Source of the DNA: an uncultured Bacteroidia bacterium
Lineage (GTDB): Bacteria; Bacteroidota; Bacteroidia; Bacteroidales; UBA932
Assembly (NCBI GenBank): GCA_902780455.1
Contig: CACZFO010000031.1
Location: 1 to 38,451, forward strand
Length of the DNA stretch: 38,451 nt
Direction: 5' to 3'
Both the position numbers and the translations under genes were made by a program. Shown here one piece after another: positions 1 to 38,451 of this stretch. The notes beneath the pieces were generated by a model. That model was not told the origin of the DNA. It saw only the letters and a list, made by a program, of their open reading frames with translations, and did not search any database. Position 1 is the stretch's first letter. Each line of letters opens with the position of its first letter.

Positions 1-180
1 ACGGGACTGCAAGACAGCATTATGACATTTGGCGTTGTCCGAATCACGGGACTGCAAGACAGCATTATGACATTTGGCGTTGTCCGAATCACGGGACTGA
101 GAGACAGCATTATGATATTTAGCGTTGTCCGAATCACGGGACTGCAAGACAGCATTATGACATTTGGCACAGTCCGAATC
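1..180 (-). repeat. 45-bp tandem repeat, four units, coding
   Basis: Four head-to-tail 45-bp units start at 1, 46, 91 and 136. Units 1 and 2 are identical; units 3 and 4 differ by a few substitutions. Bases 181-225 align to the unit without gaps at roughly 60 percent identity, so the array seems to have grown from pre-existing coding sequence. The array may continue to the left of the window. Confidence 0.95.
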
Positions 181-282
181 AATTGACTGGAATTCAGTAT
201 TGTGAAACTGTTTTAAGTCTTCGTAATAGTGGGCAAAATTGTTATCAAAGAACAATTCCCCGGAATAAAGCAAGCCCTTCAT
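1..282 (-). CDS. Unknown protein with 15-residue tandem repeats, N-terminal part only (runs off the left edge)
   Basis: I do not recognise this protein. From an ATG at 282 the minus strand is open to the window edge, giving 94 codons without a stop. Residues 1-34 are unique (begins MKGLLYSGELFFDNN). Residues 35-94 are four 15-residue repeats of the form DSDNAKCHNAVLQSR; unit 1 has Cys in place of Asn and unit 2 has Tyr for Cys and Ser for Leu. Residues about 20-34 look like an older, diverged unit (HN and QS kept in register). The start is supported by a purine-rich AGAGGGG just upstream of the ATG and a promoter-like site about 70 bases further up. The repeat is exactly 45 bp, so its copy number can change without breaking the frame. 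The repeat is also open in one plus-strand frame, but only the minus frame has a start and ribosome-binding site. No signal peptide or membrane segment is seen. Confidence 0.6.
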   Translation of the reverse strand, partial: MKGLLYSGELFFDNNFAHYYEDLKQFHNTEFQSIDSDCAKCHNAVLQSRDSDNAKYHNAVSQSRDSDNAKCHNAVLQSRDSDNAKCHNAVLQSR

Positions 283-354
283 ATCGCCCCTCTTTTAACA
301 GTTTATACTTAGAAGACAAGGACTGGCCTTAATTCCAGTATCCTTTCCTCGTTT

Positions 355-382
355 CAAAGATAACCGTTTTATTTGAAACAAA
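355..382 (-). promoter_or_regulatory. Putative promoter of the left-edge repeat protein
   Basis: On the minus strand TATCTTTG (355-362) fits the Bacteroidota -7 box TAnnTTTG exactly. TTTG at 379-382 could be the -33 box, but the 16-base spacer is shorter than the usual 19-20. It would give a leader of about 70 bases. Confidence 0.45.
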
Positions 383-424
383 AAAACGGCTGCCCTTTAT
401 AGTGCTAATTCTCAGTGATTTATC

Positions 425-460
425 AAAAGTCCTTCCGCTAAAAACAGCTGAAGGACTTTT
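425..460. terminator. Hairpin terminator downstream of the NAGPA-type lipoprotein gene
   Basis: An 11-bp stem (AAAAGTCCTTC at 425-435 with GAAGGACTTTT at 450-460), extended by an inner GCT/AGC pair, closes on an A-rich loop. Runs of A and T flank it, so it could work on both strands. It lies just beyond the stop of the minus-strand gene at 498. Confidence 0.7.
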
Positions 461-497
461 ATGAACAAGCTTATTTTCAACAACTTAAGGGGCAGCT

Positions 498-1397
498 TTA
501 TTTTTTGAGGACGATGATGGAATTGGCAACACGGCGTTCTCCCTTGTTGTCAAACTTGCCGTTGTCTGAAGGATGATTTACAACACCCTTGTCTTTAACC
601 CATAGGGTTGAGGAACCGCCGCCGTCCAGGTTCAGGGCGGAAGCACATCCTCTGCCTCCGTCCATGGCCATGAGGAAACGCTGGATTTCATCCAGTGTCA
701 TTCCGGCAGCGTTGCCCTTGCTTCGTCCGTCAATTACCATAAGGCAGATTTTCCCGTCTTTCTCAAACACTACACTGCGAGGATGGCGCTTGTCCGAGAA
801 ACCTTTATACTCAATCAGTTCCACTCCGTAACCATCCTGCATAAGAAGTGGCATGGTGGCCATGATGGAAGTATTCTTGTCTGGGTTTGAGCGGACAACG
901 GCTTCCTTTTCTGTGCTCCACGGCTCCAAGCTGACCTTGCCGTTCCTTATGACAACGGCTCCGTTGGCCCTCTGCAGCATCTTCTTTCCTCTTGTAGTGT
1001 CTGCAACAACTCCGTCTATCTGCAGATAGCAGACGCTTCCTCCATTTTTCATGTCGTAGAAAGTTCCGTTGACAGCTCCAACGCCGCCATTCTCGGACGC
1101 AATCTCAGAGGTACGTTTGAACCCCTCATGGTCCAGCACCTTGAATTTATATCTGGAAGGATCTATCTCCAGTATTGATATGTATTGCGGCTGACCGAAA
1201 AGCGAAGAATATTCATACTGGTACAGTACCAATCCCTTGTCAACCTTCGTAACCTTAATATCCTCAGACCTGGATACGTCTTGAGCATCTACAAGAGAAT
1301 ATCTTAAAAGACGCGGGGTGGTGCATGAAACAACTGCGAGAGAGGCAACTGCTACCGCCAGAACTATTCTGAATGATGAGAGTTTGATTTTGAACAT
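498..1397 (-). CDS. Phosphodiester glycosidase (NAGPA-domain) lipoprotein
   Basis: A 299-residue predicted lipoprotein. The signal segment ends in VVSC with Cys25 as the lipidation site, so the protein should sit on an envelope membrane facing the periplasm or outside. The rest matches the NAGPA / phosphodiester glycosidase family (PF09992, formerly DUF2233): NGTFYD near residue 110, NLDGGGSSTL at 256-265, and the closing RRVANSIIV block. Family members cleave sugar phosphodiester or related glycosidic links; the substrate cannot be read here. The start ATG lies three bases after the stop of the MauE/DoxX gene, with AGGAAG in that junction as the ribosome-binding site, so the two are probably translated together. 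A hairpin terminator follows. Confidence 0.85.
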   Translation of the reverse strand: MFKIKLSSFRIVLAVAVASLAVVSCTTPRLLRYSLVDAQDVSRSEDIKVTKVDKGLVLYQYEYSSLFGQPQYISILEIDPSRYKFKVLDHEGFKRTSEIASENGGVGAVNGTFYDMKNGGSVCYLQIDGVVADTTRGKKMLQRANGAVVIRNGKVSLEPWSTEKEAVVRSNPDKNTSIMATMPLLMQDGYGVELIEYKGFSDKRHPRSVVFEKDGKICLMVIDGRSKGNAAGMTLDEIQRFLMAMDGGRGCASALNLDGGGSSTLWVKDKGVVNHPSDNGKFDNKGERRVANSIIVLKK

Positions 1398-1400
1398 AAC

Positions 1401-2765
1401 CTAACTTCCTATTTCGTCTATGCGCTCTACCGAGTGCCTGACAGTTTTATACAATGCTTTTGAAATAAACCTGATTATGATGACCATTCCAATTATGACG
1501 GCTACTGATATGATGAGGAACAGCCGGCTCTTTTCCGTACTCCTTGCCGTCTGCAGCATAGGATCGGAGGATATTGAACTGATGATCTTCCTGTTGGTAT
1601 ATTTTGCGCTGCTCCACTTCTTTACGATTATGCCGCGGTTGACATAGGTTGCACCTCCGTTTGAACGGTTGAAGGTTATCACAGTCTTGAAGTCTCCGTA
1701 GACAATCTTGAAAGGCAGGCCCTTCTCACCGTATGAAGCGGAGAAAACATCTGAGATATCTTCCTTCTCTATAGCGTCAGAAATAGGCTTCAGGCTTGCA
1801 GCCGTTTCTTCGGGAGTCATTGCACTGAGCACATAGACCCTGGCTCCCAGGCTGGATGAAGCCAAAGCGTCTATCAGACCGGACGAACCTTGCGAGTTGA
1901 GAGAATCGCCCAGATTCTTCAGCTTGCCCAGATCCTCCGGACCAATACTTTCCGGATCGTAGAAAGAAACGAACACCAGCGGTCCTTCGTTTTTCAGAAC
2001 AGACTGCGTAACATCCTCTCCGTTGGAGTCTTTGAGCAAGAACGGCATAACGCTGGCCATCTTTTCGCTGCCGTCTATGACTGTAGATATGGTTTCAACA
2101 TACTTCCACGAAGAATCAGGCAGATTGTTCAGGCTGAACTTCCTTGTAATTCCATCTTTGGTATAGATCATCTCGGTCTTGTACCGGACCATTGACGTAG
2201 AGTCTCCCTTGAACAGATCCCGGCCGGGCTTGAAGTCAGAGAGGTCTGCAGGTGGCAGGTTGCGCATTGAATAAAGGCCCACACCCACTATGAATGCAGC
2301 ATAGCCCAACATGAAGGCCCATTCCCAGAACTGTCCTGCAATTGGCCTAGCCCTCTTCCTCTGCGAAAAGAGGAACGCCGTAAGTACCAGCAGGACAAGG
2401 TTCTTGTAGAACGAAGGCCATGGGTCGAGATGTATCACATCGCCAAAGCAACCGCAGTCAGATACCTTGCCGGTGTATGCTGAGAAGAAGGTCACTCCGG
2501 CAAAGAAAATGCACATCAGAAGAGCCAGACCTGAAAAGAACCTGAACTTGATGACCTTGAGGACGCACACTCCCGTAAGGAACTCAACAGTGCACAAGGC
2601 TATTGCAATCCACAGGGCCCAATGTCCGGGGTCCATTCCCATGAATGCATGGAAGTATTCCTTGACCTTGAGGGAAGTACCAACAGGGTCAACTCCCTTG
2701 AGGAATCCGGAAACGATGAATACGATTCCTACTACATAGCGTGCTATTACCCTTAAAACCTTCAT
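1401..2765 (-). CDS. MauE/DoxX-type integral membrane protein with C-terminal extracytoplasmic domain
   Basis: 454 residues. The N-terminal third has about four to five membrane helices (near residues 7-23, 50-70, 77-98, 118-135 and 145-165) and carries DCGCFG with Cys104 and Cys106, the hallmark of MauE/DoxX-like redox-associated membrane proteins. Residues about 190-410 form a soluble domain and residues about 415-437 a last helix. The soluble part has weak thioredoxin-fold character (LVFVSFYDPES, then a distal beta strand) but no CXXC, so it may be a binding rather than a redox-active domain. The family is common in Bacteroidota and its biochemical role is not settled; involvement in disulfide or quinone redox is inference. 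It lies between the tandem array and the NAGPA lipoprotein gene. Confidence 0.8.
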   Translation of the reverse strand: MKVLRVIARYVVGIVFIVSGFLKGVDPVGTSLKVKEYFHAFMGMDPGHWALWIAIALCTVEFLTGVCVLKVIKFRFFSGLALLMCIFFAGVTFFSAYTGKVSDCGCFGDVIHLDPWPSFYKNLVLLVLTAFLFSQRKRARPIAGQFWEWAFMLGYAAFIVGVGLYSMRNLPPADLSDFKPGRDLFKGDSTSMVRYKTEMIYTKDGITRKFSLNNLPDSSWKYVETISTVIDGSEKMASVMPFLLKDSNGEDVTQSVLKNEGPLVFVSFYDPESIGPEDLGKLKNLGDSLNSQGSSGLIDALASSSLGARVYVLSAMTPEETAASLKPISDAIEKEDISDVFSASYGEKGLPFKIVYGDFKTVITFNRSNGGATYVNRGIIVKKWSSAKYTNRKIISSISSDPMLQTARSTEKSRLFLIISVAVIIGMVIIIRFISKALYKTVRHSVERIDEIGS

Positions 2766-2773
2766 CTGGCACT

Positions 2774-2998
2774 ACATTTCTTCTATTTACAGGACCTGGC
2801 CTTCTTTTACATAATCTGAAACATCTTCTGTTTACAGGGCCAAGCCTTCTTTTACATAATCTGAAAACAACTTCTGCTTACAGGACCAGGCCTTCTTTTA
2901 CATACTCTGAAACATCTTCTGTTTACAGGACCTGGCCTTCTTTTACATAATCTGAAACATCTTCTGTTTACAGGACTAGGCCTTCTGTTTACCGGGCC
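2774..2998. repeat. Intergenic 45-bp tandem array between tmk and the MauE/DoxX gene
   Basis: Four near-identical units begin at 2792, 2837, 2883 and 2928, of 45, 46, 45 and 45 bp; units 1 and 4 are identical. Partial units flank both sides (from 2774, and 2973 to about 2998). The array fills almost all of the 246-base gap between tmk and the next gene. The unit contains an AAAAGAAGG motif on the minus strand, so each copy carries a Shine-Dalgarno-like stretch in the direction of transcription. One minus frame is open across several copies (Arg/Cys-rich), but the 46-bp unit breaks it, so I do not call a gene. Apart from the array I see nothing in this gap. Confidence 0.93.
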
Positions 2999-3011
2999 TG
3001 CTGTTTTTCTT

Positions 3012-3686
3012 TCAGAGCGGAAGTTTCTCCTTGATACGCTCAAAAATCACATCCGGCGGAAGCATGGAGCCGTCCTCTGCCATGCACTCAACTTTCTGGA
3101 AATCAGCATCTCTTTCACATTCTTCAAGATACATCTTCCTTACACCTTCCTGGAAACTGATCCTCTCTTCATGGATGTCTCTCTGGCCGTTGAGGTAGCC
3201 GCGGTCAGAATCCTCGCTGCGTGATGAAGCCAGGCGTGAAGCTATGAAATCCAACGGCACGTTCAGGTAGATGTTGACGTCCGGACGGGGTATCTTGTAG
3301 AAGTCGTATTCCAGCGAGAAAATCCAGCTCCGGAGTTTTTCCCTTTCCTCAGGGTCTGCAATCTTGGAACACTGGTAAGCTATGTTTGAATACACATACC
3401 TGTCCAGAAGAACGGTCTTGCCTTCTTCCAACGCTTTCCTCAGCCCTGCGGCAGCATCCTGCCTGTCAAGGGCATACAGAAGCGCAACCAGCTTTGGATG
3501 CACCTGGTTGAGGTCTCCGAAACCTCCACGCAGGAACTCCCCTATCAGATCGCCGTACACAGGAGCCTCATATCTTGGAAAATGCAGGTACTCCAGATTA
3601 TATCCTTTTTCAACGATGTATTCCTTGATCTTTTTGACCTGGGTGCTCTTTCCGGCACCGTCCAGTCCTTCAATTACTATCAGCAT
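3012..3686 (-). CDS. tmk: Thymidylate kinase
   Basis: Phosphorylates dTMP to dTDP with ATP in the dTTP pathway, in the cytoplasm. The 224 residues fit the family. The P-loop GLDGAGKST spans residues 7-15, the DRY motif (LLDRYVYSN) is at 95-97, and a lid-like stretch SSRSEDSDRG lies around residues 155-165. The ATG at 3686 is the only start that gives the standard N-terminus MLIVIEGLDGAGKST. No clear Shine-Dalgarno site is present. A TAAATTTG box about 40 bases upstream can drive it, divergently from folP. Downstream on the same strand come the tandem array and the MauE/DoxX gene. Confidence 0.95.
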   Translation of the reverse strand: MLIVIEGLDGAGKSTQVKKIKEYIVEKGYNLEYLHFPRYEAPVYGDLIGEFLRGGFGDLNQVHPKLVALLYALDRQDAAAGLRKALEEGKTVLLDRYVYSNIAYQCSKIADPEEREKLRSWIFSLEYDFYKIPRPDVNIYLNVPLDFIASRLASSRSEDSDRGYLNGQRDIHEERISFQEGVRKMYLEECERDADFQKVECMAEDGSMLPPDVIFERIKEKLPL

Positions 3687-3725
3687 ATCATGAATCGCGA
3701 CGGGAAAAGCTCCGCCTCTTTCCTA

Positions 3726-3733
3726 CAAATTTA
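3726..3733 (-). promoter_or_regulatory. Putative -7 promoter box of tmk
   Basis: Minus-strand TAAATTTG matches TAnnTTTG and gives a leader of about 35 bases. No good -33 TTTG is seen at 19-20 bases. Confidence 0.5.
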
Positions 3734-3807
3734 AGAAGATGTTTTTACATAGTGAGCATGTATGACAAAAACTTGGGGTTTTGCTTTCCCCGTGAGTCAA
3801 ACTTTAA

Positions 3808-3815
3808 TAAATTTG
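3808..3815 (+). promoter_or_regulatory. Putative -7 promoter box of folP
   Basis: TAAATTTG, an exact TAnnTTTG match, sits 18 bases before the chosen folP ATG. The nearest TTTG upstream (3780-3783) is 24 bases away, a little far. The box lies inside a possible upstream extension of the reading frame, which argues against the earlier start at 3762. Confidence 0.58.
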
Positions 3816-3833
3816 CCCGTAACATTTTTAGCC

Positions 3834-4673
3834 ATGAACTCTTATCAGGACAACAAGATAGCGGTGATGGGCATCATCAACATAAACGGCGAGTCTTTCT
3901 ACAAAGCCAGCCGTCATCCTGGCGTTGAAGATGCAAAGGAAGCATTCCTCAAAGCTGCCTGCGAGGGCGCGGACATCATAGACATCGGAGCCTGCTCAAC
4001 CCGTCCCGGAAGTACTCCGGTTACCCTGGAGCAGGAATGGGAATATCTGGAAAAGCCACTGGAAAGGATTGCGGAAGTGGTTTCAGAGAGATTCTGCACG
4101 GCAGAAACGGTGCCGGTCATTTCAATAGACACTTTCAGAAGCGAGATTGTAAGAAGAGCCTGTGACATCCTCGGACCAGTTATCGTAAACGACATCTCAG
4201 CCGGAGAAGATGATCCTCAGATGCTTGAAACCGTTGGAGAGCTGGGGCTAACCTACATTGCAATGCACAAGAGAGGCACTCCTGACACCATGCAGTCAAT
4301 GACTGATTATCCAAAGGGAGTGGTGGCCGAGGTGAAGAGGTACTTTGAAGCCTTTTCCGAGAAGGCTGACAAGCATGGAATAGAAGACTGGATCCTGGAC
4401 CCGGGATTCGGATTTGCCAAGACAGTAGAACAGAACTACGAACTTCTGGAACATCTGGACGAGTTACAGAGTCTGGACAGGCCGATACTTGCAGGGCTTT
4501 CCAGAAAATCTATGGTTTACAAACTGCTCGGCATCACTCCGGAGGAGAGCCTTCCGGCAACATGCGTGCTGAATTTCAGAGCATTGCAGAAAGGAGCATC
4601 CATACTGAGAGTCCATGACGTGAAGGAAGCCGTGCAGACGGTCAGGCTCTTCAAGGCCATGGCCGGCAACTGA
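3834..4673 (+). CDS. folP: Dihydropteroate synthase
   Basis: Condenses p-aminobenzoate with dihydropterin pyrophosphate in folate synthesis. 279 residues, a TIM barrel. Family marks are MGIIN near residue 12, DIGACSTRPGS, SIDTFR, VNDISAG, DPGFGFAKT and LAGLSRKS. I chose the ATG at 3834 over one at 3762 because the earlier start adds 24 unconserved residues and lies upstream of the promoter box. Odd point: the first loop, usually N-V-T-P-D-S-F, reads NINGESF here, so the Thr-Pro-Asp of the mobile pterin/sulfonamide loop is replaced. purB follows 68 bases downstream with its own promoter box. Confidence 0.93.
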   Translation: MNSYQDNKIAVMGIININGESFYKASRHPGVEDAKEAFLKAACEGADIIDIGACSTRPGSTPVTLEQEWEYLEKPLERIAEVVSERFCTAETVPVISIDTFRSEIVRRACDILGPVIVNDISAGEDDPQMLETVGELGLTYIAMHKRGTPDTMQSMTDYPKGVVAEVKRYFEAFSEKADKHGIEDWILDPGFGFAKTVEQNYELLEHLDELQSLDRPILAGLSRKSMVYKLLGITPEESLPATCVLNFRALQKGASILRVHDVKEAVQTVRLFKAMAGN

Positions 4674-4709
4674 TTTTTGGTTTCCTGAATATAATTGCGG
4701 GATTTTGCA

Positions 4710-4717
4710 TAAATTTG
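4710..4717 (+). promoter_or_regulatory. Putative -7 promoter box of purB
   Basis: TAAATTTG, an exact TAnnTTTG match, ends 24 bases before the purB ATG. It overlaps a TTG at 4715 that would otherwise be an alternative start, which supports the later ATG. No well-spaced -33 box is visible. Confidence 0.55.
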
Positions 4718-4741
4718 AATTCTCCTTTAAACCATTGCCAA

Positions 4742-6100
4742 ATGAACAACCAGATATCAAATTACCACGCACTTACAGCAGTTTCTCCCATAGACGGAAG
4801 ATACAGGAACAAGGTTGAAATTCTCAGCGATTACTTTTCAGAGTACGCCCTCATCCGCTACCGCATAAGGGTAGAGATCGAATACTTCATTGCCCTTTGC
4901 CAGATTCCACTCCCGCAGCTCAAGGGTTTCCCAAAGAGCAAGTTCGGGTCGCTGAGGAAAATCTACCAGAACTTTACGGTGGAGCAGGCGGCGGCAGTAA
5001 AGGACATCGAGAAGATTACCAACCACGATGTCAAGGCAGTGGAGTACTTCATAAAGGAAGAGTTCAAGAAGTTGAAACTGGAGAAATACTCCGAGTTCGT
5101 CCATTTCGGCCTTACCAGCCAGGACATCAACAACACGGCTACTCCCCTGAGCCTGAAGGAAGGTATCGCCGAGGCTTACATGCCTCAGCTACTGGAGGTA
5201 AAGAAGATCCTTGAAGGATTTGCCAGGCAGTGGAAAGACGTTCCGATGCTTGCCCACACGCACGGTCAGCCGGCTTCCCCTACAACCCTCGGCAAGGAGA
5301 TAAGGGTATTTGTGGAGAGGCTCGACAAGCAGCTCAAGCTCCTGAAGACCGTTCCGTATTCGTCCAAGTTCGGAGGAGCGACCGGCGGCATGAACGCCCA
5401 CAAGGTTGCCTACCCCGGCATAGACTGGAACAAGTTTGCCACACAGTTCCAGAAGGAGGCTTTCGGGCTTGTCCGTTCCTATCCTACAACCCAGATTGAG
5501 CATTACGACAACCTGGCCGCCCTGTTTGACAACCTGAGGAGAATCAACACCATACTCATAGACCTGTGCCGCGACATTTGGACCTACATATCCATGGAGT
5601 ATTTCAAGCAGAAGATCAAGGCCGGGGAAGTTGGTTCTTCAGCGATGCCTCACAAGGTAAATCCGATTGACTTTGAAAACGCTGAAGGAAACTTTGGAAT
5701 TGCAGACGCAGTTTTCTCCCATCTGAGCACGAAGCTCCCTATTTCAAGGATGCAGAGAGACCTTACGGATTCCACGGTACTGAGAAATGTGGGAGTGCCC
5801 GTAGCCCATTCAATCATAGCCTTCAAATCTCTCAAGAAAGGCCTTGGCAAGCTCATCCTGAACAAGGAGAAACTGGCTTCAGACCTTGAAAACAACTGGG
5901 CCGTGGTTGCTGAGGCTCTTCAGACCATTCTCCGCAGAGAAGGTTACCCTCATCCTTATGAGACTCTGAAAGAACTTACGAGGGTCAATACAAAGGTTAC
6001 ACGTGAAAGCATCGCCGAGTTTGTAAAAGGGCTGAAGGTGAAGGAGAGCGTAAAGAAAGAGATGCTGGCCGTAACTCCTGAAAACTACACGGGTATATAA
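4742..6100 (+). CDS. purB: Adenylosuccinate lyase
   Basis: Removes fumarate from SAICAR and from adenylosuccinate in purine synthesis. 452 residues, near the length of the E. coli enzyme (456). The fumarase/aspartase signature GSSAMPHKVNPIDFENAEGN is present at about 297-316. HFGLTSQDINNTA carries the TSQD substrate-binding motif, and AHTHGQPASPTTLGKE carries a catalytic His. I start at the ATG at 4742; an in-frame TTG at 4715 would add nine residues but lies within the promoter box. It is convergent with the DivIC-like gene 17 bases away. Confidence 0.96.
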   Translation: MNNQISNYHALTAVSPIDGRYRNKVEILSDYFSEYALIRYRIRVEIEYFIALCQIPLPQLKGFPKSKFGSLRKIYQNFTVEQAAAVKDIEKITNHDVKAVEYFIKEEFKKLKLEKYSEFVHFGLTSQDINNTATPLSLKEGIAEAYMPQLLEVKKILEGFARQWKDVPMLAHTHGQPASPTTLGKEIRVFVERLDKQLKLLKTVPYSSKFGGATGGMNAHKVAYPGIDWNKFATQFQKEAFGLVRSYPTTQIEHYDNLAALFDNLRRINTILIDLCRDIWTYISMEYFKQKIKAGEVGSSAMPHKVNPIDFENAEGNFGIADAVFSHLSTKLPISRMQRDLTDSTVLRNVGVPVAHSIIAFKSLKKGLGKLILNKEKLASDLENNWAVVAEALQTILRREGYPHPYETLKELTRVNTKVTRESIAEFVKGLKVKESVKKEMLAVTPENYTGI

Positions 6101-6117
6101 GACTGGAAGGATCCCGG

Positions 6118-6450
6118 TTACTCGGCATTCTCGTCTTCTATGACATAGACATCTTCCCCCGTCTGGTGGAAAAGATACTGCTCCCTGGCAAATTTTTCCA
6201 GGGAGTCTTTGTTTGAAGTAAGTTCCTGGAGTTTTTCGTCTGTCTGCTTGATTGCATTCTGGTAGTAAACCTTCTGGCGGTTCTGCCATGCCAGCTGCTT
6301 GAGGTCTTTATACCATGATATCAGATTGTTGGTATCAAAGAATAGGATCCATACAAGGAACAAGAAGGTGACAATGAAATACTTGTTCTTGAGAACCTTG
6401 AAAACCTGCCTGAAACCAGGTCGCTCAGAAAGTCTTTTAAAGAAGCCCAC
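6118..6450 (-). CDS. DivIC/FtsB-family septum formation protein
   Basis: 110 residues with the layout of this family: a short basic cytoplasmic N-terminus, one membrane helix at about residues 25-43, then a periplasmic coiled coil (about 44-90), and the C-terminal FAREQYLFHQTGEDVYVIED, which matches the conserved ARExY...GExV block. Such proteins act in the FtsQ/DivIB-FtsL-FtsB complex that activates septal wall synthesis. The start is GTG at 6450: no ATG exists between it and the upstream in-frame stop, and no internal Met is available before the membrane helix. Confidence 0.85.
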   Translation of the reverse strand: MGFFKRLSERPGFRQVFKVLKNKYFIVTFLFLVWILFFDTNNLISWYKDLKQLAWQNRQKVYYQNAIKQTDEKLQELTSNKDSLEKFAREQYLFHQTGEDVYVIEDENAE

Positions 6451-6490
6451 AGCCGTATTTTTTTTATACTCGTTTAGACCAAATTTGCAT

Positions 6491-6498
6491 TATCTTTG
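6491..6498 (+). promoter_or_regulatory. Putative -7 promoter box of the nucleotidyltransferase operon
   Basis: TATCTTTG, an exact TAnnTTTG match, lies 28 bases before the ATG at 6527. It lies next to the oppositely oriented box at 6510-6517, so the two promoters overlap. Confidence 0.58.
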
Positions 6499-6509
6499 GC
6501 ATCGCGATA

Positions 6510-6517
6510 CAAATTTA
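6510..6517 (-). promoter_or_regulatory. Putative -7 promoter box of the DivIC/FtsB gene
   Basis: Minus-strand TAAATTTG matches TAnnTTTG and would give a leader of about 55 bases before the GTG start. No -33 box is visible. Confidence 0.42.
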
Positions 6518-6526
6518 CAAAATATA

Positions 6527-7432
6527 ATGAAACCTACACTTATAATCATGGCTGCCGGTATGGGCAGCAGGTACGGAGGGCTCAAACAGCTTGACGGCGT
6601 GGGACCCAAGGGAGAGACAATAATGGATTTTTCCATCTACGATGCGATTCAGGGCGGATTTGCTGACGTGGTTTTTGTAGTAAGGGAAAAGTTCAGGAAG
6701 GAATTTGAAGAAAAGGTTGCCTCCAAATTCAAAGGCAAGGTAAAATACACGATAGTTACACAGGAGCCCGACAATCTTCCTGAAGGCTTCAAGCCAAAGG
6801 CTCCAAGGGAGAAACCATGGGGCACGGGCCAGGCAGTCCTTTCTGCCAAGGACGTAATCAAAAGGCCGTTTGCAGTCATCAATTCCGATGACTTCTACGG
6901 CAGGGAGTCTTTCAAAGTGCTCTCCGATTACCTGAACGGTATCAAGGAGGGCGAAAAAGGCAACTTCTGCATGGTGGGCTTCAGCCTGAAGAACACATTG
7001 TCTGAATCTGGCAGCGTATCCAGGGGCATCTGCACTGTAGACAAGGACGGATTCCTGGTAAAGGTGGAAGAGCATTCCAACATACGCAGGGAAGAGAAAA
7101 AAATCCTGGGAGAGAACCTCAAGGGCGTAGAGCACAGCCTGGAGCCTTCAACTCCAACATCCATGAACATGTGGGGATTCACATCGGACTATCTGGAAGA
7201 ATCTGATGTCCTCTTCAGGGAATTCCTGAAACAGAACATAGACGAACCAAAGAAGGAGTTCTACGTTCCTTCAGTAGTAAGCACCATGATACAGGAGGGC
7301 TTGGCAACCGTAAGGGTTCTGAAGACCCCTTCCGCATGGTTTGGCGTAACCTACAAGGAAGACCGTGAAAAGGTTGTTTCAAAACTCAGGGAAATGACAG
7401 AAGACGGAACCTATCCTTCACCTCTTTTCTAG
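6527..7432 (+). CDS. Sugar-phosphate nucleotidyltransferase family protein
   Basis: 301 residues of the NTP_transferase fold. The nucleotide-binding signature AAGMGSRYGGLKQL is at residues 9-22, followed by ETIMDFSIYDA. GTGQAVLSAKDVI and VINSDDFYG (metal-binding Asp) occur mid-protein. Relatives form NDP-sugars from sugar 1-phosphates; the sugar is not evident. The start is the ATG at 6527, because the reading frame upstream (open from 6299) has no homology-like sequence, runs antisense to the DivIC gene and precedes the promoter box. It is the first gene of a probable three-gene operon (34 and 24 bases between genes) with the CPBP protease and the ManA-like protein. Confidence 0.85.
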   Translation: MKPTLIIMAAGMGSRYGGLKQLDGVGPKGETIMDFSIYDAIQGGFADVVFVVREKFRKEFEEKVASKFKGKVKYTIVTQEPDNLPEGFKPKAPREKPWGTGQAVLSAKDVIKRPFAVINSDDFYGRESFKVLSDYLNGIKEGEKGNFCMVGFSLKNTLSESGSVSRGICTVDKDGFLVKVEEHSNIRREEKKILGENLKGVEHSLEPSTPTSMNMWGFTSDYLEESDVLFREFLKQNIDEPKKEFYVPSVVSTMIQEGLATVRVLKTPSAWFGVTYKEDREKVVSKLREMTEDGTYPSPLF

Positions 7433-7466
7433 TTAATCCAAGGCATAATCAATTACAGGTTTTGAG

Positions 7467-8420
7467 ATGAGCAGTTTTTTCCGGAAACCTCAGTTTTACA
7501 AGCCGGGAATAGGCGGAAGCATACTGATACTCCTGGTCCTTATCGTAGGTGGCGGAATCCTCGGAGCCATCATTCCGCTTGCCGTAGCGGCATTCAGCGG
7601 AGAGCTGACAACGGAAGTTCTTTCGCAGCCTGAAAAGATGGCAGCGGTACTCACGGGAAGGTTGTCGCTGAGTTACTTTTCCCAGATGATAATTCCTGTA
7701 ATCTTCATCTGGCTTGTAGGAAACGTAAAAAGCCAGAATCCTCTGGAAGCACCGGTAAGGGTAGATGCTCCACATATCGGAAGTTTCAACGTCCTGAGCC
7801 TGGGCTTCATTCTGCTGCTGATGACCCTCGGACTGAGCTGGGTTCTGGACCCCGTAACCAGTTTCTTCCCGATGCCGGACAGTTTCAAGGACATGTTTGA
7901 AAGCATTGGCTCCAAACCTTTTGACACCATACTTTCAGTTGCCATAATGGCCCCGTTGTTTGAAGAGTTCGTACTTAGGGGAACAATAGAAAGAGGCCTG
8001 CTTGCCAAAGGGTCCGTTGCCGTTGCCATCATCTGGTCGGCGCTGCTTTTCGGAATCATGCACATGAACCTGTGGCAAGCCATTCCGGCATTTGTAATAG
8101 GTTGCTTCCTGGGTTGGGTCTATTACCGCAGCCACAGCATCTGGGCCGTGATCTTAATACATTTCGTGAACAACTTCTCATCAATAATGATGTTCTGGGC
8201 TTTCCCGCAAATGGATCCGGAGGCTTCCTCAAGGGAGAACCTTGCCAACCTTACGGGAAGCGACGCATGGTACTGGATTCTTGTAGGCGCAGGCGCAGTG
8301 ATCGTTGCCGCCGGCATCTATCTTCTTGACAAGTATCTGCCAAAGAAGCCGCAGAGTTTCAAGCCAAAGGATGTTCTCCTGACCGGACCTGAAACCTTCA
8401 ACCCAAACCAGACTGTTTAA
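7467..8420 (+). CDS. CPBP-family intramembrane metalloprotease (CAAX protease-like)
   Basis: 317 residues with about eight membrane helices. The Abi/CPBP motifs (PF02517) are intact: FEEFVLRGTIERG near residues 160-173 (EExxxR), FGIMHMN near 193-199 (FxxxH), and IHFVNN near 230. The Glu and His residues would be the catalytic or metal site of an intramembrane endopeptidase. Substrates of bacterial members range from prenylated proteins to bacteriocins or signalling proteins; nothing here picks one. It is in an operon with the upstream nucleotidyltransferase and the downstream ManA-like protein. Confidence 0.9.
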   Translation: MSSFFRKPQFYKPGIGGSILILLVLIVGGGILGAIIPLAVAAFSGELTTEVLSQPEKMAAVLTGRLSLSYFSQMIIPVIFIWLVGNVKSQNPLEAPVRVDAPHIGSFNVLSLGFILLLMTLGLSWVLDPVTSFFPMPDSFKDMFESIGSKPFDTILSVAIMAPLFEEFVLRGTIERGLLAKGSVAVAIIWSALLFGIMHMNLWQAIPAFVIGCFLGWVYYRSHSIWAVILIHFVNNFSSIMMFWAFPQMDPEASSRENLANLTGSDAWYWILVGAGAVIVAAGIYLLDKYLPKKPQSFKPKDVLLTGPETFNPNQTV

Positions 8421-8444
8421 TTAAGCCCAAGGCCGAAAACATTT

Positions 8445-9608
8445 ATGAAAAAGATATATCCACTGCTTCTGGACTCAATGACTCCTGAAAGTACTGCCTC
8501 TAACGGTTTCCTAAAGGACAACTCACTGGATGACCTGATAGAGACATACATGGGCAACCTCCTGGGCGACAAGGTATTCACCTTCTTCCAGGGGAACCTT
8601 CCCGTAACCCTTGAAATAAAGGAAGAGAACGGCAAGAAAGGAAGGGGGAACATCTCCGTTTCTCCCGATGACCAGACCGCTCTTCCGCGTTACGGTTGCT
8701 GGGGAAAGGAGAGAATGATCTACATACTCTCAGCCGGGAAAGATTCTTCAATATGGATCGGTTTTGAAAAATCGCTTACAGCCACCGGTATCTACGAACG
8801 GTGTCAGGAAGGAACCATTCTTGAGGCCATGAACGAAATAGCTCCCGAAGAAGGAGAAACGTTCTACATCAGACCCGGTGAACCGTTCTGCATCGGCAAA
8901 GGAGTAAAGTATGTGGACCTCAGCCAGAACTCCCCCGTGGTTTTCAACATTGAAGACATGGAGCAGCTGGTAGAAGCTTTGGACTTCATCAACCTCGATT
9001 CATACATCCCGGAGTACATCGCACCTGAAGACTGCCTGTTCCGAATGGAAAGAGTTGCTATCACAAAGCCTCAGACCATTGCTCCGGACCAGACAGAAAG
9101 CTTCATGGCAATCATCAACCTCGACAATCAGACATCGCTGAGAGTGAAAGATTTGAGGGGCCTGCCGGAAACAACCGAAGAGAACTTCCTGGACCTCAAG
9201 TCCAATGCTAAAGACAGTGACAGCGGTTTTATGGCTCTTATACCTCACGACATCCAGGAACTTACCATTTCCCCAAGCCAGGGCGGAGAGAACCCTACGT
9301 CTTCATTCCTCCGCATCTATATGTGCAACGTCCCAGAACCGCCTAAGGAAGATGACGCAGAGGAGGATAGCCATGACGAGCATTGCCATGACGGGCATTG
9401 CCATGATGAACATTGCCATGACGAACATTGCCATGATGAACATTGCCATGACGGACATTGCCATGACGAGCATTGCCATGACGAACATTGCCATGACGGG
9501 CATTGCCATGACGAGCATTGCCATGATGGGCATTGCCATGACGGGCATTGCCATGATGAACATTGCCATGATGAACATTGCCATGACTCTAAACGTTATC
9601 TTAATTAA
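8445..9608 (+). CDS. ManA-fold pseudoenzyme (type I phosphomannose isomerase-like) with His/Cys-rich repeat tail
   Basis: 387 residues. Residues about 18-45 (SNGFLKDNSLDDLIETYMG, then NLLGDKVF) and the GKERMIYIL...GFEKSLT...GETFYIRPGEPFCIGKGV stretch follow the cupin fold of Bacteroidota class I phosphomannose isomerases almost motif by motif. The metal ligands appear lost: the usual Q-V-H-P is SVSP, the E of GKTEMW is Arg, and the His of AGRVHAIG is Phe. The N-terminal WGG region is also missing. I therefore do not expect isomerase activity. A weaker second cupin-like part (to about residue 298) ends LIPHDIQELTISPS. Residues 309-381 are fourteen five-residue units of the form HDEHC or HDGHC, then a short end KRYLN. 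The tail should bind Zn, Ni, Cu or similar ions. No signal peptide is seen, so the protein is likely cytoplasmic. It is the last gene of the nucleotidyltransferase-CPBP operon. Confidence 0.8.
   Translation: MKKIYPLLLDSMTPESTASNGFLKDNSLDDLIETYMGNLLGDKVFTFFQGNLPVTLEIKEENGKKGRGNISVSPDDQTALPRYGCWGKERMIYILSAGKDSSIWIGFEKSLTATGIYERCQEGTILEAMNEIAPEEGETFYIRPGEPFCIGKGVKYVDLSQNSPVVFNIEDMEQLVEALDFINLDSYIPEYIAPEDCLFRMERVAITKPQTIAPDQTESFMAIINLDNQTSLRVKDLRGLPETTEENFLDLKSNAKDSDSGFMALIPHDIQELTISPSQGGENPTSSFLRIYMCNVPEPPKEDDAEEDSHDEHCHDGHCHDEHCHDEHCHDEHCHDGHCHDEHCHDEHCHDGHCHDEHCHDGHCHDGHCHDEHCHDEHCHDSKRYLN
9369..9587 (+). repeat. 15-bp coding tandem repeat encoding CHD(E/G)H
   Basis: Fourteen 15-bp units plus a partial one encode SHDEH then CHDEH/CHDGH. 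Units differ only at the Asp third base (gac/gat) and in the next codon (gag, gaa, ggg, gga). The mixed order of these variants points to repeated slippage or unequal exchange. All three plus-strand frames stay open, so other apparent reading frames here are by-products. Confidence 0.97.
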
Positions 9609-9727
9609 GGAGGCCGTGACTGCCAATTAGCTGAAACCCAATGAATTAACACTTTCTCTGTATGTATTTTTACCTATAGAAAAAGTCATATTACTCTGAT
9701 ATTCAAACACATACAGGTCACGCTCAT

Positions 9728-10105
9728 ATGGACACAGTAAGAATAGACAAATACCTTTGGGCCATCAGGGTCTTCAAGACCCGGAGCGAAGCTGCTGAAG
9801 CCTGCCGCACAGGCAAAGTGTCAGTCAACGGAGCCCAGGCAAAATCGTCGAGAGACATCAAGAGTGGAGATTCCATAGAAGTGCGAAAGGGAGCAATCCA
9901 TTTCAGCTACATTGTCATTGAGCCTGTAGACAAACGCCAGGGGGCCAAGTTGGTGGACCAGTATGCACAAAATACGACTCCTCAAAGCGAACTTGACAAA
10001 CTGGTTGCCCCGGTTGAGACAATCTTCCTTAAAAGAGAAAGAGGCAGCGGACGTCCTACGAAGAAGGAACGCCGTGACATTGACCGCCTTATGGATGGTT
10101 TCTAG
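9728..10105 (+). CDS. hslR: S4-domain RNA-binding protein, Hsp15 family
   Basis: 125 residues. An S4 RNA-binding domain fills residues 5-65 (RIDKYLWAIRVFKTRSEA, then GKVSVNG and the GDSIEV turn), followed by a basic C-terminal tail (RGSGRPTKKERRDIDRL) as in Hsp15. Hsp15 binds dissociated 50S subunits carrying a nascent chain and helps recycle them. The context fits: pth, which also handles peptidyl-tRNA from stalled translation, is convergent with a one-base gap, followed by rplY. The ATG at 9728 begins the typical N-terminus MDTVRIDKYLW. The 119 bases upstream hold no clear promoter box. Confidence 0.9.
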   Translation: MDTVRIDKYLWAIRVFKTRSEAAEACRTGKVSVNGAQAKSSRDIKSGDSIEVRKGAIHFSYIVIEPVDKRQGAKLVDQYAQNTTPQSELDKLVAPVETIFLKRERGSGRPTKKERRDIDRLMDGF

Positions 10106-10106
10106 A

Positions 10107-10970
10107 TTATTCTTTGCTGTATTTCCTGAAAAGATTCAGAAGCTTTTCCCTGAACGAAGTAACCGGCTCATCGGTGTCTTGCTGATGACCGGACTCTCTT
10201 GCATTCTGTTCTGAAACACTTTGCCTGAAGTTTTTGGTTTCTCCTTTAGGCCCACAAGAGGTTTGCTGACGCTGTGGCGTTTCTTCCGTCTGACCGCAAG
10301 GGGTTTGCTGACGCTGTGGCGTTTCTTCCTTCTGTCCGGAAAGGGTTTGGTGATGCCGTGGCTTTACTTCCTCAGGCTCAGAAGATGGTTTGTTTTTCCG
10401 GGGATCCGTGTTGCAGATGTTCATCGCACGGTCTGCTCCCATGAATGTGAAATCCTTTACACCTTGAGCGGCACGTTTTAAAACTTCCGGGAGCATAGCA
10501 GCTTCTTCTCCCTCAAAATGCCCCAGCACATAGTCTACCTGTCCGCCACGAGGGAATCCATTGCCTATCCCAACCCGGATGCGGCAGTAATCCGATGTGC
10601 CCAGGACCTGGTTTATGTTTCCCAGACCGTTGTGTCCGCCGTCGCTCCCTTTCTTACGCATACGTACGCTGCCAACAGGGAGAGCAAGATCATCGCAGAT
10701 GACTATGAGATTCTCTTTCTGGATGTTCTCCTTCTGCAACCAGTAGCTGACAGCCTTGCCGCTGAGATTCATGTAAGTGGATGGTTTCAGGAGAATCAGT
10801 TTGCTGCCTCTGTAAGAGATTTCAGCAATGCTTCCAAGACGGTCCGTCTTGAAGACCGCACCGGCATCTTCAGCAAGATAGTCCACAACCATGAAGCCGA
10901 TGTTGTGGCGAGTGCCGGCATATTCCGAACCGATGTTTCCAAGTCCTGCTATGAGATATTTTCCTGCCAT
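10107..10970 (-). CDS. pth: Peptidyl-tRNA hydrolase with repeat-bearing C-terminal extension
   Basis: Cleaves peptidyl-tRNA released from stalled ribosomes. Residues 1 to about 188 are a complete bacterial Pth: GLGNIGSEYAGTRHNIGF with the catalytic His22, LLKPSTYMNLSG, the catalytic Asp of CDDLALPVG near residue 93, and GGHNGL. Standard Pth ends near 190 residues, but this protein has 287. The extra part begins after DRAMNICNTDP and contains Gln/Thr/Pro/Glu-rich 14-residue repeats (EETPQRQQTPCGQT type). It closes with the basic amphipathic segment SFREKLLNLFRKYSKE. I read the tail as a flexible linker with a terminal helix that could bind a membrane or ribosome (inference). It lies downstream of rplY, a common bacterial order. 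Confidence 0.93.
   Translation of the reverse strand: MAGKYLIAGLGNIGSEYAGTRHNIGFMVVDYLAEDAGAVFKTDRLGSIAEISYRGSKLILLKPSTYMNLSGKAVSYWLQKENIQKENLIVICDDLALPVGSVRMRKKGSDGGHNGLGNINQVLGTSDYCRIRVGIGNGFPRGGQVDYVLGHFEGEEAAMLPEVLKRAAQGVKDFTFMGADRAMNICNTDPRKNKPSSEPEEVKPRHHQTLSGQKEETPQRQQTPCGQTEETPQRQQTSCGPKGETKNFRQSVSEQNARESGHQQDTDEPVTSFREKLLNLFRKYSKE
10219..10386 (-). repeat. 42-bp coding tandem repeat in the pth C-terminal extension
   Basis: Two nearly perfect 42-bp units (10261-10302 and 10303-10344) are flanked by degenerate units on both sides (10219-10260 and 10345-10386). Each encodes 14 residues, so copy-number change keeps the frame. Confidence 0.9.
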
Positions 10971-11055
10971 TTTACTATCAATGATGTTAACGTCCCCTAT
11001 CCTGCGATCTAATAAAAACCAACTGTACGTTTACTTAAATCCGCCACAAGTTAAG

Positions 11056-11093
11056 AAAAAAGGGGAAGACCAAAACACCCAGGCCCTCCCCTT
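11056..11093 (-). terminator. Rho-independent terminator after rplY
   Basis: On the minus strand the stem AAGGGGA/TCCCCTT encloses a loop of about 19 bases and is followed by a run of six T. It lies between rplY and pth, so pth would be expressed by read-through or from its own, unseen promoter. Confidence 0.75.
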
Positions 11094-11122
11094 GTATCGC
11101 AACTTTCTCCGAAGTTGTCCAA

Positions 11123-11713
11123 TTACTTGGCAGCTTCTTCAGTATCTGCGGCAGCTGCAGCCACAGCAGCACGGGTACGCTTGATCTCGCATACCATCAG
11201 TTTCTTAGGAGAAACGATCTGGCAACCCTCAACTGAAAGTTCGCCAGCATAAACAGCCTTTCCTACACCAAGGGTAGTGATGTCTACATCTATCTGGTCA
11301 GGAAGCTTGTCCATAGGACCGCTTACCTTTACCTTCCTTACACCTACTCTCAGGCGGCCACCCTGCTTAACACCTTCTGCATTACCGAAAATGTTTACAG
11401 GAACAGCGATAGCAACCGGCTTGTCCTCTGAAATAGCCAGGAAATCAATGTGTATTGCCTCGTCTGTGATAGGGTCATACTGTGCGTCGTGAAGGATGCA
11501 AGGATGAACCTCACCGTTAAGGCTTACGTGAATGATGTAAGACTTAGGGGTGTCTGTGATCTTCTTGATTTCTGCAAGTGGAACTGAAATGTCCAGATGC
11601 TGGGTTCCATTACCGTAGATAATGCAAGGAACGTTGCCTGCTCTGCGGATCTTCTTGAGGTCCTGCTTTGTTCCGATCTTTCTCTCGGAAGCGTTCAAAG
11701 TGATAATCTGCAT
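11123..11713 (-). CDS. rplY: Ribosomal protein L25 (Ctc/TL5 type)
   Basis: Binds 5S rRNA in the central protuberance of the 50S subunit. 196 residues, the long Ctc/TL5 form: an N-terminal L25 domain (about 5-90, with the opening LNASERKIGTKQDLKKIRRAG and CIIYG) and a C-terminal beta domain (about 95-180, with GVKQGGRLRVGVRKV). It ends in an Ala-rich, acidic tail (AAVAAAAADTEEAAK), which is usual for the long form. A strong promoter with an 80-base structured leader precedes it and a terminator follows. Confidence 0.95.
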   Translation of the reverse strand: MQIITLNASERKIGTKQDLKKIRRAGNVPCIIYGNGTQHLDISVPLAEIKKITDTPKSYIIHVSLNGEVHPCILHDAQYDPITDEAIHIDFLAISEDKPVAIAVPVNIFGNAEGVKQGGRLRVGVRKVKVSGPMDKLPDQIDVDITTLGVGKAVYAGELSVEGCQIVSPKKLMVCEIKRTRAAVAAAAADTEEAAK

Positions 11714-11738
11714 GATTGTAAATTTTAAGTGTTACTCA

Positions 11739-11785
11739 GTCCGGCTTTTCCGGACCCCATTGCACCGAGCCCGAACCCGTCGGGC
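11739..11785 (-). promoter_or_regulatory. Two hairpins in the rplY mRNA leader
   Basis: The leader of about 80 bases contains GCCCGA/TCGGGC (11769-11785, five-base loop) and GTCCGG/CCGGAC (11739-11755, five-base loop), one after the other. Neither is followed by a T-run, so they do not look like an attenuator. They may mediate autogenous control or mRNA stability; that is inference. Confidence 0.5.
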
Positions 11786-11796
11786 GAAATGCGGCG

Positions 11797-11826
11797 CAAA
11801 TATAAACAAATTCTCCGTTTCTCAAA
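11797..11826 (-). promoter_or_regulatory. Promoter of rplY
   Basis: Minus strand: TTTG (11823-11826), an 18-base spacer, then TATATTTG (11797-11804). This is one of the best complete Bacteroidota promoters in the window. Confidence 0.75.
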
Positions 11827-11888
11827 ACCGGGAAACCTATTTCCTTGCGGCATATGTCATATCTTCATGCCACAAATACCCTCTCCGG

Positions 11889-11919
11889 CTTGTTTCTATC
11901 ACAAAAATGTTTATCTTTG
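11889..11919 (+). promoter_or_regulatory. Putative promoter of rubrerythrin
   Basis: CTTG (one mismatch to TTTG) at 11889-11892, a 19-base spacer, then TATCTTTG at 11912-11919. It gives a leader of about 60 bases before the ATG at 11989 and rules out the far-upstream start at 11845. Confidence 0.65.
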
Positions 11920-11988
11920 ATAATGTCTTCCCATAAACGGCTGAAGACGGTAAAAGAATTATTAACAAACATCTTAGACAATACCTTT

Positions 11989-12543
11989 ATGATCAAGAAA
12001 TTCAGATGTACAGTATGTGGTTATATCCACGAAGGACCGGAACCTCCTGAGAGATGCCCTCAGTGCAAACAGCCAAAAGAAAAGTTTGTTGAGGTTGTAG
12101 AAGACGAGACAAAGAAAGCATTTGCAGACGGGCACGTGATAGGAGTAGCCAAGGGATGCGATCCTGAGATCTGGGAAGCTTTGAAAGCAGATTTCACAGG
12201 AGAATGTTCAGAAGTCGGAATGTATCTGGCAATGAGCCGCCAGGCAGACCGCGAAGGTTATCCTGAGATTGCAGAGGCCTTCAAGAGATACGCTTTTGAA
12301 GAGGCCGAACATGCCGCAAAGTTCTGCGAGCTCATCGGTGAAATGGTCTGGGATACTGAGACCAACCTCAGAAAGAGGATGGAGGCCGAGAGAGGCGCCT
12401 GCGAAAGCAAGAAGAAAGTTGCCACAAAGGCAAAACAACTCAACTACGACGCCATCCACGACACCGTCCATGAGATGTGCAAGGATGAGGCCCGCCACGG
12501 ACAGGGATTTGAAGGACTCTACAACCGTTTCTTCAAGAAGTAG
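11989..12543 (+). CDS. rbr: Reverse-type rubrerythrin (N-terminal rubredoxin domain)
   Basis: A non-haem iron peroxidase that reduces hydrogen peroxide, typical of anaerobes. 184 residues. Residues 5-26 form a rubredoxin-like Fe(Cys)4 site with two CxxC pairs (CTVCG and CPQC). The rest is a ferritin-like four-helix bundle with diiron ligands in [19 protein letters not shown] and DEARHGQGF. The domain order is reversed relative to classical rubrerythrin (rubredoxin last), as in reverse rubrerythrins. I start at the ATG at 11989 because [16 protein letters not shown] is the natural N-terminus; the upstream in-frame sequence is not conserved-looking and precedes the promoter. A strong terminator follows. 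Confidence 0.93.
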
Positions 12544-12566
12544 AAAAACCAGCATTTAGAAAAAAG

Positions 12567-12599
12567 AAGTGCAGGATTCAAGGTCCTGCACTTTTTTTT
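12567..12599. terminator. Bidirectional terminator between rubrerythrin and the clostripain-like gene
   Basis: A 10-bp stem AAGTGCAGGA/TCCTGCACTT (12567-12576 and 12584-12593) with a seven-base loop is followed by eight T on the plus strand. On the minus strand it is followed by TTCTTTTTTC. It can stop both convergent genes. Confidence 0.88.
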
Positions 12600-12679
12600 C
12601 TTTCTCCGCGACTGGAATCAATCTTCCGATAAGGTTCTGCACATTTTTCTTTCTCCGCGACTGGAATCAATCTTCCGAT
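12580..12679. repeat. Direct duplication covering the 3' end of the clostripain-like gene
   Basis: A 51-bp unit (12580-12630) is followed at once by a 49-bp copy (12631-12679) that differs mainly in the length of a T-run. The second copy includes the stop codon and last codons of the minus-strand peptidase gene, and the first includes half of the terminator stem. Confidence 0.85.
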
Positions 12680-13962
12680 GAGGTCTCAGGAACGATCATC
12701 TTTACGGCATCATTCCAGGCGTATTTCTGGTAGAACTTGGTGAGGGTTTCTTCTTCAGGGTTATTGATGTAACTGCTGAGTCCGGAGAACCTGGCGGGAT
12801 CTATCTCCAGGGTTATCATTAGCCCGGTGGTATACTTGGCTATGACTGCCTTCTGGAGTGCTGCAGCCAGCGCAGCGGTTTCGGACTTTCCGCAGAGAAT
12901 GTCCATGTAGTCCTTGAAGTCATAGAACCAGTGGTCGTTGAACCTGAAGTAGCGTTGGACGGTTGTGACATCAAGGGAGGATATGCCGCTGCGATACTGA
13001 TCGAAAAGTTTGGCTGTTTCTTCTGCAACGGCCTCGAGTTCAGAGCATTTTACGGTAGAGATTGTTGCCGAACGGTATTCCCCGCTCAATGCGTTGTAAT
13101 AATCGTAGAAATCCTTTGCAACTCCCGTATAGTCTTCATTGAACATCCTCTCAATGACCTTGTCATAAGGGAAACTGTCGGTAAGAACTTCCGCAGGAGA
13201 GGATATGATGTAATCGCAGCAGTCCTTGAGCTGGTAAAGGACTTCGATTCCACCCATAAGGCAGGCATCCAGGGCGATGAAGTCAAAATGGGTATCCCCT
13301 ATCGCCTCCTGTATGTCAAAAATGGACATCTCAACCTTGAGTTCGCTCCCGAAGGACTTAACCATGTGGGCGTACGGATCCACTCCTCCCGGAGGCTCCG
13401 GGAACAAAGGCCTGCCGGAACCGGATGCCTGAAGGGCGGCACGGTTCGCTGAAGAAGAGGATGAAGGCATGACGCTTGATGTGGATGATGGGTTGAGGGT
13501 ATAGTATCCTGAAGGCAGCCAGCCTGTTCCGTGTGACCACAGCACCAATCCGTACTTCTTGGCCGGACACATTGTCTTGGCAATGTTCAGCACGGACTTC
13601 ATGGCATTCTTGGTGCATGAATTCTGGTAAGGGAAACGGTAGATAGTGTCTATCTGAACACCGCCTGCCTTGTTCTTGAAGATATTCACCAGCAGCGGGA
13701 AGGTGTCTTTCATCTGCTTGGTTTCAAGATTGAAGTTATTGCAGTACAGGACGATGTTCCCGTTCTCAGGAACATATCCCGAGATTATCTTGTTGATGTT
13801 TGACGCTGCGTCGGTGTAGAGGTTGTTGTGCGATGCAAAGTACAGCAATATGGTCTTGTCCTTTTCCTCAAAATCAACTTCTTTCGGCTCCACCTTGGAA
13901 CATGAGGACAACGCCGCAGCTGCCAGTACCAGTACAAAAGTTATGTGCCTAAAAATCTTCAT
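12667..13962 (-). CDS. Clostripain-like (C11 family) cysteine peptidase lipoprotein
   Basis: 431 residues. The signal segment ends in ALSSC with the lipobox Cys near residue 21, so it is an envelope lipoprotein. Peptidase C11 marks are present: the catalytic His in LVLWSHGTGW near residue 143 and the catalytic Cys in ALDACLMGG near 224. Such enzymes usually cut after Arg or Lys. A Ser/Ala-rich low-complexity insert (SSTSSVMPSSSSSANRAAL and following) lies between His and Cys, at the place where activation cleavage would be plausible (inference). I prefer the ATG at 13962 to one at 13980, because the later one gives the compact signal MKIFRHITFVLVLAAAALSSC and the earlier one overlaps the promoter box. 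Confidence 0.88.
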   Translation of the reverse strand: MKIFRHITFVLVLAAAALSSCSKVEPKEVDFEEKDKTILLYFASHNNLYTDAASNINKIISGYVPENGNIVLYCNNFNLETKQMKDTFPLLVNIFKNKAGGVQIDTIYRFPYQNSCTKNAMKSVLNIAKTMCPAKKYGLVLWSHGTGWLPSGYYTLNPSSTSSVMPSSSSSANRAALQASGSGRPLFPEPPGGVDPYAHMVKSFGSELKVEMSIFDIQEAIGDTHFDFIALDACLMGGIEVLYQLKDCCDYIISSPAEVLTDSFPYDKVIERMFNEDYTGVAKDFYDYYNALSGEYRSATISTVKCSELEAVAEETAKLFDQYRSGISSLDVTTVQRYFRFNDHWFYDFKDYMDILCGKSETAALAAALQKAVIAKYTTGLMITLEIDPARFSGLSSYINNPEEETLTKFYQKYAWNDAVKMIVPETSSED

Positions 13963-13969
13963 AACAGGG

Positions 13970-13977
13970 CAAAAATA
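13970..13977 (-). promoter_or_regulatory. Putative -7 promoter box next to the clostripain-like gene start
   Basis: Minus-strand TATTTTTG matches TAnnTTTG and ends seven bases before the ATG at 13962, implying a leaderless or nearly leaderless transcript. No -33 TTTG at normal spacing. Confidence 0.48.
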
Positions 13978-14061
13978 CAATTTTTAATCAAAGATGTCCC
14001 CATTACCCTCCATTTATTATGCCAAAATGAGTCCGTATTCCTCAGATAATGGCATTTTTAC

Positions 14062-14069
14062 TAATTTTG
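14062..14069 (+). promoter_or_regulatory. Putative -7 promoter box of the holin-like gene
   Basis: TAATTTTG matches TAnnTTTG, 50 bases before the ATG at 14120. No -33 box is seen. Confidence 0.48.
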
Positions 14070-14119
14070 TACTTAGAGCGTGTGGGAATTCACATGCCGA
14101 ATGAATCCGAGACTTTCAT

Positions 14120-14731
14120 ATGGAAAAGAGCAATTTTTCAAGACCGCTGGACGAGAGCATAGGTTCCTCCATCCGCCATTATGTGAACATGCAGGTAGAC
14201 CGCGCCGCCATGAAGGGCGCTGAAAAGATGTCCTGGGTAAGCAACAAGATCATCGTTACCGTTATCTTCATCATATCCGGAAGCATCATCCTGATGCTGC
14301 TGGGATTTGCACTGTCCTATTTCCTGGGAGAAATCATGGGCAGCACGGCCCTGGGCTTCCTCTGCGTTGCCGCCGTTGTCTTCCTTCTGGCCCTTGTGGT
14401 ATTCATCATGCGCAAGAAGCTGTTTACTGACAAGATGTCAAAGATGTACACCAAAATGCTGCTCGGCGACGAAAGGATGTCCGACATGCATGAGCTTCAC
14501 CTCAGGCAGCAGCTCATGGACCAGCAGATCAAGGACAAGGAAGAAGCCTTTACACAAGAATACAGGTTGTTCAAGCAGATGATAAATCCTCTGACATACG
14601 TGAACCAGTTCGTAAGCAAGGTCAAGGATGCGTTCAGGAGGAATCCGTCCGGCAACGCCGACACTTCTGACGCCAAGGACAGTTCCTCTGCCACCGACAG
14701 CAGCGAAGACTATCAGGCCAACCAGTTCTGA
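14120..14731 (+). CDS. Holin-X/DUF1469-like two-helix membrane protein
   Basis: 203 residues: a cytoplasmic N-terminus, two adjacent membrane helices (about 46-68 and 76-98), then a long charged, probably coiled-coil region (about 100-165) and a Ser/Asp-rich disordered end. This layout fits the 'phage holin family / putative Holin-X' group (PF07332-like), which in Bacteroidota is a chromosomal membrane protein of unknown role. There are no phage genes nearby, so a lysis function is unlikely. It is followed by the DPP III gene 53 bases away on the same strand. Confidence 0.65.
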   Translation: MEKSNFSRPLDESIGSSIRHYVNMQVDRAAMKGAEKMSWVSNKIIVTVIFIISGSIILMLLGFALSYFLGEIMGSTALGFLCVAAVVFLLALVVFIMRKKLFTDKMSKMYTKMLLGDERMSDMHELHLRQQLMDQQIKDKEEAFTQEYRLFKQMINPLTYVNQFVSKVKDAFRRNPSGNADTSDAKDSSSATDSSEDYQANQF

Positions 14732-14765
14732 GAACCGGCCGTTTTCCTGCCCTGCCCGCTTAGAC

Positions 14766-14773
14766 AAAATTTG
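14766..14773 (+). promoter_or_regulatory. Weak -7-like box before the DPP III gene
   Basis: AAAATTTG (one mismatch to TAnnTTTG) lies 11 bases before the ATG. The gene could equally be read from the holin-like gene's promoter. Confidence 0.28.
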
Positions 14774-14784
14774 AATTCAGAAAT

Positions 14785-16791
14785 ATGAAAAAGATTGCAA
14801 TCATGCTGACAATTTTTGCAGCGACTCTTTCTGCCGGCTGCTCCAATGAAAAGGAAGAAAGCGACAAGCCTTTCACCTATATCGTTGATGAATTTGCAGA
14901 CCTGCAGATTCTCAGATACCAGATTCCGGACTGGGATTCGCTGAGTTTTGAAAACAAGGCATTCCTCTACTATACCTCGGAGGCTGCCAAATGCGGAAGA
15001 GACATCATCTTTGATCAGATGGGAAAGTACAATCTGAGAATCCGCAAGGTCATCGAGAAAATCATCGAAGAATACAAAGGGGATACCCAAAGTAATGACT
15101 ACAAGGAATTTATAGTATACGCAAAGAGAGTATTCTTCTCCAACGGAATCTACCACCACTATGCAGAAGACAAGTTCTATCCGGCTTGTCCTCCTGCATA
15201 TTTCAGGAGCCTGATGGAGGAAACCGGACAGGGAGAATTGTGCGAGGAACTCCTTCCGGTGATATACGAGACCACCATACTCCCGATGAGAAGATGCAAC
15301 GACAGCAAGGTTGACATGGTGGCCAACTCCGCCGTAAACTTCTACGAAGGAAACCTGACCCAGAAGGAAGTGAATGATTTCTATGAAAAGATGGAAGACC
15401 CGAAGGATCCACATCCGATTTCCTACGGCCTGAATTCCAAACTGGTCAAGAATGAAGACGGAACAATCACCGAGCAGGTGTGGAAGGTTGGCGGCCTTTA
15501 CTCCAAATCCATCGAGAAAATCATTGAAAACCTCGAGAAGGCCAGGGAATTTGCCGAAACTGAAGGCCAGAAGAAAACCATAGACCTCCTTGTAAAGTAC
15601 TACACCACAGGAGATCTCAGAGACTGGGACGCCTACAATATCCAGTGGGTTGATGACGGGGCCAAGGTGGTGGACTTTACCAACGGATTCATCGAGGACT
15701 ATGACGACCCTCTTGGAAGGAAGGCTACATGGGAAGGCATAGCCAACTTCAAGGACCTTGCAGCAAGCCGCCGTACGGAGGCCATAAGTTCACAGGCGCA
15801 GTGGTTTGAAGACAACTCTCCTGTAGACAAGCGTTTCAAGAAGGAGAACGTGAAGGGCGTGAGCGCCAAGGTGATAAACGTAACCGCCCTGGGAGGAGCC
15901 TGCTATCCTTCAACTCCTATAGGCATCAACCTTCCTAACGCAAACTGGATCAGGAAGGAGTACGGCTCCAAGTCCGTTACCATAAACAACATCACCGAGG
16001 CTTACGACAAGGCTGCAGACGAATCCCCTAAGAGCATCCTCACCGAATTTGCCTGGGACCAGGCCGAGATTGACATGTGCAAGAAATACGGCGTGATGAC
16101 AGACAACCTGCACACAGACCTTCATGAGTGCCTCGGACATGCCTCAGGCCAGCTTCTGCCTAACGTACAGGAGAATGCCCTCAAGGAGTTCAACTCGGCT
16201 TTGGAGGAAGCCCGCGCAGACCTGTTCGCCCTCTACTATCTTGCAGATCCGAAGCTGGTTGAAATGGGTCTTCTGCCGGATGCCGACGCCTACAAGGCCG
16301 AATACATGACCTACATCCGCAACGGCCTGTTCACCCAGTTCACCCGCATAGAACTTGGCAAGAAGAACACCGAGGCTCACATGCAGAACCGCAAGCTGGT
16401 TGCTGAATGGGCCTATGAGCACGGAGCAAAGGACAACGTGATAGAGAAGAAGACAAAAGACGGCAAGACCTACTTTGTCATCAACGACTTTGAAAAGCTG
16501 AGAGGCTTGTTCGGAGAGCTCCTGGCCGAAATCCAGAGGATCAAGTCTGAGGGAGATTACAAAGCCGGAAAGAATCTCATAGAAACCTATGCCGTTGACA
16601 TAGACCCTGAACTCCACAAGGAAGTCCTCATGCGCTATGCCGGCCTGAACCTCAAGCCTTACAAGGGATTTGTCAATCCTGACATCGTTCCGGTGGAGAA
16701 GAACGGCAAGGTTGTAGACTACAAGATCGTCTACACCGACGACTATCTCAAGCAGATGATGGAGTACGGCAGGAAATATTCATTTGAATAG
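14785..16791 (+). CDS. Dipeptidyl peptidase III (M49) lipoprotein
   Basis: A zinc exopeptidase that releases dipeptides from the N-terminus of peptides. 668 residues, the size of Bacteroidota DPP III. Zinc motif HECLGH is at residues 447-452 and the second motif EEARAD at 474-479; both are intact. The N-terminus MKKIAIMLTIFAATLSAGC ends in a lipobox with Cys19, so this copy is predicted to be an exported lipoprotein. Together with the C11 and S41 lipoproteins nearby, and the symporter downstream, it suggests peptide digestion in the envelope feeding amino-acid uptake; the functional link is inference. Confidence 0.94.
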   Translation: MKKIAIMLTIFAATLSAGCSNEKEESDKPFTYIVDEFADLQILRYQIPDWDSLSFENKAFLYYTSEAAKCGRDIIFDQMGKYNLRIRKVIEKIIEEYKGDTQSNDYKEFIVYAKRVFFSNGIYHHYAEDKFYPACPPAYFRSLMEETGQGELCEELLPVIYETTILPMRRCNDSKVDMVANSAVNFYEGNLTQKEVNDFYEKMEDPKDPHPISYGLNSKLVKNEDGTITEQVWKVGGLYSKSIEKIIENLEKAREFAETEGQKKTIDLLVKYYTTGDLRDWDAYNIQWVDDGAKVVDFTNGFIEDYDDPLGRKATWEGIANFKDLAASRRTEAISSQAQWFEDNSPVDKRFKKENVKGVSAKVINVTALGGACYPSTPIGINLPNANWIRKEYGSKSVTINNITEAYDKAADESPKSILTEFAWDQAEIDMCKKYGVMTDNLHTDLHECLGHASGQLLPNVQENALKEFNSALEEARADLFALYYLADPKLVEMGLLPDADAYKAEYMTYIRNGLFTQFTRIELGKKNTEAHMQNRKLVAEWAYEHGAKDNVIEKKTKDGKTYFVINDFEKLRGLFGELLAEIQRIKSEGDYKAGKNLIETYAVDIDPELHKEVLMRYAGLNLKPYKGFVNPDIVPVEKNGKVVDYKIVYTDDYLKQMMEYGRKYSFE

Positions 16792-16807
16792 GCCTGCCGT
16801 ACCCACC

Positions 16808-16930
16808 CTATTCCTTAGGGAAGATATTAATCATCAGAACCTTTGAGTTTCCGGCAGCATCCTTTGCTGAAAGAGACATCATTCCGTCATCGGAAGCGGT
16901 GAAATGCACAAAGACACAAAAACCGTGCTG
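16808..16930 (-). pseudogene. Possible 3' remnant of a gene with an Ig-like C-terminus
   Basis: Directly behind the symporter stop, and in the same frame, 40 codons are open to a TAG at 16808-16810. Translated, the stretch reads like the end of an extracellular beta-sandwich protein: HFTASDDGMMSLSAKDAAGN, then SKVLMINIFPKE and stop. The AKDAAGNS pattern is typical of bacterial Ig-like or cadherin-like domain ends. It has no start of its own. I read it as the tail of an eroded gene whose front is gone; chance coding-like sequence cannot be excluded. It accounts for most of the 139-base gap between the DPP III and symporter genes. Confidence 0.38.
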
Positions 16931-18379
16931 CTAAATATCCTCAGTAAGGTCCGCATGTGCGGCACGGCTTCCGGTGATGACCGGAATCTCTTCTCCTGAA
17001 TCCTTGTCAAGCTGGTCCTGCCAGAGATACTTCCTTGTCTCCCTCACGATTACGCCGCTCAGAAGCAGCAGTGATAATATGTTAGGTATGGCCATCAGTC
17101 CGTTAAGCACGTCTGCAAAGTTCCAGACGATCTCAAGGTTCATGACGGCTCCAACATACACAAGTATTATCCACACTATCCTGTAGGCAAACACCGTACG
17201 TCTTCCTGCCAGGTACTCCACGCTCCTTTCAGCATAGTAACTCCAGCCCAGGATGGTGGAGAAGGCAAAGGTGGCAAGGCTTACCGTCAGTATTATGGAC
17301 CCCACATAAGGAATCTGGCCGAAAGCCAGCTGAGTGAGTTTGGCTCCGTCTTTATAGTCTATGCCTGGATTGGCTATTATGCTGGAAACCAGCACCAGGC
17401 CGGTAAGCGCGCAAACAATTACGGTATCCCAGAAAGTGCCGGTGGAAGAAACCAGTGCCTGCCTTACCGGATTCTTTGTCTGGGCGGCAGCTGCAGCTAT
17501 AGGGGCTGAGCCCATACCGGATTCGTTGGAGAAAAGACCTCTTGCAATACCGTACCTGCAGGCCATCATCACCGTGAATCCGGCAATTCCGCCAGCTCCC
17601 GCCCTGGCCGTGAATGCAGAATTCACTATCAGAGACAGCGTATCACCCAATACATCCCAGTTCATTCCGAGGATCACAAGGCAGCCGATGATGTAGAATA
17701 TGGCCATGAACGGAACCAGAAGACCGCATACCCTGGCTATGCCCTTTATCCCGAAGAAGGTGACCAGCATTACCAGGAATGCTACCGCAAGACCGGTCCA
17801 ATGCTTTGGAATTCCGGTAAAACCGGGTCCGAAGAGACCTTCATGGTCGAGCAGGGTGGAAATGGCGTTTGACTGGACAAGGTCTCCTATCCCGAATGCC
17901 GCCAGAGCGGCCAGGATGCAGAACAGCACTGCCAGGAACTTGCTCTTCAGCCCCCTCTCCAAAGCGTACATCGGGCCGCCCAGCATAGTGCCCTTGGCTG
18001 TCCTTACCCTGTATTTGATGGCAAGCAGGCCCTCGCTGTACTTGGTTGCAATACCAAGAAGGCCGGTAAGCCAGCACCAGAGGACTGCGCCGGGACCTCC
18101 AAGAGAAACGGCTGTAGCCACTCCTATGATGTTTCCCGTACCGATCGTTGCCGCAAGTGAAGTGGTCAAAGCTCCGAACTGGCTCACGTCTCCGGCCGCA
18201 TTCTTGTCTCTTTTGAAAGAGATTCCTATAGCCTTGAAGATAAATCGCTGAGGAAATCTCAGCCTGATGGTAAGGAAAATGTGGGTTCCCACAAGAAGAA
18301 TGATCAGAGGCCATCCCCAAAGGAAATCGCTGAACGATTTGATGTATGAGCCCAGAAGAGAAACAAAACTGCCGTCCAT
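16931..18379 (-). CDS. Sodium:alanine (AGCS family) symporter
   Basis: 482 residues with about ten to eleven membrane helices. It imports alanine, glycine or a related amino acid with sodium. AGCS marks are present: FGALTTSLAATIGTGNIIGV near residues 68-87, GGPGAVLWCWLTGLLG, and NESGMGSAPIAAAAAQTKNP near 280-300. It ends in a short hydrophilic tail (ADLTEDI). The start ATG at 18379 gives MDGSFVSLLGSYIKSF, normal for the family. A promoter box lies 24 bases upstream, back to back with the one for the S41 peptidase gene. Confidence 0.94.
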   Translation of the reverse strand: MDGSFVSLLGSYIKSFSDFLWGWPLIILLVGTHIFLTIRLRFPQRFIFKAIGISFKRDKNAAGDVSQFGALTTSLAATIGTGNIIGVATAVSLGGPGAVLWCWLTGLLGIATKYSEGLLAIKYRVRTAKGTMLGGPMYALERGLKSKFLAVLFCILAALAAFGIGDLVQSNAISTLLDHEGLFGPGFTGIPKHWTGLAVAFLVMLVTFFGIKGIARVCGLLVPFMAIFYIIGCLVILGMNWDVLGDTLSLIVNSAFTARAGAGGIAGFTVMMACRYGIARGLFSNESGMGSAPIAAAAAQTKNPVRQALVSSTGTFWDTVIVCALTGLVLVSSIIANPGIDYKDGAKLTQLAFGQIPYVGSIILTVSLATFAFSTILGWSYYAERSVEYLAGRRTVFAYRIVWIILVYVGAVMNLEIVWNFADVLNGLMAIPNILSLLLLSGVIVRETRKYLWQDQLDKDSGEEIPVITGSRAAHADLTEDI

Positions 18380-18402
18380 ATAGCGATAGGTTTAAACAGT
18401 AA

Positions 18403-18410
18403 CAAATTTA
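18403..18410 (-). promoter_or_regulatory. Putative -7 promoter box of the AGCS symporter
   Basis: Minus-strand TAAATTTG matches TAnnTTTG; no -33 box at normal spacing. Confidence 0.5.
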
Positions 18411-18422
18411 GCAAAAAAAACG

Positions 18423-18430
18423 TACTTTTG
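18423..18430 (+). promoter_or_regulatory. Putative -7 promoter box of the S41 peptidase gene
   Basis: TACTTTTG matches TAnnTTTG and lies 64 bases before the ATG at 18495. It is only 12 bases from the oppositely oriented symporter box, so the two promoters likely compete for polymerase. Confidence 0.5.
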
Positions 18431-18494
18431 CCACAGTGTCTGCCGGCGATGGGGCATTGCGGCAGTCAATTTGATTGAAATTAAACGTTCGGTT

Positions 18495-19850
18495 ATGAAG
18501 AATATAATGAAAAGTGCGGCTTTTGCACTTGCAGCGGTTTTTGCCGTCTTGTCCATTTCAATGTCTTCCTGCTCCAAATCGGGAAGCGGAAGCAAGGACG
18601 ACGCAGACTCTCTCCAGGTCAAGTCTTTCGTAGACCAGATGATGAGACAGTTCTACTACTGGGCTGACCAGATGCCTTCTTCCGTATCTCAAAGGGGCAA
18701 AAGCGTGGACGAGTACTTCAATTCACTGCTGGTCAAGAAAGACCGCTGGAGCTGGATGATGAACGGCCAGACTTACAATTCCATGGAAACCGGAATCTCC
18801 ACCTCTTACGGATTCCACATCTCCCAGCCAATAGACTATTTCAAGGACTACGATGTCTACATCACTTACGTTGACAAGAATTCTCCTTTGGCAAAGGCCG
18901 GGATCACAAGAGGCTGCCAGCTTACCCACATGAACGGGAAAGACGTGGAAAGCCTTATCAAGAGCGACCAGTTCTACGATGAGATCTACAAGACATCCAA
19001 CAGTTTCACCTTCAAGAAGCCCGGCGGAGAAGTGGTTGACCTGAACCTTACCCAGACATCCTTCCAGAGCAATTCAGTGGCAATGTCCAAGGTTTTCACC
19101 GCAGCAGACTTCGACAAGCTGCCTGAGAGCGCAAAAGTGGGATACATCCTCTACACTACCTTCAACTCCAACATGAAGAACGAGGTTGTAAGCTCATTGC
19201 AGCAGATGAAAACTGCCGGAGTCACAGACTTTATCCTGGACCTGAGGTACAACGGAGGCGGAGACCTTGATGTCTGCACGGACATAGCCTCTCTCCTTGC
19301 CCCTCCAAGCGCAGACGGCAAGGTGTTCGTTACCCTGGAGCACAACCTGGCAAACAGGAAGGAAGACAAGAGCTACACCATCAACAGGTCTGCCAATTCC
19401 CTGGACCTGAGCCGTCTGTTTGTAATTACCGGCTCCGGAACAGCCTCCGCTTCAGAAAGCATCATCAACTGCCTCTCACCATATATGGAAGTTCATACCG
19501 TGGGCAGCCAGACTTACGGAAAGCCTAACGGAATGTACGTCTTCCTGTATCCGCAGAAGGTTGCTGAAAAATACGTGGACTATGCCTTCCTGCCTATATG
19601 CTTCTATTGCGTAAACAGCAATGGCAAAGCAGAATATGACAACGGAATCGTGCCTCAGAACAAGAGATATGATGATCTCTATCACGATTTCTCATCAGAA
19701 GAGGATCTCATCTACGCCTGCCTGCACTACATAGCCACCGGCAGCTATCCGGGGCTTCCGGCAGTGAGTGTCACCAAGTCTGTTCCAAGCCGTTTTGCCA
19801 AGAAGGTATCGCTGGAAGAAGGATTCAAGGGAGCATACGTGAGGAAGTAA
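18495..19850 (+). CDS. S41-family peptidase lipoprotein (C-terminal-processing type)
   Basis: 451 residues. The signal segment ends in SMSSC, a lipobox, so it is an envelope lipoprotein. Order: an N-terminal helical region (LQVKSFVDQMMRQFYYWADQ), a PDZ-like middle part (SPLAKAGITRGCQLTHMNG), then the tail-specific protease core (ILDLRYNGGGDLDVC; ITGSGTASASES with the likely nucleophile Ser near residue 320; TVGSQTYGKPNG). A Lys partner as in CtpA is hard to place by eye. Bacteroidota carry many such lipoproteins of unknown substrate. I use the ATG at 18495; an in-frame ATT-type start at 18471 adds residues that do not look like a signal, and a later Met at 18507 is also possible. Confidence 0.88.
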   Translation: MKNIMKSAAFALAAVFAVLSISMSSCSKSGSGSKDDADSLQVKSFVDQMMRQFYYWADQMPSSVSQRGKSVDEYFNSLLVKKDRWSWMMNGQTYNSMETGISTSYGFHISQPIDYFKDYDVYITYVDKNSPLAKAGITRGCQLTHMNGKDVESLIKSDQFYDEIYKTSNSFTFKKPGGEVVDLNLTQTSFQSNSVAMSKVFTAADFDKLPESAKVGYILYTTFNSNMKNEVVSSLQQMKTAGVTDFILDLRYNGGGDLDVCTDIASLLAPPSADGKVFVTLEHNLANRKEDKSYTINRSANSLDLSRLFVITGSGTASASESIINCLSPYMEVHTVGSQTYGKPNGMYVFLYPQKVAEKYVDYAFLPICFYCVNSNGKAEYDNGIVPQNKRYDDLYHDFSSEEDLIYACLHYIATGSYPGLPAVSVTKSVPSRFAKKVSLEEGFKGAYVRK

Positions 19851-19863
19851 TTTTTGCATTTTT

Positions 19864-19895
19864 TTTGGTAGTTATTAGAAATCTTGCTACTTTTA
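19864..19895 (+). promoter_or_regulatory. Promoter of the Hc1-like histone gene
   Basis: TTTG (19864-19867), a 20-base spacer, then TACTTTTA (19888-19895; last base differs from TAnnTTTG). It gives a leader of about 45 bases. Confidence 0.58.
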
Positions 19896-19946
19896 TATTC
19901 GGAAACGAAAACACAACAACAATAATTCATTTTTAAAGTTTTAATT

Positions 19947-20100
19947 ATGGAGAAAATATTTGCTAACATTCAGGCTCAGTTCGAGGCTTTCAATAAAGGG
20001 TAACAAGGCTGCCGGAACACGTGCAAGAAAGGCTGCTTTGGAGATCTGCAAACTGATGACAGATTTCAGAAAGGCTTCTGTAGAGGCTGCCAAGAAATAA
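19947..20100 (+). pseudogene. Hc1-like histone protein gene, frameshifted
   Basis: The first frame reads MEKIFANIQAQFEAFNKG and stops at 20001-20003. In the frame one base further on, the sequence continues as KGNKAAGTRARKAALEICKL, then MTDFRKASVEAAKK and a stop at 20098-20100. Together these are the two halves of the short, basic Hc1-like (PF07432) DNA-binding proteins of Bacteroidota, which carry the GNKAAGTRARKA motif. Intact family members have, as I recall, about 58-60 residues, with some eight residues between the two halves that are absent here. A deletion of a length not divisible by three is the simplest cause. The gene still has a good promoter and a strong terminator. A sequencing or assembly error is possible; a programmed shift seems unlikely. 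It occupies the middle of the 354-base space between the S41 and GT2 genes. Confidence 0.8.
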
Positions 20101-20120
20101 TCAGCTGAACTGAAAACAAA

Positions 20121-20154
20121 AAAAAAGAGACAGGCTAACGTCTGTCTCTTTTTT
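20121..20154. terminator. Strong bidirectional terminator after the Hc1-like gene
   Basis: A 13-bp stem, AAAAAAGAGACAG with CTGTCTCTTTTTT, with an eight-base loop. The A and T ends act as T-tracts on either strand. Confidence 0.9.
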
Positions 20155-20190
20155 ATTGCCTGCGTTTAGCCGTATTTCAAAACAGATTCT

Positions 20191-20198
20191 TATATTTG
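20191..20198 (+). promoter_or_regulatory. Putative -7 promoter box immediately before the GT2 gene
   Basis: TATATTTG matches TAnnTTTG and ends six bases before the ATG at 20205, implying an almost leaderless mRNA. TTTA at 20165-20168 (22-base spacer) is a weak -33 candidate. The box overlaps a TTG at 20196 that could otherwise be taken as a start. Confidence 0.58.
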
Positions 20199-20204
20199 TG
20201 TCTT

Positions 20205-20939
20205 ATGAACAAGACGGCAAATTACAGATTTACCATAATATCTCCCGTCTTCAACGAAGAGGGAAATATAGAAAGGCTGGCCCAGACCCTGGACAAGTAC
20301 ATCAACTCGTCTGAAGACAGGAAGATGTGCGTGCTGTTCGTAAATGACGGAAGTGCAGACAAGTCTTTGGAACTGATTAAGAAAGAATGTGCTTCAAGGA
20401 AGAACTTCTTCTATCTTTCACTTGAAAGGAGGACCGGTCTGAGCGGAGCCATCAAGGCAGGGTTCGACAACACCTTCTCCCCTCTGGTCGGATACATAGA
20501 TGCAGACCTCCAGACCACTCCTGAAGACTTTGACCTGCTGCTGCCATACGCAGACGAATATCCGCTGGTGATGGGCATCAGGGCCAACCGCAAGGATTCA
20601 GCCTGGAAGAATTTCCAGAGCAGGTTTGCCAACGGTTTCCGCAAGATGTTCACTCACGACGGAGCCACCGACACCGGATGCCCGCTGAAGATCCTCCACA
20701 CCGATTATGCAAAGAGAGTTCCCATGTTCACCGGCATGCACCGCTTCTTCCCGGCACTCATCCAGCTACAGGACGGCGGCAAGATGAAACAGGTTCCGGT
20801 CAGGCATTTCCCGAGGGTTGCCGGAGTTTCCAAGTACAATGTCTGGAACAGGCTTATCGGTCCTATGAAAGACTGCTTTGCCTATCGCTGGATGAAAAAG
20901 AGATACATCAACTACTCGTTCAAGGACAACAACTTATAA
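20205..20939 (+). CDS. GT2 glycosyltransferase, polyprenyl-phosphate sugar synthase-like
   Basis: 244 residues, GT-A fold. ISPVFNEEGNIERL opens the domain, VNDGSADKS follows near residue 46, and YIDADLQTTPEDF carries the DxD-type metal site near 97. GMHRFFPALIQ and the RHFPRVAGVSKYN acceptor-side motif are typical of the dolichyl/undecaprenyl-phosphate sugar synthase group (DPM1, ArnC, RgtE). No C-terminal membrane helices are present, as in short DPM1-type enzymes. It likely loads a sugar from an NDP donor onto a polyprenyl phosphate at the inner membrane. It is the first gene of a cluster with a LAB_N protein, an ArnT-like transferase and a uronate epimerase. Confidence 0.87.
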   Translation: MNKTANYRFTIISPVFNEEGNIERLAQTLDKYINSSEDRKMCVLFVNDGSADKSLELIKKECASRKNFFYLSLERRTGLSGAIKAGFDNTFSPLVGYIDADLQTTPEDFDLLLPYADEYPLVMGIRANRKDSAWKNFQSRFANGFRKMFTHDGATDTGCPLKILHTDYAKRVPMFTGMHRFFPALIQLQDGGKMKQVPVRHFPRVAGVSKYNVWNRLIGPMKDCFAYRWMKKRYINYSFKDNNL

Positions 20940-20948
20940 TAACCCCAC

Positions 20949-21647
20949 ATGGAGAAGACTCTAAGCCAATGGATCATATTCGGCATCGGATTTCTGGCGC
21001 AGGGGCTTTTCTCCGCCAGGATACTGGTCCAGTGGATTATGAGCGAGAGGAAGAAGAAAGTAGTTTCCCCTACCATATTCTGGGTCCTGTCCCTGCTGGC
21101 TTCCTACCTGTTCTTCATTTACGGATGGCTGAGGGATGACTTTGCCATAATGTTCGGCCAGGTCATCTCCTATTACATCTACATGTGGAACCTGAAGATC
21201 AAGGGAGTGTGGAGCATATCCAAAGACGGACAGCTGGAGGGTTCCAAAGGCAACATCTGGTGGAAGGGTCCGCTTCTGACCATACTCCTGATAACTCCGG
21301 TGGTCGGAATCGGTTACGTGCTTTCAGACACGGCAGCCTTCAAGCAGCAGTTCTTCCAGAACAGCAACATTCCCCTGTGGCTGGTCATCTACGGTTCACT
21401 GGGGCAGGTGATCTTCACACTGCGCTTTGTCTACCAGTTCTTCTATTCCAGGAAGAGGAACGAAAGCTACCTGCCAGCCGGGTTCTGGATCATAAGCCTC
21501 ATAGGCAGCGCCGTAATAGTATCTTACGCCATCATCAGGAGGGATCCAGTACTGGCACTTGGCCAGGCTACCGGATTCATTTCCTACTCAAGGAACCTGA
21601 TGATACTCCATAAACAGAAGAAAAAAGAAAAAGAAGCTGAGTCATGA
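20949..21647 (+). CDS. Duplicated LAB_N-domain membrane protein (lipid A biosynthesis N-terminal-like)
   Basis: 232 residues made of two copies of the small LAB_N domain (PF07578), each with three membrane helices: residues about 8-75 (FGIGFLAQGLFSARILVQW ... SERKKK) and about 145-225 (YGSLGQVIFTLRFVYQFFY ... SRKRNES). The pattern Q-x-x-F-x-x-R-x-x-x-Q-W/F and then a basic loop is repeated. LAB_N is named from its occurrence near lipid A genes and has an SMR-like size; a role in flipping a lipid-linked sugar, as ArnE/ArnF do, is plausible but unproved. It is nine bases after the GT2 gene and overlaps the ArnT-like gene by four bases, so the three are probably translationally coupled. Confidence 0.82.
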   Translation: MEKTLSQWIIFGIGFLAQGLFSARILVQWIMSERKKKVVSPTIFWVLSLLASYLFFIYGWLRDDFAIMFGQVISYYIYMWNLKIKGVWSISKDGQLEGSKGNIWWKGPLLTILLITPVVGIGYVLSDTAAFKQQFFQNSNIPLWLVIYGSLGQVIFTLRFVYQFFYSRKRNESYLPAGFWIISLIGSAVIVSYAIIRRDPVLALGQATGFISYSRNLMILHKQKKKEKEAES

Positions 21648-23302
21648 AAAGAAGAACCGTCATATTCTTTTTCATCTTTGCCATGCTGCTCCCCCTGATG
21701 ATTCAAAGGGAGTTCACTCCGGCAAATGAACTCAGGTACCTCAACATCGTGGATGACGCTCTTGAAAACGGGAATTTCCTGACCTTCTACGACCATGGTG
21801 AAGCTTACGCAGACAAACCGCCACTGTATTTCTGGTTTGCAATGTTGCTCAAGAAGATCTTCGGATGCCATTCCATGTTTCTTCTGAGCTTCCTGCTGAG
21901 CCTGGTTCCAGCCTTTGTTACAAGCTGGATAATGGACCGTTGGACAGAGGAAAAGCTCCAGGGAGATGAAAGCACCGCAGCACTTCTGATGCTTCATTCC
22001 AGCGTCATGTTCCTTGCTGCTTCCATCGTGCTGAGGATGGACATGCTGATGTGCATGTTCATAGTCCTGGCCATGTATACTTTCGGAAAGATGCACGCCA
22101 ACAAGAAGGGAGCAAGGGAAGCCAGGGAAGGAGAAAGAACACATGAGGCCGCGCTTTTCAAAAGAGACAGGATTCTGCTTCCCATATACTTATTCCTTGC
22201 AATCTTCTCCAAGGGAGCCGTCGGTTTCCTTGCCCCTGTAATCTGCATAATAGTCTTTCTCATCTGCGACAGGGAACTCAGGATAGGCCGGTATCTCGGA
22301 TGGAGGTTCTGGAGCATACTCATACTGCTGTGCGCCCTGTGGTGGACCGGTGTCTACCTTGAAGGTGGAAAGAGTTACCTGAACAACCTCCTCTTCCACC
22401 AGACGGTAGACCGTGGAGTGAATTCTTTCCATCACAAGGCTCCGTTCTGGTATTACCTGGCCGGATACTGGTGGATTGCCGCCGTATGGAGCCTTTTGTG
22501 CATAGTGCTGATAATCAAAGGATGGAGAAACAGATTCCTGGGAGGTATCAGAATCAGGCTGATGATTGTGACAGCCCTCACGATACTGGTGATGCTGTCT
22601 CTTGTAAGTTCAAAGATTGCCATCTACCTCCTCCCGGCAATTCCGTTCTTCATCTATTCCGGAGCCCTGCTCCTGCCATATTTCAAGGATGACAAGCTGG
22701 TCAAAGGCATAATTGCTGCAATTGCCTGGCTCTTTCTGATCATAGGCATCGCCTCCATTTTCACCAGGTTCATCGTGCCTGGGAAAATCGCTGAGACCAT
22801 GCCTGATCTGTGGGCTCCTTACTGGGTGATCCTGCTGCCTATGGCCCTTGCCGCATTGGCTGCCATGAAAGCCCTGAAGGAAAAACGCACGGCTCTTGCA
22901 ATCTCGGTCCTTTCCGCTTCCATTTTCATGACTATCTTCCTGGGCAGTTTCTCAATGCACTCAATCAACAGGATGATGGGCACCAGGGAAGGATGCCTGG
23001 AAGCTGCAAATACAGCCGCGCAAAAGCAGCAGCCGCTGCTTTACTACAGCTTCAGCGCCGCTCCAAACATGGACTATTACTTCAAGCAGAAAGGGTTGCA
23101 GATAAAGGAAATAGATTCCGCCACCCTCTCCGGACTGGACAGCGGAATCCTCTTCTTCAAGGAGAGGAGAATCAGAAGAGACTCCACTCTCCGCAAAGCC
23201 CTTGATGGAAGGGAGTACACAAAGCTGGGAGGCAATGTCTGCTATGCAGATTTCTCCGTAGACAGAGGCCGCGCGGCAGAAGAAAAACTAGATGCACAAT
23301 GA
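21644..23302 (+). CDS. ArnT/PMT-like lipid-linked-sugar glycosyltransferase (GT83 type)
   Basis: 552 residues with about eleven to twelve membrane helices. Near the N-terminus the RE at residues 24-25 followed by ELRYLNIVDDAL, and YADKPPLYFW, match the ArnT periplasmic loop that holds the catalytic acidic residues and the lipid donor. ArnT-like enzymes move a sugar from polyprenyl phosphate to lipid A or other surface glycans on the periplasmic side. The substrate is not readable, but the neighbours suggest a uronic acid. The gene starts within the stop of the LAB_N gene (ATGA overlap) and ends in an ATGA overlap with the epimerase gene. Confidence 0.87.
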   Translation: MKRRTVIFFFIFAMLLPLMIQREFTPANELRYLNIVDDALENGNFLTFYDHGEAYADKPPLYFWFAMLLKKIFGCHSMFLLSFLLSLVPAFVTSWIMDRWTEEKLQGDESTAALLMLHSSVMFLAASIVLRMDMLMCMFIVLAMYTFGKMHANKKGAREAREGERTHEAALFKRDRILLPIYLFLAIFSKGAVGFLAPVICIIVFLICDRELRIGRYLGWRFWSILILLCALWWTGVYLEGGKSYLNNLLFHQTVDRGVNSFHHKAPFWYYLAGYWWIAAVWSLLCIVLIIKGWRNRFLGGIRIRLMIVTALTILVMLSLVSSKIAIYLLPAIPFFIYSGALLLPYFKDDKLVKGIIAAIAWLFLIIGIASIFTRFIVPGKIAETMPDLWAPYWVILLPMALAALAAMKALKEKRTALAISVLSASIFMTIFLGSFSMHSINRMMGTREGCLEAANTAAQKQQPLLYYSFSAAPNMDYYFKQKGLQIKEIDSATLSGLDSGILFFKERRIRRDSTLRKALDGREYTKLGGNVCYADFSVDRGRAAEEKLDAQ

Positions 23303-24273
23303 AGATACTTTTAACCGGAGCCGCAGGATTCATAGGCTCTCATACGGCTGTAGAACTGACAAGGAAAGGCCATGACGTGGTTGGGGTGGACAACATGAAC
23401 TCCTATTACGACCCCAGCCTGAAAAAAGCCAGGCTGGCCTATGTCAGGAAATGCGCCAGGAGCTCAAAGGGTACTTTCTCCTTTACCCAGAAAGACATCG
23501 CAGACCTGGAGGCAATGGACAGGATATTCAAGGCAGGCAAGTTTGACAAGGTGTGCAACCTTGCAGCCCAGGCTGGGGTCAGATACTCCTTTGAGAATCC
23601 ATCCAGCTACATCCACAGCAACATCATCGGCTTCTTCAACATACTGGAACTGTGCTGCAAATACAATGTAAAGCATCTGGTATATGCCAGTTCCTCAAGT
23701 GTCTACGGCAACAATGCCAAGGTTCCGTTCGAGGAGGAAGACCGCACGGACGATCCACAGAGCCTGTATGCCGCCACCAAGAAATCCAACGAACTGATGG
23801 CCCACGTCTACACCCACCAGAGAAACCTTCCGGCCACCGGACTGAGGTTCTTCACCGTATACGGCCCATGGGGAAGACCTGACATGGCCCCTTTCAAATT
23901 CATGAAGAAGGTGCTCGGCGATGAACCTATAGACGTTTACAACCGTGGAAACCTCAGCCGCGACTTCAGCTACATAGATGACATCGTCAAAGGAATCGTG
24001 GCCGTAATAGAAGGTCCGGCCAAGTCAAAGCATCCTGTCTACAACATCGGCAACAGCTCCCCCGTGCAGCTTATGGACTTCATCAGGACTATTGAAAAGA
24101 CAGCCGGAAAGAAAGCGAAAAAAGTGATGAAGGGAATGCAACGAGGCGATGTTTACACTACATTTGCATCCACTTTGCATCTGGAAGAAGACTATGCCTT
24201 CCGCCCCGGCACTCCACTTGAAAAAGGCATCGCCGAGTTCTACAACTGGTACAAAGATTTTTACAAAATATAG
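23299..24273 (+). CDS. NAD-dependent UDP-sugar epimerase, UDP-glucuronate 4-epimerase-like
   Basis: 324 residues of the short-chain dehydrogenase/extended epimerase family. The NAD-binding GxxGxxG (TGAAGFIGSH) is at residues 6-15, and the catalytic Tyr157 and Lys161 are in YAATKKSNE after SSSSVYGNN. The pieces LAAQAGVRYSFENP, RFFTVYGPWGRPDMA and RDFSYIDDIVKGI are those of UDP-glucuronate 4-epimerases (CapI/LpsL type), which interconvert UDP-glucuronate and UDP-galacturonate. Exact substrate is inferred from these motifs. It overlaps the ArnT-like gene by four bases and ends 58 bases before alr. Confidence 0.87.
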   Translation: MKILLTGAAGFIGSHTAVELTRKGHDVVGVDNMNSYYDPSLKKARLAYVRKCARSSKGTFSFTQKDIADLEAMDRIFKAGKFDKVCNLAAQAGVRYSFENPSSYIHSNIIGFFNILELCCKYNVKHLVYASSSSVYGNNAKVPFEEEDRTDDPQSLYAATKKSNELMAHVYTHQRNLPATGLRFFTVYGPWGRPDMAPFKFMKKVLGDEPIDVYNRGNLSRDFSYIDDIVKGIVAVIEGPAKSKHPVYNIGNSSPVQLMDFIRTIEKTAGKKAKKVMKGMQRGDVYTTFASTLHLEEDYAFRPGTPLEKGIAEFYNWYKDFYKI

Positions 24274-24331
24274 TAAGGCCTGCAAATACCTTAAAGATAT
24301 TCCTACAGGTAAAGAAAAGAGAATTCTTAAA

Positions 24332-25438
24332 ATGGAAAAAGAGACATTTGCACAGATGGAGATAAGCACCAAGGCGGCTCTCCATAACTTCAAGTATTTC
24401 AGAAGCTACCTCAAGAAGGAAACCAAGCTTCTGATCCTCATCAAAGCCAACTCCTACGGACACGGTGCCGTTGATTTTGCAAAACTGATGGAAAAGGCCG
24501 GGGCAGACTACTTTGCAGTTGCCCATCCGGTTGAAGGCATAGAGCTCAGGCAGGGCGGTATCAAGAACCCTATAATAGTCCTGACCACCGGAACGGACTA
24601 CTACAAGGAGATAATCGAGAACGGCCTGGAGCCAGGCATCCCTAACCTCTACTCGCTCAAGAAGTTTGACGCAGTTGTAAAGAAGATGGGCGTTGACGTT
24701 TATCCTGTGCATATAAAACTTGATACCGGCATGCACCGCCTGGGCTTCATGGAAAAGGAGCTTCCTGAACTTCTCAAGTTCCTCAAGGCCCATAAGGAAA
24801 TCAAGGTCCAGAGCATCTACTCACACCTTGCAGCTTCTGACGAAAAGAAATGGGACAAGTTCACCCTCGGACAGATTGCCCTGTACGACAAGATGGCTCC
24901 GCAGATCGACGAGGCTATCGGATACCACCCTATCCACCATATACTCAACTCCGCCGGAATCGAGCGCTTCTCCAAGTACCAGAAAGACATGGTAAGGCTC
25001 GGCATCGGCATCTACGGAGTAAGTGCTGTAAACCAGAAGAATGTGATGCCTGTTGCAAGCCTGAAGTGCCGCATACTCCAGATAAAGGAACTCACCCCTG
25101 AAGACGGTACAGTAGGCTACGGCCGCCACGGCAAGATCACCCGTCCTTCAAAGATTGCCACCCTGCCTCTTGGCTATGCAGACGGAATAAACCGCCACTT
25201 CGGAAGAGGAGCCACCAAGTTCTGCGTCAACGGCAAGTTGGTTCCTACCATCGGAAACATCTGCATGGACATGTGCATGATAGACGTAACCGACGTAAAG
25301 GATGTTAAGGTTGGAGACATCGTTACCATCTTCGGCGACAAACCGACCGCAATAGACCAGGCCAAGGTTCTTGACACCATACCTTACGAGGTTTACACCT
25401 CCATTGCAAAACGCGTAAAGAGAGTGGTGGTAAGGTAA
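24332..25438 (+). CDS. alr: Alanine racemase
   Basis: Makes D-alanine for peptidoglycan with PLP. 368 residues, normal for the family. The PLP lysine is Lys38 in LILIKANSYGHG, the domain-two catalytic Tyr is in TVGYGRHGK, and IKLDTGMHRLGF, GIGIYGVS and GNICMDMCMIDVT are all present. The start is the ATG at 24332, since a longer in-frame opening from 24149 only overlaps the end of the epimerase gene in another frame. No fusion to MurF is present, unlike in some Bacteroidota. Confidence 0.96.
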   Translation: MEKETFAQMEISTKAALHNFKYFRSYLKKETKLLILIKANSYGHGAVDFAKLMEKAGADYFAVAHPVEGIELRQGGIKNPIIVLTTGTDYYKEIIENGLEPGIPNLYSLKKFDAVVKKMGVDVYPVHIKLDTGMHRLGFMEKELPELLKFLKAHKEIKVQSIYSHLAASDEKKWDKFTLGQIALYDKMAPQIDEAIGYHPIHHILNSAGIERFSKYQKDMVRLGIGIYGVSAVNQKNVMPVASLKCRILQIKELTPEDGTVGYGRHGKITRPSKIATLPLGYADGINRHFGRGATKFCVNGKLVPTIGNICMDMCMIDVTDVKDVKVGDIVTIFGDKPTAIDQAKVLDTIPYEVYTSIAKRVKRVVVR

Positions 25439-25485
25439 GCTGCAACGCAATTAAGTTGCATAATAACAAATGAAATCAGTTTATT

Positions 25486-26103
25486 ATGGCTAGAACAAGA
25501 CTTATATCTTTTCCAAGGCGAATCCTGACATGCCTTGTCTTTTCCCTGCTTCTGTTTGGAGCAACAAGACTATCAGCTCAGGACAAGAGAGATTTTACAC
25601 CTCAGCGATATTTCGAAGTTGGAGGAGAATATGCTTTCTGTCTAAGCAACGACTGGAACGGAAAGGCCGGAGCCTATTTCATCATTGGCAAGCAGCGGTC
25701 AGCTAAAACCTCCATAGGAGTGGGTATCGGATTTGATTATTATCGCGATAAAGATGGTGATGTCAAAGTTGGAATTGGAGATGCAACTGGCACCGTTCAT
25801 GAGAAAACATTCAAAAAAGACAGATACAATGTTCCAGTTTTCGCTGATTTCAGATTCAACTTCTCTCAAGGCAAAGATCCATTTTATCTCAACTTGAGAG
25901 CAGGTGCTACATTGGGGTTCTCTGACAGCGATCTTGAAGATGGAGGCATAGTGGCAAGTGCAGGCATAGGAAAGGCTTTCAATGCCGGAGGCGTAACCAT
26001 ATCACCGTATGTGCGAGCTGATGTAGGGACACTGTTTGCTGGAGGTGGTGCCGGAGCATGGATAGAACCGCTGATTGCCCTTGGAGTAAACTTCAGGTTC
26101 TAA
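25486..26103 (+). CDS. Outer-membrane beta-barrel protein
   Basis: 205 residues. A basic N-terminus and hydrophobic core form a signal peptide ending RLSAQ-D. The rest alternates in short strands (YFEVGGEYAF, SIGVGIGFDYY, VPVFADFRFNF, FYLNLRAGATLGF, ISPYVRADVG) and ends in Phe (GVNFRF), the pattern of small eight-stranded barrels found widely in this phylum. Function is unknown. A small stem TGCAAC/GTTGCA at 25441-25460 separates it from alr. It is convergent with holA. Confidence 0.75.
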   Translation: MARTRLISFPRRILTCLVFSLLLFGATRLSAQDKRDFTPQRYFEVGGEYAFCLSNDWNGKAGAYFIIGKQRSAKTSIGVGIGFDYYRDKDGDVKVGIGDATGTVHEKTFKKDRYNVPVFADFRFNFSQGKDPFYLNLRAGATLGFSDSDLEDGGIVASAGIGKAFNAGGVTISPYVRADVGTLFAGGGAGAWIEPLIALGVNFRF

Positions 26104-26119
26104 GCTGTTAAAGATACAT

Positions 26120-27163
26120 CTACAGCACAAAGATCTTTGTAAGCAAGGCGTTCAGGAGAGCCCCGTCTGTGGAGTTGCCGCCATAATTGCTCTTGGACTT
26201 GAGGTCAGTGTCCTTGATCTGGGAGATTACGCCCATAGTCTTTTTCAACGGGAAGTTTCTGGCGGCAGTCTGGTATTCCCGCACCCTCTGGGTTCCGAAG
26301 ACTCCGGCCTTCTGGCAGGCGGAGTAGAAGTCTCTTTCTCCGGCACTAAGTTCAGCCTCAACCGTCAGAAGCTGGTTGAAATAGAAGAACATTGCGCCCA
26401 GAGTAGCCTGAATCGGGTATTTCTTGGAGTTGGAAGCAAACACCTCGGCAATGGAAAAGGCCCTCAGGATGTTCCTTTCCCCTATCTCCTTGCACAGTTC
26501 GAACGGGTTGTAGTCTCTGGAAACGCCGATGTTGATTTCAACGTCCCTGACCCTTATGACCGTGCCGTCCGTACCCTTGATGAGCTTGTCTATCTCAAGA
26601 GCTATTTTCCTCAGCGACACTCCAGCACTCTGTGCCAGGAGCTGGGCTGCGTCAGGCTCAATGCTGTAGCCGAGTTCCTGCACGTGGCCGGTGATCCACT
26701 GCGGAACCTTCCATTCGTCAAGGGGAACGGACTCCAGGACCTCAGCCTTGTCTTTGAGGCTCTTGTAGAAACCGGTACGCTTGTCGAGGTTCTTGCCCGT
26801 AAAAGACAGGACCAGGATGGTGTCCGGGGCAGGAACCTTCAGGTAATACTCAAAAGGCTGAAGAGAGGATAGCTGCTGCGCCTCCTTGACGATGATTAGC
26901 TGGTAAGGGCTTGCCACGGGGTATCTCCTGCACAGGCACACTATCTGTCCGGCATCTGTCTCGTTGCCGTAAACCACGCTCAGATTGAAGTCTTTCTGGC
27001 TCTCGTCCAGAACGGTGGAATTGAGAGCATCTATGATCACATCCGAATAATACGGCTCTTCTCCAGCCAGCACATAGATGCCGGCAAACTTCCTTGCACG
27101 TATGTTGTCCATTATCTGCTGGAACTTCCTTACGCTTGCTTCCTTGTCTACTTTCTGTGCCAT
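26120..27163 (-). CDS. holA: DNA polymerase III subunit delta
   Basis: Opens the beta clamp as part of the clamp loader. 347 residues with the family's layout: an N-terminal RecA-like part with YVLAGEEPYYSDVIIDAL, the VKEAQQL strand, VLSFTGKNLDKRTGFYKSL, then a lid (LAQSAGVSLRKIALEIDKL) and a C-terminal helical collar (about 215-345). It is divergent from the nuclease-like/CCA fusion gene with overlapping promoters. Confidence 0.92.
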   Translation of the reverse strand: MAQKVDKEASVRKFQQIMDNIRARKFAGIYVLAGEEPYYSDVIIDALNSTVLDESQKDFNLSVVYGNETDAGQIVCLCRRYPVASPYQLIIVKEAQQLSSLQPFEYYLKVPAPDTILVLSFTGKNLDKRTGFYKSLKDKAEVLESVPLDEWKVPQWITGHVQELGYSIEPDAAQLLAQSAGVSLRKIALEIDKLIKGTDGTVIRVRDVEINIGVSRDYNPFELCKEIGERNILRAFSIAEVFASNSKKYPIQATLGAMFFYFNQLLTVEAELSAGERDFYSACQKAGVFGTQRVREYQTAARNFPLKKTMGVISQIKDTDLKSKSNYGGNSTDGALLNALLTKIFVL

Positions 27164-27188
27164 AAAACGGACTGTGTTATTGTATCTC

Positions 27189-27196
27189 CAAATTTA
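27189..27196 (-). promoter_or_regulatory. Putative -7 promoter box of holA
   Basis: Minus-strand TAAATTTG matches TAnnTTTG and gives a leader of about 20 bases. Confidence 0.5.
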
Positions 27197-27209
27197 GCTC
27201 TTTTTTTCC

Positions 27210-27217
27210 TATATTTG
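27210..27217 (+). promoter_or_regulatory. Putative -7 promoter box of the nuclease-like/CCA fusion gene
   Basis: TATATTTG matches TAnnTTTG and ends six bases before the ATG at 27224, the same spacing as at the GT2 gene. It implies a nearly leaderless mRNA. Confidence 0.58.
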
Positions 27218-27223
27218 TGTGTT

Positions 27224-29050
27224 ATGGAGGAGATTTTTGATCCGCTCAGAAAGAAACGCGTCGCCCTTACACCGGAGGAGGAGGTGCGCCAGCATTTCAT
27301 CCGCTATCTCAACGAAAAGCGAGGGTGGCCGCTGCACATGATGGGAAGCGAGACTGAGATTTCTCTTGGCGGCGTAAAGCTCAGATGCGACATTGTCTGT
27401 TACGGCAAAGACCTCTCTCCCAAGATGATAGTTGAGTGCAAGAGACCTTCTGTAAAGATAACTGCCAGAACTTTTGAGCAAATATGGCACTATGCCCTGA
27501 TACTCAAGGTCGAGTACATCGTAGCCACAAACGGGAAGGAAACTTTTGCCTGCAGGTATGACCGGCAGAAGAAGCAGTATGTATTCATCAGCGACGTGCC
27601 GGCCTACTCCGAAGAAAAGGAAGAACAGATGACATCGGGAAACGACATATTTCTGAAGGACGAGATATTCCGGATAATATCCGAAACCGCTGCGGAGCAC
27701 GGGGTAAGAGCCTTTGTAATAGGAGGCTTCGTGCGCGACTGCTTTTTGCAGCGGCCCCGCAACGACATAGACATCGTGGTTGAAGGAAGCGGTATAGAGA
27801 TAGCCGATGCCGTCGGCCGGAAAATCCACAGCAAGGTTTCTGTATTCAAGAACTTTGGCACCGCCATGTTCAGGTGGAACGGCATTGAGATAGAATTCGT
27901 AGGCGCACGCAAGGAGTCTTACAACCGCAATTCCCGCAAACCGATCGTTGAGGACGGAACGCTGGAGGATGACCAGAAACGCCGCGACTTTACCGTTAAC
28001 GCCCTGGCATTCAGCCTGCAGAAAGAAGACTTCGGCAACCTTGTAGATCCGTTCGGAGGAGTTGCAGACCTTCAGAAAGGCCTGCTGAGGACTCCGCTGG
28101 ATCCGGACGTAACCTACTCCGACGATCCCCTCAGGATGATAAGGGCGATAAGGTTTGCAACCCAGCTCCACTTTACCATCGTACCTGAATCACTGGAGAG
28201 CATAAGGAGGAACCGCAAGAGGCTGGATATTCTCAGCAGGGAGAGGATCGCCGAGGAAATGAACAAGATACTGCTTGCAGACAAGCCTTCCATAGGCCTG
28301 AACCTTCTTGAGGAAACCGGCCTGCTGGAAGAATTCCTGCCACAGATTTCTGCCCTCAAGGGCGTTGAAACCATGGAAGGAAGAGGTCACAAGGAGAATT
28401 TTGCCCACACCCTCCAGGTGGTTGACAACATTGCCCCTCACACAGACAACCTGTGGCTCAGGTGGGCGGCTCTGCTTCACGATATCGGAAAGCCGGCAAC
28501 CAAGAAATATGAACCAGGCACCGGATGGACTTTCCACGGCCACGACTTCATAGGCTCCAAGATGGTTCCGGTGGTTTTCAAGCAGCTGAAGATGCCCCTG
28601 AACGAGAAGATGAAATACGTTCAGAAACTGGTAGCACTGCATCTGAGACCGATTGCCCTGGTGGAAGACATAGTCACCGATTCTGCCGTAAGGAGGCTCC
28701 TGTTTGATGCCGGAGACGACATAGACGACCTGATGACCCTCTGCGAGGCCGACATCACCTCAAAGAACGAGGCCAAGGTCCGCAGGATCAAGGCCAACTT
28801 CCTCAACGTAAGGCAGAAGCTGGTTGAGGTTGAGGCCAAGGATGCCATCCGCAACTTCAAGAACCCTATAACCGGAGAGTTGGTAATGGAATACTACGGC
28901 ATAGGACCTTGCAACCTGATCGGGCAGATAAAGGACTTTGTAAAGGAATCAATACTGGACGGAAAGATAGAGAACAACTTTGACCAGGCTTTTGAACTGA
29001 TGAAGGTCAAGGGAGCTGAACTGGGCCTGACTCACAAAGAAACAACGTAA
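27224..29050 (+). CDS. cca: Fusion: PD-(D/E)XK HsdR-N-like domain plus CCA tRNA nucleotidyltransferase with HD domain
   Basis: 608 residues in one uninterrupted frame. Residues 1 to about 125 match the HSDR_N_2 domain (PF13588): EEEVRQHFIRYL, then Asp in KLRCDIV and VECKRPS near residues 55 and 69-75, which give the D...ExK pattern of a PD-(D/E)XK nuclease fold. From about residue 136 the sequence is a whole CCA-adding enzyme: GGFVRDCFLQRPRNDIDIVV near 167, KRRDFTVNALAF, DPLRMIRAIRFATQL, and an HD domain with LLHDIGKP near 417. The CCA part alone has 473 residues, the normal size, so two complete proteins are joined. An in-frame ATG at 27629, preceded by AAGGAAGAAC, could still start a free CCA enzyme. 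The start at 27224 is preferred over a TTG at 27215 that lies in the promoter box. The CCA part repairs or adds the 3' CCA of tRNA; the role of the front domain is unknown. Confidence 0.88.
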   Translation: MEEIFDPLRKKRVALTPEEEVRQHFIRYLNEKRGWPLHMMGSETEISLGGVKLRCDIVCYGKDLSPKMIVECKRPSVKITARTFEQIWHYALILKVEYIVATNGKETFACRYDRQKKQYVFISDVPAYSEEKEEQMTSGNDIFLKDEIFRIISETAAEHGVRAFVIGGFVRDCFLQRPRNDIDIVVEGSGIEIADAVGRKIHSKVSVFKNFGTAMFRWNGIEIEFVGARKESYNRNSRKPIVEDGTLEDDQKRRDFTVNALAFSLQKEDFGNLVDPFGGVADLQKGLLRTPLDPDVTYSDDPLRMIRAIRFATQLHFTIVPESLESIRRNRKRLDILSRERIAEEMNKILLADKPSIGLNLLEETGLLEEFLPQISALKGVETMEGRGHKENFAHTLQVVDNIAPHTDNLWLRWAALLHDIGKPATKKYEPGTGWTFHGHDFIGSKMVPVVFKQLKMPLNEKMKYVQKLVALHLRPIALVEDIVTDSAVRRLLFDAGDDIDDLMTLCEADITSKNEAKVRRIKANFLNVRQKLVEVEAKDAIRNFKNPITGELVMEYYGIGPCNLIGQIKDFVKESILDGKIENNFDQAFELMKVKGAELGLTHKETT

Positions 29051-29051
29051 T

Positions 29052-29630
29052 ATGAAAAGGATCTTTCTAATCATTGCAGCTGTCATCCTGGCTTTATCCT
29101 CAGCGATGGCACAGGACACCACTTCCACCCAAACCCGCAAACCTCAGCAGGAACACCGCCAGCCACCTAAGAGAATGACTCCCAAGGAAAGGGCTCAGAT
29201 GCAGTCAGACCACCTCAAAGACAGTCTCCAGCTCACTGATGACCAGTACAAGAAAGTCTACAAGGCCATTCTCAACAGAGAAAAGGAAGTAGAAAACATG
29301 ATGCCTCAGGGAAGACCGGGCGGCATGAGAGGAAGAATGAGACCTGGCGGAATGGGAGGCGGAATGAGGGGCGGCGCACCGCAGGTGGCAAGAGTCAGTA
29401 CCGGAATGAACAGCACCCAGGAACAGATGAAAGCATCCCGGGAAAGATGCGACAAGAAAATCAAGAAAGCCCTGACAGAAGAACAGTACGCCAAGTATCA
29501 GGTGATTGAGGCCAGGAGGCTGAAACAGCAGCAGGAAATGATGCAGAGAATGAGAAACAGTAACCGCCATGGCGGCCAGAGACCCGGAGAGCAAAGACCA
29601 GGCGGACAAAAACCAACTCAGCAGAATTAA
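29052..29630 (+). CDS. DUF4890-like secreted protein with LTxxQ-type motifs
   Basis: 192 residues with a signal peptide (MKRIFLIIAAVILALSSAMAQ). Two helical motifs resemble the LTxxQ repeats of Spy/CpxP-like proteins: LQLTDDQYKKVYKA near residue 58 and ALTEEQYAKYQVIEARR near 147. Between them is a Gly/Arg/Met-rich stretch (GGMRGRMRPGGMGGGMRGG), and the C-terminus is basic and Gly/Gln-rich. It fits DUF4890, a Bacteroidota periplasmic family; a Spy-like chaperone or stress role is inference. It begins one base after the stop of the CCA fusion gene. Confidence 0.75.
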   Translation: MKRIFLIIAAVILALSSAMAQDTTSTQTRKPQQEHRQPPKRMTPKERAQMQSDHLKDSLQLTDDQYKKVYKAILNREKEVENMMPQGRPGGMRGRMRPGGMGGGMRGGAPQVARVSTGMNSTQEQMKASRERCDKKIKKALTEEQYAKYQVIEARRLKQQQEMMQRMRNSNRHGGQRPGEQRPGGQKPTQQN

Positions 29631-29636
29631 AGAAAA

Positions 29637-30203
29637 ATGAAGTTACTTACAGCAGCAATGGCTACCGCCGTGATTGTCCTGGGGTGCGTAATTCAATCCG
29701 CAGCCCAGAAGCCGGACATGGAGAAAGCCTCCAGAAAAGTCCATTACACGGGAACATTCCCAAAGAGCACATCGTACATCGTGATTTCAAAGAAAGAATT
29801 CAAGCTCTTTGTCTATGCCAAGGTCAAAGGAGAGAAAACCCTCATCGCCGAGTACCCCGTATGCGTTGGTAAGAATACCGGCAACAAGCAGAAGAAAGGA
29901 GACATGAGAACTCCCGAATCGCCCGAGGGAAAGCCTTTCAAGATTTCCCAGATCCAACCCAGCGGATATTGGAAGCATGATTTCGGCGACGGAAGGGGCA
30001 GCATTCTCTCATACGGCAAGTGGTTCCTCAGGCTCAACACATACAAGTGGAGCGGCATAGGAATCCACGGCAGCACAAACAATGAGGACAGCGTGCCAGG
30101 AAGAGGCAGCGAGGGATGCATCCGCCTGCTGGACCAGGACATAATCCACCTCAAGGAAAACTATGCCTGGGTTGGGATGCCGGTGACCATCCTCCCCGAT
30201 TAG
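29637..30203 (+). CDS. L,D-transpeptidase (YkuD family)
   Basis: 188 residues with an N-terminal export signal; it holds both an SPase I-like end (SAAQ) and an LGC that could be a lipobox, so I leave the type open. The YkuD catalytic block is clear: GIGIHGSTNN, then GSEGCIRLLDQD with the nucleophile Cys near residue 161. KEFKLFVYAK near residue 52 is the first strand. The family forms 3-3 peptidoglycan cross-links or attaches proteins to the wall. It lies six bases after the DUF4890 gene. Confidence 0.9.
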   Translation: MKLLTAAMATAVIVLGCVIQSAAQKPDMEKASRKVHYTGTFPKSTSYIVISKKEFKLFVYAKVKGEKTLIAEYPVCVGKNTGNKQKKGDMRTPESPEGKPFKISQIQPSGYWKHDFGDGRGSILSYGKWFLRLNTYKWSGIGIHGSTNNEDSVPGRGSEGCIRLLDQDIIHLKENYAWVGMPVTILPD

Positions 30204-30238
30204 CACACGTGGAACGCGGGACCGCTCGCGGTCTTACA

Positions 30239-30269
30239 TTTGTTCAAGATTGTTTTTTTAGTAACTTTG
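30239..30269 (+). promoter_or_regulatory. Promoter of the aldo/keto reductase-copA operon
   Basis: TTTG (30239-30242), a 19-base spacer and TAACTTTG (30262-30269) form a textbook Bacteroidota promoter. A short GC stem (30220-30233) lies just upstream and may end the previous transcript, though it lacks a T-run. Confidence 0.75.
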
Positions 30270-30283
30270 GGCATACAAAACAT

Positions 30284-30304
30284 AGGTCCTGAAAAGGTCC
30301 TGAA
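30284..30304 (+). repeat. Two 10-bp direct repeats in the reductase leader
   Basis: AGGTCCTGAA occurs at 30284-30293 and again at 30295-30304, an 11-bp period (about one helical turn), 15-35 bases after the -7 box. It could be a regulator site in the 5' leader; no regulator is known. Confidence 0.5.
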
Positions 30305-30333
30305 ACAAGTAAACCAAACACATATTCTCAGAT

Positions 30334-31656
30334 ATGGCAGACAGCAAGGACATAAGCCGCAGGAAGGCGCTTAAGATTTTCGGACTTGGGGCAGCAGCCC
30401 TGGCAGCAAGTGCAATGGATTTCAAGAACAATCCTTTCATGGACAATCTCCAGGCAAAGGCCCTTGAAGGGCAGATAACTCCGGTAGACAGGAGGAAGAA
30501 CGTCAAGAACGGAGACCTTGTTTCAATGATAGGTTTCGGCTGCATGAGATTCCCTACCAACGGTCCTGGCCGCAACGCTCCCGTAGATGAGGCCAAGGTT
30601 CAGGAGCTTGTAGATTACGCATACGCACACGGCATCAATTACTATGACACCGCATACGTATACCACGGCGGAAAGAGCGAGGGCATAATAGGACGTGCCC
30701 TCAAGAAATATCCGAGAAACTCATACTTCCTGGCAGACAAGATGCCGGGCTACATGGTCAGGCAGAAGGAAGATGTTGAAAAGTTCTTTGAGGAGCAGCT
30801 CAAGAGGTGCGGAACAGACTATTTCGACTATTACCTGCTCCACTCCATTTCAGACATAAAGTCTTATGACAAGGTCTACGAGGAGATGGGCGGCTACGCC
30901 TACCTTGCCGAGCAGAAGAAGAAAGGACGGATCAAGAACCTGGGATTCTCCTTCCACTCAGACCGCAAGTGCTGGGAGCACATCATTGACCTGCATCCGT
31001 GGGACTTTGTCCAGATCCAGCTGAACTACATAGACTGGAAAGAAGACGGGGAATACCTCTACAATTCACTGGCCGAGAGAAAGATTCCTGCAGTAATCAT
31101 GGAACCGCTCCTTGGCGGAAGACTGGCTTCTCTTTCAGAGCCTGCAAACAAGATCCTGAAGGCTAAGAATCCAGACAGCACCATTGCTTCCTGGGCTTTC
31201 AGGTATCTGGGCTCCCTCCCTGGAGTACTGGTATCGCTGAGCGGAATGACCTACATGGAACATCTTGTAGACAATGTAAAGACTTTCACAAACTTCAAGC
31301 CTCTCACCCTGGAAGAGCAGACAACCCTCCAGAGAGCCATCCTGGAATACCAGAGCTACAAGAGAATCAACTGTACGGCCTGCCGCTACTGCATGCCTTG
31401 CCCGTTTGAGGTTGAGATCCCGTCTGTCTTTGCCACATACAACAAGTTTGTGATGAACGGCACCGTTCCTAACAAGGACAGCCAGAGCCCTGAGGACTAC
31501 GCCAGGAACAAGGCAGCCTTTGCCGATGCCTTCCGTAAGGAATTTGCATCCGGCGGAGGTCCTGAGCAGTGTGCAAGCTGCCAGGAATGTCTCTCAAAGT
31601 GCCCTCAGCATCTGCCTATCCCTGAACTCATGGAAAAGATCAGCAGCGAATTCTAA
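30334..31656 (+). CDS. Aldo/keto reductase with C-terminal ferredoxin-type Fe-S region and twin-Arg leader
   Basis: 440 residues. The N-terminus [20 protein letters not shown] looks like a Tat leader with RR, so it may be exported folded. Residues about 60-330 are the aldo/keto reductase barrel: [17 protein letters not shown] (catalytic Asp and Tyr), FLADKMPG (Lys), YYLLHS (His). The C-terminus has two Cys clusters, [12 protein letters not shown] near 349 and [18 protein letters not shown] near 412, enough for two 4Fe-4S centres. Such fused oxidoreductases are common in anaerobes, with substrate unknown. It has its own good promoter, and copA begins two bases after its stop. Confidence 0.9.
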
Positions 31657-31658
31657 TT

Positions 31659-33917
31659 ATGGTAAAACAGAGTTTTGCAGTAAAGAACATGATGTGTGCC
31701 ATGTGCGTGGCACACGTAAGAAAGGCAATTGAAGGTCTTGAAGGAGTCAAGGACGTGAACGTGAACCTTGCATCCAACAGCGCCCTCATAGAATATGACG
31801 AGAAGAAGATCAGCCCTGAGCAGATCAAGGAAGCCGTGGTTAGTGCCGGATATGATATGGATACCACTCCGCTTTCAGCAGCATCCGACAATACCGAAGA
31901 CGAAAAAAAAAAAGTCAGAAGGCTTCTTGAAAAAACTGTTTGGGCGATAGTTGTCGCCATACCCATAGTTGTCATCGGGATGTCCATGGGGCATTCCGGT
32001 GATTCCTTTTTGCCTAAAAAAGCTGCAAACCTGATAATGTGGGGACTTGCCACGGTTTCCATATTCTTCTTCGGTCGCGATTTCTACATAAACGCCTGGA
32101 ATCAGGCACGGCACGGCCACGCCAACATGGACACTCTGATTGCCCTTTCTACCGGAGTGGCATATCTTTTCAGCGTCTTCAACACCCTCTTCCCGTCTGT
32201 ATGGACCAGGGCCGGTCTGGAGAGCCACGTCTATTTTGAATCCTGCGCGGTTATCATCGCCTTCATCCTGCTTGGAAGGCTTCTTGAGGAAAGGGCAAAG
32301 TATTCTACATCCTCAGCGATCAAGAAACTGGCCGGACTGACGCCCAAGAGAGTTACCGTCCTAAGACAAAGACCGTGCAACACCGAGGAGTGCTCCGGAT
32401 TGGTTGAAATCGGGATCGACGAGGTTTTGGTTGGTGACGTTGTAGTTGTAAAGCCCGGAGAAAAGATTGCCGTAGACGGAAGCGTAATTGAAGGAGAAAG
32501 CTTCGTAGACGAGAGCATGCTCACCGGAGAAAGCATACCGGTTGGAAAGAAAGAAGGAGACAAGGTTTTTGCCGGAACCATCAACCAGATGGGAAGCTTC
32601 AACTTCAGGGCCGAGAAGGTTGGAGGGGAAACCTCTCTTTCCCAGATAATCCAGCTGGTGAGAGAAGCCCAGGGAAGCCGTGCCCCGAGCCAGAGGCTGG
32701 CAGACAGGATCGCATCGGTTTTCGTTCCTGCAGTAATGTGCATTGCATTGCTTGCATTCATCATCTGGAACATCTGCGGAATGGCAACTGGCAACAATTA
32801 CCTGGTCTATTCCATCCTCACCCTGGTTACCGTACTGGTGATAGCCTGCCCATGCGCCCTGGGCCTTGCCACACCTACTGCAATCATGGTTGGCATAGGC
32901 AAAGGCGCCCAGAACGGCATACTCATCAAAGACGCCGAGGCTTTGGAGAATTTCCGCAAGACAGATGTTGTTGCCATGGACAAGACCGGAACCCTCACAG
33001 CCGGCAAGCCTGAAGTTACTGACGAGTTCTGGGCTGATGACGCTGAGGATCCGCAGAAAAAGAAGCTTCTCAGAAGCATTCTGGGAGGAATGGAAGCCTT
33101 GTCCCAGCATCCTATAGCCGAAGCCATAGCAAAAGTATTCCCGCATGGAGATGTTTCTGGAGTGGAAAACATTCCGGGAATGGGTGCAATATGTTCTGAG
33201 GCGGGAGAACGGTTCCTTGCCGGAAACCTTTCGCTGATGAAAAAAGAAGGTACGGTCATTCCGGATGCCATGGCAAAGAAGGCAGAAGAGTTTGAAAGCC
33301 AGGCAAAAAGTATAGTTTATTTTGCAGATAATGACAAGGTGGTAGCTCTCATAGCCGTAGCCGACAAGGTGAAAGAATCCTCAGCCCTGGCCGTAAGGGA
33401 ACTCAAGGACATGGGAATAGAGGTAGTCATGCTTTCCGGAGACAATGAACGTACGGCAAAGGCCATCGCATCAGAATGTGGAATCACCCGGGTGATGTCT
33501 TCCATGCTCCCATCTGACAAGGAAGCGTTCATCAGGCAGCTCCAGAATGAGGGCAAGATGGTGGCTATGGTGGGAGACGGCATCAACGATTCCGCCGCCC
33601 TTGCCAGGGCCGACGTGAGCATCGCGATGGGCCATGGAAGCGACATTGCAATGGATGCCGCAAAAATCACCCTGACAGGCTCTGATTTGAGGAAACTCCC
33701 GTCTGCCGTAAGACTGTCGCAGAAAACTGTGAATACCGTTAAAATGAACCTTTTCTGGGCATTTATCTACAACATCATAGCTATTCCCATTGCAGCAGGC
33801 GTACTGTATCCGGTAAACGGATTCCTGCTGAACCCGATGATTGCCGGAGCCGCGATGGCCGCATCTAGCGTGTGCGTGGTAAGCAACTCGCTTCTGCTGA
33901 ATTTCAGGAAGATCTGA
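31659..33917 (+). CDS. copA: Copper-exporting P1B-type ATPase
   Basis: 752 residues. One N-terminal heavy-metal-associated domain with MMCAMC (residues 11-16) for Cu(I), then the membrane region, the CPC metal site in [13 protein letters not shown] near residue 397, DKTGTLT near 441 (the phosphorylated Asp), SQHPIAEA, and [20 protein letters not shown] near 639-658. The CPC type is specific for Cu(I) or Ag(I) in related enzymes. It is the second gene of a probable operon with the Fe-S aldo/keto reductase (two-base gap) and convergent with the YwqK-like gene. Confidence 0.94.
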
Positions 33918-33920
33918 GAG

Positions 33921-35062
33921 TTATTTGATAACCTTGAGGTTTGACACGTCTACAGGGAACTGGTAAACCTTTCCGTTCACAGGAAGGTTGACCAGGATGG
34001 TCTTTGCCGTAGGGCTGAACTTGGCATAGGCATAGCCGGTGATTGAAGTGTTTGGCTTTATCTGGTAATTGGTCAGATAGCCGATATTCTTGTTCAGGAC
34101 CCTGGCGTTTGCCTCGTGGAAATAGCCAGGTCTCTTCCGAAGGTGCGGTGATGGCGGCGGTCCTGACGGTAGAAGGCCTCGTCTGTAATGGCCTCAAGAG
34201 TGATGGCGGTTGCAACTGACGCAGCGCTGATGCCAAACTGGGCCCAGCCCTGGCGGCTGTTCATCCTCCTGTGGAAATCGTTTTTTGAGAACAGCTTTAT
34301 CTTTCCCTGAGGACTGTCTATGGAAGTGTTGTCAAATGAGAAGAACGCATCTTCAGGAGAGTTGTTCTGGATGTAGAGCTGGAGGACATAATACTTGCCG
34401 AAGTAATGCTGATAGCTCACGTCTATCGATACGTAGAGGCCGTTTATGGCATAAGCCCTGATTGTCTGGCCGTCCTTGGTCTTGTAGGCCTTGAGGTCTG
34501 AGGTTTCAGGGTCCCTCCAGACGGGCTCCTTTGTATCAGTGTCATACTCCACTGAATAGCCGCTGCCGCTCTGGGTGTAGGTATCTCCCACAAGTTCTCC
34601 GTTCTTGTACTCCCACTGCTTGCAGGTCTTGCCGTCTTCCTCAAATACTGTCTTTACACCGTCCAGCACTCCGCCCTTGTAGAATTCGTGCTGCTTCATC
34701 AGCCCGTTGTCGTAGTATTCGGTGTATTCTCCCTCGTTCTTGCCGTCTTTGAAAAACTGCTTGATCCACACCTTTCCGTTGGGATAATAGGCAATGAAAC
34801 TGCCGTCGAAAACGGTTTTGGCATCGTCCGAAGGATCTATGGAAACCACCGTTCCGCTGGCCCTGAGGGTATTGTCCTTGGAATAGTAGTCGTTGAAGGA
34901 GTTATTGCTCTCCACAACCCTGTAATAGTCTGCAGAATCTCTCTGCATTACTCCGTAAGAGTTTGTGTCATAGTAATATATGCCTGCCCAGGAATCCTTG
35001 TTCTGACCAAGGCACAATACGCTGGCAAGCACCATCGCGGAGAAAAGAAACAACCTCTTCAT
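33921..35062 (-). pseudogene. YwqK/MORN_2-repeat protein gene with a single-base frameshift near its 3' end
   Basis: The signal peptide (MKRLFLFSAMVLASVLCLGQ) is followed by YwqK-type repeats (YYPNGKVWIKQFFKDGKNEG, YYDNGLMKQHEFYKGG, FEEDGKTCKQWEYKNGEL) and a C-terminal domain. In the starting frame the protein loses sense after RTFGRDL (near 34136) and ends at 34094. One base back in phase, coding-quality sequence resumes as GYFHEANARVLNKNIGYL and runs to a natural end, DVSNLKVIK, with a stop at 33921. Adding one G in CTGGC restores a single protein of 380 residues. Either the gene has a recent point deletion or a G was lost in sequencing or assembly. MORN_2 proteins of this kind are called YwqK antitoxins in databases, but no toxin is present. 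A Met two codons upstream (35068) is an alternative start. Confidence 0.75.
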
Positions 35063-35131
35063 AATCATTTCATTTTAAAAAAAACGGTATCGGACTATGA
35101 AGATACAAAAACTATGCTAAAAACATCCGGA

Positions 35132-35650
35132 TTACACCGGCCTTTCTTCCAGCCAGCCGGCATAGGTTATAGGATCCCGGAACTGGCTCTCAACCTTTAT
35201 CACGGCTGAACCGTCGTGATATACGGCAATCTTGAAGTAGAGCACTTCAGTGCTGACCTTGTTCCTCACCGTAAACTCCATAAGGGCGTAATACTTCTTG
35301 TAAGGCGGCCTGATAGTTACCTTCGGAGTTATGGAAACGTTGTCAGCATTCAGGGCTACGGCGTCTTTCTTGGAGAAAGAATACCTCAGCTCGCCTACGT
35401 AAGGAAGTTTGCACTTGAGGATGTCGTCCTTGATTGATATGGTGCATGGCTCACCTGCATCCTTTGCAGCCTGTTTTTCAGGTTTGATTTTTTCTATCTC
35501 GATGAAGAAATCCTTGTTCTCGATGGAGTTCAGCACGAGTTCATTTGCCTCGGCGGACATCTTGGAACCTGTGCCTCCGCATCCCGCTAAGCAGAATAAG
35601 GCAGCAGCCGCTACTGAGAGCATACGGACAGAAATAAACAATGTTTTCAT
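35132..35650 (-). CDS. DUF4251 lipoprotein
   Basis: 172 residues. The signal ends in LAGC with the lipobox Cys near residue 24, so it is an envelope lipoprotein. The body (DFFIEIEKIKP, GELRYSFSKKDAVAL, KYYALMEFTVRNK, YHDGSAVIKVESQFRDPITYAG) follows the DUF4251 pattern of Bacteroidota, of unknown function. It begins 20 bases after the nrdG stop with no promoter box in that gap, so it may be co-transcribed with nrdDG; the reason for that pairing is not clear. Confidence 0.78.
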   Translation of the reverse strand: MKTLFISVRMLSVAAAALFCLAGCGGTGSKMSAEANELVLNSIENKDFFIEIEKIKPEKQAAKDAGEPCTISIKDDILKCKLPYVGELRYSFSKKDAVALNADNVSITPKVTIRPPYKKYYALMEFTVRNKVSTEVLYFKIAVYHDGSAVIKVESQFRDPITYAGWLEERPV

Positions 35651-35670
35651 ATTTGTTTTTTTAGGATTGG

Positions 35671-36141
35671 TCAGAAACAGTTTTTCGGAGGAAAGCGGTA
35701 CTGGGTCAGGCTGCCGTCTTTTCCCACGATGTAGAACTTCTGATTTGTAGTGGCGCTTCTGAGGCCTCCTTTCTCGGCGATGTAGGGCCCCACCTTGATA
35801 TAATCGAAGTTCTCGATCCTGATGTCGGACGGGATGCTTTCAAAGCCGGAATACCAGCCAATCTTGAGATCCGGATGGTTCTGCCGGATATAGGCAGCCA
35901 GCGCATCTATCTTCCGGGGAGCCTGGTCTCCTCCCATGAAGCACACGCAAGTGATCCCCGACGAGTATTTTTCTATCAGGAGAGAAAGGAAGTGATCGTC
36001 CAGGGGCACACCCTCATCCCTCCAGAGCCAGGGACTGTGACAGCCCACACACTGGTGAGGACAACCCGAAATGTTCAGAGCAAGGGTTATCTGGTCGGGA
36101 ATCTCCTGACAGACAATATCAAAATTATAGCACTTGATCAC
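35671..36141 (-). CDS. nrdG: Anaerobic ribonucleotide reductase activating protein
   Basis: A radical-SAM enzyme that generates the glycyl radical on NrdD. 156 residues, the usual short size. The 4Fe-4S cluster motif is CPHQCVGC (CxxxCxxC) in NISGCPHQCVGCHSPWLW. The CFMGGDQA block and the C-terminal YIKVGPYIAEKGGL segment also fit NrdG. It begins ten bases after the nrdD stop, so the two are one operon. Confidence 0.94.
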   Translation of the reverse strand: MIKCYNFDIVCQEIPDQITLALNISGCPHQCVGCHSPWLWRDEGVPLDDHFLSLLIEKYSSGITCVCFMGGDQAPRKIDALAAYIRQNHPDLKIGWYSGFESIPSDIRIENFDYIKVGPYIAEKGGLRSATTNQKFYIVGKDGSLTQYRFPPKNCF

Positions 36142-36151
36142 TTCTGTGAAA

Positions 36152-38347
36152 CTATACCTCTACGTGAGCCTTCTCTTCCTTGAAAGCTTTCTCAGCCTTT
36201 GCGGTCTGCTCCATCTTCTGGACATCTTCCATGGTAAGGGCCGTGGCTATCTCGCCGTGGTCAGTTGCATAGTAGCGGCGGGCGGCCTCTTTCTGCCTTG
36301 CTGCAGAGAAGTTGCTGACTCTCTTCATGTAGCCGATGATACGGGTCATGTAGTCTACATTGGTGCTGTGGCAGTGAGGACACTCCTTCAGGTAACGCTT
36401 GTCTATGTGTCCGCAGTCGTTGCAGATGGTGTTAGGGATATTGAAGGTAAAGTAGTTGCACCCCTCCCTTGCCGCTACCTTCAGAAGCTGGCGGTACTGG
36501 TCTTTTGAAAGATGTTCCTCAAGGTTCATGTGAAGGGCGGAACCTCCTGTGAGGTGCTCTATGTATTTCTGCCCGTGGAGCTTGAACTTGTCCACGATGT
36601 TGAGTGTCTTGTCCTCTACGATGTAGAAGTAGCTGTTGTAGCAGTCTCTCGGAACAAAGTAACCGTCTTCCTTGTCCCACTTAGCATGCTTTACACCAAC
36701 GTTCTCTGCAGGGATCATCTCGCAGTTGAACATCGTATCCTTGGTGCGGTACTTCTTGTTGTACTTCTCAACAAGTCCGAGAACTTCCTGAACGTAATGT
36801 GCGTACTCCGGATTGTCATCTATCTTGTAGCCCAGGAACTCGGCAGCCTCTACCAGACCGTTGATACCGACTGTCAGGTACTGCCTTCCGATGTTGATGT
36901 AACCGGCATCGAACAGAGGAAGCATGCCCTTTGCCTGAAGGTCTTTCAGGTTCTCATTGTAGGCAAGCTGAACCTTGTGTACGAGATCAATCACCTCGCC
37001 GAGGAATTCCAGGTAATCCATCTTGTGCTTAACGGCATACTGGATGCAGCGGTTGAGGTTGATGGTCAGCACGCTCTTGCTTCCGGTAGAAACTCCGCCG
37101 GCTCCAAGGGTGTAGCTGAATCCGTTGTCCTGGATCTCGTTCCTGAGGCGGCAGCAGCTTGAGAGTGAGTCTGCGTTGTCAGAAAGGTAGGTGAAGAACG
37201 AGTGGCCTTCGCTGTACATCTCTGCTGTAAAATCTCCCCACTCCTTGTCTTTCACGTCTCCATTCTCTGAAAGCAGGGCCATTGTCTCTACAGGGAATGT
37301 CAGAGGGGTCTTCAGCCTCTCGGCATTGAACCACTTCATGAACAGCTTCTGAAGCCAGCTCAGGCTCTCCCAATGAGGAGCGCTTCCGTCAGGGAAGCGG
37401 AATTCGCCGAACAGGCTCTCAAAATAATACTTGTCATAGTAAGCCACATTCCAGAACACTGCCTGGAAGTTTCTTGCTCCCGTTGGCTGGTTGATTGAGT
37501 ATACCACCTGCTCGAAGCAGTCTGTGATCACCTTCTTGATGGACCTCTGCTTGAGAGAGAGGTCTACTATCTGGTCAGCCCTCTTGTAGTAATCTTCTCC
37601 GTACTCTTTCTGAAGGAAGTAGTTCATGTACATCAGGAACTCAGGAGTTGCGCAGGCGCCGCTGAGCATTGACGATACTATGAACACCAGGTTCACGAAA
37701 CCTCCGCAGAAACTCTTGAGGTTGGTAGGCTTTGTTGAATTGCCGCCTATGCTCAAGGTACCGTTCAGGAGCCAAGGATACATGGTGATACTTGCACAGT
37801 AATTGGCAAGGGAGGTCTCATCATTCTTGTAGATGAAATGCTGAGACAGGAGTTTGAGGTACTTGTCCGCAAAGTCCTTTCCGTACATGTCCTTCAGACG
37901 GTCAGTCAGAAGACGCCTGTTCAGACGGATGAATCCTGCCTTCGGAATCTCGCCGATGAGGGTTGCTATATTCTTGTGCTCAACGTTTGCGTTGGCGTCG
38001 TACTTGCTTCCTGTAGCCGCATTGTCAGCCTTGCAGTAATTTACCAGAAAATCCAGCCTCTCCCTTGTATCACGGTCTTCTGTATGCCTCTGGCGATACA
38101 GCATGTAGTTCTTTGCTATCTGATAGTATTTCTCCTTCATGAGGGCAAATTCCACCTGGTTCTGAATCTCCTCAACGTTCATGCCGTTGCGGATGGCCAC
38201 ATGTGAAAGGATGATGGTAAGATCCTCATCGGATGCAAACCCGCCTGTTGCGAGAAAAGCTTTTCTAATTGCATTCTTTATCTTCTCGATTGAAAACACT
38301 TCCTGTTTTCCGTCCCTCTTGACAATAGAAATCTGACTGGCTGACAT
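36152..38347 (-). CDS. nrdD: Anaerobic (class III) ribonucleoside-triphosphate reductase
   Basis: Reduces ribonucleotides to deoxyribonucleotides without oxygen using a glycyl radical. 731 residues. An ATP-cone allosteric domain lies at about residues 6-95 (IVKRDGKQEVFSIEKIKNAI). The catalytic barrel includes SCCRLRNEIQDNGFSYTLGA, whose Cys fits the active-site finger loop. The zinc site is CNDC...CPHC with Cys642, 645, 657 and 660, and the radical Gly is near residue 672 in RIIGYMKRVSNFSAARQ. A charged tail of about 45 residues follows. The ATG at 38347 gives the normal ATP-cone beginning. Confidence 0.95.
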   Translation of the reverse strand: MSASQISIVKRDGKQEVFSIEKIKNAIRKAFLATGGFASDEDLTIILSHVAIRNGMNVEEIQNQVEFALMKEKYYQIAKNYMLYRQRHTEDRDTRERLDFLVNYCKADNAATGSKYDANANVEHKNIATLIGEIPKAGFIRLNRRLLTDRLKDMYGKDFADKYLKLLSQHFIYKNDETSLANYCASITMYPWLLNGTLSIGGNSTKPTNLKSFCGGFVNLVFIVSSMLSGACATPEFLMYMNYFLQKEYGEDYYKRADQIVDLSLKQRSIKKVITDCFEQVVYSINQPTGARNFQAVFWNVAYYDKYYFESLFGEFRFPDGSAPHWESLSWLQKLFMKWFNAERLKTPLTFPVETMALLSENGDVKDKEWGDFTAEMYSEGHSFFTYLSDNADSLSSCCRLRNEIQDNGFSYTLGAGGVSTGSKSVLTINLNRCIQYAVKHKMDYLEFLGEVIDLVHKVQLAYNENLKDLQAKGMLPLFDAGYINIGRQYLTVGINGLVEAAEFLGYKIDDNPEYAHYVQEVLGLVEKYNKKYRTKDTMFNCEMIPAENVGVKHAKWDKEDGYFVPRDCYNSYFYIVEDKTLNIVDKFKLHGQKYIEHLTGGSALHMNLEEHLSKDQYRQLLKVAAREGCNYFTFNIPNTICNDCGHIDKRYLKECPHCHSTNVDYMTRIIGYMKRVSNFSAARQKEAARRYYATDHGEIATALTMEDVQKMEQTAKAEKAFKEEKAHVEV

Positions 38348-38430
38348 AAGTTAACAAATAGTTTTAACAGTATATTAATTTTTAGGTTCTAGCTAGTAGG
38401 CACCAAACCTCGGAGGGCTTTTGCGCAACA

Positions 38431-38438
38431 CAAATTTA
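38431..38438 (-). promoter_or_regulatory. Putative -7 promoter box of nrdDG
   Basis: Minus-strand TAAATTTG matches TAnnTTTG and would give a leader of nearly 80 bases. The region of the -33 box is cut by the window edge. The leader holds a small CCTC/GAGG dyad (38408-38416) and CTAGCTAG (38389-38396), with no clear operator. Confidence 0.48.
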
Positions 38439-38451
38439 AGAATAAATATAC

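What the first reader, a model, noticed from the sequence alone, without database searches (positions are those of the whole stretch)
8445..9608. Catalytically dead phosphomannose-isomerase fold carrying a 14-unit His/Cys metal-binding tail
Seen: the body follows class I ManA motif by motif, but the Q-V-H-P, E of GKTEMW and H of AGRVHAIG positions are Ser/Ser, Arg and Phe, and the WGG N-terminal part is missing. The last quarter is CHD(E/G)H repeated fourteen times. Known: the replaced residues are zinc ligands in ManA, and His/Cys-rich tails store or deliver Ni, Zn, Cu or Co. Inference: a sugar-phosphate-sensing or scaffold cupin was joined to a metal buffer, perhaps in the same process as the operon's nucleotidyltransferase and CPBP protease. 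I know of no described protein with this combination.
Basis: partly seen in the sequence, partly recalled or inferred. Interest (0 to 1): 0.82.

Follow-up and report, generated by a model that had tools for sequence, protein, structure and literature searches.

The report
Dead sugar enzyme, surviving metal-binding tail
In one lineage of gut Bacteroidales, a gene in the usual place of a sugar-phosphate isomerase encodes a protein without that enzyme's zinc-holding residues but still with its relatives' histidine/cysteine-rich tail, and it likely works as a metal buffer or chaperone, the enzyme's job likely having passed to another gene.

Summary
ORF 8445-9608 is a class I phosphomannose isomerase (ManA) fold (best PDB matches are ManA). 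It lacks the His, Glu and His zinc ligands, the catalytic Arg and the WGG part, and ends in a Cys-His-Asp repeat.

The tail is not unique. 24 of 28 ligand-less rows (window included) keep a His/Cys-rich tail, and so do 7 of 7 same-genus rows with intact ligands. So in this genus the tail most simply came first and the catalytic site died later.

The gene sits in the manA slot (CPBP upstream in 26 of 26 distinct scored ligand-less loci). 26 of 27 ligand-less genomes carry a substitute candidate (20 a second ManA, 6 a ManC-PMI-like protein); 0 of 7 intact genomes do. The body is under purifying selection like intact copies and has 18 new conserved residues.

I infer a cytosolic, most likely zinc, buffer or chaperone. 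Metal binding, the metal and loss of activity are untested. Hydrogenase-type nickel delivery is disfavoured: no HypB above cut-off in 39 genus genomes.

Verdict: new variant of a known kind (His/Cys-tailed proteins such as SlyD, HspA), as a pseudoenzyme.

The parts
8445..9608 (+). pManA: 387-aa phosphomannose-isomerase-fold pseudoenzyme with His/Cys tail
8445..9344 (+). folded body, residues 1-300 (PMI-type cupin fold)
   Evidence: blocks of ten residues with mean pLDDT 82-98 up to residue 300, except one at 68 (residues 251-260); dN/dS about 0.1 in the clade
8655..8663 (+). S71-V-S73, where ManA has Gln-x-His (zinc ligands)
   Evidence: alignment columns Q and H1; alignments to PDB ManA
8712..8714 (+). 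R90, where ManA has Glu (zinc ligand)
   Evidence: column E: Arg in 19 of 21 core-clade rows
8886..8888 (+). F148, where ManA has His (zinc ligand)
   Evidence: column H2: Phe in 19 of 21 core-clade rows
9370..9587 (+). 15-bp tandem array coding the CHD(E/G)H tail, 14.5 copies; every His codon of the tail CAT, every Cys codon TGC
   Evidence: TRF; codons; pLDDT under 50 from residue 318
7467..8420 (+). CPBP intramembrane protease-family gene, 24 nt upstream of pManA
   Evidence: PF02517 80.3 bits; neighbour of manA in the genus and in 11 of 20 scored other genera
6524..7432 (+). NTP_transferase-family gene, 34 nt upstream of the CPBP gene
   Evidence: PF00483 28.8 bits; neighbour in the genus and in 17 of 63 loci of other genera
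9728..10105 (+). S4-domain gene (Hsp15-like, name recalled), 119 nt downstream; a marker of the slot
   Evidence: PF01479 39.7 bits

Best explanation
This is the protein of the manA gene slot of its family: it lacks the zinc ligands, catalytic Arg and WGG part of phosphomannose isomerase, keeps a His/Cys-rich tail like that of relatives with intact ligands, and likely serves as a cytosolic zinc (transition-metal) buffer or chaperone. Shown by comparison: tails on same-genus relatives with intact ligands; ligand loss in one clade of the genus; a body under purifying selection with new conserved residues at the old pocket; a substitute isomerase candidate in nearly every genome of that clade. 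Inferred: in the ancestor the tail would have bound metal beside a working zinc enzyme; once a second PMI had taken over isomerisation the zinc site decayed to Ser, Arg and Phe; the tail, each CHD(E/G)H unit offering Cys, His, Asp and His donors, would hold several metal ions loosely, while the conserved body would act as a stable carrier that docks to partner proteins.
For: Fold. Ligand loss: 0 of 21 core-clade rows keep any of H, E, H, and the Arg column is a gap in 21 of 21. Tail (5 or more His+Cys) in 24 of 28 ligand-less rows and 7 of 7 intact rows of the genus; of these 31 tails 21 show no DNA tandem repeat and 30 use both His codons, so composition is not merely slippage. Trees: ligand-less clade 100/100, genus slot clade 100/99, wider clades that include tailed intact enzymes 99/93 and 98/89 (55 rows). 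TIGR00218 bits: 126 and 118 in intact siblings, 83, 52, 43, 43, 28 and none in ligand-less relatives, 19 in the window. Slot: CPBP and NTP-transferase upstream in 27 of 27 scored ligand-less loci, 26 of 26 distinct (L037 and L129 are one place), and in 7 of 7 intact siblings. Substitutes: 26 of 27 against 0 of 7 (p 1.5e-6 uncorrected for kinship). dN/dS medians 0.05-0.13 in six ligand-less groups against 0.076-0.109 in three groups with intact ligands. Own genome: a query made of such tails matches only this array. Nickel: HypB over cut-off in 0 of 39 genus genomes.
Against: No metal binding is measured, and the neighbours examined are not metal-homeostasis genes. 4 of 28 ligand-less rows have lost all or nearly all of the tail and keep the body (L017, L111, L119, L020), and the body is better conserved than the tail, so the tail may not be the main function. 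Tail presence changes at least 7 times on the 83-row tree, and many intact enzymes of other genera have none, so tails come and go and may have arisen more than once. 3 of 37 genus genomes have no ManA-like match, so the gene is dispensable or missed in drafts. The link between ligand loss and a substitute rests on about three changes and cannot be tested on the tree; 7 of 64 intact rows there also have a substitute. G003 (87% complete) is ligand-less with no substitute found. The second ManA of the own genome also scores under the TIGR00218 cut-off (94.5 against 116.2) with intact ligands, so a low score alone does not show death.
Confidence: 0.48

Rival explanations
1. Pseudoenzyme regulator: the body still binds a sugar phosphate, the second isomerase or the neighbouring nucleotidyltransferase and adjusts sugar-nucleotide synthesis; the tail is a secondary metal-responsive or solubility feature.
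For: Body under strong purifying selection; 18 new conserved residues, several at the old pocket (73, 90, 147, 148, 162, 164), and Lys88 kept in 21 of 21; tail lost in 4 of 28 rows while the body stays; nucleotidyltransferase gene upstream in 26 of 26 distinct scored ligand-less loci.
Against: The catalytic Arg, the WGG part and the His/Glu/His set are gone, so much of the substrate site is missing. The nucleotidyltransferase also neighbours manA with His/Glu/His in the genus and in genera g34, g36, g40 and g45. Seven ligand-less genomes show no second ManA to regulate.
Confidence: 0.27
2. SlyD-like nickel chaperone: the tail collects nickel for a nickel enzyme.
For: The tail's composition (29 His, 14 Cys, 16 Asp) resembles the E. 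coli SlyD extension, 13 His and 6 Cys, binding up to 7 Ni (PMC7840056, passage).
Against: HypB (TIGR00073) passes its cut-off in 0 of 39 genus genomes, against 4 of 14 control genomes. PF02492 (cobW class) matches in the 25 genus genomes stay under 36 bits except in G007 (161 bits, no pManA); the own genome's 30-bit match is Ffh (601 bits to TIGR00959). G035 was not and may hold a cobW-class GTPase (28 bits to hypB in a 419-aa frame), so absence is not total. Urease and nickel transport were not searched.
Confidence: 0.09
3. Still an enzyme: a metal site re-formed elsewhere in the cupin, or a changed isomerase or epimerase activity.
For: Strong conservation of the body and new conserved residues around the pocket.
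Against: No His or Cys reaches 90% in the body of the core clade (best H268 17 of 21, C85 and C197 16 of 21), so a new strictly conserved zinc site is unlikely; substitute candidates exist in 26 of 27 genomes.
Confidence: 0.08
4. Non-functional remnant: a decaying manA with a slippage-made repeat.
For: The window's array is a near-perfect 15-bp repeat with one codon each for His and Cys and variable copy number.
Against: dN/dS medians 0.05-0.13, as in copies with intact ligands; long open frames in 28 ligand-less rows; 21 of 31 tails show no DNA tandem repeat.
Confidence: 0.05

Closest known systems
Class I mannose-6-phosphate isomerase ManA (TIGR00218; PDB 1qwr, 1zx5, 3h1m)
   Same: Fold, gene slot, sequence motifs along the body, a graded series of relatives
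   Different: No zinc ligands, no catalytic Arg, no WGG part, far below the family cut-off, His/Cys tail
SlyD metallochaperone (E. coli, H. pylori)
   Same: A housekeeping-type domain followed by a His/Cys/Asp-rich C-terminal extension (PMC7840056, passages)
   Different: Cupin, not FKBP/IF; no HypB partner found; metal binding untested
HspA (GroES) of Helicobacter pylori
   Same: A lineage-specific C-terminal His/Cys-rich extension on a housekeeping protein, acting as a nickel sequestration domain (PMC7840056, passage)
   Different: HspA is described there as a chaperone homologue, whereas pManA has lost its enzyme family's catalytic residues
Catalytically inactive cupins: seed storage proteins
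   Different: Different branch of the fold; no metal tail mentioned in the passages seen
Ts-PCHTP, poly-Cys and His-tailed metalloprotein of Trichinella
   Same: Natural His tail with Cys-rich parts, binds Fe, Ni, Zn; storage or transport proposed (PMC2954182, abstract)
   Different: Eukaryotic; no homology to other proteins reported there

Membership tests
Class I mannose-6-phosphate isomerase (ManA) | PMI cupin fold | tested here: met
   250 of 387 residues at pLDDT 90 or more; top Foldseek and VIA matches are PMI
Class I mannose-6-phosphate isomerase (ManA) | Zinc ligands His, Glu, His (plus a Gln that varies) | tested here: not met
   S73, R90, F148
Class I mannose-6-phosphate isomerase (ManA) | Catalytic Arg of the YDWxR motif and WGG N-terminal motif | tested here: not met
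   columns lost in the core clade
Class I mannose-6-phosphate isomerase (ManA) | NCBIfam TIGR00218 cut-off (116.2 bits) | tested here: not met
   19.2 bits; note that the own genome's second ManA, ligands intact, also misses it at 94.5
Class I mannose-6-phosphate isomerase (ManA) | Isomerase activity | not testable with these tools
   needs an assay; loss is predicted from residues and from substitutes
SlyD-type metallochaperone | FKBP prolyl-isomerase domain | tested here: not met
   no Pfam family; fold is PMI
SlyD-type metallochaperone | His/Cys-rich C-terminal extension | tested here: met
   29 His and 14 Cys in the last 82 residues
SlyD-type metallochaperone | Divalent metal binding by the extension | not testable with these tools
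   needs purified protein
SlyD-type metallochaperone | HypB partner in the genome | tested here: not met
   own genome: no TIGR00073 match; its stronger PF02492 match is Ffh; the genome is 96.87% complete

The most novel reading that the evidence does not exclude
A zinc metalloenzyme was turned, in its own operon slot, into a dedicated metal buffer/chaperone: the metal-binding tail came first, a substitute isomerase took over catalysis, the catalytic zinc site was overwritten by Arg and Phe, and the tail outlived it, with living relatives preserving the steps.
Probability: 0.42. Interest if true: 0.8.

Novelty: new variant of a known kind. Interest (0 to 1): 0.64.

Why it matters
Pseudoenzymes are usually seen only as end points. 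Here one family holds intact-looking tailed enzymes, partly decayed ones and fully ligand-less ones at the same gene position, with a substitute gene visible in the genome. That makes the question 'does a metal tail on a metalloenzyme open the way to a new, non-catalytic job?' directly testable with a handful of purified proteins. If the metal role holds, it adds a buffer or chaperone class to gut Bacteroidales.

Tried and rejected
Rejected: tail as a peculiarity of one assembly; tail joined to an already dead cupin (intact tailed siblings); special link to the CPBP protease or nucleotidyltransferase (inherited neighbours); a relocated strictly conserved zinc site in the body; decaying pseudogene; viral relatives (viral contigs: 11 stretches matched a pattern, none encodes a relative). 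A test of ligand loss against substitute presence on the tree has no power: 3 changes, 2 independent pairs on supported branches, of which one goes the same way and one shows no difference. Pockets could not be compared, as model coordinates are not readable here. Literature, judged from listings: phosphomannose isomerase with histidine-rich (4 papers, none on this), pseudoenzyme with histidine-rich and metal (1 paper, unrelated), SlyD with nickel (42 papers, 12 listed), mannose-6-phosphate isomerase with pseudoenzyme (none), with Zur and zinc (13 papers, the 10 listed unrelated), general His/Cys storage (336 papers, 12 listed), zinc-ligand search (7 papers), Bacteroidales with His-rich tail (none). 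So no description was found in these searches of an open-access library only. Papers opened: PMC2954182 (abstract and outline), PMC9602691, PMC7840056, PMC8382915 and PMC3765361 (passages).

Row choices: alignment A2 holds the window and 16 of the 26 proteins; P0023 (fusion, likely misassembly) and near-duplicates were left out. 4 of 200 distinct ManA-like frames under 250 aa were left out of the alignment. Trees used 165, 83, 55 and 94 rows. I first treated L076 as an outgroup; one search showed that it is identical to L143, the second ManA of genus genome G002, so it is an ingroup second ManA. In one search G011 was missing and type II substitutes were sought only in the window's genus; the counts 27 and 20 include G011. 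In one search I had grouped other genera after seeing their neighbours; one search gives the ungrouped count. That check also corrected the distinct-locus count to 26, replaced a guess about the weak cobW match by a test (Ffh), and added the HypB search.

Full report

ACTIVE SITE. 1pmi holds zinc by Gln111, His113, Glu138 and His285 (PMC3765361, passage). In the window these columns are Ser71, Ser73, Arg90 and Phe148 (the match of 1pmi numbers to columns is by motif, partly recalled). In a set of 24 intact-ligand relatives that I chose, 59 body columns are at least 95% conserved; in the 21-row ligand-less core clade 22 of these 59 fall below 10%, including all four ligand columns, the YDWxR Arg and the WGG motif, while 19 of 59 stay at 90% or more. 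The core clade also has 18 positions conserved at 90% or more that are rare in the intact set, among them 73 Ser, 90 Arg, 147 Pro, 148 Phe, 162 Asn and 164 Pro. No His or Cys in the body reaches 90% in that clade, so a moved, strictly conserved zinc site is unlikely.

TAIL. TRF finds 14.5 copies of 15 bp at 9370-9587. All tail His codons are CAT and all Cys codons TGC, a mark of recent expansion; P0001, 98% identical in alignment A1 (94% by BLASTP), has 11 HCHD words against 14. A query made of such tails finds only this array in the own genome, at E up to 10. Across relatives the tails align poorly but keep their composition: of 31 tails in the genus, 30 use both His codons and 21 show no DNA tandem repeat.

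FAMILY AND TREE. 26 database proteins match. In the window's genus (37 genomes), 34 have the gene: 27 ligand-less, 7 with intact ligands; 3 (G005, G007, G025) have no ManA-like match. On body-only trees the ligand-less rows form one clade (100/100), beside the intact tailed rows of the genus, whose own grouping is weak (92/41); together they form a clade at 100/99 (same picture). Tails with 5 or more His+Cys occur in 24 of 28 ligand-less rows (27 genomes plus one named MAG, window included) and in 7 of 7 intact rows, and on some intact enzymes of genera g26, g28, g29, g35, g39, g42 and g46, while others there have none. Tail presence changes at least 7 times on the 83-row tree, so single origin is not shown; within the genus an ancestral tail is the simplest reading. 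Decay is graded: TIGR00218 scores 126 and 118 in intact siblings, 83 in L099 (of the three strict ligands only Glu replaced, though WGG and Arg are gone), 52, 43, 43, 28 and none in other ligand-less rows. These are different living lineages, so the order of steps is inferred. Named ligand-less relatives (L022-L038) are mostly rumen, omasum or reticulum MAGs by title; the wider intact relatives include Candidatus Cacconaster and Candidatus Equibacterium.

GENE SLOT. CPBP and, before it, the NTP-transferase gene lie upstream on the same strand in 27 of 27 scored ligand-less loci (26 distinct places) and in 7 of 7 intact siblings; 3 ligand-less loci were too near a contig edge. The S4 gene follows in 25 of the 27. 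In other genera of the family, CPBP is upstream in 40 of 63 scored slot loci, every scored locus of 11 genera and none of 9, the NTP-transferase in 17 of 63 and the S4 gene downstream in 43 of 63. The pseudoenzyme thus occupies the inherited manA slot of its branch.

SUBSTITUTES. 20 of the 27 ligand-less genomes carry a second class I ManA elsewhere, outside the slot clade. The 15 copies read in full have intact ligands; those of G001, G016, G021, G023 and G034 were not read in full, and that of G016 lies in two frames. Six of the other seven genomes carry a PF01050 ManC-PMI-type protein (TIGR01479 is the best model but under its cut-off, 209-245 against 373, in the four checked, three of them from these six genomes). 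Only G003 (87% complete) has neither. None of the 7 intact genomes has either. Uncorrected p is 1.5e-6, but the tree holds only three changes, so kinship prevents a formal test. In genera g40 and g46 a second ManA is present while some slot copies still keep His/Glu/His (7 rows) and four others in g46 (L101, L179, L225, L228) do not, as expected if the substitute comes first.

SELECTION. Body dN/dS (Nei-Gojobori) has medians of 0.103 (44 of 45 pairs finite), 0.054, 0.08, 0.079, 0.12 and 0.133 in six ligand-less groups, against 0.109 (6 of 15 pairs finite) in intact tailed siblings, 0.106 (20 of 21) in second ManAs and 0.076 (3 of 3) in intact tailed g39 enzymes. Synonymous sites are near saturation in many pairs, so these are rough, but they speak against a drifting remnant.

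MECHANISM. Inferred: a metal-binding tail on a zinc enzyme gave a second, metal-handling use; after a substitute PMI was present the catalytic site was lost, and the protein remained for the metal role, the body as a docking carrier. Zinc is favoured because the ancestor is of a zinc-enzyme family and because HypB passes its cut-off in 0 of 39 genus genomes. In the 25 genus genomes, cobW-class matches stay under 36 bits except in G007, which has no pManA; the own genome's stronger match is Ffh. G035, not, may hold a cobW-class GTPase. The strongest counter-points are that the body is more conserved than the tail and that 4 of 28 rows have lost the tail. A regulatory role of the body is therefore the main rival. 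Related designs in print are SlyD and the H. pylori GroES homologue HspA (PMC7840056, passages).

Noticed in passing
window 10107-10372 (-): The peptidyl-tRNA hydrolase gene carries a C-terminal extension made of about 14-aa repeats (42-bp tandem units, TRF 10237-10372).
   Followed up: no
window 1-282 (-): A 45-bp tandem array codes 15-aa repeats (QSRDSDNAKCHNAVL-like) in an ORF that runs off the window edge.
   Followed up: no
window 2779-2992: Another 45-bp tandem array (4.7 copies) in the gap between two minus-strand ORFs; with the other arrays it suggests active repeat expansion in units of three.
   Followed up: no
L101, L179, L225, L228 (genus g46): Loss of ManA zinc ligands in another genus that also has a second ManA; L101 keeps a tail with 20 His+Cys, the other three have 0 or 1.
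   Followed up: partly
G007 and G025: Genus members with no ManA-like match, each with a ManC-PMI-type protein; G007 also has a true cobW-class GTPase match (161 bits).
   Followed up: partly
G035 (L119, L257): A ligand-less slot protein without a tail, in a genome with a ManC-PMI-type protein and a possible cobW-class GTPase (28 bits to hypB, 419-aa frame).
   Followed up: no
P0009-P0011, P0013, P0014, body between residues about 250 and 262: Low-complexity repeats (SNACNS-like, NTQDGN-like) are inserted in the body in some relatives, a second repeat-expansion spot in this protein.
   Followed up: no
P0023: The N-terminal half of the family is fused to a membrane-protein-like sequence, probably a chimeric assembly.
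   Followed up: no
L013 (G027), end of the tail: The His/Cys tail ends in a Thr/Ile-rich stretch that looks like the same DNA repeat read in another frame.
   Followed up: no
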